Positions 1-64,000 of a DNA stretch of 64,000 nt are shown piece after piece. The notes beneath the pieces are model-generated. The model made no database searches. It saw nothing but the letters and a program-made list of their open reading frames with translations, and was not told where the DNA came from. The stretch comes from Microvelia longipes. Taxonomy: Eukaryota; Arthropoda; Insecta; Hemiptera; Veliidae. The DNA is taken from the NCBI GenBank assembly GCA_018340805.1, contig JACMZG010001913.1, positions 34,896,423 through 34,960,422 of the forward strand. Direction: 5' to 3'. Positions within the stretch are counted from its first letter, which is position 1. Each line of letters starts with the position of its first letter. Made by a program: the position numbers and the translations under genes.

Positions 1-2870
1 AATGTTTGCCAAATTTTCATAATTCAAACTTTACAAACTTGGGAACTGGTAGCTTGAGAAGAGCGAGGCCTTAAATAATCATGACGCAAAATTGGACAAT
101 TTCAATTCACACTAGTCTGGGTTGGCTTGTTTATTTTTCAATTTTTCATGCATACATCAATTTTCTTCACTAATAAGATGTTGCTGTTACAGTTTTTCCC
201 TTGTTTCAAAAAAATTTAAATGAATAATGAATGAGCTATCAACTTTTTTAGGAATTGCAATAATGGGAAGTTTCGCGTGAAATCCCTGTAAATTTAATCA
301 TTGCCTTGTCAATCTTGGTTGTTTATCGAAGAGTATTCATTTCCTCATCACACGTAATGAATTGATACAAAAATAGTCTCTTTCATGCCGAGAAAACAAC
401 ATGGAGCACATTCTAATCTAAGGCATCTGTTCCTTTAGATCTCATTGTAAGTTATTCATCCCTTTTTAAACTTTTCCAATTTTCTGTCAAGAGTCGTGTA
501 ACAATTGTTCAGTTCTTTGACTTTCGTTTAACCACAAGCATTCAAAGTTTATCAATGACGAAAGACTTATTTTGGTCTACCCTCTGGTTTTATTTTTTGA
601 GGTTCTCGCTTTATGACGGTAATTTTTTGAACCATCTATGACAGTTTTTTGACTTCAACAAAATCGTTGCATTAAAAGCTTACTTGAATGCCTTCGTAGA
701 GCTTCTGAGGCAGAATGGTTCAGCTGTATTCGTACACGAAAATCAATTGATATTTGGTTTCAGCTGTCGCATGATAAATGCTAAAGGAAGCAGATAATAT
801 TATAATGAATGGAAACATGTAAATGACTTATTTATTTTTTAATTTTCTGCCGCCATTTATGGTCATAAAATGTTTTGAGATCAATTGGCCAATAGTTAAG
901 CAGTGGAACTTATATAATATCTTTTACCAAAATAATATTGTAACAATCAATATATACCAATTGCATTTTAAAAAATTTTGAATTTTTTTTGTTATTTCCT
1001 GTCTTATTTTTTTAGTTATCTTATGAATTTCAACAACGCAAATCTCATAATTGTTCATTGTAGGCATATAACAAAAATATATTCCATTGTCACTGTTTGA
1101 TCTTCATTCTTGGATGGGAAAGGGAACCAACTGTCTATGTATTGAATTGTAATTGCAGGACGATATAAGAATGATGGAACAATTTGGCCAATAAAACGAT
1201 TTGAAAAATACAAAATAGTGTTAGTGCAAATATTTTTTAATATTTTAATTATAATAATAATATAATATAAGCAATTCATTTAACGAACATATTTGATAAT
1301 ACCTGAATAAGTGTTTTCAAATATTCTTTGTGGTACTTTGATAATTTTCGGTATAAAATTATTTTACATCCATATGTTCGTTTTAAGAATTGCTTCTCCA
1401 TAATTAATAATAAATAATATAATAATAAACAATAAATCAATGCATAAAATTCATCAAAATGTTTTTTTTATAAATATAAATAGTGAGAATGTACACGTTC
1501 CGGTTGTCTATCTTCATGTTCAAGGGTTGTGTAAGAAAAAAATGGTAATTTTTTGTTTTTGATGATGATTTTCAAAATAAAGTTTTTGTTTTATTATTCT
1601 AAAGTAGGACTATCAATTTTGTAAGGCATTAGTAGATGGATATGAGCGCAACTAAACCACCCCCCTACTGCAAACAATCAACATACATGGTTTGTAATTT
1701 TATACAGTTTATTTAGGAAAGCGATTACGACCAACACATGTATGAGTGCATAAAATACATGATTACGCTATTTAATTCATTAAAAAAAACCACCATTTAT
1801 TTCTTTACCACCATCAATAGCGTTTGTGTTCACGTTTTTACTTAATTTAATCAAGTTCTGATTCTTGCAGTTTCCAACGAAGAAGCGTTTTTTTCGATCG
1901 ATACCTGTTTTTTGCTGTGAGAATTGAATTTGGCTTTTCCCCCAGCCTTTTTAAACCGTGTCACAAACTTTAGTTTTTCCTCAATAGTAAAATTAATCTT
2001 CGTTTATTATACTTATTATCTTCATCGACACTAAAATAATTATTAAAATATACAATTTTCTTACAAATTTTACCATTTTTGAAATTATTACTCGAACAAT
2101 TTCATGTATTATTTAACAAAAATGAAAAACAATCAATTTTATGTTTTCTAAAATTAGCTAATAATCTAAGTTAGTATTAAGTATTATCAAAATCAACTAA
2201 ATAAAAATTTTAAATTTTTGGCTCCAAATAAAGGCCCATGGCTTTATTTTGGCAGAAAATGCCATTCTTAGAAGCCCATTGTGGGCTTAATTTTGTTGGG
2301 CCTCTATTCAGAAAAACCCGGTACCTAAAAATATGTGCAGTATTTTGAATCATAAATAAAGAATGAGGCTAGATGAAATTGAAAAATACTTATTTTAAAG
2401 GAATGATATAAGTATGTTCAGATTGTATAGAATTTGTTAGATTGATGTTTAGAATATTGTTTTCTATTTACAATTTTATTTTTATGTAATTATCATTTTG
2501 TATGTTATTTTTATTAACTGAGTTTTAAAAGTCGTTTGAACTTGTGTTTCAAAAAGGCAAGTTTAAAATCAACTTAGATTTTTGAAAGAAAATTTTAGTT
2601 TAGACCTAAATACAAGAATCGAAAAAAGCTTAATTTTAATTCATCTGAAAGTTAGTATTTGCTTTAATAAAGTCAAGTACAGTCAAACTTGCCAATTAAT
2701 GAACCTGTAATTAAGTGAAACTTTTCGATTAGTGAATAACTTTATGAAATTTTAAAAAAAATCAATAGTAACATAGGTATTGTTCATTTAAATACGAAGC
2801 ATTATGACAATGAACGTATTTTTTTATTAAATAATAAATCAAAACTCTTAGTAATAATAAGATTGGTAAT
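1..2870. other. AT-rich DNA without a recognised gene
   Basis: No open frame of recognisable protein character is seen on either strand; homopolymer A and T runs are frequent, as in introns or intergenic DNA. Around 2219-2330 there is a slightly more GC-rich patch containing a short hairpin (AAGCCCA, loop TTG, TGGGCTT) that looks like an old repeat remnant and weakly resembles 12585-12670. Nothing else is supported. Confidence 0.6.
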
Positions 2871-2879
2871 ACAATAATA

Positions 2880-5020
2880 CACAAATCTCATTGTCACACA
2901 GATTGCTTAAACTACAATACATACGATATGACACTGAAAATTGCTATATATAAATGATCTAACATAATCGTTAAAGATTATGTATATAATATGTCTGTAA
3001 ATTTCACGACAAGATATGAACAGAAGTTCAACGAGCCCAAATTAATGTTCATGATAAATCGGCAATAATAAATAACTCAGAGAGAATATAGCGCTATCGA
3101 GATATGTAGCAGAGATCAGAGTAACCTAGCTTGAGGCAGCTTAGTAAATATCACAATATCTAATAGAATACTAAATATCTGTATGTGAAAATAAGTTGCT
3201 CAGGAAAGTATAATCTGATAGAGAGAGATACACAAAACCAAGATTATCGTATCAGAGCTGTTGACGCTACATCGTCCTAAACTATACATAGAACTCAAAG
3301 CGACGACATGTTCGAAACCTTACTTGACACTATTGAAATAGGGTATACATAATTACGAACAGCTTGCACAGAACAACATAATCTGCACAATTCGGCTATC
3401 GTGTAGCGAATATCTTGATATGAAAACGCTTATTACTTCGTATATATGACCTTTATCGTTTAGTAAAGCGTTATTATAATATCCGCCGCTATTAACACCC
3501 GCACTAAGTAAACAAGATAAGTCATGATACAATACTACATATTTTAACACACAGACTTGACGTGGACTCATGTCAGAACTACATTATAATTCAGACTCAA
3601 CGAGCACACACATATTGAGTCGTATTCAATACTAATATGATAATATTGTCTGTGAATCGATAGCGGTTGAACATGGCTAAGATTATATACAAAACATTTT
3701 CTCAGTATCTTGCTACCATGTCTAACAAATTGTTAACATCTCCATATAATTATACACTGTATTCGCTATATAGCTGAAAACATGAAATTAAGAATAATAC
3801 GATAAAGTGTGAAATATCTTCAATTAGCGGGAGTCCGATGCGCACGAAATCTCGACATATTTTATATCTAGAACCAGTCTTGATGAAAGTACAGAGACGG
3901 CTATAATTATTCTAATGACTAGAGATAGTAAGTTCTACACAAGCATGTATATAAGTAAGCGTTTTATATAACACGAAATGCGAGAGAAAATAGAAGCTAT
4001 TGAAAACATATAACTATTTTTATATACTACTTGGGTATACATTCGATCAGAGACGATAGCTGAGCTAAGGGGTAAAATGCGACACACAAAGTAAACAGAA
4101 CATCCACTACTGTTAATATCATGGTCTGGGAGAAACGAGAATTCTCAAAGTAGACAACACTCACTACAATTGTCTTTCTCAAGAGTGTAATTTCACAAAA
4201 ATCATAAAATCTAAATAACTATCTGAAATTTATATTACTATAACACTGTTCAACAATTTGAAAAGTCTGTGAACATTGTTAGAGATAGTAGACATTTTGA
4301 AAGAAATAATTAATTCCATACTTCTGATAATTGTCTTACATACAATTCATGTAAAGTTAGTAGAGAGATACTGCTTGAGTTGTAGATCTAATACACAAAG
4401 GATAGATAAATTTTTTAGTTATTTAATATAGAAGCCACATACGCTCTAAGCTGCTATTACCTAAAAACGGATATCAATTTATGTTATAAGTCCTATGATG
4501 AGTATATAGATCAATATTTTTGTTAATATCTAACTGTATCTTCTCCGAGCGCGCATCAGAGAAGAAACTTAACAAGTAGTAGCATCCACTCAAGATCACA
4601 CAACATCTCACATGTAAATTAGACTCTCTAAGGGAAGCTAGATCTATAAAGTAGAAAACCGACGTTTCCTCGTGTTCACATAAACACTTATACATGAAAA
4701 TTAGCATGAAATAAAAATCCTGAACGTCTAGTAATGGACCTTTTGGCCTATCATTGCGAGAGTGGATTGTGTAAACATTGAGAGTTCAAAACAAAGAGGA
4801 TGTAATAATGAAAAAAGTTATGTCAAATAATTATATACATGAGCTCTAAGATTTTAGTCTGTTATTCTTCATCAAGTACACATGCTGTAATCGCGTGGTA
4901 AGTTAATCTCTATACTAGTTTATGTATTGTTTAAAGAGCGTAATATATCAAGCTGCGATATATAAAACTATCGATCAAAAATACAGCATAAGAAGGATCA
5001 ATCATCTAATTTAAAATAAT
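2880..5020. repeat. Insertion-inflated copies of the 288-bp satellite
   Basis: Landmarks of the clean satellite appear here in the correct order but separated by extra bases. Examples are TTCGATCAGAG near 4045, AAAGTAGAAAACC near 4638, ATAACACTGTTC near 4240, GAACATTGTTAG near 4271 and ATTGTTTAAAG near 4926. Successive copies of the same landmark lie about 455-530 bp apart instead of 288, and the excess is almost all short insertions. The stretch also has fewer long homopolymers than its neighbours. It is either uncorrected long-read sequence at the array edge or heavily decayed satellite; I favour the first. Confidence 0.7.
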
Positions 5021-8000
5021 CTGGGATTTCGATCACGCAAGAATGACTAACCCAGTAAATCACACAAAGTAAGAACTTATGCAATATGTCCTAGAAGAAT
5101 TTAAAGTAGAAACACAAGGTTTTTCTCGTTTTCCACGTTAAAATGCAAACATAACAACCTGCTTCTATTGCCTGAACATGTTAGGAATAGAAATAGATTG
5201 AAACAAATCTGCCGATTGCTTCTACATTCTTGATGGAAATCGCTTATTTCTCTAATGTTATTGTTTAAAGCGTATTTAAGCGCTTAAAACGATCAAAATA
5301 AGCATGAAAATCACTATTTTAATAACTGGATTTCGATCAGAGAACCACAGTAAATCACACAAAGTACAACTTATGTAATATGTCTGGAACGAATCTAAAG
5401 TAGAAAACCAAAGTTTTCTCGTGTTTCCCACGTCTAAAATGCATGAAATAACACTGTTCTATTGCTGAACATTGTTAGGAAATAGATTGAAACAAATCTG
5501 CCGATGCTTCTACAATTCTTGATGGAAAATCGCTTATTTCTCTAATGTTATTGTTTAAAGCGTATTTAAGCGTTTAAAACGATCAAAATAAGCATGAAAA
5601 TCACTATTTTAATAACTGGATTTCGATCAGAGAACCACAGTAAATCACACAAAGTACAACTTATGTAATATGTCTGGAACGAATCTAAAGTAGAAACCAA
5701 AGTTTTCTCGTGTTTCCCACGTCTAAAATGCATGAAATAACACTGTTCTATTGCTGAACATTGTTAGGAAATAGATTGAAACAAATCTGCCGATGCTTCT
5801 ACAATTCTTGATGGAAATCGCTTATTTCTCTAATGTTATTGTTTAAAGCGTATTTAAGCGTTTAAAACGATCAAAATAAGCATGAAAATCACTATTTTAA
5901 TAACTGGATTTCGATCAGAGAACCACAGTAAATCACACAAAGTACAACTTATGTAATATGTCTGGAACGAATCTAAAGTAGAAAACCAAAGTTTTCTCGT
6001 GTTTTCCACGTCTAAATGCATGAAATAACACTGTTCTATTGCTGAACATTGTTAGGAAATAGATTGAAACAAATCTGCCGATGGCTTCTACAATTCTTGA
6101 TGGAAATCGCTTATTTCTCTAATGTTATTGTTTAAAGCGTATTTAAGCGTTAAAACGATCAAAATAAGCATGAAAATCACTATTTTAATAACTGGATTTC
6201 GATCAGAGAACCACAGTAAATCACACAAAGTACAACTTATGTAATATGTCTGGAACGAATCTAAAGTAGAAACCGAAAGTTTTCTCGTGTTTCCACGTCT
6301 AAAATGCATGAAATAACACTGTTCTATTGCTGAACATTGTTAGGAAATAGATTGAAACAAATCTGCCGATGCTTCTACAATTCTTGATGGAAATCGCTTA
6401 TTTCTCTAATGTTATTGTTTAAGCGTATTTAAGCGTTTAAAACGATCAAAATAAGCATGAAAATCACTATTTTAATAACTGGATTTCGATCAGAGAACAC
6501 AGTAAATCACACAAAGTACAACTTATGTAATATGTCTGGAACGAATCTAAAGTAGAAAACCAAAGTTTTCTCGTGTTTCCACGTCTAAAATGCATGAAAT
6601 AACACTGTTCTATTGCTGAACATTGTTAGGAAATAGATTGAAACAAATCTGCCGATGGCTTCTACAATTCTTGATGGAAATCGCTTATTTCTCTAATGTT
6701 ATTGTTTAAAGCGTATTTAAGCGTTTAAAACGATCAAAATAAGCATGAAAATCACTATTTTAATAACTGGATTTCGATCAGAGAACCACAGTAAATCACA
6801 AAGTACAACTTATGTAATATGTCTGGAACGAATCTAAAGTAGAAAACCAAAGTTTTCTCGTGTTTTCCACGTCTAAAATGCATGAAATAACACTGTTCTA
6901 TTGCTGAACATTGTTAGGAAATAGATTGAAACAAATCTGCCGATGCTTCTACAATTCTTGATGGAAAATCGCTTATTTCTCTAATGTTATTGTTTAAAGC
7001 GTATTTAAGCGTTAAAACGATCAAAATAAGCATGAAAATCACTATTTTAATAACTGGATTTCGATCAGAGAACCACAGTAAATCACACAAAGTACAACTT
7101 ATGTAATATGTCTGGAACGAATCTAAAGTAGAAAACCAAAGTTTTCTCGTGTTTCCCACGTCTAAAATGCATGAAATAACACTGTTCTATTGCTGAACAT
7201 TGTTAGGAAATAGATTGAAACAAATCTGCCGATGGCTTCTACAATTCTTGATGGAAATCGCTTATTTCTCTAATGTTATTGTTTAAAGCGTATTTAAGCG
7301 TTTAAAACGATCAAAATAAGCATGAAAATCACTATTTTAATAACTGGATTTCGATCAGAGAACCAGTAAATCACACAAAGTACAACTTATGTAATATGTC
7401 TGGAACGAATCTAAAGTAGAAAACCAAAGTTTTCTCGTGTTTTCCACGTCTAAAATGCATGAAATAACACTGTTCTATTGCTGAACATTGTTAGGAAATA
7501 GATTGAAACAAATCTGCCGATGCTTCTACAATTCTTGATGGAAATCGCTTATTTCTCTAATGTTATTGTTTAAAGCGTATTTAAGCGTTTAAAACGATCA
7601 AAATAAGCATGAAAATCACTATTTTAATAACTGGATTTCGATCAGAGAACCACAGTAAATCACACAAAGTACAACTTATGTAATATGTCTGGAACGAATC
7701 TAAAGTAGAAAACCAAAGTTTTCTCGTGTTTCCCACGTCTAAAATGCATGAAATAACACTGTTCTATTGCTGAACATTGTTAGGAAATAGATTGAAACAA
7801 ATCTGCCGATGCTTCTACAATTCTTGATGGAAATCGCTTATTTCTCTAATGTTATTGTTTAAAGCGTATTTAAGCGTTTAAAACGATCAAAATAAGCATG
7901 AAAATCACTATTTTAATAACTGGATTTCGATCAGAGAACCACAGTAAATCACACAAAGTACAACTTATGTAATATGTCTGGAACGAATCTAAAGTAGAAA

Positions 8001-11000
8001 ACCAAAGTTTTCTCGTGTTTTCCACGTAAAATGCATGAAATAACACTGTTCTATTGCTGAACATTGTTAGGAAATAGATTGAAACAAATCTGCCGATGGC
8101 TTCTACAATTCTTGATGGAAATCGCTTATTTCTCTAATGTATTGTTTAAAGCGTATTTAAGCGTTTAAAACGATCAAAATAAGCATGAAAATCACTATTT
8201 TAATAACTGGATTTCGATCAGAGAACCACAGTAAATCACACAAAGTACAACTTATGTAATATGTCTGGAACGAATCTAAAGTAGAAAACCGAAGTTTTCT
8301 CGTGTTTCCACGTCTAAAATGCATGAAATAACACTGTTCTATTGCTGAACATTGTTAGGAAATAGATTGAAACAAATCTGCCGATGGCTTCTACAATTCT
8401 TGATGGAAATCGCTTATTTCTCTAATGTTATTGTTTAAAGCGTATTTAAGCGTTTAAAACGATCAAAATAAGCATGAAAATCACTATTTTAATAACTGGA
8501 TTTCGATCAGAGAACCACAGTAAATCACACAAAGTACAACTTATGTAATATGTCTGGAACGAATCTAAAGTAGAAAACCAAAGTTTTCTCGTGTTTCCCA
8601 CGTCTAAAATGCATGAAATAACACTGTTCTATTGCTGAACATTGTTAGGAAATAGATTGAAACAAATCTGCCGATGGCTTCTACAATTCTTGATGGAAAT
8701 CGCTTATTTCTCTAATGTTATTGTTTAAAGCGTATTTAAGCGTTTAAAACGATCAAAATAAGCATGAAAATCACTATTTTAATAACTGGATTTCGATCAG
8801 AGAACCACAGTAAATCACACAAAGTACAACTTATGTAATATGTCTGGAACGAATCTAAAGTAGAAAACCAAAGTTTTCTCGTGTTTCCCACGTCTAAAAT
8901 GCATGAAATAACACTGTTCTATTGCTGAACATTGTTAGGAAATAGATTGAAACAAATCTGCCGATGCTTCTACAATTCTTGATGGAAATCGCTTATTTCT
9001 CTAATGTTATTGTTTAAAGCGTATTTAAGCGTTTAAAACGATCAAAATAAGCATGAAAATCACTATTTTAATAACTGGATTTCGATCAGAGAACCACAGT
9101 AAATCACACAAAGTACAACTTATGTAATATGTCTGGAACGAATCTAAAGTAGAAAACCAAAGTTTTCTCGTGTTTCCCGTCTAAAATGCATGAAATAACA
9201 CTGTTCTATTGCTGAACATTGTTAGGAAATAGATTGAAACAAATCTGCCGATGGCTTCTACAATTCTTGATGGAAATCGCTTATTTCTCTAATGTTATTG
9301 TTTAAAGCGTATTTAAGCGTTTAAAACGATCAAAATAAGCATGAAAATCACTATTTTAATAACTGGATTTCGATCAGAGAACCAGTAAATCACACAAAGT
9401 ACAACTTATGTAATATGTCTGGAACGAATCTAAAGTAGAAAACCAAAGTTTTCTCGTGTTTCCCACGTCTAAAATGCATGAAATAACACTGTTCTATTGC
9501 TGAACATTGTTAGGAAATAGATTGAAACAAATCTGCCGATGGCTTCTACAATTCTTGATGGAAATCGCTTATTTCTCTAATGTTATTGTTTAAAGCGTAT
9601 TTAAGCGTTTAAAACGATCAAAATAAGCATGAAAATCACTATTTTAATAACTGGATTTCGATCAGAGAACCACAGTAAATCACACAAAGTACAACTTATG
9701 TAATATGTCTGGAACGAATCTAAAGTAGAAAACCAAGTTTTCTCGTGTTTCCCACGTCTAAAATGCATGAAATAACACTGTTCTATTGCTGAACATTGTT
9801 AGGAAATAGATTGAAACAAATCTGCCGATGGCTTCTACAATTCTTGATGGAAATCGCTATTTCTCTAATGTTATTGTTTAAAGCGTATTTAAGCGTTTAA
9901 AACGATCAAAATAAGCATGAAAATCACTATTTTAATAACTGGATTTCGATCAGAGAACCACAGTAAATCACACAAAGTACAACTTATGTAATATGTCTGG
10001 AACGAATCTAAAGTAGAAAACCAAAGTTTTCTCGTGTTTCCACGTCTAAAATGCATGAAATAACACTGTTCTATTGCTGAACATTGTTAGGAAATAGATT
10101 GAAACAAATCTGCCGATGGCTTCTACAATTCTTGATGGAAATCGCTTATTTCTCTAATGTTATTGTTTAAAGCGTATTTAAGCGTTTAAAACGATCAAAA
10201 TAAGCATGAAAATCACTATTTTAATAACTGGATTTCGATCAGAGAACCACAGTAAATCACACAAAGTACAACTTATGTAATATGTCTGGAACGAATCTAA
10301 AGTAGAAAACCAAAGTTTTCTCGTGTTTCCCACGTCTAAAATGCATGAAATAACACTGTTCTATTGCTGAACATTGTTAGGAAATAGATTGAAACAAATC
10401 TGCCGATGGCTTCTACAATTCTTGATGGAAATCGCTTATTTCTCTAATGTTATTGTTTAAAGCGTATTTAAGCGCTTAAAACGATCAAAATAAGCATGAA
10501 AATCACTATTTTAATAACTGGATTTCGATCAGAGAACCACAGTAAATCACACAAAGTACAACTTATGTAATATGTCTGGAACGAATCTAAAGTAGAAAAC
10601 CAAGTTTTCTCGTGTTTTCCACGTCTAAAATGCATGAAATAACACTGTTCTATTGCTGAACATTGTTAGGAAATAGATTGAAACAAATCTGCCGATGCTT
10701 CTACAATTCTTGATGGAAATCGCTTATTTCTCTAATGTTATTGTTTAAAGCGTATTTAAGCGTTTAAAACGATCAAAATAAGCATGAAAATCACTATTTT
10801 AATAACTGGATTTCGATCAGAGAACCACAGTAAATCACACAAAGTACAACTTATGTAATATGTCTGGAACGAATCTAAAGTAGAAAACCAAAGTTTTCTC
10901 GTGTTTCCCACGTCTAAAATGCATGAAATAACACTGTTCTATTGCTGAACATTGTTAGGAAATAGATTGAAACAAATCTGCCGATGCTTCTACAATTCTT

Positions 11001-11931
11001 GATGGAAATCGCTTTTTCTCTAATGTTATTGTTTAAAGCGTATTTAAGCGTTTAAAACGATCAAAATAAGCATGAAAATCACTATTTTAATAACTGGATT
11101 TCGATCAGAGAACCACAGTAAATCACACAAAGTACAACTTATGTTATGTCTGGAACGAATCTAAAGTAGAAAACCAAAGTTTTCTCGTGTTTCCCACGTC
11201 TAAAATGCATGAAATAACACTGTTCTATTGCTGAACATTGTTAGGAAATAGATTGAAACAAATCTGCCGATGGCTTCTACAATTCTTGATGGAAATCGCT
11301 TATTTCTCTAATGTTATTGTTTAAAGCGTATTTAAGCGTTTAAAACGATCAAAATAAGCATGAAAATCACTATTTTAATAACTGGATTTCGATCAGAGAA
11401 CCACAGTAAATCACACAAAGTACAACTTATGTAATATGTCTGGAACGAATCTAAAGTAGAAAACCAAAGTTTTCTCGTGTTTCACGTCTAAAATGCATGA
11501 AATAACACTGTTCTATTGCTGAACATTGTTAGGAAATAGATTGAAACAAATCTGCCGATGCTTCTACAATTCTTGATGGAAATCGCTTATTTCTCTATGT
11601 TATTGTTTAAAGCGTATTTAAGCGTTTAAAACGATCAAAATAAGCATGAAAATCACTATTTTAATAACTGGATTTCGATCAGAGAACCACAGTAAATCAC
11701 ACAAAGTACAACTTATGTAATATGTCTGGAACGAATCTAAAGTAGAAAACCAAGTTTTCTCGTGTTTCCACGTCTAAAATGCATGAAATAACACTGTTCT
11801 ATTGCTGAACATTGTTAGGAAATAGATTGAAACAAATCTGCCGATTGCTTCTACAATTCTTGATGAAATCGCTTATTTTTCTAATGTTATTGTTTAAAGC
11901 GTGTTTAAGCGTTTACAACGATCAAAATAGC
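5020..11931. repeat. Tandem satellite array, ~288-bp monomer, ~24 copies
   Basis: The phrase TTTCGATCAGAGAAC recurs 23 times, at 5331, 5621, 5909, 6197, 6484, 6772, 7059, 7349, 7636, 7925, 8212, 8501, 8791, 9080, 9368, 9656, 9944, 10233, 10523, 10811, 11099, 11387 and 11673. A damaged copy starts near 5022. Spacing is 286-290 bp. Monomers are nearly identical; differences are almost all one- or two-base indels in short runs (GGC or GC in the CGATGGCTTC phrase, TTTCCC or TTTTCC, AAAACC or AAACC). No higher-order periodicity is evident from these variants. Open frames on the minus strand across the monomer are by-products of the repeat, not genes. Confidence 0.97.
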
Positions 11932-11975
11932 NNNNNNNNNNNNNNNNNNNNNNNNNNNNNNNNNNNNNNNNNNNN
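11932..11975. other. Assembly gap of 44 N
   Basis: A run of N bases ends the satellite array in mid-monomer (the array breaks off within the phrase ATCAAAATAGC). The true array length at this locus is therefore unknown. Confidence 1.
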
Positions 11976-12180
11976 CAACTCTGAAGCATAAATACACTGA
12001 AAGCATTGATGATGCAAATACAACACATAAGGAAAGCAAAGGCAGACACATTCAAACACTCAAATATATATACACATACATACATGCAAACAAAAAAATT
12101 TGTAAAACACCTGAAACAAATAATTTTAGTGACATCCTGGTTTTGGATTTTTTTCCCAAATATAAAACTTTCCCAATATA
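11976..12180 (+). repeat. Interspersed repeat family A, 3' part
   Basis: The text after the gap (CAACTCTGAAGCATAAATAC, then AAAACACCTGAAACAAATAA and a T-rich end) follows the same order as the 3' part of the better preserved copy at 41420-41620. The two small overlapping ORFs here, on opposite strands, are products of this repeat and the N run. The 5' part is lost in the gap. Confidence 0.7.
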
Positions 12181-13015
12181 TCAACTATTTAAATGAAAAA
12201 AGTAAAAGGATTTAGAAAATGACTCCTTTATAATATTTAATCAAATTTAGCTGAAAAAAGAAAAACCCTACAATACGCGTTGAATTGGACTGAAGCCAAC
12301 CCGTTAATATCTGAATTACATCTGATTTTATACTCACAACTTAAATTTTATAGTTTATATTATTTAATTTTCACACAAAAAAATTTTTTATTTAAAACTT
12401 AACAAAACTTTTCCCAGCATAGGTGAAATAGTAAAACGCGCTCAATTCTTTCCAAATAGTATTTTACACAATAAAACCATAAAGGTTAAAATGCTTTGAA
12501 TTCACAAGTCAAATATATAAGAACCCTTTTCTCATTCAATTCTTACAACAAGAGGGTTCAACTCACAGGGTGTAATTTAGATATAGGGGCTCCAAATTTA
12601 GGGTCTTAATTCAATGGCCCACGGTTATATTCATTTGCCAAAATGGGTCGGAATTGAAAAGATTTTTTGACGTCCCTAGTTTATTACCTTAATATAATGC
12701 TCTTTTCACTTGAAATTTGAGTCGACATTCATTTTAAACGAATTATATTCTTAAATTATAATATTGTCTCAATAATTGCTTCTACAATTCTTTGTCTGTT
12801 AGCATACTTTTTATCCTATTCTTATTATTGTATATGAAGTTAATATGTATACAAAAAATTCGTCATAATATAGAAATGTTTTTGCTAAAACTCCATTCGG
12901 ATAGAGGTAAGGGTGCAAAGGAAAAGCGCCGCAATGTTTAATCGTTTAGTAAAGACAAACGGAGGAAATCATGGGGCAAATAAAACTAAATAAAATAGTA
13001 TAGTATAGATTGGTT
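12181..13015. other. AT-rich DNA, nothing recognised
   Basis: No coding signal is seen. The segment 12585-12670 (GGGGCTCCAAATTTAGGG onward) is a little more GC-rich and may be an old repeat remnant related to 2219-2330, but the match is weak. Confidence 0.5.
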
Positions 13016-13019
13016 TTGT

Positions 13020-13300
13020 AGAGCATTGTGTTTCTATCCATGATGTCCTACATCCCTGAAGATGCCTCCCACAGTGTAAGCGAAACGTCGGATTCTTCAT
13101 TTACATTTACGCGGTCACCACCGAAAGACCTAAATCTTCATGACAACAACCTACGCAATTTATTATGGTTCATTTACTTATAGTTTGAAACGGTTGATAG
13201 CAACTATTTTTCGGGCCCCAGTCATCTACATTAACGCGGTCACCACCGGAAAACCTAAATCTTCATGACAATAACCGCGGAAGCCTACGCAGTTTATTAG
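13020..13300 (+). repeat. Interspersed repeat family C (two partial units)
   Basis: The unit holds CCTGAAGATGCC, then GCGAAACGTCGG, then GCGGTCACCACCG, AAGACCTAAATCTTCATGAC and a GCGGAAGCC end. A second partial unit starts at about 13200. The same ordered words recur at 42940-43070 and 43795-43930. In all three places a family A copy follows downstream, so C and A may be the two halves of one element. Confidence 0.75.
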
Positions 13301-13439
13301 AATAGTATAAATAAGACAAAACAAATAATTATTGGAATCATAGTTAATATAAATTATAATTATTTTGTGAACTAAGAGATTAGCACACATAAAGAAAATT
13401 TTGAGCGAGATAGTGTAGGAAGATTTATAAAAATCGGAC

Positions 13440-14150
13440 ATGGAGTACCTTCGACGTACTTTTCATTGCGACATCGGATTCGCTACGCTCATGTTCACCA
13501 TTTCGGACTCGCTAATATTGTCCCCAGAGTATGAATATTACCAAATTTATATTGCAACACGTCTTTAGTCCTCAGATATTAAAATACATTTTATACATTT
13601 CTTTATTTCTAGCGGCCACCCATTCAGACACTGACGAATATATATATTATATATATATATATTATATATATATATATATATAATATTAGTAATTTGTGTG
13701 ATTTAAATAAAAATTTATTTACAAAATAAAGGGATACTTTTGTACTAAATTTCCACTTAATCACCTTTTTTCATTCATTTAAAATTATCCAGAGTACGTA
13801 TACTAGTCATTTGACAAAAATTGAACTAATGCAAATAATGAGATGAACTTAGCAAATATATCGGTCTTATATAAGACTACCTACGAGCCAAATCTCAGAT
13901 CAATCGAAATATTTTTTCGCTTTTTTATGAGTTTTGAAATTTTCGCTGAATCTTGTAGTGGTATCTTGAAAAAGGTATTTCCAAGATACCACAACTAGAC
14001 TTACAGATTGCTTTTTTGTACCGAATTTCCAACTCGATAGCAGAACACACACACACACAGACAGACAGACAAACTTTGAAAAAACTACTCAGAAATGTTA
14101 GTAACTTCTAAAAATGATATACTAGTGAAATTTCGGTTTCGTATTTTTTT
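13440..14150 (+). repeat. Interspersed repeat family A copy
   Basis: The copy starts with GGAGTACCTTCGACG and runs through the family's CpG-rich words (ATCGGATTCGCTACGCTCAT, CGGACTCGCT), the GCGGCCACCCATTCAGACACTG phrase near 13614, a TA microsatellite insertion and a CACACACACAGACAGACAGA tract at about 14046. An inverted repeat inside it (13957-13968 with 13982-13992) gives an 11-bp hairpin stem. No protein is encoded. Confidence 0.75.
13638..13684. repeat. TA microsatellite
   Basis: Nearly pure TA dinucleotide repeat lying inside the family A copy, with single-base interruptions (TTATA). Confidence 0.95.
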
Positions 14151-14159
14151 TGAAACACA

Positions 14160-14745
14160 AGTAAAATTGTACCATATTTAAACCATCAAGTACTAGTTCT
14201 AAAAAATAATAATTATTAAACTCATTATTACTTGAGAATGTGTTCTACATCTTAAATACTGACTTGTATTTCTTTCATTATTACCTGAGTGAAGGTTCGC
14301 GGAGAAATCCCCTTTAAGGTTAAATAATAATTTGAGGAAAATTCAAGATTACCTCATAATCCTACAAGATCCAAACTAAATTAAATTTTCCTTAATCATT
14401 TATTGTTTTGGATGTTTGAACTTCTCCTCTCCCCAACTGTGTAGATTTAACCTTCTTTAACTATTTAGACAAGATAACTTTAACTGGGTAAAATATAAAC
14501 TTCCAACGATGCTATTTTCAAATGTTTACAACCTTTGTTTACATTAAGTGTTTAATTTAACAAAGCACAGAAATCAATTGTTTTACAAGATGCCTTCAAG
14601 GCATTGACTTACCGGAAATTGATTTATATCTCTTTTTATCTCATGTTTGAATTAAATAATGAATAAAATAATAAAAGATTTTAATACGTTCAAGAAGATT
14701 AATGTAATAGTTACTGCTTGAAGATCTCAGAAGAATTATTTAAAT
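14160..14745. other. AT-rich DNA, nothing recognised
   Basis: No coding frame, RNA gene or clear repeat can be supported in this stretch between the family A copy and the TA/GT tract. Confidence 0.5.
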
Positions 14746-14746
14746 A

Positions 14747-14747
<1 letters not shown>

Positions 14748-14782
<35 letters not shown>

Positions 14783-14793
14783 ATATATATAAA

Positions 14794-14839
<46 letters not shown>

Positions 14840-14882
14840 TATATATAATATAATTGTGTGGTGTGTGTGTGTGTGTGTGTGG
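14748..14882. repeat. TA microsatellite followed by GT tract
   Basis: TA repeats with interruptions run to about 14854 and pass directly into GT repeats up to the start of the tRNA-like SINE head. Confidence 0.95.
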
Positions 14883-14883
14883 T

Positions 14884-14955
14884 GTCTGCCTCCGTGGCCG
14901 TGGTCGTAAAGGCGTTCAATTTCGGCACGGAGGTCCAATGTTCGCAGCCCGGGCT
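14884..14955 (+). repeat. tRNA-derived SINE head or tRNA pseudogene
   Basis: The stretch follows the layout of a tRNA. It opens with CTGCCTCCGTGG, has an A-box-like TGGCCGTGGTCGTAAAGG, a middle CGGCACGGAGGTCC, and a B-box-like TGTTCGCAGCCCGGG (intact B boxes read GGTTCGAATCC). Several arm bases are changed, so a working tRNA is unlikely. About 75 bp of AT-rich tail and then a hammerhead-like segment follow, which suggests a SINE body rather than an isolated tRNA pseudogene. Confidence 0.6.
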
Positions 14956-15027
14956 ATGTTTTTAGATTTTTTGAATAGTATTTGTATTAAAATGATTTCG
15001 CCAACTTTAATTATGCTTAGAGTGTAG

Positions 15028-15093
15028 TAGATGCACCCACTGCGTGGTTCCCCGCAGGTGAATACTCTGATGGCCGACAGGCCTAAAACGGGC

Positions 15094-15095
<2 letters not shown>
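15028..15095 (+). ncRNA. Degenerate hammerhead-like motif
   Basis: The core reads CTGATG (15067), GGCC-GACA-GGCC, then TAAAAC, against the hammerhead order CUGAUGA, stem II, GAAAC. A stem-I-like hairpin lies just upstream (CTGCG with CGCAG, extended by CAC with GTG), and ATGC (15031) can pair with GCAT (15092) as stem III. A9 is absent and G12 is replaced by U, so catalytic activity is doubtful. Such motifs are established parts of some SINE-like and Penelope-like elements. Found by eye; not folded computationally. Confidence 0.4.
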
Positions 15096-15130
<35 letters not shown>

Positions 15131-15157
15131 AATATAATATAATTATTATATATATAT
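15096..15157. repeat. TA microsatellite
   Basis: TA repeat directly abutting the GGGCAT end of the hammerhead-like segment; it may be the tail of that element. Confidence 0.9.
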
Positions 15158-15159
15158 CG

Positions 15160-15600
15160 TTAAATCGTAAATAAAGTTTAACATACCACAATAGTTTGGG
15201 TGGGTGTACTCTTTATCATGTGTGAAGAGAAGGTGTCATTGCCTTGATACCCTATGATGTATTGTTTATGAAACGTGTATGGTGTCTTAATCCACAATCA
15301 TGACTTAGCAAAAATTTGCCAAACCTAAAAAAGTAATTTGATTGTGCAAAATTTAATACATCAATATATAATTAAAATATATAAAATTATACAAAGTCAT
15401 ATTTTTAATTAAGCATTGTTTCTTAGTTTATCGTTTGACATACATAACGATATGTAAACAAATAACGTTTTCCTAATAATAAATTTGAAAATTATTTCAA
15501 GTTTTGGAAATATTATGCCTCCTACGTAAATTATTGGTAATCCAGGTTGATACAGGAAAACAACCATATAACTGTGGAGCGGCAACTAACGCCGTGGCTG
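15160..15600. other. AT-rich DNA, nothing recognised
   Basis: No gene seen. The last 40 bases before the minisatellite (GGAGCGGCAACTAACGCCG) are GC-richer and are probably part of the element that holds the minisatellite. Confidence 0.5.
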
Positions 15601-15933
15601 CAGAGTAGAAAAAAATGCGGAGTAGAGAAAACTGCGGAGAAGAGAAAACTTCGGAGAAGAGAAAACTGCGGAGAAGAGAAAACTACGAAGAAGAGAAAAC
15701 TGCGGAGAAGCGAAAACTGCGGAGAAGAGAAAACTGCGAAGTAGAGAAAAAAAGACTGCGAAGAGAAGAAAACTGCGAAAACTGCGGAGTAGAGAAAACT
15801 GCGGAAGAGAAAACTGCGGAGAAGAGAAAACTGCGGAGAAGAGAAAACTGCGGAGAAGAGAAAACTGCGGAGAAGAGAAAACTGCGGAGAAGAGAAAACT
15901 GCGGAGAAAAGAAAACTGCGGAGTAGAGAAAAT
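15601..15933. repeat. 17-bp minisatellite, ~19 copies
   Basis: The unit is CTGCGGAGAAGAGAAAA with small length changes. Because 17 is not a multiple of three, several frames on both strands stay open, giving Arg/Glu/Lys-rich or Phe/Ser-rich ORFs of 65-136 codons. These have no start context, no domain and no conservation of frame between units, so they are not called as genes. Confidence 0.95.
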
Positions 15934-16130
15934 ATAGGTTCCTGAACACGAAGTTAGGTAAAAGCCCTAACAATATGCGCTGTTTATTTCTTCTTTTCAA
16001 GATCAACCTGATGATGGCGTTGTACATTCTACTGAAACGCCGATGCATTTTTTTTGTTATTCTTTTATTTGTAGTTTGATCCTGTAGCACCAAACTGCTA
16101 CAGGTCCTATAGCTATATGGTCGCAGGAAC
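15934..16130 (+). repeat. Probable retroelement terminal remnant
   Basis: The segment carries CCTGATGATGGCGTTG and CTGAAACGCCGATGC (16007-16046), an arrangement seen at the ends of Penelope-like elements. It also has a CCTGTAGC/GCTACAGG hairpin near 16082-16106 and a GGTCGCAGGAACTAAGAGTC phrase. The stem II position is not convincingly paired, so no ribozyme is called. Family assignment is uncertain. Confidence 0.35.
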
Positions 16131-16870
16131 TAAGAGTCCGAAGGACCTTTGTTTTTATATAATGCTTTTTATCTATCTTGTATTCATGTATTTTAATATC
16201 GTTTTTTTAAACAAAATGCTTCAATGTTTGTCATTTAAATGTAAAGAAAAGTTGCAATTGTTTTGCCCCCATAAGTTTTATCAATTTATAATTTTAAATA
16301 AAATTGTTTTTGTCACACTTTAAAGTTAAATTTAAAGTTTGTTATATTGTTTTTTTAATTTATCTGTCTTAAAATTTATCTTTTCCTATTGTTTTCTCTC
16401 CAAACTTTTATTTAATTATTAAATTTTTTAGAGTTGAGTTAGCATTGTGTAATACAATTTTGTTTAATAATATTAAAAAGTTTGTAATAAACTTTAAATG
16501 AAAGTACAGACAAATAAGAATAAAAATAAAATAAAAACATAAAAATTTAATACCAGAGGTTATAATTTATTCCAAAATTGTTAAAATTAATTTTTTGCCT
16601 TTTTTTAAATAATACTTATAATGTTCATTTTTATTAACTCTCATCTTTAATCTTAACTAGAACTTTATTCGGTTTGACAGAGCGATTTTCAATAGTTCTA
16701 TTTTATTTTTTAAAGTTTACTTGAAAATAAAAATTCTGTCGTACAGATTATTGCTTGCTATGTTGTTAAATTATTCTGTTCTTTGTGTTACTTTAAACCT
16801 GTATGAAGTTTTATAAAAATAAAATATTTTACTTATTGCTTCAATGCCAAAACACTTTTTTACTTTTTCT
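16131..16870. other. AT-rich DNA, nothing recognised
   Basis: Very T/A-rich sequence. The 68-codon ORF at its start is low complexity and shows no domain or splice context. Confidence 0.5.
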
Positions 16871-16874
16871 CATT

Positions 16875-16990
16875 TACATCGTAGGTATAAAGAGAAAGTA
16901 TTGCGTTAGCTCAAAAAATCTGAAAACGGGACGTCACCGGCATTATCCGCTTTAGGTATTATTAAGACCTTTTAAGTGGTTTTCTCAAAG
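16875..16990 (-). repeat. Family A 3'-end fragment, reverse orientation
   Basis: GTAGGTATAAAGAGAAAGTATTGCG, GAAAACGGGACGTCACCGG and TTAAGTGGTTTTCTCAAAG match the reverse complement of the 3' part of family A (compare 41500-41620 and the reverse copy at 54110-54240). Confidence 0.6.
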
Positions 16991-17105
16991 TTGTGTGTTT
17001 AGCAGTTGTAGTAATAGAGAGGGGAGGCAAAGCAGGGCAAATAGGCCATGTTGTTGGGCCCTTTATGCCAGCCCTGATTCCTTAGTCTACTCCATCCCAT
17101 CCAAG
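16990..17105 (-). mobile_element. LINE 3'-end fragment
   Basis: GCAAATAGGCCATG and CCAGCCCTGATTCCTTAGTC are the reverse complement of words at 63230-63290, where they follow an RNase H-end coding fragment. The same protein-level phrase is recognisable at 45920-46000. This is therefore a minus-strand remnant of one LINE family, without any intact coding sequence. Confidence 0.55.
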
Positions 17106-17370
17106 ACTTCTGTTGTTTTGTTTTTGTTTTTACTATTCAGTTTTAATTTCCTAAATTTCATTCATGTCATTATTTATTATTGTTGTTTTTATTGGAGAAT
17201 TTTATATTCTTATCTTAAGCTGATAATTAATTCGCTATTGTTTATTTATGTATTATGTATTACTTTTATTGTATATATTATTGTAATTTGTCTTGAGCAC
17301 CCTACTAGTGGTTATGCCGTTTAGGGGCTCATTAAAAATGAATAAATAAAAAAAAAATAAAAAAAGACTC
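17106..17370 (+). mobile_element. Retroposon 3' tail with A-rich end
   Basis: The stretch ends in GCTCATTAAAAATGAATAAATAAA followed by a mixed poly(A), the usual end of a LINE or SINE insertion on the plus strand. The preceding T-rich body has no coding character. The join with the minus-strand LINE fragment suggests two insertions side by side. Confidence 0.5.
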
Positions 17371-17389
17371 TTTTGGAAAGGTTCATATA

Positions 17390-17800
17390 TTGGATGATAT
17401 CTCTTCAAATAAGAGAAGAAATCTCCTTTTTATGCAAAAGGTCGATGCCAAATATGCGAGTAGCTATAGGCCGTATAGGGTACGTAAGAGAAGTATAGGC
17501 GTCACACTCTGAAAGCAGGTGTCTCCTCATAATACCCTCACATGGATCAGATTTTTATCAGCTTTAAAAAATGGTATCTTCGTGTTTTACATAGGACTTA
17601 CAGGGAGCCACTTATTGCAAAACTGGAATAAGTGCGATTTTATAAAATTTTAAGCATGCCCAGTCTAAAAGGCTCAACTCTGGATAGGTAGAATATGCTT
17701 TTCCTTCATAATTTAAGGTATATTTTCAGAATAATTTAGTTTGAAGTAGTACAAAATTCGTCATATTTTTTAAGCCTGGCTCTTGAACTATTAGAGCTAT
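17390..17800 (+). repeat. Dispersed repeat family B, copy 1
   Basis: Shares ACTTACAGGGAGCC, TTATAAAATTTTAAGCATGC, CTTTTCCTTCATAATTTAAGG and TTCAGAATAATTTAGTTTGA with the reverse-oriented copy at 33305-33575. It ends near AAGCCTGGCTCTTGAACTAT. No coding capacity is seen. Confidence 0.75.
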
Positions 17801-17819
17801 AAGAGCTTCTACAATGATA

Positions 17820-17990
17820 AAATACACATAACATACTTACACACAGACAACATAGTAATAACCACTCAAGAGATCTTATAAACACCAAGAACGGATAATT
17901 TAGTTAAAATAATGATTTTGGATCTTTATTGCGAACCCAATTCTCTTTTTTATATCAACTTTATAAATGAGGAAAAGTAAAAACGTTGAA
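17820..17990 (+). repeat. Family A 3'-end fragment
   Basis: Follows the family order CACACAGACA, AACCACTCAAGAGATCTTAT, AACACCAAGAACGGATAATT and an A-rich end (AGGAAAAGTAAAAACG), directly after repeat B. Confidence 0.6.
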
Positions 17991-19695
17991 AAACATGTTA
18001 AAAATGTATAGAATATAAAAAAATATATATAAATATAAAATATACGATTAATTTCTCTTTCTAGAAAATCTCATTTATAACAGGATTTTGGAATGGGCAA
18101 ATTATCTTCTAAATAAATTGATCTGTCAGTAAAAAAAAACATGAAATAAGTTTTCTCCTATATTTTATATTAACAGACTAATCCGTATTGTTTATGTCAA
18201 ATAATAATAGACTATATTTTATACTTATTCTTATCTTGTTACAATGACTGTAATATACTTTTTAATTGCAAAAATATGTTAATAGACTTGAAACAGTTTT
18301 GTAATTGAATTTGAAATATTACAAATATTTTTTTGTTATTTATTTGGGAAATAATGTCCAAATTCTAATAAATTAATGACTCATACTTTTTTAAATTCAC
18401 CGAGTTTTTATGAGGTTTTATAGAAGAGTTTTATTACATAAAATGGTAATTTTTAACAAAATATATATTTTTTTTTAAAAAAAACATGGTTATAAGATAA
18501 CAAACTATATTTTGTATCATTATTTTGATAATAGATTTTCCTACCAGTTTTTGATAGAAGATAAAGTGTGATGCTTGCAATAAATATTCAATAACGGCAG
18601 TTTACCCAAATTATCCTTTTTCATGTGTTTTAAGGACTCCTGAACAGTTTTTACTAAGTTGTCTGTGTGTTTATGAGTGTTTTAATGTGTATTTGTGAGA
18701 GTTGAAAATGGTACAAAAATCAAAAGTTTGGTGACGTTGTGCTTCACGGAAAATAAGGTTTATATAACTGCCATTATATGATCAGCGAAAGTGAAAAACA
18801 AATATTTCTTTAAATACATAAAAAACTGAAAAATAATTGGATTAATTTTGATACGCAGATTAGACTAATAAATGCGTTCAGTTTCTTTTCATTACCAGTA
18901 TTAGATTATTATTTATTGAAATACATATTATAAAGGTACTGAATTGGGTATTTTTGAGTCCGAAGTATTTTTTCGGATGACCGTAGCGTATCCGAAAAAT
19001 TACGAAAATGTTTTAAGGTACCCGTAACAGATTTTTTTGTAGTATTTGATTGTTCCTGCCAAAGAAAGTAACGTTAATTCTGATCTATAGCACTTTTTTC
19101 CAACCAAGACTTAAAAAGATTAATAAAAGGCTCATAAGAGATAGAACCACTGGAACAAGAAGGGCATGGGTCGGCCCGAGCCTAATTAACCTAATGAACT
19201 AATAAAGTAAAATCTTACTACCTCTCCCCTATTACTCAAAAAATATACCTTGTCATGCATTAAATCATAAATACATTTAAAATATAATTATTAATGTAAT
19301 GTAAATTCAAAAGGTTAATAAAGAAAAATTAATTAAAGTTAATTTTTATTAGGTTCATTAAATTATTTACAAAATTAAACTTAATATCATTGGCAAAGTC
19401 GTGTAATTTAATTAAATGAATTAATTAAAGCGGTTTTTGGTGAATTCAAAGGCTCTTAACTAAATAGGTTGCTGCCTATAGTATCAGGTATGGATGATTT
19501 CAGATATTCTAGTTTGCAATAGGTTGTTACTGTTACATTATATGCGCTCTCCTGTCAGCGTTCGGACACTCGTATATCGCATGCACTTTCTATATACAGC
19601 TCACTATTCTTATATAGCGTTATTTTCTATAAATGCATTAATTACCTAGATTAAAAGTTTATTTTATTTAGGTGGTATTCCTGATTTTGTTACTT
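17991..19695. other. AT-rich DNA, no gene seen
   Basis: No ORF with protein character and no RNA gene. A weak reverse family A 3' remnant lies at 18620-18720 (TTAAGGACTCCTGAACAGTT, then TGTCTGTGTGTTTATGAG). The segment 18940-19200 has slightly higher GC but is not recognised. Confidence 0.5.
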
Positions 19696-19701
19696 ACAAA
19701 A

Positions 19702-20039
19702 CACCAATACTTAAGTATTGAACTCTCAACATATGATGTTAAGTTTATGACAATTTATTTAAACTATTTTCTATTAGATCTTACATTCTTAAATGATATC
19801 TTATTATGTTATTAATCTTATATATATTATATTCTTATTATTCTTATTCATCTTATTATTATTATCCTTACTCTTATTATCTTATTCTTATATTATTTTT
19901 ATATTCTTGTATTCTTATTATATCTTATAATAATCTTATATAATATTAATTACAATTCACCAATACTGAAGTATAGAACTTTCAACATATGATGTTAAGT
20001 TTATGACAATTTATTTAAACTATTTTCTATTAGATCTTA
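19702..20039. repeat. 82-bp direct repeat flanking a TTA/TTC-rich tract
   Basis: The copies are 19702-19783 and 19958-20039. Both start CACCAATACT and run to CTATTAGATCTTA with a few differences near the start. Between them lies an irregular TTA/TTC simple repeat (19800-19945). This looks like a local duplication or slippage product. Confidence 0.9.
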
Positions 20040-20903
20040 GTTTCTCTATAGATCTTACAACTATGTTGTAAGACCTTCGTCAATTATTTATCACTACTTA
20101 ATATTTATTGTAAAAAAAGCTTTTATAATGTTTTCTCCTTCCCTGGAAGAAAGAGAAGCGAAATGGATATTTTGGTCCCTTGGGGTCACTCTGAAAATTT
20201 TTTGTCCTACTCTGTTGTATAACAAAGACATTTACTTTTAACTGAATCACCCTAAAGTTTTATCTCAAAATAAGATATAAATTGTTTAGAGGTACCATGA
20301 ACCCGATGTTTCAAATATGAAGATAAAATAAAATAATGTTTCAGATAAATTTATTTGTTAAATTTTCCCTCAGTAACTTTTAAAGATTTGTTTGATACTA
20401 TTCGAGTATAAAGAGAGCGGTAATGAGAGGTTATGTTTTCTCGTACGTGCTCTAATCTGAGAGCTTTATAGCAACACGAATTTCTCTTCTTGGTGAATTT
20501 TCCAAAAGACCCTTTCATACTCTATTTTTTATTAATTAATCCTCTTTTATCCTCTTCGTATACCCTTGAAACTTTAAGTCCTTTTAAAACTTTCAAATCC
20601 AAAGCTTCAGAAACTTAAAACAGCTAAATCCTGGAGAAAAATGTATTTAAGAAAAACAAGAAATAAGAGTTACAACATTTTTCTCTCTGCAATATTTATT
20701 TTTAAAAAATAGTATTTTTAGTGACTTGTCCAGGAAGGAGTTTAGTTTAAAACAGTTAATAGATGAAGTAAAGTAAACTATCACTTCCTTGCAATTTTCA
20801 AAAAGGTTAATTTTATTTGAACAATTTAAAAGTATAAATAAATGGCATTAATAGTAATAATAAAATACATACTGGTATGTATATTTACATTTCATATTAT
20901 TTA
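20040..20903. other. AT-rich DNA, nothing recognised
   Basis: No gene or named repeat is supported. 20130-20200 has a run of slightly higher GC without an open frame. Confidence 0.5.
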
Positions 20904-20905
20904 TA

Positions 20906-22227
20906 CAGGGTGGAACAATTCACTTAAACCAACATTAAACCATTAAAATCATGGTGAACACATGGTCCTACACTAACGAAAATGGTCTCTACCCTAGTAA
21001 GTCGACCACCCTGAGTTCAAATTCACAAAATTTTTTTGGTAATTATCACCCAAATGTGGTAATTTAATTAGCACTTTTCGTTTTTTATTGGTAATTTAAA
21101 AAGTCAAATTGGACTATACCATGATATAGACTAATTTAGAAACTACATTATATCTTGGGAAATTTGATACCAATATCACAAAATTCCGGTAATTTTTCAT
21201 TGAGCTATCAATCGACATACAAGACATAAATTATTACCGGCATTTTTGGAACAACAAAATGCGCCAACCTAAAAAAATGGTTAAAGCATGGTCCTAGACT
21301 AACGGAAATGGTCTCTAGCCCTAGTAAGTCGACCACCCTGAGTTCAAATTCACCAACATTTTTTTGGTAATTATTACCCAAATGTGGTAATTTAATTAGC
21401 ACTTTTCGTTTTTTATTGGTAACTTTAAAAAGTCAAATTGGACCATACCATGATATAGACTAATTCAGAAACTAAATTATATCCTAAGAAATCAGATACC
21501 AATATCACAAAATTCCGGTAATTTTTTACCGAGCTATCGGTATCATTGTGATAGTACTATCACAATGATAGGGTTTATTTGCTTGTATGTCGATCGATAG
21601 CTCGGTAAAAATACCGGAATTTTGTGATATTGGTATCTGATTTCTTAGGATATAATTTAGTTTCTAAATTAGTCTATATCATGGTATGGTCCAATTTGAC
21701 TTTTTAAAAGTTACCAATAAAAAACGAAAAGTGCTAATTCAATTACCACATTTGGGTAATAATTACCAAAAAATTTTTGGTGAATTTGAACTCAGGGGGG
21801 TCGACTTACTAGGGTAGAGACCATTTTCGTAAGTCTAGGACCATGCTTTAACCATTTTTTAGGTTGGCGCATTTTGTTGTTCCAAAAATGCCGGTAATTA
21901 TTTATGTCTTGTATGTCGATTGATAGCTCGGTGAAAAATTACCGGAATTTTGTGATATTGGTATCAAATTTCTCAGGATATAATGTTGTTTCTAAATTAG
22001 TCTATATTATGGTATAGTCCAATTAGACTTTTTAAAGTTACCAATAAAAAACGAAAAGTGCTAATTAAATTACCACATTTGGGTGATAATTACCAAAACA
22101 TTTTTGGTGAATTTGAACTCAGGGTGGTCGACTTACTAGGGGTAGAGACCATTTTCGTTAGTCTAGGCCATGTGTTCACCATGATTTTAATGGTTTAATG
22201 TTGGTTTAAGTGAATTGTTCCACCCTG
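20906..22227. mobile_element. 1.3-kb nested palindromic (foldback) element
   Basis: The ends CAGGGTGGAACAATTCACTT and its reverse complement are flanked by TA (20904-20905 and 22228-22229), as for Tc1/mariner-type insertions. The two arms (about 20906-21540 and 21598-22227) are near-perfect reverse complements. Each arm itself holds two direct units that share GGTCTCTA, CTAGTAAGTCGACCACCCTG and TTAATTAGCACTTTTCG, so the element has two forward and two inverted units. The centre is a perfect 30-bp palindrome (21541-21570). No transposase is encoded; it is a non-autonomous element. Confidence 0.9.
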
Positions 22228-22234
22228 TATATTA

Positions 22235-24280
22235 AAAATTTACCAATTAGTCGTCATAAGAAGAAACAATGATATTTTTCGACTGAATCTCTCATCGTAT
22301 AATTGAACTTAAAGATAATTAAAAGAGTGGGTAATAAGTATCCAGCCTTTGATGCAAAAATGAATTGATTAAACAATTCATACGTGTATCTAGATTATCT
22401 AAAAACGGAATGAATTAAACAAATTATAGATTCACCTGGTAATTATTATTTTACTGTTACCTTTAGTATTCGCATTGCTGTAGTCAAAAAAGGACTCTTT
22501 TTTACACTAGTGGCTCAGGGTTAATAATTTTCACACCTTAACCAACAGCAAAGCCCACGAATCGAGGACATGCTCTTATGTTTATTTAAATATTTTTTTC
22601 ATTGTTAAAATAAGTCACCTAATTTTATTATTAATTTAAGGATAAAATAGGTATATATTTATTTTTATTGACTCGAAAAAGTATGTATAGCTTTAGGTAT
22701 AGTTGAATAATATTTCTTTAGATTGCCTTTTACTTTATTTCACTTCGATCTAAGGAAAAATTAAAACTTTATTTCATTTATTTTTAATCAATCAATATTT
22801 AACTTATTTTATTAAAAATAATCATATAAGCATTTAATATTGATACACAAACAGGCTTACCGCTATGTCCTATCAAACAGTTCAATACGCCCGACCACTA
22901 AATTTTGATTAAACCTATAGAAATATTCTATCCGTGTCTATCTATAATATGATAAATCTATCTCCATGATTTGGTTTTCAGTATATTAGTTATTTTCATA
23001 TAAATCTATCTCATGGTATGTATTATTAAATCTATGTTATTGAACTAGAGCTAAAAACAAACAAAGAGACACAGACCGCAAACAGAGAAGAATATTTGTT
23101 TAGGATCGTATGTCATTTTCTATTTTCATATTTCTTTTTAAATGGGAGAAAATCATGTTAAGGCTCAATTTATTTTTCTCAGTCTAAATTTAAATTATAT
23201 ATTAACTAACAAAATTAATAAATTTAGTTATTTATTTCAATTAGTTTTTATCGTATGTGTCCACCTGTCCAACGTTTTTACAACTTGTTTCTCAAATTCT
23301 GTTTGACAAGAATTTTACAAAAAAATACAGGCAAAATATAGACATTATTCTAGAAACATTTTTTATTATTTTCGTCCCATTTCAAGGTGTCATTGGTCAA
23401 ATTATAAAAATTATTGTAAATTAACTTTAATATTATTTTTTGTTTATCACTTACCAGACTTGAACGTCTTAAATGCGATGACTTTAAAGGTGCCTTAAAC
23501 TGAAAGTCTCATAAATATTCGCCAAGTTGTTTATTTGTTTCATTTTTAAATAAGTTTTGTTTATCCAAAGTTTCTACAAATGGACCTATTTTTAAATTAG
23601 ACGATAAATCTAAAGTGTAAAATTATAGGTCTATAGCTCATACAAACGTTTTAGTAAAGTGTTTGAAAGAGTGTATATTTATTTTTTCTTTAAATCTGAA
23701 GACTAGTTTTAATCTGCATTTCTTAGTTTTCGTAATTGCTTTACTGCATTCAGTAAACGCAGATTTATGTCCAGTCACCTAAAGAATTATCTGTATCATT
23801 TTGAGTTCTCATTTAGCTCTCCATACCAGGAGACATCGATTTTTAATTTTTAGAGAACAGTTTGCTTTGTATTCAAAAATGATTGATTCGTAAACATAAA
23901 GAGCTGCCACATCCTAGTCCTCAGGGATTAGGACAAACATGTGTGATTAGGAGTCACCCATAAGTCACAAGAGAGTCATCAATCATCACACTTAGAGCCC
24001 AGGCATAAGCTTTCCAGTTAGTAGACTGGGTTATTATGTAATGTTCAACACCTTAAACAACTACATTTAAATTAAATTAAATATGTCTATGACCTGAAAT
24101 GGATGTCTCTTTTGAGACATAAAATTTAATTGGATATACAAATGTGGGTTTATTTACTTTGTTCAAAATATTAGAAAGTTAGATTGAGATTAAAACTCAA
24201 GGAAAAATTTTCTAGAGTTTCCATTGTTGCTGCCCCATTCTATGTGGTGTGCATTTGCATCGCAACCAATAATGATTATT
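22235..24280. other. AT-rich DNA, no gene seen
   Basis: No coding or RNA gene signal. 22480-22580 and 23880-24010 have slightly higher GC but contain stops in all frames. No repeat with a second copy in the window was noticed here. Confidence 0.5.
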
Positions 24281-24283
24281 GTA

Positions 24284-24607
24284 TTTTTTACAAAATTTAA
24301 CCCAAAATTTCAATATGTACATCCAAAATACAAAATCTAAGTCATCCTCTTCCAAAAAGTAAGCAGAAGAGCATACTATCTTTTTCTTACCTTCCTGTAC
24401 AAGGAAGGTTAAATTATATTATTATTTACAAAATTTTTACAAAAACAATTCAAATTTCAAATTTTTTTTACAAAATTTAACCCAAAATTTCAATATGTAC
24501 ATCCAAAATACAAAATCTAAGTCATCCTCTTCCAAAAAGTAAGCAGAAGAGCATACTATCTTTTTCTTACCTTCCTGTACAAGGAAGGTTAAATTATATT
24601 ATTATTA
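24284..24607. repeat. Exact tandem duplication, 180-bp period
   Basis: 24284-24427 is repeated at 24464-24607 with no difference that I can see; the bases between differ. Each copy carries a near-palindrome ACCTTCCTGTACAAGGAAGG close to its right end. The identity points to a very recent duplication or an assembly duplication. Confidence 0.95.
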
Positions 24608-24609
24608 TT

Positions 24610-27390
24610 ATATTTTATTTAATAATTGTTATGTCTTTACTAATAAATTCATGAGGAACATAAAATTTTACTTATTTTCTTATTAGTAAAGCAGATCTGG
24701 TTTTTATTAACACTGCAGTAAATTAACTAGCATACATAGGCAAGCCTTTAATCTTATTATTATTAACTCATAATTCTTGAATCATAGATATGTCAATATT
24801 TTGTCCCACAACTATGCGGCATGACACAGCAAAAGATGCTGCTGCATATTGTAAATAAACTTAAGATATTGTATATACGTAACTAAAGACTGAATTAAAG
24901 ATATAATATACATATTATAAATTATTAGTTCAGATTAATATGCGTTATGATTTAATTCAATCCTTTGTTTGTACTATTTCCCCCACACACAGGCCTGTTG
25001 GATTACCATAAAATAGAAAATGTTAAAGTTAACAATCAAAATATATTTTTTGTAAAACTCATCATATTTTCTCTTGTAAACAAAGAGTAGCTGATTAGAA
25101 AAAAATACGAAAATTAAGCATTTTCATTATTAAGTTGGTATTACTGTACCAACTTAAGAGTAGCTATGTACTTTGAGACTTTTAAAGCTTTAGTTAACCT
25201 TATCTTGTTGTTGGAAATGGCATGACAGAGTTTAACAAACACATTCGTATTAGTTTAAGATTGATTGTGAAAAGTTGTAAAATATGAAATAAAGTGAATT
25301 TACAACAGTTATAACACCCTAAAAATTTAGGTTACCTAATAATTAATAGGTCGTGCTTAGCGTGACCTAAGTCATGCTGATTTAAGCTGTAAATACTCTT
25401 TACATTCTGAGAACAAGTGAAACAAATTCTCAGAATGTCAAGTAAAGTCCACAGAAGTTGTGAGAAAAAGTATTGAGGAACCCCATACCTGATTTTTTCA
25501 ACTCAAAGATGTTTTCTACTAAAAATAAACTCTGTGTTACTTTAAAAGGGAAAGTTGTCATTCTCGCATTATATAGAGGTTATGATTTTGCCATTTTACT
25601 TTAGCGTGCTTGTTCGATTTGGACGTGACCAGCCTTCTCAAATCGTGCTGAGTATCTCTCAAATCAATAGTCTACTAGAGTACCTTATATAATCATTGCA
25701 TTTACTTGTCTTCGATTTAGATTTACGGAACACCTACGCGATTTTCTTTAAATAGTTGAACTATTAAGTTTACGATTACTGACCAAAAAGAAAAGAAAGT
25801 GAGTAATTCCATTTAACAATTTAATAATTATTATTTTGAGAGCTACTAAATAGAGCAATGAATTAGTTTGAAGTGCTTTTAGAATTTAGTACTCTCCCAT
25901 TAAAATCAATTAAAAAGTGAAGACATTATTAAGGAAAAATTAACAAATAAGTTAAACAATTAAACTAATAACTTACTTAAACGTTCGTTAGTTTTCCTCA
26001 AAATTGATTTAACTTTATTATTGTACTGTTTAACAGTAAACGTTTCAGGAAAGGTCTATTAGACATTAAGTTTATAGTGAAAAATAAATATTCAAAAATA
26101 CAATTATTTTATTTTCAATTCGTAAAGTAGACTGTTGGCACAATATAATTGAGCGAGAGAAATTGATGAGGAAATATACCGAGATACCCCGTACCTACTT
26201 TTTGTGTTTTGTAATTATAATTTTACATTAAAAACAATTATACATGGAAAAATTAGAAGAATAAAGTTGAAAAACTCGTTATTAAACTAAACCTTGTTGT
26301 TTGCAACCTAACAGCATCTTATTAATCTTACTGACGATTATCCCTTATTTGTCCAATCACTCTTTAAGTACACGGTTACCCTTGCTCTGATCATAAGTTA
26401 AGTACAAAACCATTCAATAAAAATGGAGACAGTTCAAACTTGGTCAATAAGAAGGATTCTGTGCTCATTCTTACCTACCTTTTAATCAATTACCATTTAA
26501 TTATTAACTACCTTAATTAATCAACTACCTTTTAATTATTATTACCATTCTGTTATATCTTACCAACTCTATGGTGGGTAAGGATGCTTTAATCTATCAG
26601 TTTAGCAAATGCTTGCGGCGGAATCAATTAAAATAAATGACTACAAAATGATAACAGAGACTTCCTAGGGGATTCAAAACTTAAGTAAGGTATGATTGTA
26701 AGGTCAAATAAAATAGAGATATAAAGAGGATTGGAATAAATATGTCGGATAAGTTAGCATTTGAGAGATAAATCCAGAAGGGTGGTTTCACTTCATTTCA
26801 TATTTACTTATATGCTTGCTTGAATATGGTTTTTGAGACTGACAATAAAATTGGTTTTGGTTTAGATTTAACCTTGTTTTTATCTCAACAATACAATGTT
26901 AAATAATGTTCCTCATGTAATGTAATGTTTTTCATGTAAATGTTTCAATCTTTATCAATGTTAAATCAGTGTGCCATAAGTAAATAAAGAAATTTATTTA
27001 TGAAACATAATGAAAATTATAAAATTAATAAACAATAAAGAAATTTATGGTTTATTTCTGTAATATATTAATTTAGTCTGATTACTATAATTTATTCAAC
27101 ACAAATGCCTTAGTTATATGTTGAAATACCATACTTGTAAAAGTCATTAAAGGTATAAAAATTAAACCCATTAGACTATTAGATTGGGTTATGAATTTGC
27201 TACCTTCATGTTTAAAGAATCAGCTATTGTTTATATTTGGACTTGAATTTAAATAGCTAGGATTGGTGGTATCTGGTTATACAATTGCCTTATCAACATG
27301 GGGTGTTTTTCAACTTTGCAATATGTAATATGCTTGCGTGACGCATTCCCAGATGGCCAAACATGTGACACAAATAACAGAGTAACATGC
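24610..27390. other. AT-rich DNA, no gene seen
   Basis: Contains a perfect 12-bp inverted repeat at 25402-25413 and 25427-25438 (13-base loop). It also holds two short phrases matching the 5' edge of family A: CCCCATACCTGATTTTTT near 25480 and CCGAGATACCCCGTACC near 26178, both in reverse sense. No exon is supported. Confidence 0.5.
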
Positions 27391-27394
27391 ATAC

Positions 27395-27553
27395 CTCCAT
27401 AATACACTGTCCTGTGTAGCACCCGAAAATAGTACTTGCCTGACCTGACACTAATATTCCAATACACCAAACATAAAAAGCAAAAGAACCAAATTTACAT
27501 CCTAGATAAGATCCTCCCGTGTCTAAATTTATTCTAATCTTATTGTTGTTATT
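27395..27553 (-). CDS. Possible orphan exon, chemoreceptor-like (uncertain)
   Basis: On the minus strand an acceptor-like CATGATTGCAG precedes an open 159-nt segment (53 codons, phase 0 at both ends), which ends at GAG before a donor-like GTATGC. The translation has a hydrophobic run (KFGSFAFYVWCIGIL) followed by GCYTGQCIME. Arrangements such as YCxxGxxIMxES occur near TM6 of insect odorant receptors, and an intron near that point is common there. I found no neighbouring exons on either side. It could be a lone receptor exon, a pseudogene fragment or chance; the family link rests on this one motif. Confidence 0.25.
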
Positions 27554-27559
27554 CTGCAA

Positions 27560-28105
27560 TCATGAAAAAACATGTTGGTTCTCTCGCGTCGAATAATACC
27601 TTCGACTTATATGTATAACTCTGTTTCTACTTCTTTTCCTAAAACTTTAGAATGGCTTTATAGTTTAAGCAACAGTAATCGTCATGATTAGTCAGTGCGT
27701 TCGAGGCACATAGATTGTCGTACTCTAAAATCAACTACAATTGTCTTAGATTATAGGTAATGTAACTTCCTGACGGGTTAACCTTTTAGGCTTCATTAAA
27801 ACCAGTGAGCTTGAATAAAGAAATTACGCGACAAAGGAACTTAACTGACCCCATGAACGTCGTATGAAATAGAGAAATAGGAGCATACTTAGCATGGTTA
27901 TAGCTAAAGATTACTTATTAAAAAATGCTTGCTATTCCTTTGAAGAATATTTTAATAACGAAATCAGAAGTAATTAATAAATTATTTATTCCGATAATTT
28001 TATTATTTTTAATATTTTTTATTGCCCATTCTTTAAAAAATGTTTTTTATAATATTTTACCATGTTAAATTCAATGAAAAATAAAGATGATTTATTCATT
28101 TATCC
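27560..28105. other. Intergenic DNA, nothing recognised
   Basis: Searched for an upstream exon of the possible receptor exon on the minus strand; none was convincing. No other feature seen. Confidence 0.45.
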
Positions 28106-28112
28106 ACAACAG

Positions 28113-28345
28113 TGTCACTTTTTCACATGGCATATCGACTAAGCGCGTCATTCCCTTTATTTAAAATCATTGGTAAACACGTTATGCTGCTGTTATTTCC
28201 GCTCTATCCCAAGAATAAATTTATTCGTAAAATTTTTAATGACAACAATCCGCTCCCACAAAGCTCTCCAGCTATTTTAACTCCGATAGTAGAAGAGCTT
28301 GATACCACGGGACGGATATACGTATTGATATCATCTTTATACTAA
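28113..28345 (+). CDS. Unidentified exon-like ORF
   Basis: An acceptor-like TTATCCACAACAG precedes a 77-codon open frame ending in TAA. The residues look protein-like, with a hydrophobic stretch (KHVMLLLFPLYPKNKF), then PLPQSSPAILTPIVEELD and TGRIYVLISSLY. The codons contain more C, G and CpG than the AT-rich flanks. The first ATG is codon 6. I do not recognise a family and found no partner exon. It may be a terminal exon of an unseen plus-strand gene or a mobile-element fragment. Confidence 0.25.
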
Positions 28346-28349
28346 TTAT

Positions 28350-29035
28350 TAATATTATTTCTATAATATAATTTAATATATCTGCACATTAATATTATTA
28401 TAAGATTATATTATTTTTTTGTCATTATTAGTTGAAAATAATATTATCTTTAGCTTCAATTATGTTTAGAATAGTTTCATTTTACTCTCTTTACTTACTT
28501 TTTTTGCTCTTTTTATTCTCGCTTACATTTTATATTGTTTTATTCTCTCCTTGCTAGTATTTATTTATTTATAATTACTAGATTTATTAAATTTGTTGAA
28601 AATTCTTCAACAAAGAAATTAAATTAGTGCTTAAACTATTGTTCTTAACTTTAATCATTAATGTCCTTATTCTTATTTTCTTAACTTTAACAATTATGCT
28701 TACTTAAGTATTTTTTGTTTAATTTAGTTTAAAAATTAATATTTTTCTTTATAATAAAGTTTCTTATTTTAATTTTAAAAAATGTTACTGGATAAAACTA
28801 ACTTAATTTATCTGATAAAAAAACAATATAACTCACCGTGAAAACTAAGTTGGGAAAATTATTTTTCGTTTCACAAAGACGAGACTGTTAAAAAGAAAAC
28901 ATAGTGAGACATTACTTTTTATTTCATCCAAACATAATCTTTTAAACTAAACTATTAATAAAAAAGAAGTTTTGATTAATTTAAATAATAGTGCATTAAT
29001 TTTTTTATTTATGAGGTAATTATGACCGGGTTAAT
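28350..29035. other. AT-rich DNA, nothing recognised
   Basis: Very AT-rich, with many TTAT and TAAT runs. No gene, RNA or repeat copy supported. Confidence 0.5.
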
Positions 29036-29044
29036 TATGCCAAA

Positions 29045-29420
29045 CAAAAAAATCCGATACTGGGCACCTCGAAACTTTTCCTAATCACATCGGATTCGCT
29101 ACGCTCATTCTCCCTGCTTCGGACTCGCTTCGCTCATCCTCAGAATATACAATTCGCCAAAATTTATACTCAAGCATGTCCTCAGCTCGTCTTCAGATAG
29201 TAAATGCATACATTTTATTCTCAGCGGTAATCCATACAGTACTGACCACGCTCAATGCTGCTTAAATTTCATGATGTAACAAAAATCATGGATGTAATTG
29301 TATTGAAACGAATCTTGGTGTATTTATTTATCAAGTAAAGTATACACTTATACCAAATTTGAACACGATTGAACCATTTTCTGATTTTTTACAAGCGGCT
29401 ACGGGTCGAAAGCCCACATT
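29045..29420 (+). repeat. Family A, 5' part
   Basis: Runs from ATACTGGGCACCTCGAAAC through CATCGGATTCGCTACGCTCA and CTTCGGACTCGCTTCGCTCA to ACTGACCACGCTCAATGCTG and the AATCATGGATGTAATTGTAT phrase. Typical of the family; no coding frame. Confidence 0.8.
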
Positions 29421-30250
29421 ATATTTTATAAATTATTTTTTATATTAAGGTGAAAGGAAATTTCGTTTTATATGATTGGACTGCAGTTATGGAATTCTAC
29501 TATAATTGGGAAAAGGGTACTCGATTTCAGGTGGAATATTTGCTATTTAAAATTTTGTCTACGGTTCTCAAATACTGTCTTAGCACAATGGTCCTAAGAG
29601 AAATATAGCTTCTGTTGAAAAATGTAAAAATCAGTACTATCGGTCCATTTAATATTTTCGGAATTTTCATGTACCTGTTCACAGATTATTGACCACAAAC
29701 ATTACCCTCTAAGAATTCTTAAAGAATAAACTTAAACGTCTGCACCTATACATTTACAAGTGCCGAGTATAAATACAGCGTATGTGGAATCATAAATATC
29801 ATCCTGTTAGTGTTACTGCATTATTCATATCGTCAGAAGTCCGTCCATTGAAACATGTCATGAAACCTTTCAATAAGTTTTTGTAATTTGGATTCACCTA
29901 GAAAAACTAAATTGTGTAAAGTATACATTTATTATTTTGTAGTCTAATTGTTATAATGAAAATGTCGAAAAATGTAATTTTTTGTCATTTACACGTATAG
30001 GCAACCCCATCCGGGGACACACAGTATGTATTTAGTCTTGCCCTATTAATAAGATTATTTTTTCATTAAGTTTTGACTCTTCTGTTTAATCAAATCGAAA
30101 GTTGCGCTGATAACGTACACAAAATTTAGTAAAACCACTCGGAAGATCTTTAAATACCAGAGACAAATTATTTAATTGATTTACTGTACCAATTTTGGGC
30201 TCTTAGTGCGAACACGTTACGTTTCCTTTATACCCACTATATCAGGTCTC
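29421..30250. other. AT-rich DNA with a family A 3' remnant
   Basis: The remnant is at 30125-30250 (AAACCACTCGGAAGATCTTT, then ACCAGAGACAAATTATTT), probably the diverged end of the copy at 29045, split by about 700 bp of unrelated DNA. No gene seen. Confidence 0.45.
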
Positions 30251-33040
30251 TATATCAAGATCCTGTGTGCCTATGGGTTACTCTATACGTAAAAAAAACA
30301 AATAATCAAGAAGAAGAAAAAGAAGTTACAATTATTCATACTAACAATGTATGTTAAATCAAACAACATAGGTTAAAGCTTAAAAATTTAATTAAGAAAA
30401 TATTTGAGATATGTAGCAGGCATTGCGTTAGAATTAATATTAAATGGTTTTTGTGTCTTAGATAGATAAATAGTTAAATAATTTATGTATGAAGCAAGTA
30501 ATGCTATAAGTCTAAATATCATGGGAATTCAGTATTTCTAATTTGTAATTGATTACCCTTTCTATTTATGTGGTAGAGGGTAGAAGAGGAAAAACTATCC
30601 CTTCTACACCGGGTAAGTAAACAGAAATAGCTTAGCTTTCCTTAAAGGTTTAAGTCCATTAAAATTTTTAAATTCAGGTAGAAGTAAATAATTTATTATT
30701 TAATGAAAGATAACTTTTATCAAAAAAAAGTCTTCCTTCTTATCTATTGCATTTTGGGTAGCAAATAGATAAACCTTTATCAACATTTAAAGAGAATGTG
30801 TTACCCCGCAGGTTTGTTGTTTTAACTGATTTCGTAAAATAATCTATAGTGTCTCTTTTTATTATTTTTTAATAATTAGTTGTAAATAAAGCAACTCACC
30901 AACCTCAACAAGCAACTCATCATTAAACCTAACTTTAAGGTTCGGTATTAGTCGTCATCACTTACTCAAATTATTCTCAGCGTCTTATTGTTATTTTAGT
31001 TAAGATTTTTTTAAGTAAGATTTGTGTGGGTAGTGGGTATGATACATAGGTTAAATTGAAAACTAAAGAAGTGGAAGGGAGTGAAATAGGACAAATAATG
31101 AAATATAGACGTTCCGAATTCTATTTCCTAAAATCTAGCAACCCTCTACTAAGTCGATAGTAAATTATAAACTGATTCGCTTCACCAATTACGAAGACTC
31201 TTTAGTGACAATACTTCATCGATCATTCCACCGTAGTATAGACGCGAAAGTTTGTGACAATGGTGAATTTAGAGTAAAATTAGTTGGACGTAATCCATTG
31301 TCAAAGTTGTTTTGGATTAAAGACGTTTCGGGAGCAGGTACTTTTCCCATCATCAAGATCGTTTTGATAAGGACGGTGTGAGTAATAATTAGGGTATCAG
31401 TAGTTTAACCTGGCTTAGTAGGCAAGTATCAAGTATTTTCTATAAAGTCAGGTTAAAATCCTGACACCTTACAATATAACACACCATATTTCTCAAGACG
31501 ATCCTAATAATAGGAAAAGTACCTGTTCCAAAACGTCGTTAATTGTAATTAACATTGATAATGTATTACGCCCAACCACTTTTTCCCCTTGTTTGTCCAC
31601 GAACCAACAGCACCAACAGCTATTATAATTGGAATAAATGTCAATTATTTAATTAATGTCTCTAACCTTTTACTGCCGATGTACCCCCACTTCAATGAAA
31701 ATGTTAAATGTACAAACTTCGTCATTATAAAGAAACCAACGGATCTTTTAATAATGATGCTCTTATTAGTGTTAGAGCAGCTGGGTAGAGCAAAATAATT
31801 AAAAAACAAAAATCAATAAAAAACATATAATACTAATTATAATATGCTATAATATAAATTATAAATTATGGTTTACCTAGAGGAGAGATATACCCGCAGA
31901 GAGATGTACCCGTATACACAGCACACTGAAGTTACGTTAAATAATATATTAACTATTAAAAAAATTAAATAAAGGCTCTAGTGATTCACTGTGAGGTGGC
32001 GAAATGAACAGATTTGTAAACTGGCCAACAAGCAGTGGTGTAGGGACTCTAGGCCCTTATATAGACTCCCCACTGTAAACCCATAGAAATAATAGTTCTC
32101 ACAACTTTGTTTAAGTGTCAGGACAGGAGGGAGCTACACAAAGTTGCTACTTCTAGCAAACCTTTTAACTCCTATCCTAACAATAGTGATGCTATAGTGA
32201 TGTCTATTAGTGACGCTCTTATGATCCTTAGGCTCATATTGTCTATAAAGTAATTTGACTTAAATGAGCAAAATCCTGAATCATTTAATAAACAAAAGCT
32301 AAATGAGTTGTATTACCCTTTTCTTCAACAGGTATATCTACTAAAGATCCTATGAGATCATGATCTAAAGACTAACAGTGGTTTCTGATGAGCTCATATT
32401 ATTTTCCTTATAATTATATTCTGCTATTTAGAATAGATTCCTCCTTTTTCCGCATCTTTTTCAATGTTATCAATAATTTGGCGACGGATAGAGTTTTAAA
32501 CTTTTATTAAATTGTTTTAAATTCAAAAATGATTATAGCAATGATTACCAATTAAATACCAGTAACTTCTTAATATTATTTTTTTCTTAATGACTTTATT
32601 GATTTGACCAAATTAATTACGTAAATAACCTAACTGGTCTTGATTGATTTACTAACTATCTGTTCTACTAAACTACTAACTGCTAATGACCTGTTGAACC
32701 AACAACTAATCGCCTGTTTAACTATTAACAAACCAGTATATCCTTAATGCTTGTGATTTTAATCTTGACCTTTGTTTACGCATAAAAATTCGAATTATTT
32801 AAGAGTAGTCGTAAAGCTGTCTCAAGTAGCTTTTATCGATCATTTTGTTGTGCTTTTACTGAAAGGTATTTTACATAAAAATTATTTTTGTAAATTAAAA
32901 ATAAACCTCTTAAGTTGATTAAACTTTTATAACGGTACTTACTCTTAAAAGTCTATTGTAAAGTTTAGCACGAATACATCTGTTATAAGCATTGTAAATC
33001 CCTATTTCCCTGCTTCAAACATAAGTATATTTACACAATA
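30251..33040. other. Intergenic DNA, no supported gene
   Basis: A 69-codon ORF at 31589-31798 has neither domain nor splice context and is not called. The stretch at 31980-32170 is slightly GC-richer. Nothing is repeated elsewhere in the window as far as I can see. Confidence 0.45.
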
Positions 33041-33046
33041 GCAAGT

Positions 33047-33193
33047 TCAATGTTTATCGAGAGTAGAACAGCTACAAATTTCATTCCAGTCACCCTCGAA
33101 CCGATTGTTTAATTTTGACACAAACGTATCGCTTTGAATTTCGTATCTGTGTATGAGCACCTGTCCCTCGCACTCTGGATTATAGTTGTTAGA
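33047..33193 (-). CDS. Unidentified exon-like ORF with stop
   Basis: On the minus strand an acceptor-like TTAGTTCTGCACAG precedes a 49-codon open segment in phase 0 that ends in TGA. The peptide is hydrophilic and protein-like: it has CEGQVLIHRYEIQSDTF, KLNNRFEGDWNEI and a CSC pair near the end. It could be the last exon of a minus-strand gene or a fragment of a mobile element. No polyadenylation signal close behind, no partner exon and no recognised family. Confidence 0.22.
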   Translation of the reverse strand, partial: SNNYNPECEGQVLIHRYEIQSDTFVSKLNNRFEGDWNEICSCSTLDKH

Positions 33194-33304
33194 CTGTGCA
33201 GAACTAAATAACAGAGTTAAATGATACCGCAACTGGCTAGAAAATCTCACTGGCTTTATTATCGTTTTACATTAACTCAAGCCGACTAAAAACCTATTAT
33301 CTGA

Positions 33305-33575
33305 TAGTCCAAGAGCCAGGCCTAAAAAATGTGACTCATTTTGTACTACTCAAACCAAATTATTCTGAAAATATACCTTAAATTATGAAGGAAAAGCATA
33401 GTCTGCCTACTCAGACTAGAGCCTATCATATGATTGCGCGTGCTCAAAATTTTAGGAAATCTCACTACCTCCAGTTTTTCTTGCAATAAGGGCTCCCTGT
33501 AAGTCGTGGTGTAAAACATGAAGAGACCATTTTGTAAGCATAGAATATGCCTTGTTATTTCACCCCACAACCTCA
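33305..33575 (-). repeat. Dispersed repeat family B, copy 2
   Basis: Reverse complement of the words listed for 17390-17800: AGAGCCAGGCCTAAAAAATG, CAAATTATTCTGAAAATATA, CTTAAATTATGAAGGAAAAGC and GGGCTCCCTGTAAGT. The 76-codon minus-strand ORF over it is a product of the repeat, not a gene. Confidence 0.75.
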
Positions 33576-33593
33576 TCTTCTCACACTCCTGTT

Positions 33594-33660
33594 TATATAT
33601 ATATATATAATATATATATATATATATAATAATATAATAATATATAATATATAATATATA
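33594..33660. repeat. TA microsatellite
   Basis: TA and TAA units, immediately next to repeat B. Confidence 0.9.
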
Positions 33661-35327
33661 TTTATATTAAGTTAATATAAAATTAAATAAATATATATTT
33701 TTTACAAACGAATGTCGTGTCACGTTACATCAGTATAGGCCACTTATATATTTCTTTATTTCTTTAGTAACCTTTAGTAAATAAAAGCATTAACCCACGA
33801 AAATTAAAAGCCGTAATAAATCCTACCTTAATGCTAATTAAAATGAAAATTAAAACATGAGAACAAAATAATAAGCATTAAATTGAAAAAAATAAATTAA
33901 ACGAGACGGAAAAACTCAAGAAAGTACAGAAAAGCGTTGGTTTGTAAACAATCTAAACGTCATTTTTTTATTTCTTTATTTCCTTATTTTTTTTGTCCTT
34001 CTATTCTTCTTGATGAAATTAATTTTTATTAGCTGTGTTATAAATTTAGAGAGAGAGTTGATTTATGTTGACACTGGTAATTAGAAATCCCTGTTTTACT
34101 TTTTTATTCTTTATTTAATTAATTACGCTATTGTTTGTTTCTTAAACTTATTAATTAATGTAATTACCACTTCTTTCTTGAATCAAAGTTTTATTTGTCT
34201 GAATTTGGAAAAGTCTTGTATTGTTTTTTGAAAGTTTTTTTTTTCATTAGCAAATGACGTTTATTTTAGGTTCAGGTCAATAGGCTTTTCTTCACAGAGG
34301 TGTTTTGTAATCGAGATGCATTTAGAAATTTTGAATTATTATACGGAGGCCCTTGAAGGCCCTTCAAATCATTCGGATCAGCAACATTTGCTTTTCTATA
34401 GAAGGGAAAATTTATATCTAAATTAAAAAAAATTGGTGCGGGGTACCTCGGAACTTTTCCTCATTAACTTATGTCGGACCTTAAAACTTACCTAACTACG
34501 TTAAACCTTATTTTTCAAATTTTAAGGTTAAAAGCTATCTAAAGTCGCAATATTGGCTTTCATTATTCCGTTCAAGATATTAAAAAATTATTATTTGTTT
34601 ATTGAATAATACAAAAATATTTGCTACAAGTATTATAGTTGATGCAGTTTCAGTGGCTTGGTAAGGTACGTTAGAGAAACAAACCTGTAATTGCACTCAG
34701 CGACAAAAGTATTATGTACTTAGATATGATTTACAGATACTATCGGTGGTTATAGATAAAATATGGAGATAAAATAGATACAATCGAATTTTGAGTGATA
34801 GCAATTGATAGTAATTTAAATTAAGATAAAATGGAGAAAAGTAATTAATTAAAATAAAGTAAGATAATATCTGAATTAAGATCATAAATTTATAAAGATA
34901 GCTGGTCTCGAGGCAACTGCATCCCCAGGCGTTGTATTATTAGGGTGTTGGAGGATTATTAGGAGAGTGTTCGATACAGTGGACGTGTTTACAGTGGGAT
35001 ATGGAAAGATCTTGGACAAAAGGAACTTTAAGGTTGCATCGGAGTGTTGGGTTTGATACGCCAAAAAGAGCATTTGTGATGGTTCGAAGAATTTTGGATT
35101 GTAGGATATACTGTAAAAATAAAATGTTATATAATTGGGCACTACCGGTAGTTTTCGGACATATCACTTATGTCGAATTATCAATTTTACTTAAGTTGCT
35201 TGTAAATAAATTTTACACTGATTTAACCTAGAATCGCTTATAACATTTGTCCGAAAAATTGAAATTATAACAGTTGTAATCATTGCCGAATTAGTCTGTG
35301 TTTCCGGTTCATGTCGCCAGTCGTTTT
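33661..35327. other. Intergenic DNA, no supported gene
   Basis: A family A 5' edge phrase (GCGGGGTACCTCGGAACTTT, near 34438) breaks off after some 50 bp. 34900-35160 is GC-richer, with overlapping open frames on both strands (75-86 codons); neither strand shows a domain, so no gene is called. Confidence 0.45.
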
Positions 35328-35400
35328 CAATCTAAGCTTTAGCCCTGAATATTCAATCTAAGCTTTAGCCCTGAATATTCAATCTAAGCTGAATATTTAG
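35328..35400. repeat. 26-bp tandem repeat, ~2.7 copies
   Basis: CAATCTAAGC starts at 35328, 35354 and 35380; the last unit is incomplete. Confidence 0.95.
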
Positions 35401-35975
35401 TCAAAAGGCTGAAATCTCTATACTAATTAACATTTATTTTCTGACGAGAATAGCGTTCTTTATTTTTTTACATTTAATATAAAATAAGTTGAGTGTTTTT
35501 TTTTAAACCCTCTAGAAAAACTCCAACTGGAAAAGGAAAAGTAAATTTAATATTTGGAGTTCCTTTCCGCAATCTAATAAAAATTATTTGTCTTTAAATT
35601 TTCCCAGAACAAAGGAAAACAAGTGAAAAAAGGTTTTTTAATTTAAAAATTTCTAATTGTTGTTCCTAGGTTTGTTTTAGGGGTTTTATATTTTTTTTAT
35701 ATTTACTCAACAACCCGTTTATTTAGCCAGACCAAACAAATATACCTCTATACCTGAAGATATATATATTTTTATTTTACAAATATTTGTTGAGGTTTTT
35801 GTTATGGGCGTTTAATTACTATTGGACCTTCCCTTTTTTATCTTGATGCTCATATTTTTAAACTCATGCCAATATTCTAGAATAGTTCTTAAGTTTAAAT
35901 GGCACCTATTCCCAAAACAGTAAAAGCAAGAAATGCATAAATAAGTCCATTTAAAAAAACCGACTTGAAATTCCC
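35401..35975. other. AT-rich DNA, nothing recognised
   Basis: No gene, RNA or repeat with a second copy was noticed. Confidence 0.5.
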
Positions 35976-35978
35976 TGA

Positions 35979-36083
35979 TTTTCACAAAGGGAATATTAAG
36001 TTTTATCTAAAATCTAAGAAGATAAAGAAGAATCTAAGGTGTAGCTTGTTCTATTGCAAGTATTTAAACACCACCATTATAAT

Positions 36084-36115
<32 letters not shown>

Positions 36116-36261
36116 ATATAATAAATATATATGCTAAAGAATAATGGTGAAAATAAATGGAGTTTAAATACATGCAATAGAACAAAGCTACGACTTAGAT
36201 CCTTCATTACGTCTTTACATTCTTAGATTTTAGATGAAACTTAATATTCCCTTTGTGAAAA
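35979..36261. repeat. Palindromic element centred on a TA microsatellite
   Basis: The left arm begins TTTTCACAAAGGGAATATTA and the right arm ends in its reverse complement. Inside, AAAATCTAAGAA, GCTTGTTCTATTGCA and TATTTAAAC have inverted partners at matching distances. The arms are about 105-130 bp with modest divergence, and the centre is the TA tract 36084-36133. This is a small foldback element or an inverted duplication. Confidence 0.85.
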
Positions 36262-38065
36262 CTCTTGCGCTATGACTCATAAGATAGAACTCTACATTCT
36301 ATCAAAGGAAGTAAGCAAGAAGAGCAGCAACTTGACTTAATTTCAAGGTGATCTTACCTTTTCCTGATAATTATCATTACTATCTACTATTTTAAACTAA
36401 AATATTTGGGTTTATAGTTGCCAAATTGAAGCCTATTTTTTTTTCTAGTGGTTTCTCTGTATAATTTAATAATTTACCTACCTTAGTTGTCTAGAGAAAC
36501 ATATTTTTTAGACCGTCATAATTGTTATCTCGAAATGAGAAAGTTCTGTTTTATAGATTGATATATTTCAACAATCTAAGCCCACAGTTACTACATTAAA
36601 ATTAGTTAAATAAACTATAAATATGAATAATCATGAAAATTAATCAAGTAACATCAATTTAGTAGATTAGATAGCCGCCGAGCAACCGAAGCGGAAAGGC
36701 TGGTTTAACAAAATTTAAAGAAAATTTTCTTTAGATAATTGTAGCACACATTTTCGAATAGAAAACAGCTGAAGAGTGTTTTATTTTTTATCTCTATCTT
36801 TTCATTGCAGAAAGAACTTGTCTTCAATTTAATTTCGCTTCGAGATGTACAGAAAGAAAGGTTTATATACTCAGACTAGGAAAATACCGGACAAAAGTAA
36901 GAATAAACAAGATTTTCTCAACGGAAAATAAGTTCTGGCTTCTTGTTTACTTATTTGTTCTAAACACGCAATACATCCATGTATTGCAAAAATAGTATAT
37001 ATCAGAAGAATAAGGCGTTTTCTAAAAATACGTTTTATTGCTGTTTTATAAATATAATGTTGTTTACCAGACCTATATCAAATAATATAGGTCAGATCGT
37101 CACTATAAAGAGTATGTTGTGTCTGGTATGTAGTGATGCAATCCTTTTATCTTAATTTAACATTAGTCATGTCCTGTATGTTTTATTATTATTGACTTAT
37201 GCTCCTTCACGCTTTGGATTCAAAATAACAGTTTGTAAAATAAAAAATATATACTTTTTGTCCCAGTCGTAGTAATAGCTTGTTACGGGATAGTTGATAG
37301 TACTCTATGTAACGGGATAGCTGATAGTACTCTTTGTAGCGGGATAGTTACGTTTGAAATAAATTATTTAATGAATGTCCTATTATATTAAATATTGGAT
37401 TAACATAAGGTGCATTTAAATAAATTAATTTAATCGTCAAGTCAGGTGTCAGCTGAGCATAGGGGTGTGTATAAATATGGCTATAATTGCCATGTCACTC
37501 CAAAAGTTTTAAAAGCTGCATTTCCTACGAAAATTTACTACAACTTTAATGACGGCGTATAAAAATTATTTTCTGGATAGTATAACTAGACCTAAAGATT
37601 TAGTACGTTTGCACACACTTCTAAATCTGCGGATCGTATTAAGTACGATGTCTAAATACGGTAACATACGCTGTATGAACCATGCGGAGGGAATCCAGTC
37701 GGATACGCTAGAACTAAGGAGATGGAATCTAAATTGATCCCCCGATACGCGTATATACCTTCAGAATCGATCGTATTTCACTGATAACCTTCTCGTCGAA
37801 CTATAATTTTACTTAAATATTACCGCTCTTTGTCAAATAACTTTTGAAATATGATTTTTTTAGTGTTGCTTTATTATTATGCAAATAAAACAGAATTTAA
37901 TTAAATATATATTTTGTTTCGAACTTCATTATAACTAAAAGTGAACCTTCACATGTTTTGATTGGATCAGTCATAGAGATATATTACTATAGAGAGACCC
38001 TTTGGTTAAATTTTGAAACATCGACGAAGTAACCTGTCCACCTCGCTCATAAATAAAATCAAATA
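36262..38065. other. AT-rich DNA, no supported gene
   Basis: 37275-37350 holds about 2.5 copies of a short tandem unit with AACGGGATAGTTGATAGTAC. The 62-codon ORF at 37549-37737 lies in a slightly GC-richer patch (37540-37790) with many CpG, but has no domain or splice sites that I trust. Confidence 0.45.
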
Positions 38066-38069
38066 ATTA

Positions 38070-38451
38070 CAGTCTATCGTTTAGTTTAAAAATCCCCAAG
38101 GTCATAAGTATTTTGGGGATTGACCAATCAGAGAAGCCGCTGCCAACCTCTCACTTAAAAAGAGAAAAAAAATCCCTACCACAATAACCGCTGTAGGGAA
38201 AAAACCTTCTTCCCGGCAATCGTTCACTTTGTTTGTGGTTCTTCTTTTGATTACATTGTTTTGAAAATTCCTTTCAAATTAATCTTAAAAATGATATTTT
38301 AAAATAAAACTACACAAAAGAAACGTAAAAAAACATCGCCAAGAAAATACGGGTAAAATAACCTGATTTGTTTACATAGTTTTTTCCCGCTCCTTTCTTG
38401 CAGTGGTGTCTAAACTGACCTGTCAAGATTTTTAAACTAAACGATAGACTG
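38070..38451. mobile_element. MITE with TA target duplication
   Basis: The terminal inverted repeats begin CAGTCTATCGTTTAGTTTAA and are identical over the first 25 bases on both sides. The element is 382 bp and flanked by TA at 38068-38069 and 38452-38453. The interior has no open frame. TIR type and TA duplication fit a Tc1/mariner-derived miniature element. Confidence 0.85.
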
Positions 38452-38481
38452 TAGTGCAAATGTTCAAAAAATTACATTATT

Positions 38482-38575
38482 AGCGTTAAAAATACAAATC
38501 AAAATACAAGGAATGTGCGGGAAATTAACAGTAGAGCGTTAAAAATACAAATCAAAATACAAGGAATGTGCGGGA
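38482..38575. repeat. Short tandem duplication
   Basis: AGCGTTAAAAATACAAATCA and the following GGAATGTGCGGGAA occur twice, about 53 bp apart, just right of the MITE. Confidence 0.9.
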
Positions 38576-38579
38576 AGCC

Positions 38580-38925
38580 CAAAACAATTGATTAATTATA
38601 ACCTTAACTCACTCTTGGAGGAGGTTTTTATGAGGTTACACAGAGCCCCTGACAGCCCCAAAAGATGATTCATTCCTCTCAGTGTAATGAGATAGGCCAT
38701 GCCCCCTCTAGTATATAACTCTATGAGATCATCATCGCGGGATCAGTTATCACGAAGTCTCACTCCAACGACTAAACAAATACGGTGCAAGAACTGTATC
38801 GTATTAAATGCGTATGGAATACGATCACCTGTTTAATACGCTGTGGGTAAGTAATAATTAATTTTCGTGTCAAATTTTCACACGATACACAAATCAACAA
38901 ATCACTCAAGATATTCTTTAGGATG
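38580..38925. other. Intergenic DNA, nothing recognised
   Basis: 38740-38850 shares a CpG-bearing style with 37540-37790 (TCGTATTAAATGCGTATGG) but no coding frame is supported. Confidence 0.4.
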
Positions 38926-38929
38926 AAAA

Positions 38930-39075
38930 GGCACACACATTCACGCATACATACCTTAAATCCTCGTATATCAACACATCTGAGTAAAATCCACTTAGAA
39001 GGTCTTAAAACACCTGAAACAGATAATTCAGGTGCAATATTGAATTAGGAATTTTTTCGTACACATAATTTTCTT
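38930..39075 (+). repeat. Family A 3'-end fragment
   Basis: CACACACATTCACGCATACA, CCACTTAGAAGGTCTTAAAA, CACCTGAAACAGATAATTCA and GGTGCAATATTG follow the family order and stop at the A/T-rich end. Confidence 0.75.
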
Positions 39076-41015
39076 ATTTCCAACGGTATCTACGTCGAAT
39101 TGTAAAAATATTACATCGATAATAATGCATATCCAATATAAATAAAATAGTATTTCTGATATTAAAATGAAGATAGGTTGGCACTACTGACACACCAGCT
39201 ATTTTGTTTATACTTGTTTTTTTTTTTTAAAAAAAGTTCTTATAACAGTAAATAAATATTAACATAAAATAATAATACATAGTTATATATCAAAAAAAAA
39301 ATTTATAAAATCAAAATCATATATAAAATATATGATCATATATATAAAAATATATGATGAAAAAAAAAATATAAAATATAAAATACATATTAAATATATG
39401 ATTAATATATGTCATATATTAAAATTAAAATCTGAAACAAATTGAAAACAAAATTCTTCTCTGATATTTCTGATATTTTACAAACCTTCAATGACCTTAA
39501 TTTAATAATCTAAAGAAAAACTACTAAATGATAAACAAAAATAACTGCCGGATAGCTACGATTAGCCAACCGTAGCTATAGAATAAGATTACAGCACCCT
39601 ATATTGGTCACAGTATCGACCGTCTATCCGACTCACTTCCATATATGCTGTACTTGCAAATTAAACTGGTATCCTTAGACTAAATTAATTTATAAAACAT
39701 GGCGCGGCCATTTTGTTTTAATTTACCTTTGTAAATGTAAACAAACTATTTACGGAACTCAAAAGTTTTGTTATTGCATTTCTTTGTACATTTTATTACA
39801 AAATGTTAATAACTCTATTTTCACATCAAATAGAGCTTTAAGTGCGAATCTTAAAATACTAGGTTTGTTTAAATTACTTAAATCGACCGGCTACTTAAAA
39901 ACTCTATTTTCGTGTGCACAACTTAACTTAGTACGTTTGTGTGTGAGATATCTGTTTTCCCCCTTCTAATATTAATTGCAATTAGTAATTTAATAACTTT
40001 AACCTAAAATTTTTAAAATAAAATCAATATATTTTCAAGTTATTTTTAAGGCAATACACTGTCGTCTGTATGTTCTTTAAAATCTAAATAAAAACATATG
40101 GTTTACCTTTATTATGGTTTCTCTTTTTCTTTAACTAAATTATTGTAACAATTATTTCACAGAATTTAATACAAAATCATTAAATTATCACGTACCTATT
40201 AGTACAAAAACACAATAAAAAGTAAAAAACTAATACAAGAGTATAGCCCGCAACTACGCACAAAAAATAATATAAATGATACGTAAGAAAATATATAGTT
40301 ATTACCCAGGTTTAGTTAAATATTTTTATACACTTAAACTTGTAATGCGGATTTAAAACTTTTGTCCTTTTAATAATATAGTAATTTAAATTAGCTTTTG
40401 ATTTTATATAAATACTTTGTTTATTTGGAAGGTAAAAAGTTCTATTTATGTAGCTCTATTACATTTTTTCTGTGATAAATTCTGAAATGTTTCTTCGTGA
40501 ATGAATAAATGTACTCTGGTGCCTCTCGTAAATATATTGTTTTACATCTATTTTTTTTTATATCTGGGTGCCTCATTTATATCCATTCATGCATAATGGA
40601 CAAATTAAAACTATATTTATATTAAAAGTCACTTGTATTTATTGTTTCTTTTTTGTTTTTATTGTTGTGTTTTTTATTTTGTTTTTTATGTTATTTGATT
40701 ACGATATTATTTAATTCACAAGTATTACTACTTTGAATTTATAAATATACATGAGGCGCCTAGTTATAAAAGACTAAGTATTATTCTCCGCCTATTACAT
40801 ATAATAATATTTTAAAACAAAAATGACGAAATGACTTTTTTACAAAAAATAACTTACATTCCTTAATGCACCCTCATACGACTGATAAGGATTTCAGCCC
40901 ATTTTCAGAGTCTTAGAAGTTGATACTAATTATTTTTCTCTCTCTCGGAAGAAATATCACTGTCATTGATATCAAACACCTACATAAAACAATGGATATT
41001 TGTAACAAATTTTAA
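39076..41015. other. AT-rich DNA, no gene seen
   Basis: 39290-39425 is an irregular ATATATG/A-rich simple repeat. 39545-39650 is GC-richer (GCCGGATAGCTACGATTAGC) but not recognised. No exon for receptor TM1-TM4 could be identified here despite its position upstream of the receptor exons. Confidence 0.45.
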
Positions 41016-41029
41016 AAAATCTCAGTCAA

Positions 41030-41625
41030 ATAATCTCATTACATCGGATTCGCTACGCTCATTTTTTTACTTTGTATTCGCTTCGCTCGCCGTTTAGAAT
41101 ACACAAATTTATACTACAACCCGTCTTAGGACTCGCTTCGAACGGCCTCAGATAGTACATGCATCCATTTTATTCCCACCGGTCACCCATCCAGACACTG
41201 GACACGCTCGATGCTGCCAAGTCATTTAATTAAAAACAAATTAATGCTAAAAAAAGGTGAAACTACGCACATATATTAGTGTTATTCATGGCTACATGCG
41301 TGCCAAATTTCAATCTAATCGCAGCATTTTTCTACGTTTTATGATTTTTCCATATTTTGCGGATTGCTTAAAAAAAATACATTTCCGTATAGCACAACTT
41401 CACCTATAGACTAATTTTTGAACAAATCAACTCTAACATAAATACACTGCGAGCTACGATGATAACAGACACACACACATACAGACAGACAACTTTGGAA
41501 AAACCACTTAAGAGGTCTTAAAAACACCTGAAACGGATAATTCAGAAGAATTACCAGTTTCGGAATTGGTTTGCAAGCACAATATTTTTCCTATATACCT
41601 GCGGTGTAAACAAGAAAAGTAAAAA
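41030..41625 (+). repeat. Family A, most complete copy
   Basis: Ordered blocks: CATCGGATTCGCTACGCTCA; CTTCGCTCGCC; GGACTCGCTTCGAACGGCC; CGGTCACCCATCCAGACACT; GACACGCTCGATGCTGCC; TATTAGTGTTATTCATGGCT; ACATGCGTGCCAAATTTCAA; CTGCGAGCTACGATGATAAC; CACACACACATACAGACAGA; AAACCACTTAAGAGGTCTTA; CACCTGAAACGGATAATTCA; CCTATATACCTGCGGTGTAA. About 590 bp, no terminal inverted repeats seen, no protein. It gives the reference order for the other fragments. Confidence 0.85.
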
Positions 41626-41629
41626 ACGG

Positions 41630-42080
41630 GGTACCTCGAATTTTTCCTCCCCTGATCAGCTGATCAGATTCACTACGCACATCCTCTTAATTTTGGAATA
41701 GCTTCGCTCGCCCTCAAGCAGTAAACAACCCATTATAGTCTCTACGGTTATGCTTCCACGTTAAGATCATCTATTAATTGTGCTTGATGCAAATAGTTCG
41801 ACAAACTGTGGATAGACTATCCGTATTTAAATAAACCTTTGTATACTTGTTTTATTATAAGGAGAAATGCACTCAAATTCAATTTTAAATCAATAGAATA
41901 ATTTCCATTTAAAAAAGAATCTAATGCTAATAATTAGCTAAAAATTTTAAAGTTTTAATTTAAAAGTTTTCCGTGATTTATCCACGCTCTAGCATAAGTT
42001 ATATGGGAGATACAATGCTTATGAACTCACAAATACACACATACAGACATAACTTTGAGAAAACCAAGTTATAACTTTTT
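41630..42080 (+). repeat. Family A copy, diverged, in tandem
   Basis: Starts GGGGTACCTCGAATTTTTCC directly behind the first copy. It keeps the CTACGCACATCC and TAGCTTCGCTCGCCCTC words and ends in ACACACATACAGACATAACTT with AAAACCAAG. Confidence 0.7.
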
Positions 42081-42084
42081 TATC

Positions 42085-42641
42085 TAATGAATTAATTAGT
42101 CTGACCGATTGTAACATTTATAAGTAATTAATACATCTAGCACTCTATGCATCATCTTTACTTAATAATAGAGTGCCTATATAAAATAACAGCTAAGATT
42201 ATATAGGTACTCTACATATTAAATTATTATACTTAATAATTTAATTGATTAAACCCACGTTACAAGTTTAAATGTATGAAAGCATTTACCTTTAAATCTG
42301 GGTCAAAACATCATTTTTTCCGTGCACTGTTCCAAGCTAGACTCTTGTCTCAACTAATGTTACCAAGGTTACCAATAAAATTTAGTAAAAAACGTAAATT
42401 CTAAAAGGCTCATGCGCAGTTATACCAATTTTAGCTATTTTATATTTTTGAGTCAGCTATCGGCAAAGAGCGAAGCGGCGAAGAGGCCGAGAGAGCCTCT
42501 TGCTCTCAATTGAGAAATAGTATATGCGGAGCTTCCCATAACCAATTTGCGGTCTAAATTTCAAAGGACTTTATGTAAAACTTTTGAACTGAAACCCCAT
42601 TTTATTTACTGTGTATTTATTTCAGTTATATTTTGTTTCAG
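42085..42641 (+). other. Intron end upstream of receptor TM5 exon
   Basis: No exon is seen up to the acceptor TTTTGTTTCAG at 42631-42641. 42455-42510 is a GC-richer patch (GCGAAGCGGCGAAGAGGCCG) of unknown nature. The stretch must lie within an intron if TM1-TM4 are encoded further upstream. Confidence 0.6.
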
Positions 42642-42787
42642 GCGTTCGGGGGAATGACAGCCACGATGCAGTTCGTCATTCCGTTCTTTGTAATAACATT
42701 TTGCTACGTCAAAGTTTCCGTTAAACTAAACGACAGAGCTAGAAGTAAACCAGGAGCTAAAACCAGCAGGAAGGAAGAGGCTGATAG
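42642..42787 (+). CDS. RYa-R: RYamide/NPY-like receptor, exon with TM5
   Basis: This exon of a class A GPCR encodes 48 codons plus two bases, between acceptor TTTTGTTTCAG and donor GTAAACC. The peptide starts AFGGMTATMQFVIPFF, which is TM5, and ends in the third intracellular loop with SVKLNDRARSKPGAKTSRK. The loop words KLNxRARxKPGxK and EEADR are, to my knowledge, typical of insect RYamide receptors, relatives of the neuropeptide F receptors; an NPF receptor is the main alternative. The receptor should sit in the plasma membrane of neurons or gut cells and signal through G proteins. The upstream exons (start, TM1-TM4, DRY motif) were not found in the window. The split codon AG|A joins exactly to the next exon. 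Confidence 0.85.
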
Positions 42788-42879
42788 GTAAACCATCTTC
42801 TTGTTTCAAAAGCACAGTGTCCTGACTTAACTTATAATAATCAAAAAATCGTTTTAAGGAGATTTAATAAACTCCTTAC

Positions 42880-43070
42880 GCTTCCATGGTTATTATAGCG
42901 AATATTTACGTCTTCCGGTGGTGACCACATTAATATAGACAGTGCTCTTCCAAATTGCTTTTATACATGATTTCCTACATCATTGAAGATACCTTCCAAA
43001 TAGCATTCATCATCTTAAAATGACGCTTCCACCTCCAGAAGACGTACTCTTCATTTTTAAAGAGATTTGG
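42880..43070. repeat. Family C fragments in inverted arrangement
   Basis: 42890-42935 (TTTACGTCTTCCGGTGGTGACC) is the reverse complement of the family's GGTCACCACCGGAAGAC block. 42960-43060 carries the forward words (ATTGAAGATACCTTCCAAAT, CCACCTCCAGAAGACG). Both are diverged. Confidence 0.65.
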
Positions 43071-43124
43071 CATAACATTAAAAATTGATTGTATTCCTTA
43101 TCTGGTAGGGAACGAATCATTTTC

Positions 43125-43290
43125 TAAAAATCGGGTACGGGTTACCTCGGAACTTTTCCTTATCACATTGGATTCATTACGCTCATTCTTCCTACGTTGG
43201 ACTCGCTTCGCTCTTCCTATTAATATACAAGTCGTTAAATTTATACTGCATATACTCGCTTCTCATCCTCAGATAGTTGATGATTTTTTA
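43125..43290 (+). repeat. Family A, 5' fragment
   Basis: AAAATCGGGTACGGGTTACC, TCGGAACTTTTCC, GGATTCATTACGCTCATTCT and GGACTCGCTTCGCTCTTCC, then breaks off after the TCATCCTCAGATAGTTGATG phrase. It follows a family C copy. Confidence 0.75.
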
Positions 43291-43794
43291 AATCATATCA
43301 TACTTGGATTAGGCAAATGTAGAAACGCAGATACCTAAAAGCAAAAACAAGACATACATGAGAATGGTTAAGCTAGGTTTAAATGCATTTGGATAATGTT
43401 GGTAATAGGTATTCTATAAATAAAGCAAGCAAGGTTTAACTATTGCTAATTAGCTTTCTACTGTTTTGTTATCATTTAATACGTCAACACATGTGGGACA
43501 TTAATTTTGCCTGTCTACTTTTAAATTCCAATGCACGTATGTCTAACCCCATCAATTCTAAACCCAATTTCAAGCATTCGATTGTAAAATTCTTAAATCG
43601 ATCAAAATTTACACAATCAGTTCGAGGTTTCAGCGCCGAATAACTTGAATTCACTCTCTCAATTTTCAAAATTCCCTTAATACGACCAGAGTTAAAATAA
43701 CATTTTATTTTCCACCACACACACGCATATGTGTATAAATATTAAAGACTATACTTATATACTCAGTATAGTTTTTTAGAGAACAGTGTGATAA

Positions 43795-43930
43795 TCTATG
43801 AAGTCCCTCGTCCTACATCTCTGAAGATGCCTTCCTAAAGATTAATTATCTTTCTTGACGTGGTCACCACCGGAAGACCTAAAAAATCTTAATGACCATT
43901 ACCGCGGAAGCCAAAGTCTAGTTTACATAC
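43795..43930 (+). repeat. Family C copy
   Basis: TCCTACATCTCTGAAGATGC, then ACGTGGTCACCACCGGAAGA, CCTAAAAAATCTTAATGACC and ATTACCGCGGAAGCC. The GCGAAACGTCGG block is lost. The 103-codon ORF over this and the next repeat is not a gene. Confidence 0.75.
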
Positions 43931-44009
43931 TACTTTATAAGCAGTATGTAATAATTCACCTATGTAACATAATATTACCTATGTTAAATTACCTATATTA
44001 CCTATGTAT

Positions 44010-44245
44010 CGTACCGATACATCGGATTCACTACGCTCATCAGATTCACAACGCTCATCCTCCCTACTTCGGACTCACTTCCTTTGTCCTCAGAATATAC
44101 AAGTCGCTATATTTACACTGCAACAATTCGTCGGACTCGCTTCGCTCGTTCTTAGATAGTAAATAAATTAGTTTCGATCCCAGCATTCACCAATTCTGCC
44201 AATGACCTCGCTCTGTTTTTTAGAAAATGCTTCATACATTTCCTA
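44010..44245 (+). repeat. Family A, 5' part
   Basis: GATACATCGGATTCACTACG, CTACTTCGGACTCACTTCC, ATATACAAGTCGCTATATTT and TCGGACTCGCTTCGCTCGTT, then CAATGACCTCGCTCTG. Same order as at 41030. Confidence 0.75.
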
Positions 44246-44735
44246 TGAAAACCCCTACGCCAACCCCCGCGAATGAACGAAGTAATAGTTTGAAATTTGT
44301 AAATTCATTACTTGTTGTTACCTACCAGTATTCACATTGTGAAACCACGCCCTGTTGTTTACCACATATTCAGTAATGCCGTTATGTGATGCCGTTAATT
44401 TATTAAACTATTCTGTTCCCGCTCCTTATATCAAATTGAAAAAAAATGAAAATTTGTTTTCTTGTATAGCGGAACTTATGACCTGTAGCTGCTAGGTGGG
44501 AGTGTGTTTACATCTCTTGTCATCTATAGCCTGCTTCTCTGTAGGAGTTTTAGGACATGGGATATTACTCGTTCACCGTGTGGTACAGATACAGTTTTGG
44601 CCCTCGGAAATCGTTGATTCTTTTTTTCTTTAATTTTTTGTCAACTACTTAAGAAGTGTTCGATTTAGTCCATTTAATATTTGAAGAAAATCATATTGTT
44701 CAAATCATAGTATTTTTATAACTTCAGTGAGCGTT

Positions 44736-44760
44736 ATTCTTGGAGTCAGACTCCAAGAAT
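44736..44760. other. Perfect hairpin, 12-bp arms
   Basis: ATTCTTGGAGTC and its exact reverse complement are separated by one base (A at 44748). As RNA a one-base loop would have to open, so a cruciform or a repeat end is as likely as an RNA structure. Confidence 0.85.
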
Positions 44761-45889
44761 TAAAAGACTCAACACCTCACCGGCACTTTAGATGGCATTA
44801 TAGCCGAAAGCCGGCTCTGCTCAGAGTTAAATTAAAGCTTATTGGTGGAAAGACGAAGTTGGTGTTGTTAATATGGTATTTTTGTTGTTTACTTGCCTTC
44901 AACCCACCAGTTAGATATAACAGGAATTTTTTTGTTACACCTGTATTTTAAGTTCGTCTATCTAACGTGAGAAAGATGTAATATTTCTTAGTTAGGAGCA
45001 TAGGAAACGCATAGCCACAGTCCTGTCACTTAACATAAATCATCAAAATAATACAATAAGGTAAAAAGCAACTTCCTCGTTTTTCCGTTAGAAAATTCAT
45101 TTTCACGTAAGTTCCCCCACGCTTAGTTTAAGTTAAAGCTGTTAAGTTAACAAAACCCCTAACAACAAACAGCGTAACCAACCATCTAATTTATCCCAGA
45201 AGTCACTAAGAACGCGCCCTTAAAATACAAACTTAGATTAAATGTAAATCAGTCTTATCAGAAAAAAAGTAAATATTTATTCGAATTATTACCATTTTTC
45301 CCAGGAATTTTAAAGCATAAAATATTATAATGTAAAATATTATCAACACATAAAAAATTATTCCCTCGCCGGGGGATGTTTGCTTTTACTTTATGAGGTT
45401 TTATTTCCCTGGCCATTACGGCGACGGTAACGGGATTACGGTTTACTCTTCAATTACATAATCCTTTTTCCTCTATCTACATTTTCCGCAGTTTTTCCTT
45501 TTTCCCTCGCCCTCTCTAGACCCTATAAGCTTAAATTCCGCATTTGTAGACTAGGCTTAAGCAAATGAGAAAAATGTGCAAATATAATATAAAAAAAAAT
45601 AAAAATATAACGCTTGTATGAAGATCATGTGTATTTGCGTTTATACTTAACTTTATACTCTTTATGAAGTTTTACAGGGAAATATGTTGATACTGTACAG
45701 GTTTTTGCACTAAACAGACTATCCTTGTAGATTTTTTGCTAGAAGCAAATGTGTAGACATTTAATTAAAACAATAAGGTTCAGGGCACCTCAATCAAAAC
45801 TGTTCCTAACAACTTTGAACTAGTTTTGTTCATCCTTGAACTGTCATTCTGGCCTAAACCTTATAGTATAGTATAGAAGTAAAGTTGGG

Positions 45890-46340
45890 GAAGATCCTAA
45901 ATGTTAGCAATTATGTCTCTGGGACGCTTTTTGCCAGCCCCAAGAACGTCCTCGCCTCTTACCTAATAGAATTTCTATTCTCTTTGAATCTGTCTGATTC
46001 CTTAATGAACTTCAGAACATCTGTCCATGGGAGTTTCACTAAGTCGTTGTCTAGAAAAGTGGCTGATCCAAATATACTAAACCTTAATATGGCATATGCT
46101 TCACACTATCGCCAAAAAGTGATCTGTCGTCTCCTCCCCAACTTCAAACTTGGACACATAATAATAAACTTAATAATAATAAACTTGGGACACATTGGCT
46201 CTGCCTTTACTTTCATGGCATGCAAATGTCTCTGAAGCCAGCCGCGACCTGTCAAGATACCCACCAGATATCTTAAGCTCTTCCTCCCAAAAGAGAAAGC
46301 CCATATACGCATGGCTTTATTAGCTTTCTTCAAAATTTTC
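45890..46340 (-). pseudogene. LINE fragment, RNase H / ORF2 C-terminal end
   Basis: Read on the minus strand, the segment gives RYLVGILTGRGWLQRHLHAM and then MCPK, which matches the LTGHCxLxxHLxxxG...CPxC end of RNase H-bearing LINE ORF2 proteins (jockey/R1/I-like). Further on, after a short TAATAATAAA-type insertion and frame changes, CEAYAILRFSIFGSATFL and LPWTDVLKFI follow, again in family order. Stops and frameshifts make it a dead remnant. It lies inside the receptor intron in opposite orientation, and related fragments are at 16990-17105 and 62950-63330. Confidence 0.7.
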
Positions 46341-46524
46341 CTAGCTTGTCTGAAATTAGCTTTTATTTGAAGAGTATCCCTGGTTTTTACAATCGCCCAG
46401 TCATGTAAAAGGAAATATTGGCCAAAACTTTAAGAAAGTATTACTTAAACACTACCATAAGAGTACTTTCTTTTTATTTTTATTCTTTAAAAGCAATGTC
46501 TTTAGATATTTACATTTCCTCAAT

Positions 46525-47190
46525 TAAACCATAGGTATATACGAATAGTATTGTGTTTGCACAAAATTCTAAACCTGTGTGTCACCTGAATTATCTTTTT
46601 TGGAGGATTTGAAGACCTCCTGAGTGGTTTTCACAAACTTCTTTGTCTGTATGTGTGTGTATAATAACTGCTCTCACCTTATCAATGCAAAGAATATTTA
46701 AAAATTAATCTAATTTAGGCTTAATACAAAAATAAATCTTTAGGTCTATTTGCGCTATAGGAAAATATTTTTATGACGTCATTAACCCGTAATAATGAAT
46801 CCTCAAAAATTTTGAGAAAAAAGACAGAAATATTTGTCGTGCCAATTCTTGAACAATATATGCCAATATATGAAAACAACATGTGAGCCAAATTTAATTT
46901 TATTATCAGCATTACTTGAATTGGTACAGTATGACTTGGTTAAAATTTAGTTGAGATTTTATATCAAATATATCAAAGGTTTTTTGTTAGATCTTTGAAG
47001 TTACGCAACATAGAACGATGGTAGGAAAAAATGTATTTACTGTCTAAAAACAAGCTAAGCAACCTAAAGGCATTTTGCAGTATTAATTTGGTAATTTGTA
47101 TAGTATATTCTGAGGACGGTTGAAGCGAGTTCAAAATTGTGAGGATGAGCGTAGAGAATTAAATATGGTGATTAAAAGTACCCCATACAC
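46525..47190 (-). repeat. Family A copy, reverse orientation
   Basis: Reverse-sense words in order: TAGGTATATACGAATAGTAT, GTGTCACCTGAATTATC, GACCTCCTGAGTGGTTTTCA, GTCTGTATGTGTGTGTATAA, ATGACGTCATTAACCCGTAA, then TTCTGAGGACGG, GAGGATGAGCGTAGAG and GTACCCCATAC. This is a nearly complete but diverged copy. Confidence 0.75.
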
Positions 47191-47607
47191 GAATTGTTCA
47201 GATTTTAAAACATATTTATATAAATTTCAAATATTGAAATTTATATCATTTCTCGGGTGACAAGTCTTGTTCTCGTGTGATGTTAAGAGTCTCGAGCGTC
47301 ACAAGGGTTGGTGACTGCGTTCCCCTTTAATTGTGACGTGGGGTAGTTTAACAAAATATATTATTATTAAAATAAATAATTAAGGTATTACTATACCTTA
47401 ATATTGTATTTTTACTATTATTATTAGATATTTAAGTAAGATACCTAGAAAGTTGTTACGGTCCATAAGTTGTCTAATTAAAAAGTAACAAAAAATTAAA
47501 TTACAAATCACAATCATGTTTTATCAAACATTTTCGCGTAAATATGTTTCTTAAATTATCTGTTGGTTGTTTACCTAAGATGAAACTTACTCAAAATTGT
47601 TATTCAG

Positions 47608-47857
47608 ACGGCCTGGTTTCAGGGAAAGAAAAAGAAGAACAAACAGAATGCTGATTGCAATGGTGCTCATCTTCGGAATATCATGGCTTCCGCTCAACCT
47701 CATCAATTTTATCAACGACGTTTACATCCAGACAGGTCTTTGGTCCTACTATTATTTAACCTTCTTCATGGTCCATGCCCTAGCCATGTCATCTACTTGT
47801 TACAATCCGTTCCTATACGCATGGCTAAATGATAATTTTAGAAAGGAATTCAAGCAG
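47608..47857 (+). CDS. RYa-R: RYamide/NPY-like receptor, exon with TM6-TM7
   Basis: Exon of 250 nt between acceptor ATTGTTATTCAG and donor GTAAAC. After completing the split Arg codon it reads RPGFRERKRRTNRM (end of the third loop), then TM6 (LIAMVLIFGISWLPLNLINF, the WLP form of the CWxP switch), an extracellular loop with GLWSYY, and TM7 (FFMVHALAMSSTCYNPFLYA with NPxxY as NPFLY). It closes with helix 8 (WLNDNFRKEFKQ). All class A features expected for this part are intact. The phrase STCYNPFLYAWLN and the HALAMSS lead-in favour the RYamide receptor over the NPF receptor. The four residues RPGF before the basic stretch look like an extra insertion relative to the forms I remember. Confidence 0.92.
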
Positions 47858-49060
47858 GTAAACTTTATGGTAATAATCTAATTTTTGAATTACTTAAGTG
47901 TGGCCCTGTTTTTACCGTATGGAAATATTTATAACTCCTAATTGAAACCCAAAAATTTTAGTTTTTCACTTTATTTCATAGATTTCCTTATATTTACTAC
48001 CTCAATCAAATACCTCATTCTTTTCCTAAATTATAATCTGTTCTGAACTAGGTAGGTTTTCTACGATTGACTGTTTAGGTCATCGAATAAAACAGACGAT
48101 ATGAAGGTAACATAATTTCGCTTCATTTGAAATAATCTTTCTGATAGTAAGATACAAAGTGTTGAATTATCTAACTCAGATTCCGTACCGCTAAAGCCTC
48201 TCTCTATTTTTTAGAATTTAAATAATAAATAGATGTGATGATTTCGCTGCGTCAGCATGTTGTACAGTACCAGATTAATTCACCAGACTTGTAGTTCTCT
48301 CACTCTACTCTATGGATCAATAAGATCTCTGACCAAATAATTCCACAAATCATATAACGCGGAAAATCACTCTTTAGCTTCCGGACTATTAAGAATGAAT
48401 TTTTCACTTGATTTACCTTTCACAAGAAAGACCTTTAGATTAGGTTTGAGAGGAATAGGAGAACAGTTTGTTTAACCTCTAATAAGTAGCCCATTTCTTT
48501 GGTTCCTTAGTAACTAAAATAGCGTACGTACGTAACACTATTACCATACCAAGTGTCGCTGAAGTAAAGTTAACAAATATCGCCCTGTATGGAAAGAGAA
48601 CCGAAAACGGAATAGGAGTTTGTATTTACAGGGAGAATGTAATGCGATGTAATGAATTGATGACGCAGCCGATCAAAAAAGTAGAAGTAAAACTTTAATG
48701 ATTGAAGTTCTTCATATTCAACTTGAGACCAATTTACAATAACTTTTTGTAAACAAGGTCATAACGTTGATAAACTATGTAAAGACGGACCAATATTACG
48801 ACTAAATGATAGTTTAGTGATTTTTTATCCTAATCGAAAATCAAATTCTTGAATTTAGAAAAACTTACATTTGTACTTATATCAGCTGAGTATGAGATCC
48901 TTAAAAATCCAAATGCATGTTTTTTTTATTTCCTAAGAACCTTGTTCCAAATTTCCAAGAGTGGTTCCTCGATTTATATTCCTATTATTTGTTTTATTCC
49001 ACTCCCATCTCTTACAGTTAGTTAAAGTAATCATAAAATAAAGTACAACTTCACTTACAG
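47858..49060 (+). other. Receptor intron (1.2 kb)
   Basis: From donor GTAAAC to acceptor CACTTACAG. No repeat copy and no other gene seen. Reading through the donor gives VNFMVII and a stop, so unspliced RNA would truncate the receptor after helix 8. Confidence 0.85.
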
Positions 49061-49213
49061 GTTCTTCCGTGCTTCACATCAGGTAAAGGTAGTGGAGGAG
49101 GCAGCGGTAGACAGAGACTGGGTAACTGGAGGTCCGAGAGAACTTGCAATGGTAATGATACTTGCCAGGAAACTCTGCTCCCAACATCCATTGTAATTAA
49201 TCATCCTAAACAG
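49061..49213 (+). CDS. RYa-R: RYamide/NPY-like receptor, C-tail exon 1
   Basis: 51 codons in phase 0. It starts VLPCF, giving KQVLPCF across the junction; the Cys is the usual palmitoylation site at the end of helix 8. A glycine/serine-rich linker (SGKGSGGGSGRQR) and a Cys-bearing stretch (RTCNGNDTCQ) follow, and the exon ends INHPKQ before donor GTTTGT. The tail is cytoplasmic, and its Ser/Thr residues are candidate kinase sites. Tail sequence is poorly conserved in this family, so assignment rests on the phase, the splice sites and the VLPCF start. Confidence 0.88.
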
Positions 49214-49956
49214 GTTTGTTTATTTGATTAAACACGTTTCAAACATTTGATAAAGATTTGATTATAATTTGGATCAAAATTTTAGAAATTTGGGCCCTGT
49301 GGTTCACAAACTGCGGGAACCTGGGAACCCTCTGGGGATAAGAAATTGAAGTGATTGTACCAATTCACTCCGGACCAGTTTTATTCGATTCACCGCCCCA
49401 TAAAACATGGGAAATGTGTTGTTCAACAGTAGCATTTAAGTTTACACTTGTAGTTATTTCAAGTCATGTGTGTGGGTGTGTGTATGTATGTAAAACAATT
49501 TTAGCAACCTTTTTTGAAAAAGGTGCTGAACTTTATAGAATTCAGTATAGTATTTTTAACTGGATACTTCTGAGTATTGCAGTTAGAAGATAGTGAGTTC
49601 CCAAAAAAATTTCCTGTGACCAGCTATTAATTACATAACCGTAATTTTGGCTAACTCGGTGACTAGGAGTATTTCCCGGTCTCCCGTGAGGAGGGGGGGG
49701 GGAAGAAATGAGATTCTTTTGGAAACTCCTCCTCTCAATTTACGCTACCCGAACAACTTCATAAGCGCCATTTTCATTTTAAAATTCGCTAAAGAAACTT
49801 CAAAATATGTAAAACACTTTTTCCTCTAGAAGGGAGAAAAAATTAATCTTTCGCCCGTATTTTCAGTAAGGAAAAATCCGTATTACGGCCTCTTTGCATA
49901 AATCAGGGTGGAAAGTAAAATCAGGGCGAAAAGTGATTTGTTTTCCGCCCTACTGT

Positions 49957-50025
49957 TTGGCGCAATCGGTTAGACATTTGCTTGAAAATATAAAGATTCA
50001 TTGTTCGAATCAAGTCCGGGAAATT
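49957..50025 (+). repeat. tRNA-like remnant (A and B boxes)
   Basis: TTGGCGCAATCGGTTAGAC fits a tRNA A box and D arm, and TTGTTCGAATCAAG fits a T arm with an intact TTCGAAT loop, at about tRNA spacing. The T stem is mispaired at two positions and the acceptor stem is not evident, so this is a tRNA pseudogene or the head of a SINE rather than a working gene. Confidence 0.45.
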
Positions 50026-50904
50026 TGTTTTCATCGTTTTACTGTAAACCGGAGCATTAATTAATAATTTTATACACGCAAGCATGTATTCTTATTATAA
50101 TTTCTATAATATTTGCTTCTGTGTTAGTGTGTTTTGATAATGTTGCAATGTCTAAACTAGAAAAAACGTATAATTTTCACTTAAATACGGTAGAAATAAA
50201 AATGGCGTCACTACTTTTCTTACCTTATCTGTAGCGTATTTTAGGTAAAGAACGTAGTATCTAGATCAGCTGTTACAGTTATTACAGCGCAGTAAAGACA
50301 AATCACACCTTTAAACTGTATTTAACTTTTATTAATTTAAAATTAAACAAAAAAAACTAGTAAACAAATAGTTTCTTTTGTTCTTCACATTATTTGTTTT
50401 GGTCTAAAAAAATATGTTTGACAGTGTTTTAGTTATTTTTTTACTTAAAACTTTTGTTTTTTTAACAACCAAAAAGCTGAAAGATACGTAAAAGATAAAA
50501 TAAAACGAAGATAATTTTTATATTAATACTTAATTAATTTGTTCAATGCTCGGGAAGTATTCTGATTAAAAATCAGTATTGCCTTTAAATTAAAATTAAA
50601 CTTTAAGTTGGCATTCCTGTTAATTTGAATTGAATGACTACGCAAGCCAATCCCTGTTTTATATTATGTTTTATTATTATTTTATATTATTATTTACTCA
50701 TTTGTTGTTGGGTAAATAACAATTTTGTGGTTTTTATGAGTATTTGGTGTTATTGTTGTGAGTATCTAGTTACAGATTTTAAATATTGCAAATGCTTATA
50801 TATTTAAATAAAATAAAAGTTTTATTTGTTAAAATGTTCTATCTTCTAGAGGAAAAATCTTGTACATACACGGGAGAAAACAGTCATTACATACCTCCTT
50901 AATT

Positions 50905-51010
50905 TCCTTCCTCGGCTACGCCTCGGGAGTAAACTTGCTGGTTTCCCTGGCTTCGCCTTAGGAACCATCCCTATAAACCCCTCGGTTACGCCTCTGACTG
51001 GGCGTTATGA
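50905..51010. repeat. GC-rich patch with recurring CGGCTACGCCTC words
   Basis: CTCGGCTACGCCTCGGGAG, CTGGCTTCGCCTTAGG and CTCGGTTACGCCTCTG recur at about 30-40-bp steps. The style resembles the CGGACTCGCTTCGCTC words of family A but the bases differ. No second copy is seen in the window. Confidence 0.5.
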
Positions 51011-52004
51011 CTCTGTTTCCTCCCTTGGGACGTAAATAACTATTTCTTCAATTATGTTAAATTTTTAAAGATGTTTAAAATGTTTCTTTAAGGATAAAAC
51101 GATATTCTGTTTTCAATTGGTTAGAAAGCACAACCGCATTAAAGAGTTTTCTTAACGTATTTGGGGTTTAAGGAAGTAAAATTTTACTGCTAATGTTAAT
51201 CACTGAGGCTATTTATCCGGAGCCATTAACTAGAAGGTTTCTTTAAGAAGAAAATCTCCCTGAAGGATCTCTTAAAACTTTCATTTACTTTTTCTGTATT
51301 TTCTTTCTGAGCGTAAAAGCAAGTTTCCTACAGAGAAAACCTTTTCATGATGTATAGACACGCAGGCCTTAACTTAAGAAGTTTTTTTAAGTAAATCAAA
51401 GTGCAAACAAGTCAAATAAATCAAAATTATCAACTCGGTGAGTTTGTAATCACTCCACAAACCGTTTATTATAATAAATAGAGCCGGATTCATATTTCAC
51501 GATTATCATCCAGTCCAATTGAGGAGAGATTTTAATGTTTTAATCGGCTTAATATACCACTGCTCTGTTTTATTTCCAGGCAAACCACAGCCGAATAAAA
51601 CACCATAATCGTTTTTATAGGAAATTCAAATTAATAGGTGGTAATAGATAAGTCTGTGGTTCCGTTACAGGCAGCTTTTTTATTTTGAATAATTTATTAT
51701 TATATTATTTCAAGTTGAAAGAGAAGTGAGATATTTTATCTCATCTCATATACTATTAATCAATATTGTCAAGCAGTGTCAATTTATCACAATTTCCCCT
51801 AAAAGTATCTTTTTTCTTTATTTATTACAGACAGTTAAAAAATCGCCTCTTCTTTTTTCTTTTTATAATTTTATTAAGTTTTTTTTTGTTAAATTATTAT
51901 TATGAGTTTTGTAATTAGATTTTCGTTCACTTTTTTGATGCTGTGAGACAAATACATGAGTAAAAAAGGGAGTCAAAGGAATCAATAGAAACACAATAAA
52001 ACAG

Positions 52005-52110
52005 ATACAGGGTACCAACGTACTTTTCGGACTCGCTTCGCGTATCCATAGAATGTCATAGTGACCTGAACCTTAAAAACATATTACTTTGGCCGTCTCA
52101 TTAAGCTCGG
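52005..52110 (+). repeat. Variant of the CGGACTCGCTTCG repeat
   Basis: GGGTACCAACGTACTTTTCG and GGACTCGCTTCGCG, then ATAGTGACCTGAACCTTAAA and ATTACTTTGGCCGTCTC. It matches 53285-53385 better than the main family A, so it is a subfamily. Confidence 0.65.
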
Positions 52111-52833
52111 CCTCAGTATGGAAAATTAACAAAAAAAAATTATGTAAAATCGCTGAACTCTAACTATCTTAATTCACTAGTATTACTATCACTTGTTTAT
52201 ATATCTTTTTTTAATATTGATTTTTAAAATAATTTATTCTATTTAATTATACATATTTTCCTTGATTTGGTTTATCTTACTATTTTAATATCTATATTAT
52301 CTATGTACATATTTATTATTTTATCTTACATTTATTTATTTTATTTATTTCTCTAGCGATTATTGATATTAAATTGGCTTTTTTTCTTTTTTTTTTCTAT
52401 TTACTACTGTAGTTAGTATATAGAAAATTATATAGAATATATCATGCCAGCAAGTACTACCACTGGGTAGATTCTTGCAACAGACATATCTTATCACTGT
52501 TACTATTATTGCTAATAACATATCTTTCATGTAGTTGCAATATTCAATAAAAAAAGTTTAAAAAAAAATCAGTATGTAAAGTAAGCTTAACGTCTATGGT
52601 GTAATGACAGCTTCGCTTCGCTCGTCCTCAGAATGATTATCCAAAGCCTAAGTTGGTATTACTTTGGTGTAGTTTTGTTCAACCTAGTTTTAATTCTTTC
52701 CTTGTTAACATCTCCCCTTAATTTAATCCAATTGGATCAAGTCTATTGTGGACACCATTAGGACTGAGCGTATCCAAAGTTTTCAATTCAGCACGACAAG
52801 TTATTATATAAAGTTAACTTATGTTTGTTTTAG

Positions 52834-52992
52834 GGAGACGAGAGAGAAGAATCAAACAAGACAACAACTTCCCGAAGAGGAAGTGCCAGACTCAAGAGTA
52901 ATGACAGTGTTGAGGTTGTCCTAGTCGCTTACACAGCTGGCGAGGACATCGTACATATCGATAAAATAAACAAACAAGAGAATGCTCTCTAG
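52834..52992 (+). CDS. RYa-R: RYamide/NPY-like receptor, last exon with stop
   Basis: 52 codons plus TAG, phase 0, after acceptor TTTGTTTTAG. The peptide begins GDEREESNKTTTSRRG, continues SARLKSNDSVEVVLVAY and ends HIDKINKQENAL. It is hydrophilic and Ser/Thr-rich, as expected for a GPCR cytoplasmic tail, and SRRGSAR is a plausible basophilic kinase site. Together the four exons give 203 residues, about half of a receptor of this class. No canonical AATAAA was found in the few hundred bases after the stop, so the transcript end is not placed. Confidence 0.8.
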   Translation, partial: GDEREESNKTTTSRRGSARLKSNDSVEVVLVAYTAGEDIVHIDKINKQENAL

Positions 52993-54075
52993 GAAAGGTC
53001 TTTATTAGAGACTAGTTTATAGATCTATCTATAACTCTTCTCTAACTTTCATCTATAACTTTATCTATCCATAACATCAAGCATCTTCTACTTCTCGTCT
53101 ATACCTGGCATATAGGTTCTTTTTTTATTTTATTATTATTTTCACTATATAACTAGGTTATAACAGAGTACCTATATAACCCGAGTACAGACAAACTGTA
53201 TACTTAATTGTGATTTGTCGAGTTTTCTTCTTCATCTCTAGATTTTTAGTATTTCTTGGTGCGAATTAATCGATCACACATAACTATTCAACATCGGACT
53301 CGCTTCGCGCGTCCTTAGATCCTCATAGTGACTGAAACCTTAAAAACGTATTACTTTAGTCTCATTGCAGTCGATTTCATATTGGAAAGACACCCCCACG
53401 CCGAGAGCTTAGTAACTTTTGACACAAACGTAAATTGGAAAGAAAACCTCGCGTCTAAGGCGTTATAATATTGTTCTTGCTTCGTTCAATCTCATAATAC
53501 GAACATGATCTACTTAATGATAACATCTGTAATAATTCTTGACAGCTTTGGACAATTTAAATATTTTATCCCTTGTCCGCACTCTTACTATTCAAAGGTA
53601 CTCTTCAAGGATAACTTCCTCTTCTAAGTACTCTTTTTGTTTGAATCTATAACTTTCATACATTCTTCTAAATCCACACTTAAGTTCAATCTATAGCTAC
53701 TGTAGTAGTTTATAGATTTATCTGAAAATTTTCTCCAACTTAAATCTATATCATTTAAGTATATCATACCTATTAATCATAACTATTATCATAGAGGTGT
53801 TAGTACAAGGAGAAGGCACAATACATCTCTTGCAATAGCATTAGATGTAAATTGTCTATGTATGATATCGTTTGGCTCAAACTTCTTGTATAGGCCAACT
53901 GCTATCTATAAGTACTTGCATATAGATCCATGTATACATTTTCTTAAAAAATAATAACTTTCTTATGGAACATCTGTTTTAAGACTTTTAAACTTTTAAG
54001 AAGCATCAGGCCTACTTTGTACATCTACTTGATCAATTTTATCTATATCTAAAATTTCAGTTCCTTGTCCATTCA
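52993..54075. other. 3' flank of the receptor gene
   Basis: Probable 3' UTR and downstream DNA. 53285-53385 holds a second copy of the variant repeat at 52005-52110 (ACATCGGACTCGCTTCGCGC, TAGTGACTGAAACCTTAAAA). The remainder is T/C-rich with recurring ATCTATAACTTTC words at 53020-53760. No gene seen. Confidence 0.5.
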
Positions 54076-54084
54076 GGAGGTTTT

Positions 54085-54310
54085 TAGTTTTTCTAATTTA
54101 TACCGTAAATATATAGGAAAAGTATTGCGTTTGCAATCAAAAATCCGAAACTGGGATGTCACTAAAATTATACTTTTTGTGTTTTAGGCCTCCTGAGTGC
54201 TGAGTGGTTTTCACAAATTTTCATGAGTGTGTCCGTGTGCGTGTATGTGTGTGAGTGTGACTGTTGTCATCGTAGCTTCCAGTTCATTAATGCTAGAAAG
54301 TTGTAATTGT
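54085..54310 (-). repeat. Family A 3'-end fragment, reverse orientation
   Basis: ATACCGTAAATATATAGGAA, AAGTATTGCGTTTGCAATCA, GAAACTGGGATGTCAC, GGCCTCCTGAGTGCTGAGTG and GTGTATGTGTGTGAGTGTGA, then GTTGTCATCGTAGC, in reverse order of the 41030 copy. Confidence 0.75.
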
Positions 54311-54414
54311 ATTAATTAATATGTATATTTAATAAATAAATTATGTTGTAACAAACATAAATTTTTGAATCCATGCATTAGAATTTTAAAGTTTTAAGCC
54401 AAACACACCCATTA

Positions 54415-54740
54415 AAGCGCAATTACATGTTGTCAATGAATGATAGAGTGGGTGCAATTAAATGTTGTTCAAAATTGATAGAGTGTGGGTGCAATTAAAT
54501 GTTGTTAAAAAATTGATAGAGTGTGGGTGCAATTAAATGTTGTTCAAAAATTGATAGAGTGTGGGTGCAATTAAATGTTGTTAAAAAATTGATAGAGTGT
54601 GGGTGCAATTAAATGTTGTTAAAAAATGATAGAGGTGGGTGCAATTAAATGTTGTTTAAAAAATTGATAGAGTGTGGGTGCAATTAAATGTTGTTCAAAA
54701 AATTGATAGGGTGTGGGTACAATTAGATGTTGTTCAATGA
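54415..54740. repeat. ~39-bp minisatellite, ~8.5 copies
   Basis: The unit has GGGTGCAATTAAATGTTGTT followed by C/T, an A run and TTGATAGAGTGT. The units differ mainly in the length of the A run and one C/T exchange. The first and last units are diverged. Confidence 0.97.
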
Positions 54741-55320
54741 ATGAATTAATTAGGTGGAGAGTAGGTCATAAGTAATAAATTGTTGTATCTAACCAAAATT
54801 ATTAGTCTAACTTTAAGTTTAGATTTTATTTTATTGAACAAAACTATAAAATAGATTACAACACATTAATTTGTTAAGATAAAAACCAACTTAACTATTA
54901 CAAACTATAAAAGTTTTAATTTCGCTCATAATTTATAATAAATATGTGTTTATAGATAATATATAATTGAAGTTTTATTGAAAAGTTATAACCCTTTATG
55001 TTATAAGTTATATTAAAAATTAATTCTAGTTGCACAGTCCCCCTCCCCGGTCGCTAATTGTTCTGAATAAAACTCTTTGAGCTCTATAAAGCGATCGAAC
55101 TGTATTTGACACAATCCTGACAATGTCATAGTATGATTTGCAAGAAATGGAAATAATGTTGCTTTGATCCAATTATAACACTTTCTACATCCTCTACCGC
55201 CTGATATAAAAGTTAAAGTACAAGTAAAAACTTTATTAAATCAGTCTAAATAAATTATAAATTAATCACTCAATATAAATTAAATTTCTAAAACTATAAA
55301 ACGTCTATAAACTATAAACT
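54741..55320. other. AT-rich DNA, nothing recognised
   Basis: No gene seen. Near the end (55295-55325) a short CTATAAA-type tandem repeat leads into the hairpin at 55327. Confidence 0.5.
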
Positions 55321-55326
55321 ATAAAC

Positions 55327-55500
55327 GTCGTACTATAAAAAACATTATAGTACGACACACGGCTAAAATCAGTTGACAGCGCGGGAAAATAGTGTTGAGG
55401 AACCAATAACATTGAGGTCGTGGTTTAACATCAGGACTAACTTCATTGGCTACCTCGCATACTTTTCCCCCGCTTTTAACTGCTTTTAGTCCTATGTCAT
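55327..55500. repeat. Possible MITE remnant with hairpin
   Basis: A perfect 12-bp inverted repeat (55327-55338 with 55345-55356) is followed by imperfect inverted ends: GGCTAAAATCAGTTGACAGC at 55361 against the reverse complement of CTTTTAACTGCTTTTAGTCC at about 55476. Target duplications are not evident. Confidence 0.4.
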
Positions 55501-55534
55501 ATATATATTTAAATATACAATATATTCATAGAAA

Positions 55535-55930
55535 ATATTTTTTCTATGGCGTCATTGACCCGCAATTATGACTCAGCAACAATTTTGCAAAACCATAATA
55601 CACGGAAAAATCATGTGAACCGATTGAAATTTGGCACGCATGTAGCTATGCACAAGACTAATATATGTGCTAAGTTTCATCTTATTATCAGCATTATCTT
55701 AATTTTTTGTTATAATACAACAAGTCTATCCATGATTTTTGGTGGATCTTAAAAGTTAAGCAGTATCGAGCTCGGTCAGTGCCTGGATAAATGACCTCTA
55801 GGAATGAAACGAATGTGTTTACTATCTGAGGACGAGCGAAGTGAGTCCGAAGCTTGGAGGATAATCGTAGAGAATCCGATGTGATGAGGAAAAGTTCCGA
55901 GGTACCCCGTACCCGATTTTTTTCTTGTTT
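55535..55930 (-). repeat. Family A copy, reverse orientation, well preserved
   Basis: From ATGGCGTCATTGACCCGCAA through AATTTGGCACGCATGTAGCT, GAGCTCGGTCAGTGCCTGG, ACTATCTGAGGACGAGCGAA, GTGAGTCCGAAGC and AATCCGATGTGATGAGG to GAGGTACCCCGTACCCGATT. The 68- and 76-codon ORFs here belong to the repeat. Confidence 0.85.
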
Positions 55931-55934
55931 CGAG

Positions 55935-58150
55935 TCCTGAATTCCTTTTTTGAATTCAATTTGCCAAATACAAATAAATATTCAACTATACAATACGGGA
56001 ATATACAAATAAAAGAATACATATCTGTATCAAATAATGTATAGATAAACAAAGCTGGACTTGGGATTTATTATATCAGACATAAAAAAGGTTGTTTCCG
56101 TAGCCAGTTAACAGGAGCGCTAGTGTGTAATTTGCTAGTTTCATCAGTCAGCTACGAGAATACGCCACTGTCATCTTATTTTCAGCAAACTACTTCCGGC
56201 ACAAAACTGATTAATCTAAATATTAGCATTATATAATAATGACCAATTTCAAGGAAATAATCGTAAAAATGTGTGGAAGGTGGCGTTATAACCTTTTTTA
56301 CCAGCCCAAATCTATAAACACATATTACACTATTGATTCGTTAAAACTTAAGTCTATCTTGGTATTCTGAATTCAACAGAAATAGGCATTGTACAGGTTA
56401 ATTGGTCGGTTTTAATATTTGAAAATAAATAATAGATAAAGGATGAAATTTAGTGCAAACATTTTATTTTTATAGAGTATTCTTTATTTATTATTTTGTT
56501 TTTTACATTTTTTGTGTTTAGTATAAACTTTTATCTATTTCTTGTTTTATTATTCCCTTATTTGTCCTATATATTTTTTTGTTTACTTATATAGAATATG
56601 CAAACTTTATGTGGTTTAATAATAGTAAAACCTATTTGCTTTATAGAGACTAAAAAATGGCAAAACGACTATTTATTTTTTCTTGGGATAAACTCAATTA
56701 ACTTTTTATTTATCTAGAATAGATTTATGTTATGATTGTTATTGCTTTAGGACAGCATGACAATCCAATATATCCATGTAGATTTAAATATTATTCTTAC
56801 TGAGGCAATGTTTGATTTTGATTCTCCTATTTAAACAAAAATATCTTTTATCAACCTTTTAATTTTTATAAATTAAACTGTAGGTATAAAGAAAAATTCT
56901 TGCTCGATAGTCCGCATGTCGGGCGAATTTCCTGTGAAATGCGTGTTTTCGAGATCAACATTTCTTTCCTTGCTTAAGGATACGGTTCATGCTTTATTAC
57001 CTGAGAAGTTATTCAATTATCAATCACTGCTCGTAACTCATTTTTTAGTATTTTTCAAAGGATATGAGCATAATTATTCTTTTGGTTATACAAAACTTTT
57101 CCTCTAAAATTGGCAGTGCCCACCATTATTTGCACTGGTTTAATGCTCAGTTAGTTTCGGGGTTGGTTTCTTTAAAGGTTTTAGTTTTACTTTGAAAAAT
57201 TACTTTTTGGTCACAAAGTGGTCACAAAATTCAATTTAGCGCCCCAAACAACATAAATAATAACCTTTATTGCTACGAAAAATATGAAATTAAATTTAAC
57301 CTATTTAAAAAACCGGTAATACAGTAAACCGGGTTAATGACGTCACAAAAACCTGGTTATCAATAAGGTTCGTGTCCTTTCTCAAGGTTAATTTTTGTAT
57401 CAAGTGTGATTAAAAAATAATAACACCTTCAAAAGATAGCGTGTTGACAAGGAAGTGTCAAGAAGTAATGGAAATCTACCGGAGTTAGCTTATGAGTTTT
57501 CAGCATCGGTCCACCGCAGCGCTGATTTTTAGTAGCTTGCGAAAATCGAATCCAAACGTTTTCCCATTTAAGTTACCCTCTCCCCCCCCCCTCCTAGGCA
57601 TAATCCGCTATCTCACACAAAATGGCAGAAGGAAAGTAATATTGCTGATTTTACCCAAATGAATGTTGATTCAACTCGTTTTAAAGTTTGTGTTAAAATA
57701 TACGAGGTTACATATTTTGCACAAATAATCACAGTACAAGTCCTCTAATTTGAATTAAAATATTTCTATAATTGTTCAAATCTATTTATAAACCATATAA
57801 GGAGTATACATTATCTTAAAAGTAATACTAAGAAAATATTTAAAATGAATTCAAAAGTATTTAAATTAGTTTTTGAGTTTCTGCAGATTATTATTTACTT
57901 GGAAGGACTGTTTGTTTAAAACTCCATCATTTCTAATTTAAACTCTGTGGAAACTTTATTAGTTTCTAGACTTAGTTAAAACTATTGTTTGCAGCATATT
58001 TTGAGAACACCTCAAAGTTTAGATTACAGCCGTGAGCAATTTTCTTCACTAATTTGTGCGTAACAATTTGCAGAATATAAGTATAAAAATAAGAAACAAC
58101 TTCAATACAGGAAAGTAATGATGGTTTAGTCTAGTTAGTTTTCTGAGGGG
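55935..58150. other. Intergenic DNA, no supported gene
   Basis: 56090-56300 is a GC-richer patch (CGTAGCCAGTTAACAGGAGC) of unknown nature. 56878-56935 weakly recalls the 3' edge of family A. 57575-57600 has a C-run. The 63-codon ORF at 56916 is not supported. Confidence 0.45.
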
Positions 58151-58156
58151 GCTGCA

Positions 58157-58162
58157 TTTATT
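58157..58162 (-). terminator. Candidate polyadenylation signal
   Basis: TTTATT on the plus strand gives AATAAA on the minus strand, about 240 nt behind the stop of the tryptophanase-like CDS. No other canonical signal is obvious nearer to the stop. Confidence 0.35.
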
Positions 58163-58401
58163 TTTTTAATTTGTGATGAGTACAACTGTTACTAGTGAAT
58201 GCGGGTTGTCAGTGTTCGAGTAATACCTAGTTAATGAAGTAATAGTAATGTTGATGAAATGCCAACTTCAGCTTGATTAATACCTGTTTCAATCACTACC
58301 TGATTGTTTCTCTATCCATTGATTCGCACTCCGATTCGATAAATTGTAGCTATATTACAATATTATCAATAAGATAATAATACCAGGCATATCACGTAGA
58401 G

Positions 58402-59874
58402 TCATCCCTCACATTTAATCTTGGAGGAGGATATAGCTGATTCACTAATGTCTAATTTCATGAACTCGGAGAAATCAATTTCTGATGTTCGCCTCTCATC
58501 TGTTCTATTACTTGATGATTGATGAGGTTTAAATTTTGATGAAAAATGTCGAAGAACTTTTGGAGAGTACGTGAAGTCTAATCCAACGATCATGTGACGA
58601 TCTTTATACACATTACCTATTATGTTAGCTACGTAATTTAATTGGTTTAGTGTGTATAGTCGACGAGGAATAGCGAGACGTAATAATTCTACGTTGTGGA
58701 ATATTGGTTTTCCCTGAGAATCCTCTTTACCAAACATAACGCTTCCAATTTCACACGTTCTGACTCCTCCTTCAATGTATATCTGACAAGCGAGTGCGTG
58801 AGCTGGGAATTGATGTTGAGGAACATGTGGTGCAAATTTTGCACCATCTATGTACACAGCATGTCCACCAGGTGGTTCCACTATTGGTACACCTTGATTA
58901 CGTAATAGTTCACCAAGATAAGCAATACTTTCTATTCTGTGTTGTAAATAATTTTCATCAATAACTTCTTCTAACCCTTGGGCGACTGACTCCAATTCTC
59001 TTCCTGTCATTCCACCGTAAGTGGTAAAACCTTCTGTCAGTATGAGTAAATTTCTACATTTTTCCTCTAGCTCCGCATCTTTCAAAGATATCCATCCACC
59101 CGAATTACTTAATCCATCCTTCTTGGCACTCATTGTTGTGCCATCGACGTAAGAAAACATCTTGTTACAAATTTCTAAAATCGATTTGTTTTTGTATCCT
59201 TTTTCTCGTGTTTTAATAAAGTAAGCATTCTCAGCGAAACGGCAAGCGTCGAAGAAAAACATAATTCCATTTTCTTTGCAAATTTTTGAAACTTGTTCTA
59301 TATTTTCCATAGAAACAGGTTGGCCCCCGGCAGAGTTATTTGTTATCGTTAGAACAACTAAAGGTATGTTTTCTTTACCTTTAGAGTGTATGAACTCTTT
59401 CAGTGCGGATATGCTAATGTTTCCTTTGAACGGAGCGTACGAAGTAAGAGGAGCACAATCATCAAGAAGATCAACAGCTGTTGCTCCAGTACTTTCAATA
59501 TTTCCTCTTGTAGTGTCAAAGAACGAATTAGCTACACAATATGTCCCTTTACCTCCTAAAATGGAGAAAACAATTCTCTCTGCCGCTCTGCCCTGATGTG
59601 TTGGGAAAATGAATTTGTGCTGAGTTATCTTTTTTACAGCACTATCGAATTTAAAATAACTACTAGCACCTGCATAACTTTCATCTGCCAACATCATAGC
59701 ACTCCACTGCTGAGCACTAAGCGCTGATGTTCCACTATCAGTTAGTAGATCTATGAGAACATCTTCAGCTTTGATATTAAATAAATTATAGTCTGCTTTT
59801 TTTAATATTTCCTTCCTTTCTTCCACAGTCGTATTTTTAATCATTTCAACTGTTTTAATTTTGTATGGTTCCAT
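58402..59874 (-). CDS. tnaA: Tryptophanase-type beta-eliminating lyase (490 aa)
   Basis: PLP enzyme of the tryptophanase / tyrosine phenol-lyase family; the predicted reaction is L-tryptophan to indole, pyruvate and ammonia in the cytosol. Motifs run in family order over nearly the whole length: MEPYKIKTVE at the start, IDLLTDSGT (41-49), THQGRAAER (92-100), FFDTTR (118-123), TNNSAGGQPVS (178-188), DACRFAENAYFI (209-220), MSAKKDG (248-254; Lys252 the expected PLP lysine), TYGGMTGRE (285-293), GGHAVYID (336-343), LLRLAIPRR (397-405). Asp120, Ile376 and His443 sit where tryptophanase has Asp, Ile and His and tyrosine phenol-lyase has Thr, Arg and Phe. Residues from about 450 form a Ser-rich tail beyond the normal end. 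The CDS is intact and intronless. Start: the ATG at 59872-59874, 8 bases behind a 3' splice site; the in-frame TTG further up lies in the presumed intron. A bacterial origin is likely. Confidence 0.93.
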   Translation of the reverse strand: MEPYKIKTVEMIKNTTVEERKEILKKADYNLFNIKAEDVLIDLLTDSGTSALSAQQWSAMMLADESYAGASSYFKFDSAVKKITQHKFIFPTHQGRAAERIVFSILGGKGTYCVANSFFDTTRGNIESTGATAVDLLDDCAPLTSYAPFKGNISISALKEFIHSKGKENIPLVVLTITNNSAGGQPVSMENIEQVSKICKENGIMFFFDACRFAENAYFIKTREKGYKNKSILEICNKMFSYVDGTTMSAKKDGLSNSGGWISLKDAELEEKCRNLLILTEGFTTYGGMTGRELESVAQGLEEVIDENYLQHRIESIAYLGELLRNQGVPIVEPPGGHAVYIDGAKFAPHVPQHQFPAHALACQIYIEGGVRTCEIGSVMFGKEDSQGKPIFHNVELLRLAIPRRLYTLNQLNYVANIIGNVYKDRHMIVGLDFTYSPKVLRHFSSKFKPHQSSSNRTDERRTSEIDFSEFMKLDISESAISSSKIKCEG

Positions 59875-59882
59875 TTTGTTTT

Positions 59883-59900
59883 CTGCAAACAAAAATTGAA
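59883..59900 (-). promoter_or_regulatory. 3' splice site before the lyase ATG
   Basis: On the minus strand TTCAATTTTTGTTTGCAG ends at 59883, eight bases before the ATG. The T-rich tract and CAG are a textbook eukaryotic acceptor. This implies a 5' leader exon at higher coordinates that I could not locate, and argues for a transcribed nuclear gene rather than bacterial contamination. Confidence 0.65.
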
Positions 59901-59949
59901 ATAAACTAATAACTATTAAAAAGCTTGATATCCCTTTATTCCTAATAAT

Positions 59950-59971
59950 GTCTATCCTAATAAGGATAGAC
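59950..59971. other. Perfect 9-bp hairpin
   Basis: GTCTATCCT and AGGATAGAC around the loop AATA, about 75 bp upstream of the lyase start, inside the presumed leader intron. Confidence 0.85.
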
Positions 59972-60087
59972 GGAAGAACTGATAAAGCTAACTTTTTTAC
60001 AGAAAAATTTTTTTGTGTATATGTAGAGGTACTATGTTGAACTTTTTTTGTTAATAAGCATTTGTTAATTTAATTGTTTAATGGGAC

Positions 60088-60124
60088 TTCATGCCCATGG
60101 ACGTAGCCAGGGAGGGGGAGACCG

Positions 60125-60126
<2 letters not shown>
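60088..60126 (+). repeat. Outer end word CATGGACGTAGCCAGG
   Basis: CATGGACGTAGCCAGGGAGG stands directly outside the left TA tract. On the far side of the Penelope-like element the minus strand reads CATGGGCGTAGCTAAG then GAGGGGGCATC outside the right TA tract. The two form an imperfect inverted pair framing element and microsatellites. Confidence 0.6.

Positions 60127-60219
<93 letters not shown>
60127..60219. repeat. Pure TA microsatellite (93 bp)
   Basis: Uninterrupted TA repeat at the 3' side of the minus-strand Penelope-like element. Confidence 0.98.
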
Positions 60220-60220
<1 letters not shown>

Positions 60221-60269
60221 TTAATTATAAAGAAAGATATTAGAAACATTAAGAAAACTTACATAAAAA

Positions 60270-60303
60270 CGTAACGTTTCGAACTGTTAAAGTTCTTCCA
60301 CAG
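60270..60303 (-). ncRNA. Hammerhead-like block of the Penelope-like element
   Basis: Minus strand: CTGTGGAAGAAC, loop TTTAACA, GTTC, GAAACGTTACG. Stem II (GAAC/GTTC) sits in the right place before GAAAC, but the first core strand reads CUGUGGA instead of CUGANGA, so it is a decayed motif. Terminal hammerhead motifs are an established feature of Penelope-like elements. Confidence 0.4.
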
Positions 60304-61009
60304 ACGAAGAGAGACTGAACGGTAAAGATGAGATAGGATCTACATGAAATGGATTAGGAGGGGTATTAAGAGAGGTGGGGTTGGACCAATGGGAAGGAGG
60401 TATACTATATAGCACGGTACCGGACATGTACAGGAATAGACTTGCTCGAAAATACTCTATACGATCATACATTAATTTCACACCACGTACCGTCATAAAG
60501 ACATATTCAAAAATCAATCATTCGTACAAAATAAATACAAGGGAAATATCAAAAAATAAAAAGACAGGAAAAAATAAAATAAACAGAGAGGGAAATTAAA
60601 AATATATAATGAGAAGCTGAAAGAGGGAGTGAGGTGAAAAAGGAGAGAGTATACAAAGAAATAAAAAATATAATATAAAATAAAAATATGAAAACAATAT
60701 AAATAAAATGAATAAAAATATATAAGAAGGAAAATATAACTAAATGAAAATAAATGGTGAAACGTATGGAATAAGAAGAATAAAATAAAAAGGGAGGCTA
60801 TGTAAGTAAAAATAGGAAAATTTAAAATAAAATATAAATAAATAAGGAAATAATAATGATATTAAATAAATATAAATAAATAAGGAATAATAATGATATT
60901 AAACAAAATAATTAAATAATAAAAATAAATAAATAAATAAATAAATTAATAAAATAAAATAAAATAAAATAAAAAAAAAAAAAAAAAAAAAATAAAAATA
61001 AAAATAAAA

Positions 61010-62687
61010 ATAAAAGATAGACACTACTGTTTGTTGATGCCAGGGGGGAGTCGGGATTTGAGGACAAGCTGATGGCAATTTCCCAATTACGGCGGATAGG
61101 AGTAGGAGTGTCTTCAGGAAGTTTTTTTAGAACGCGAGCTTGGTAGAGGTCATTAAAAAGAGATGTTTGATGGGAACGAGCATGTACTGAAACGGGTAGA
61201 TCACTCCTCAAGTCCAAGCATGAGTTTCTATGATTGTTAATGCGTAGGTTTAAAGGAGTTGAAGTCTCCCCTACGTAGAAACAATCACATCGCCGACACT
61301 CAAGGCAATATACCACGTTTCTAGAAGTACAGTTAGAGGAAGAAGGGATTTGGTAGGAAACATTAGTGGAGGGACTGGTGAAGGTAGGAGAGGGGTTCAT
61401 CAAGGGACAGGTTAAGCAGCGCCTTCTATTGCAGGGATGGGAACCTCGAGGATGAGGTTGTGCCGGCGGAGAAGGAGGTTTGGTATTAACTAGGAGGTTG
61501 CGAAGGTTAGGGGGTCTTTTAAAGGTTACTGAAGGAGGTTTGGGTAGGAGGTCGGCTGTGGTAGGGTTTGAGGATAGAGTGGCGAAACCGTCTTTAAGGA
61601 AGGTATTAAGGATTCTAAGGCCAGGATAGTAGGTAGTGAAGAGGTAAAAAGCGGGAGGAGCAAGAGGGCGAGGAGGTCTAGGATGAAGAGATGCAGTGAC
61701 TTGGGCATTAACTATGTGGGAGGGATATCCTCGGGAAAGGAGAGAGGTCTTTAAGGAGACAATGTACCGATCAAGGAAGGCTTCATTGGAACAGATCCTG
61801 TTTCCTCTGAGACCAAGGGAAAATGGAATGGTTTTTTCTGGGAATGGGGATGGCAACTGTTAAAATGTAGGTACTGTTGGAGGTTAGTGGGTTTGATGTG
61901 AACTGCCGTCTCCAGTCTGTCACCCTGGATATAGACATCCACATCAAGGAACGTGACATGGGTTAGGGAGTATTCTGAGGTGAAGCGGATGAGGAAAAGG
62001 AGTTTAGATCAGATATAAATTTCTCAAGGGCAGGAAGGCCATGAGGCCATAGGAAAAATATGTCGTCGATAAAACGACGCCATAGAAGAGGTTGAAGGGA
62101 TTGGGATTGAAGGAAGAGGGTCTCAATTCTACCCATGAAGAGGTTAGCGTATGAAGGGGCTGCCCTGGTCCCCATCGCTGTACCCTTTATTTGGAGATAG
62201 TGTTTATCTTCAAACCTGAAATTGTTCAGTTCAAGAACAAATTTCGGTAAGTGAAGAAGGAAGGAGGTGGAAGGAATATGGGGCTTAGGACGCTGATCTA
62301 AGTAGAATCTAATGGCTTCAAGACCTTCAGAATGGGGGATGTTTGTGTAAAGGGAAGTGACATCAACAGTAACGAGGTATGTATTATTGGATAACGGAGT
62401 GGGGATATCACGGATAAGATCAAGGAAATGGTTGGTATCTTTGATATGGGAGGGTAAGGATTGGGAAATAGGTTGAAGAAAGGAATCAACGAAAGCTGAT
62501 ATTCTTTCCGTGTGACAGCCATAGCCAGCAAGGATAGGTCTTCCAGGACAAGGAAGGGGGGATCAACTTTTTTATGGATTTTTGGAAGAAGGTAAAGATG
62601 GGGTGTACGGGCTTTTCGGGGGTAAGGATATTGATTTCGGCATCAGAGAGACCTTCCAGAGGGCCTTGGGTAGCTAGGTAAGTAGAG
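61010..62687 (-). pseudogene. Penelope-like RT / GIY-YIG polyprotein, frameshifted
   Basis: In order on the minus strand: LTPEKP near 62600; VDVTSLYTN (62371-62340, first catalytic Asp); GTAMGTRAAPSYANLFMG (from 62184); RFIDDIFFLW with the catalytic Asp pair at 62067-62062; then FTSEYSLTHVTFLDV and LETAVHIKPTN; RGNRICSNEAFL near 61795; a Cys cluster PCNRRRCLTC; and the GIY-YIG domain (VVYCLEC, CFYVGET, NNHR, conserved Glu in NWEI) at about 61319-61060. The reading frame changes near 62560, 61985 and 61870. After SSVY the frame runs without a stop into the A-rich tail, so the last ~35 codons of the open frame are not protein. The element cannot make an intact protein. Confidence 0.88.
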
Positions 62688-62689
62688 AT

Positions 62690-62778
<89 letters not shown>

Positions 62779-62804
62779 TATATATATATTATATAATATA
62801 TATG
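62688..62804. repeat. TA microsatellite (117 bp)
   Basis: TA repeat with a few interruptions at the truncated 5' side of the Penelope-like element. The Tyr/Ile-rich ORFs across it are artefacts. Confidence 0.97.
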
Positions 62805-62949
62805 ATGCCCCCTCGCAAAAGGCAATCTTAGCTACGCCCATGTTCATGCCACATTGTTTTATAGATTAGTTGTAAAACATGTAGTTTGTTCCATTTGATC
62901 ATTGTCGTTTATATTTATAATTACAACTTTATCGTTAATTTTGTAATTA

Positions 62950-63330
62950 ACCTCAGCAATCCATGCCTTAGGAACCTAGTTAGTGTTCCGACCGGTCACT
63001 GTAAATTAAATAAACAACTTTATACTTTAGGCATAATCTCAGAAGCTATCTGCCCCTTGTGTGGGCATTATGAGGAGACAGCCTTTCACCTGCTTGCAGA
63101 GTGAGGCTTATACTTCTCTTCGTACCCGCATATTTGGCGTTGGCCTCTTGTATGAAGAGGAGCTTTTTTGTCTCTGTTGGACAGGTACCCTTCAATACAC
63201 AACCTTTCCAAGGGATTCTTAGTAGAGGAGGCGTAGGCTAAGGAATCAGGGCTGACAAGAAGCGCCAAACTACGTGGCCTATTTGTCTCCCTAACCTAAT
63301 AAAACAACTACTGCTATAACCCCTGGGCTC
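62950..63330 (+). pseudogene. LINE fragment, RNase H / ORF2 C-terminal end
   Basis: The plus strand reads SVPTGHCKLNKQLYTLGI then EAICPLCGHYEETAFHLLAE, the LTGHCxLN...CPLCG...EETAxHLLxEC end of RNase H-bearing LINE ORF2. The frame meets TGA at 63102 and continues in another frame with CEAY-like and IFGVGLLYEEEL words, so it is dead. The downstream words CTAAGGAATCAGGGCTGAC and GTGGCCTATTTGTC recur in reverse sense at 17035-17085. About 130 bp separate it from the right TA tract. Confidence 0.75.
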
Positions 63331-64000
63331 CCGGACTGAAGAGGGAAAAACTGCCCTCGTTTTTTTTAGTTCTTTGTTTTATAAAACATTATATAAGTTA
63401 TGTTTACCTTAAACTGCTCTGCGTTCTTGAGGAAGTTGAGTAGACTCCTGATAACTATGCTGGTGCTCTAGTCCACGACAAATGAGTATTTCCTGTAAAC
63501 ACCATCTGTTTTTATAGTAACCTAGCAAGATAATTTTTATTAGTTCACCTTATTATCACTAGATAACAATTTAAAGCATGCTTATGAAACATTTATTTGC
63601 TAGATGTCCTTGATCCGATGTAATGTATTAAAATAAAAATTCTCCCTTTACCCTTTAATAATTAATTCTTGTACGTGATCAATAATTATTTTTTTATTAA
63701 TTATAAGTGATAATTATTAATCATAATTACAAATGAGCTAAAGTACTTTTTATCCAAATTTACTTATCGTTGATTTTTTATGACTTAAATTTTATCATAA
63801 AAATTAAGCAACTGCGACCTATCCTTGACATTTATATAATTCAACAATTTTTAATTGAATTATGTAAGTTATATCTTTAATGACGTCATATTTTCATCAA
63901 ATAAGAGGGGTTTTCAGCATTAGATCAGTCATCACTGACAATGCTGATGAACAAACCTGTTATGAACATTCTCTAGTTTACTTGTTTTGTACCGAATACA
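63331..64000. other. AT-rich DNA, nothing recognised
   Basis: No gene, RNA or repeat copy is supported up to the window end. Confidence 0.5.

Follow-up and report, generated by a model that had tools for sequence, protein, structure and literature searches.

Water striders quite probably acquired a bacterial gene for tryptophan indole-lyase (tryptophanase), duplicated it, and kept it under selection, and the enzyme that it encodes most likely splits L-tryptophan. As we reconstruct the course of events from the sequence, the water strider lineage would have taken up the gene, the likeliest donor being a relative of the bacteria Melioribacter and Rosettibacter; the gene would then have gained eukaryotic signals—a probable intron in the 5' untranslated region among them—and been duplicated to another chromosome, with both copies kept under purifying selection. 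The product would be a PLP-dependent beta-eliminating lyase of the cytosol that converts L-tryptophan, most likely, to indole, pyruvate and ammonia. Animal genes of this kind are already in print; what is new, as far as a limited search of open-licence papers shows, is an example from a water strider, and from the true bugs. The earlier note somewhat overstated the novelty of the gene, because tryptophanases in animals had been reported before.

The gene lies in a gap-free part of the stretch that we analysed, 64 kb in length and referred to here as the window (G000:C564:34896423-34960422), on a 42.86-Mb contig of an assembly of 664.6 Mb in 1470 contigs. Copy A, as we call it, runs for 490 codons from ATG to stop, and is one of two open reading frames of at least 150 aa in the window (bacterial starts, closed ends); a search of the genome finds it at G000:C564:34954827-34956296, minus strand. 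Its core comprises residues 1–450, and a variable tail residues 451–490. It matches the Pfam family Beta_elim_lyase (PF01212) with an E-value of 8.8e-66 and 222.6 bits (cut-off 27), and matches the NCBIfam tryptophanase subfamily NF009709 over its full length with 649.4 bits (cut-off 285). Copy B, the one further match in the genome, scores 222.6 and 645.2 bits, respectively. Copy A is a real gene, far beyond a chance reading frame, and by these curated cut-offs, exceeded over the whole length, both copies are assigned to the tryptophanase/tyrosine phenol-lyase family. The intact, 490-codon frame of the earlier note thus stands, coordinates included. Its description as intronless holds for the coding part, but not for the 5' untranslated region, where a splice-acceptor-like site suggests an intron.

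Table. Copy A and neighbouring features, by position in the window
Feature	Position	Strand	Remarks
Rhodopsin-type peptide receptor exon, nearest host gene recognised	42642..42787	+	AG...GT borders read by eye
Open frame with presumed later exon of the same receptor	47579..47881	+	Exon ends not set
Dispersed host repeat	56890..57043	-	About 1.4 kb downstream of the copy A stop
Possible polyadenylation signals, ATTAAA and AATAAA	58157..58170	-	231 and 239 bases downstream of the stop
Copy A coding sequence, tryptophanase-type beta-eliminating lyase, 490 aa	58402..59874	-	Open reading frame and profile matches
Probable 3' splice acceptor, copy A	59875..59903	-	Tract 59886-59903, CAG 59883-59885, then 8 bases to ATG
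(AT)n microsatellite	60127..60219	.	Upstream of copy A
Penelope-like element, broken pieces	60912..62562	-	Reverse transcriptase frame and weak GIY-YIG match

When 77 genome loci and 18 proteins are aligned (95 rows), 115 columns prove near-invariant, a single residue filling 97% or more of the rows, and 108 of these are unchanged in both insect copies. The other seven (residues 4, 52, 63, 293, 296, 398 and 411) are altered in both copies, and alike. Both keep Lys252, which we take to be the PLP lysine, together with Tyr67, Arg96, Asn180, Asp209, Arg212 and Arg399, presumably its neighbours in the PLP site. Both also have Asp120, Ile376 and His443, as does E. coli TnaA, whereas tyrosine phenol-lyase (EC 4.1.99.2; 9j3u), an enzyme of the same fold, has Thr124, Arg381 and Phe448; these, we assume, are the substrate-site positions, Asp/Ile(Val)/His versus Thr/Arg/Phe, that part the two enzymes. 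A search of PMC11301627 for these residue names turned up no such comparison. Identity as a tyrosine phenol-lyase was rejected on the strength of the substrate-site residues and of the profile for that enzyme, TIGR02618, on which copy A scores 522.2 bits against a cut-off of 720.7.

Copy A falls below the cut-offs of the isofunctional tryptophanase profiles, too: 547 bits of the 750 set for NF053783, and 459.5 of the 825.8 set for TIGR02617. Its relatives P0001, P0002, P0120 and P0242 also fail both of these, and E. coli TnaA itself passes TIGR02617 and fails NF053783; isofunctional cut-offs therefore mark narrow groups. The tyrosine phenol-lyase model gives both insect copies a lower score than NF053783 does, but it gives P0001, P0002 and P0120 a higher one than either of the TnaA models, and so the substrate of the Melioribacter-type group is itself not certain. 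By sequence, the gene files in the tryptophanase subfamily, and that its product works like that enzyme is as far as the claim goes; activity on tryptophan is predicted, and likely. An AlphaFold model, built on a 27-row alignment, has a mean pLDDT of 72.8, with segments below 50 that include residues 47–69, where Tyr67 lies, and the tail, 454–490. The closest solved structures are bacterial tryptophanases and tyrosine phenol-lyases; against the latter (9j3u, 1c7g and 2ez1) the Foldseek TM-score by query is 0.84–0.85, at 43–45% identity. Because Tyr67 and the tail fall in stretches of low pLDDT, the model confirms the fold and adds little else.

It is possible, if somewhat unlikely, that the acquired gene was kept but its function shifted, either to another beta-substituted amino acid (S-substituted cysteines, for example) or to the reverse reaction, from indole to tryptophan. 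The insect pair stands on a long stem branch (1.38, 1.31 and 1.07 changes per column for the 102-, 45- and 65-row trees described below), and this, together with the seven near-invariant changes common to both copies and the failure to reach isofunctional cut-offs, argues for such a shift. Metazoan enzymes are said to turn over little tryptophan, and those of a sea anemone and a fungus gnat reportedly have low activity on it. The PLP site argues the other way, and so do the three positions by which tryptophanase and tyrosine phenol-lyase differ: with the roles that we assume for them, all are of tryptophanase type, and cleavage of L-tryptophan is the reading that we prefer.

Among known systems, the tryptophanase of Melioribacter and Rosettibacter (TnaA, EC 4.1.99.1) is alike in core sequence, 61–66% identical, and has the same catalytic and substrate-site residues. 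The insect proteins differ from it in their shorter start (MEPYKIK versus MKTIIEPFKIK), in a one-residue gap after residue 139, in their longer C-terminal tail, and in being encoded in an animal genome. Metazoan tryptophan indole-lyases (Yuasa 2023; see Boya 2021 for a list of animals) are likewise bacterial-type tryptophanases in animals, but were reported from other animals. Blastocystis and other protists, according to passages in PMC8448343 and PMC8537960, also carry tryptophanase genes acquired from bacteria. They differ in that the recipients are microbial eukaryotes and the donors other bacteria, and in that the Blastocystis enzyme, as a passage in PMC8448343 has it, favours the reverse reaction, which lends something to the idea of a shifted function in the insect, also.

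Wherever the closest relatives carry a name, that name is bacterial. The best 120 of 8000 scored candidates are 61–66% identical, and the top named match is Rosettibacter firmus; an organism is named in 15 of these 120, always a bacterium of the Melioribacter/Rosettibacter kind. A second search, which used the divergent C-terminal part (residues 384–470) to look for further animal copies, was of small reach: 135 candidates were scored, none of P0001-P0120 was returned, and there were 108 matches, 11 of them named and all of those bacterial. Its top match, P0241, is 53% identical over the whole length.

Four trees were built, with the insect rows trimmed to 452 residues. Of 80 loci, L069, L077 and L078 were left out (no long frame), and 18 of the P0001-P0120 proteins were kept after thinning; the insect pair are the only animal sequences in any of the trees, which hold no protist rows. 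In the quick tree of 102 rows, a 19-row set made up of the insect pair and the Melioribacter/Rosettibacter group has an SH-aLRT of 95. The careful tree of 45 rows, for which 25 of the 77 loci were chosen by hand, joins the pair to the same group with bootstrap/SH-aLRT values of 98/99, as do a tree of 59 rows (14 loci added; 100/99) and one of 65 rows (8 loci added, with 12 of the 108 proteins from the second search; 81/99, not starred). The pair thus sits among bacterial sequences in all four, although placements a little farther out stand by AU tests: just outside the 17 rows of the Melioribacter group (p 0.379), outside the 35 rows of a wider group (p 0.196), and outside 43 rows on the Bacteroidota/Ignavibacteriota side (p 0.247) are none of them rejected. 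For this reason a relative of the Melioribacter/Rosettibacter group is the probable donor, by sequence, and no firmer than that.

One old transfer, common to other animals or spread among eukaryotes, with the water strider gene a late survivor, would be a different history, and we consider it improbable. No relative with an animal name appears among the best 120 of 8000, or among the 108 matches from the 135 candidates of the second search, a soft negative given this reach and in that the insect records known in the searched database are mitochondrial; and the nearest matches are at 61–66% identity and bacterial where named. A transfer to the water strider lineage, instead, is what we favour.

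Copy B lies on another large contig (C518, 54.2 Mb). Its frame is intact, 475 codons long and closed by a stop of its own, and its protein is 83% identical to that of copy A. At the DNA level the copies are 84% identical over 1452 aligned columns, from 26 bases upstream of the ATG into the tail. Over 473 codons dN is 0.092 and dS 0.598 (NG86), a dN/dS of about 0.15; for the 450 codons of the core alone, the values are 0.083 and 0.613. Codon positions 1, 2 and 3 account for 51, 38 and 133 differences. The low dN relative to dS, and this codon-position pattern, are why we consider the enzyme core to be under purifying selection, and the tail, whose last 23 codons give dN 0.29 and dS 0.33, to be under little, so far as sequence comparison can tell. 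The C-terminal tails (window 58402-58524; L002:2851-2928) look unconstrained, and end differently, at 490 and 475 residues. Counted from the R-H-F motif onward, copy A has 49 residues and copy B 34, compared with 10–25 in those other rows (89 of 95) that showed the motif. A dS of this size (0.6) points to an old duplication, which at the rates usual in insects, uncalibrated, would date back tens of millions of years. The loose tail is what one might expect of a pseudogene or relic in which decay had merely not yet begun, but two open frames, and a dN/dS near 0.15 over 473 codons at a dS near 0.6, make a dead gene very unlikely.

Both copies have an acceptor-like site at the same position, a CAG 8 bases before the ATG. 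The 18-base tract that precedes it is 72% pyrimidine in copy A and 67% in copy B, only modestly rich in the latter. The alignment of the two copies starts 15 bases before this CAG, and over 400 bases upstream their identity is 0.486, compared with a mean of 0.498 and a maximum of 0.526 for shuffled sequence. The chance of such a site arising within 12 bases in both copies is roughly 4e-4, a figure for which the threshold was set after the sites had been seen. We read the site as a probable sign of an intron within the 5' untranslated region. The polyadenylation signals are possible ones, weak in so AT-rich a region.

By the assembly, the gene is integrated in the host chromosome. The sole run of Ns in the window is at 11932-11975, and the 52 kb from 11976 to the end, gene included, are free of gaps. 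The two receptor exons, 10–16 kb from copy A, probably belong to one gene; joined by hand they match 7tm_1 with an E-value of 6e-20. The pieces upstream of copy A match RVT_1 with 32.2 bits (cut-off 29.6) and GIY-YIG with 18.6 (cut-off 22.6), and presumably represent a Penelope-like element, the name being one that we attach to that pairing. A zf-RVT match in the neighbourhood reaches 18.8 bits, below the cut-off of 27.5. Farther off, at 5049-11929, is a satellite array of 23.9 copies of a 288-bp unit, with 98% matches, that ends beside the run of Ns, and at 54419-54734 there are 8.4 copies of a 38-bp tandem repeat. The animal character that had been claimed for the neighbours is borne out by the receptor exons, the reverse transcriptase frame and the 288-bp satellite, and holds only weakly for the LINE part, where the zf-RVT match is below its cut-off. 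The dispersed repeat downstream of copy A occurs on 11 contigs among 40 scored matches, its own place included, of 2109 first-look candidates, and some 0.7 kb downstream of copy B there is a stretch 81% identical to it. We had considered a shared flanking duplication here, and rejected it: what matches over 155 bp on the 3' side of the two copies is this dispersed repeat, and is therefore no evidence for a duplicated flank.

An assembly artefact or bacterial contamination is the least likely explanation of all, and although at least one apparently foreign mitochondrial-type contig, judged by eye, hints that the sample was perhaps not pure, it is all but ruled out by the presence of two diverged copies, each on a large contig, close to host-type repeats and free of gaps in the stretches read, by a nearest relative only 66% identical, by a base composition (GC 0.37 in copy A and 0.38 in copy B; GC3 0.27 and 0.31) in line with the AT-rich window, and by the splice-like site, which the two copies have in an identical position. 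The proposal of the earlier note, horizontal transfer and then selection, draws support from the gap-free integration at chromosome scale, the diverged second copy, purifying selection, the bacterial names of those matches that bear one, and the four trees.

Animals break down tryptophan mainly by the kynurenine route. If our reading is true, an animal that cleaves tryptophan to free indole would have an extra breakdown route, and its own source of a signal molecule. Indole is a signal used by microbes, plants and insects alike. The case, at chromosome level, would be one of a bacterial metabolic gene that turned into an animal one, apparently gained eukaryotic signals, and was later duplicated. 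Little is known of scent chemistry in this group, and two selected copies pose a testable question there, since the insect is open to rearing and to RNAi; they should be of good interest to chemical ecologists and to those who study acquired genes. A passage in PMC3418494 describes the metathoracic scent gland as especially well developed in Gerrinae, and another has chemical cues, not identified, thought to convey sex ratio. Indole from dietary tryptophan could serve the scent gland; that a predatory insect makes its own indole, by means of two acquired enzymes, and employs it directly or as a building block for scent or defence on the water surface is, we think, unlikely.

In a limited search, confined to open-licence papers, we found no report of tryptophanase in true bugs. 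Tryptophanase and Heteroptera occur together in one open-licence paper, a study of a mealy-bug endosymbiont. Neither 'tryptophan' nor 'lyase' appears in the main text of PMC13389597, and in the Gerris buenoi genome paper 'indole' is absent and both mentions of 'horizontal gene transfer' fall within the reference list.

The COX1 of the assembly (L004, translated with genetic code 5) shares 97% identity with that of Aquarius najas, and 96% with those of Gerris gibbifer and others, and points to a water strider of the family Gerridae, probably of the subfamily Gerrinae. This COX1 comes from G000:C564:11661969-11708593 (L004-L006, L008, L011), where four COX1 matches are spaced some 15 kb from one another, as would be seen if entire mitochondrial genomes were arrayed in tandem: either a large nuclear insertion, or mitochondrial DNA scaffolded into a chromosome-size contig. 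The species is therefore not fixable from COX1. Another mitochondrial-type stretch, on G000:C809 (L007), has a COX1 match that is not insect-like, and other frames that resemble ND4 and ND5 by eye; its source may be a parasite, a symbiont or a prey organism that was sampled along with the insect.
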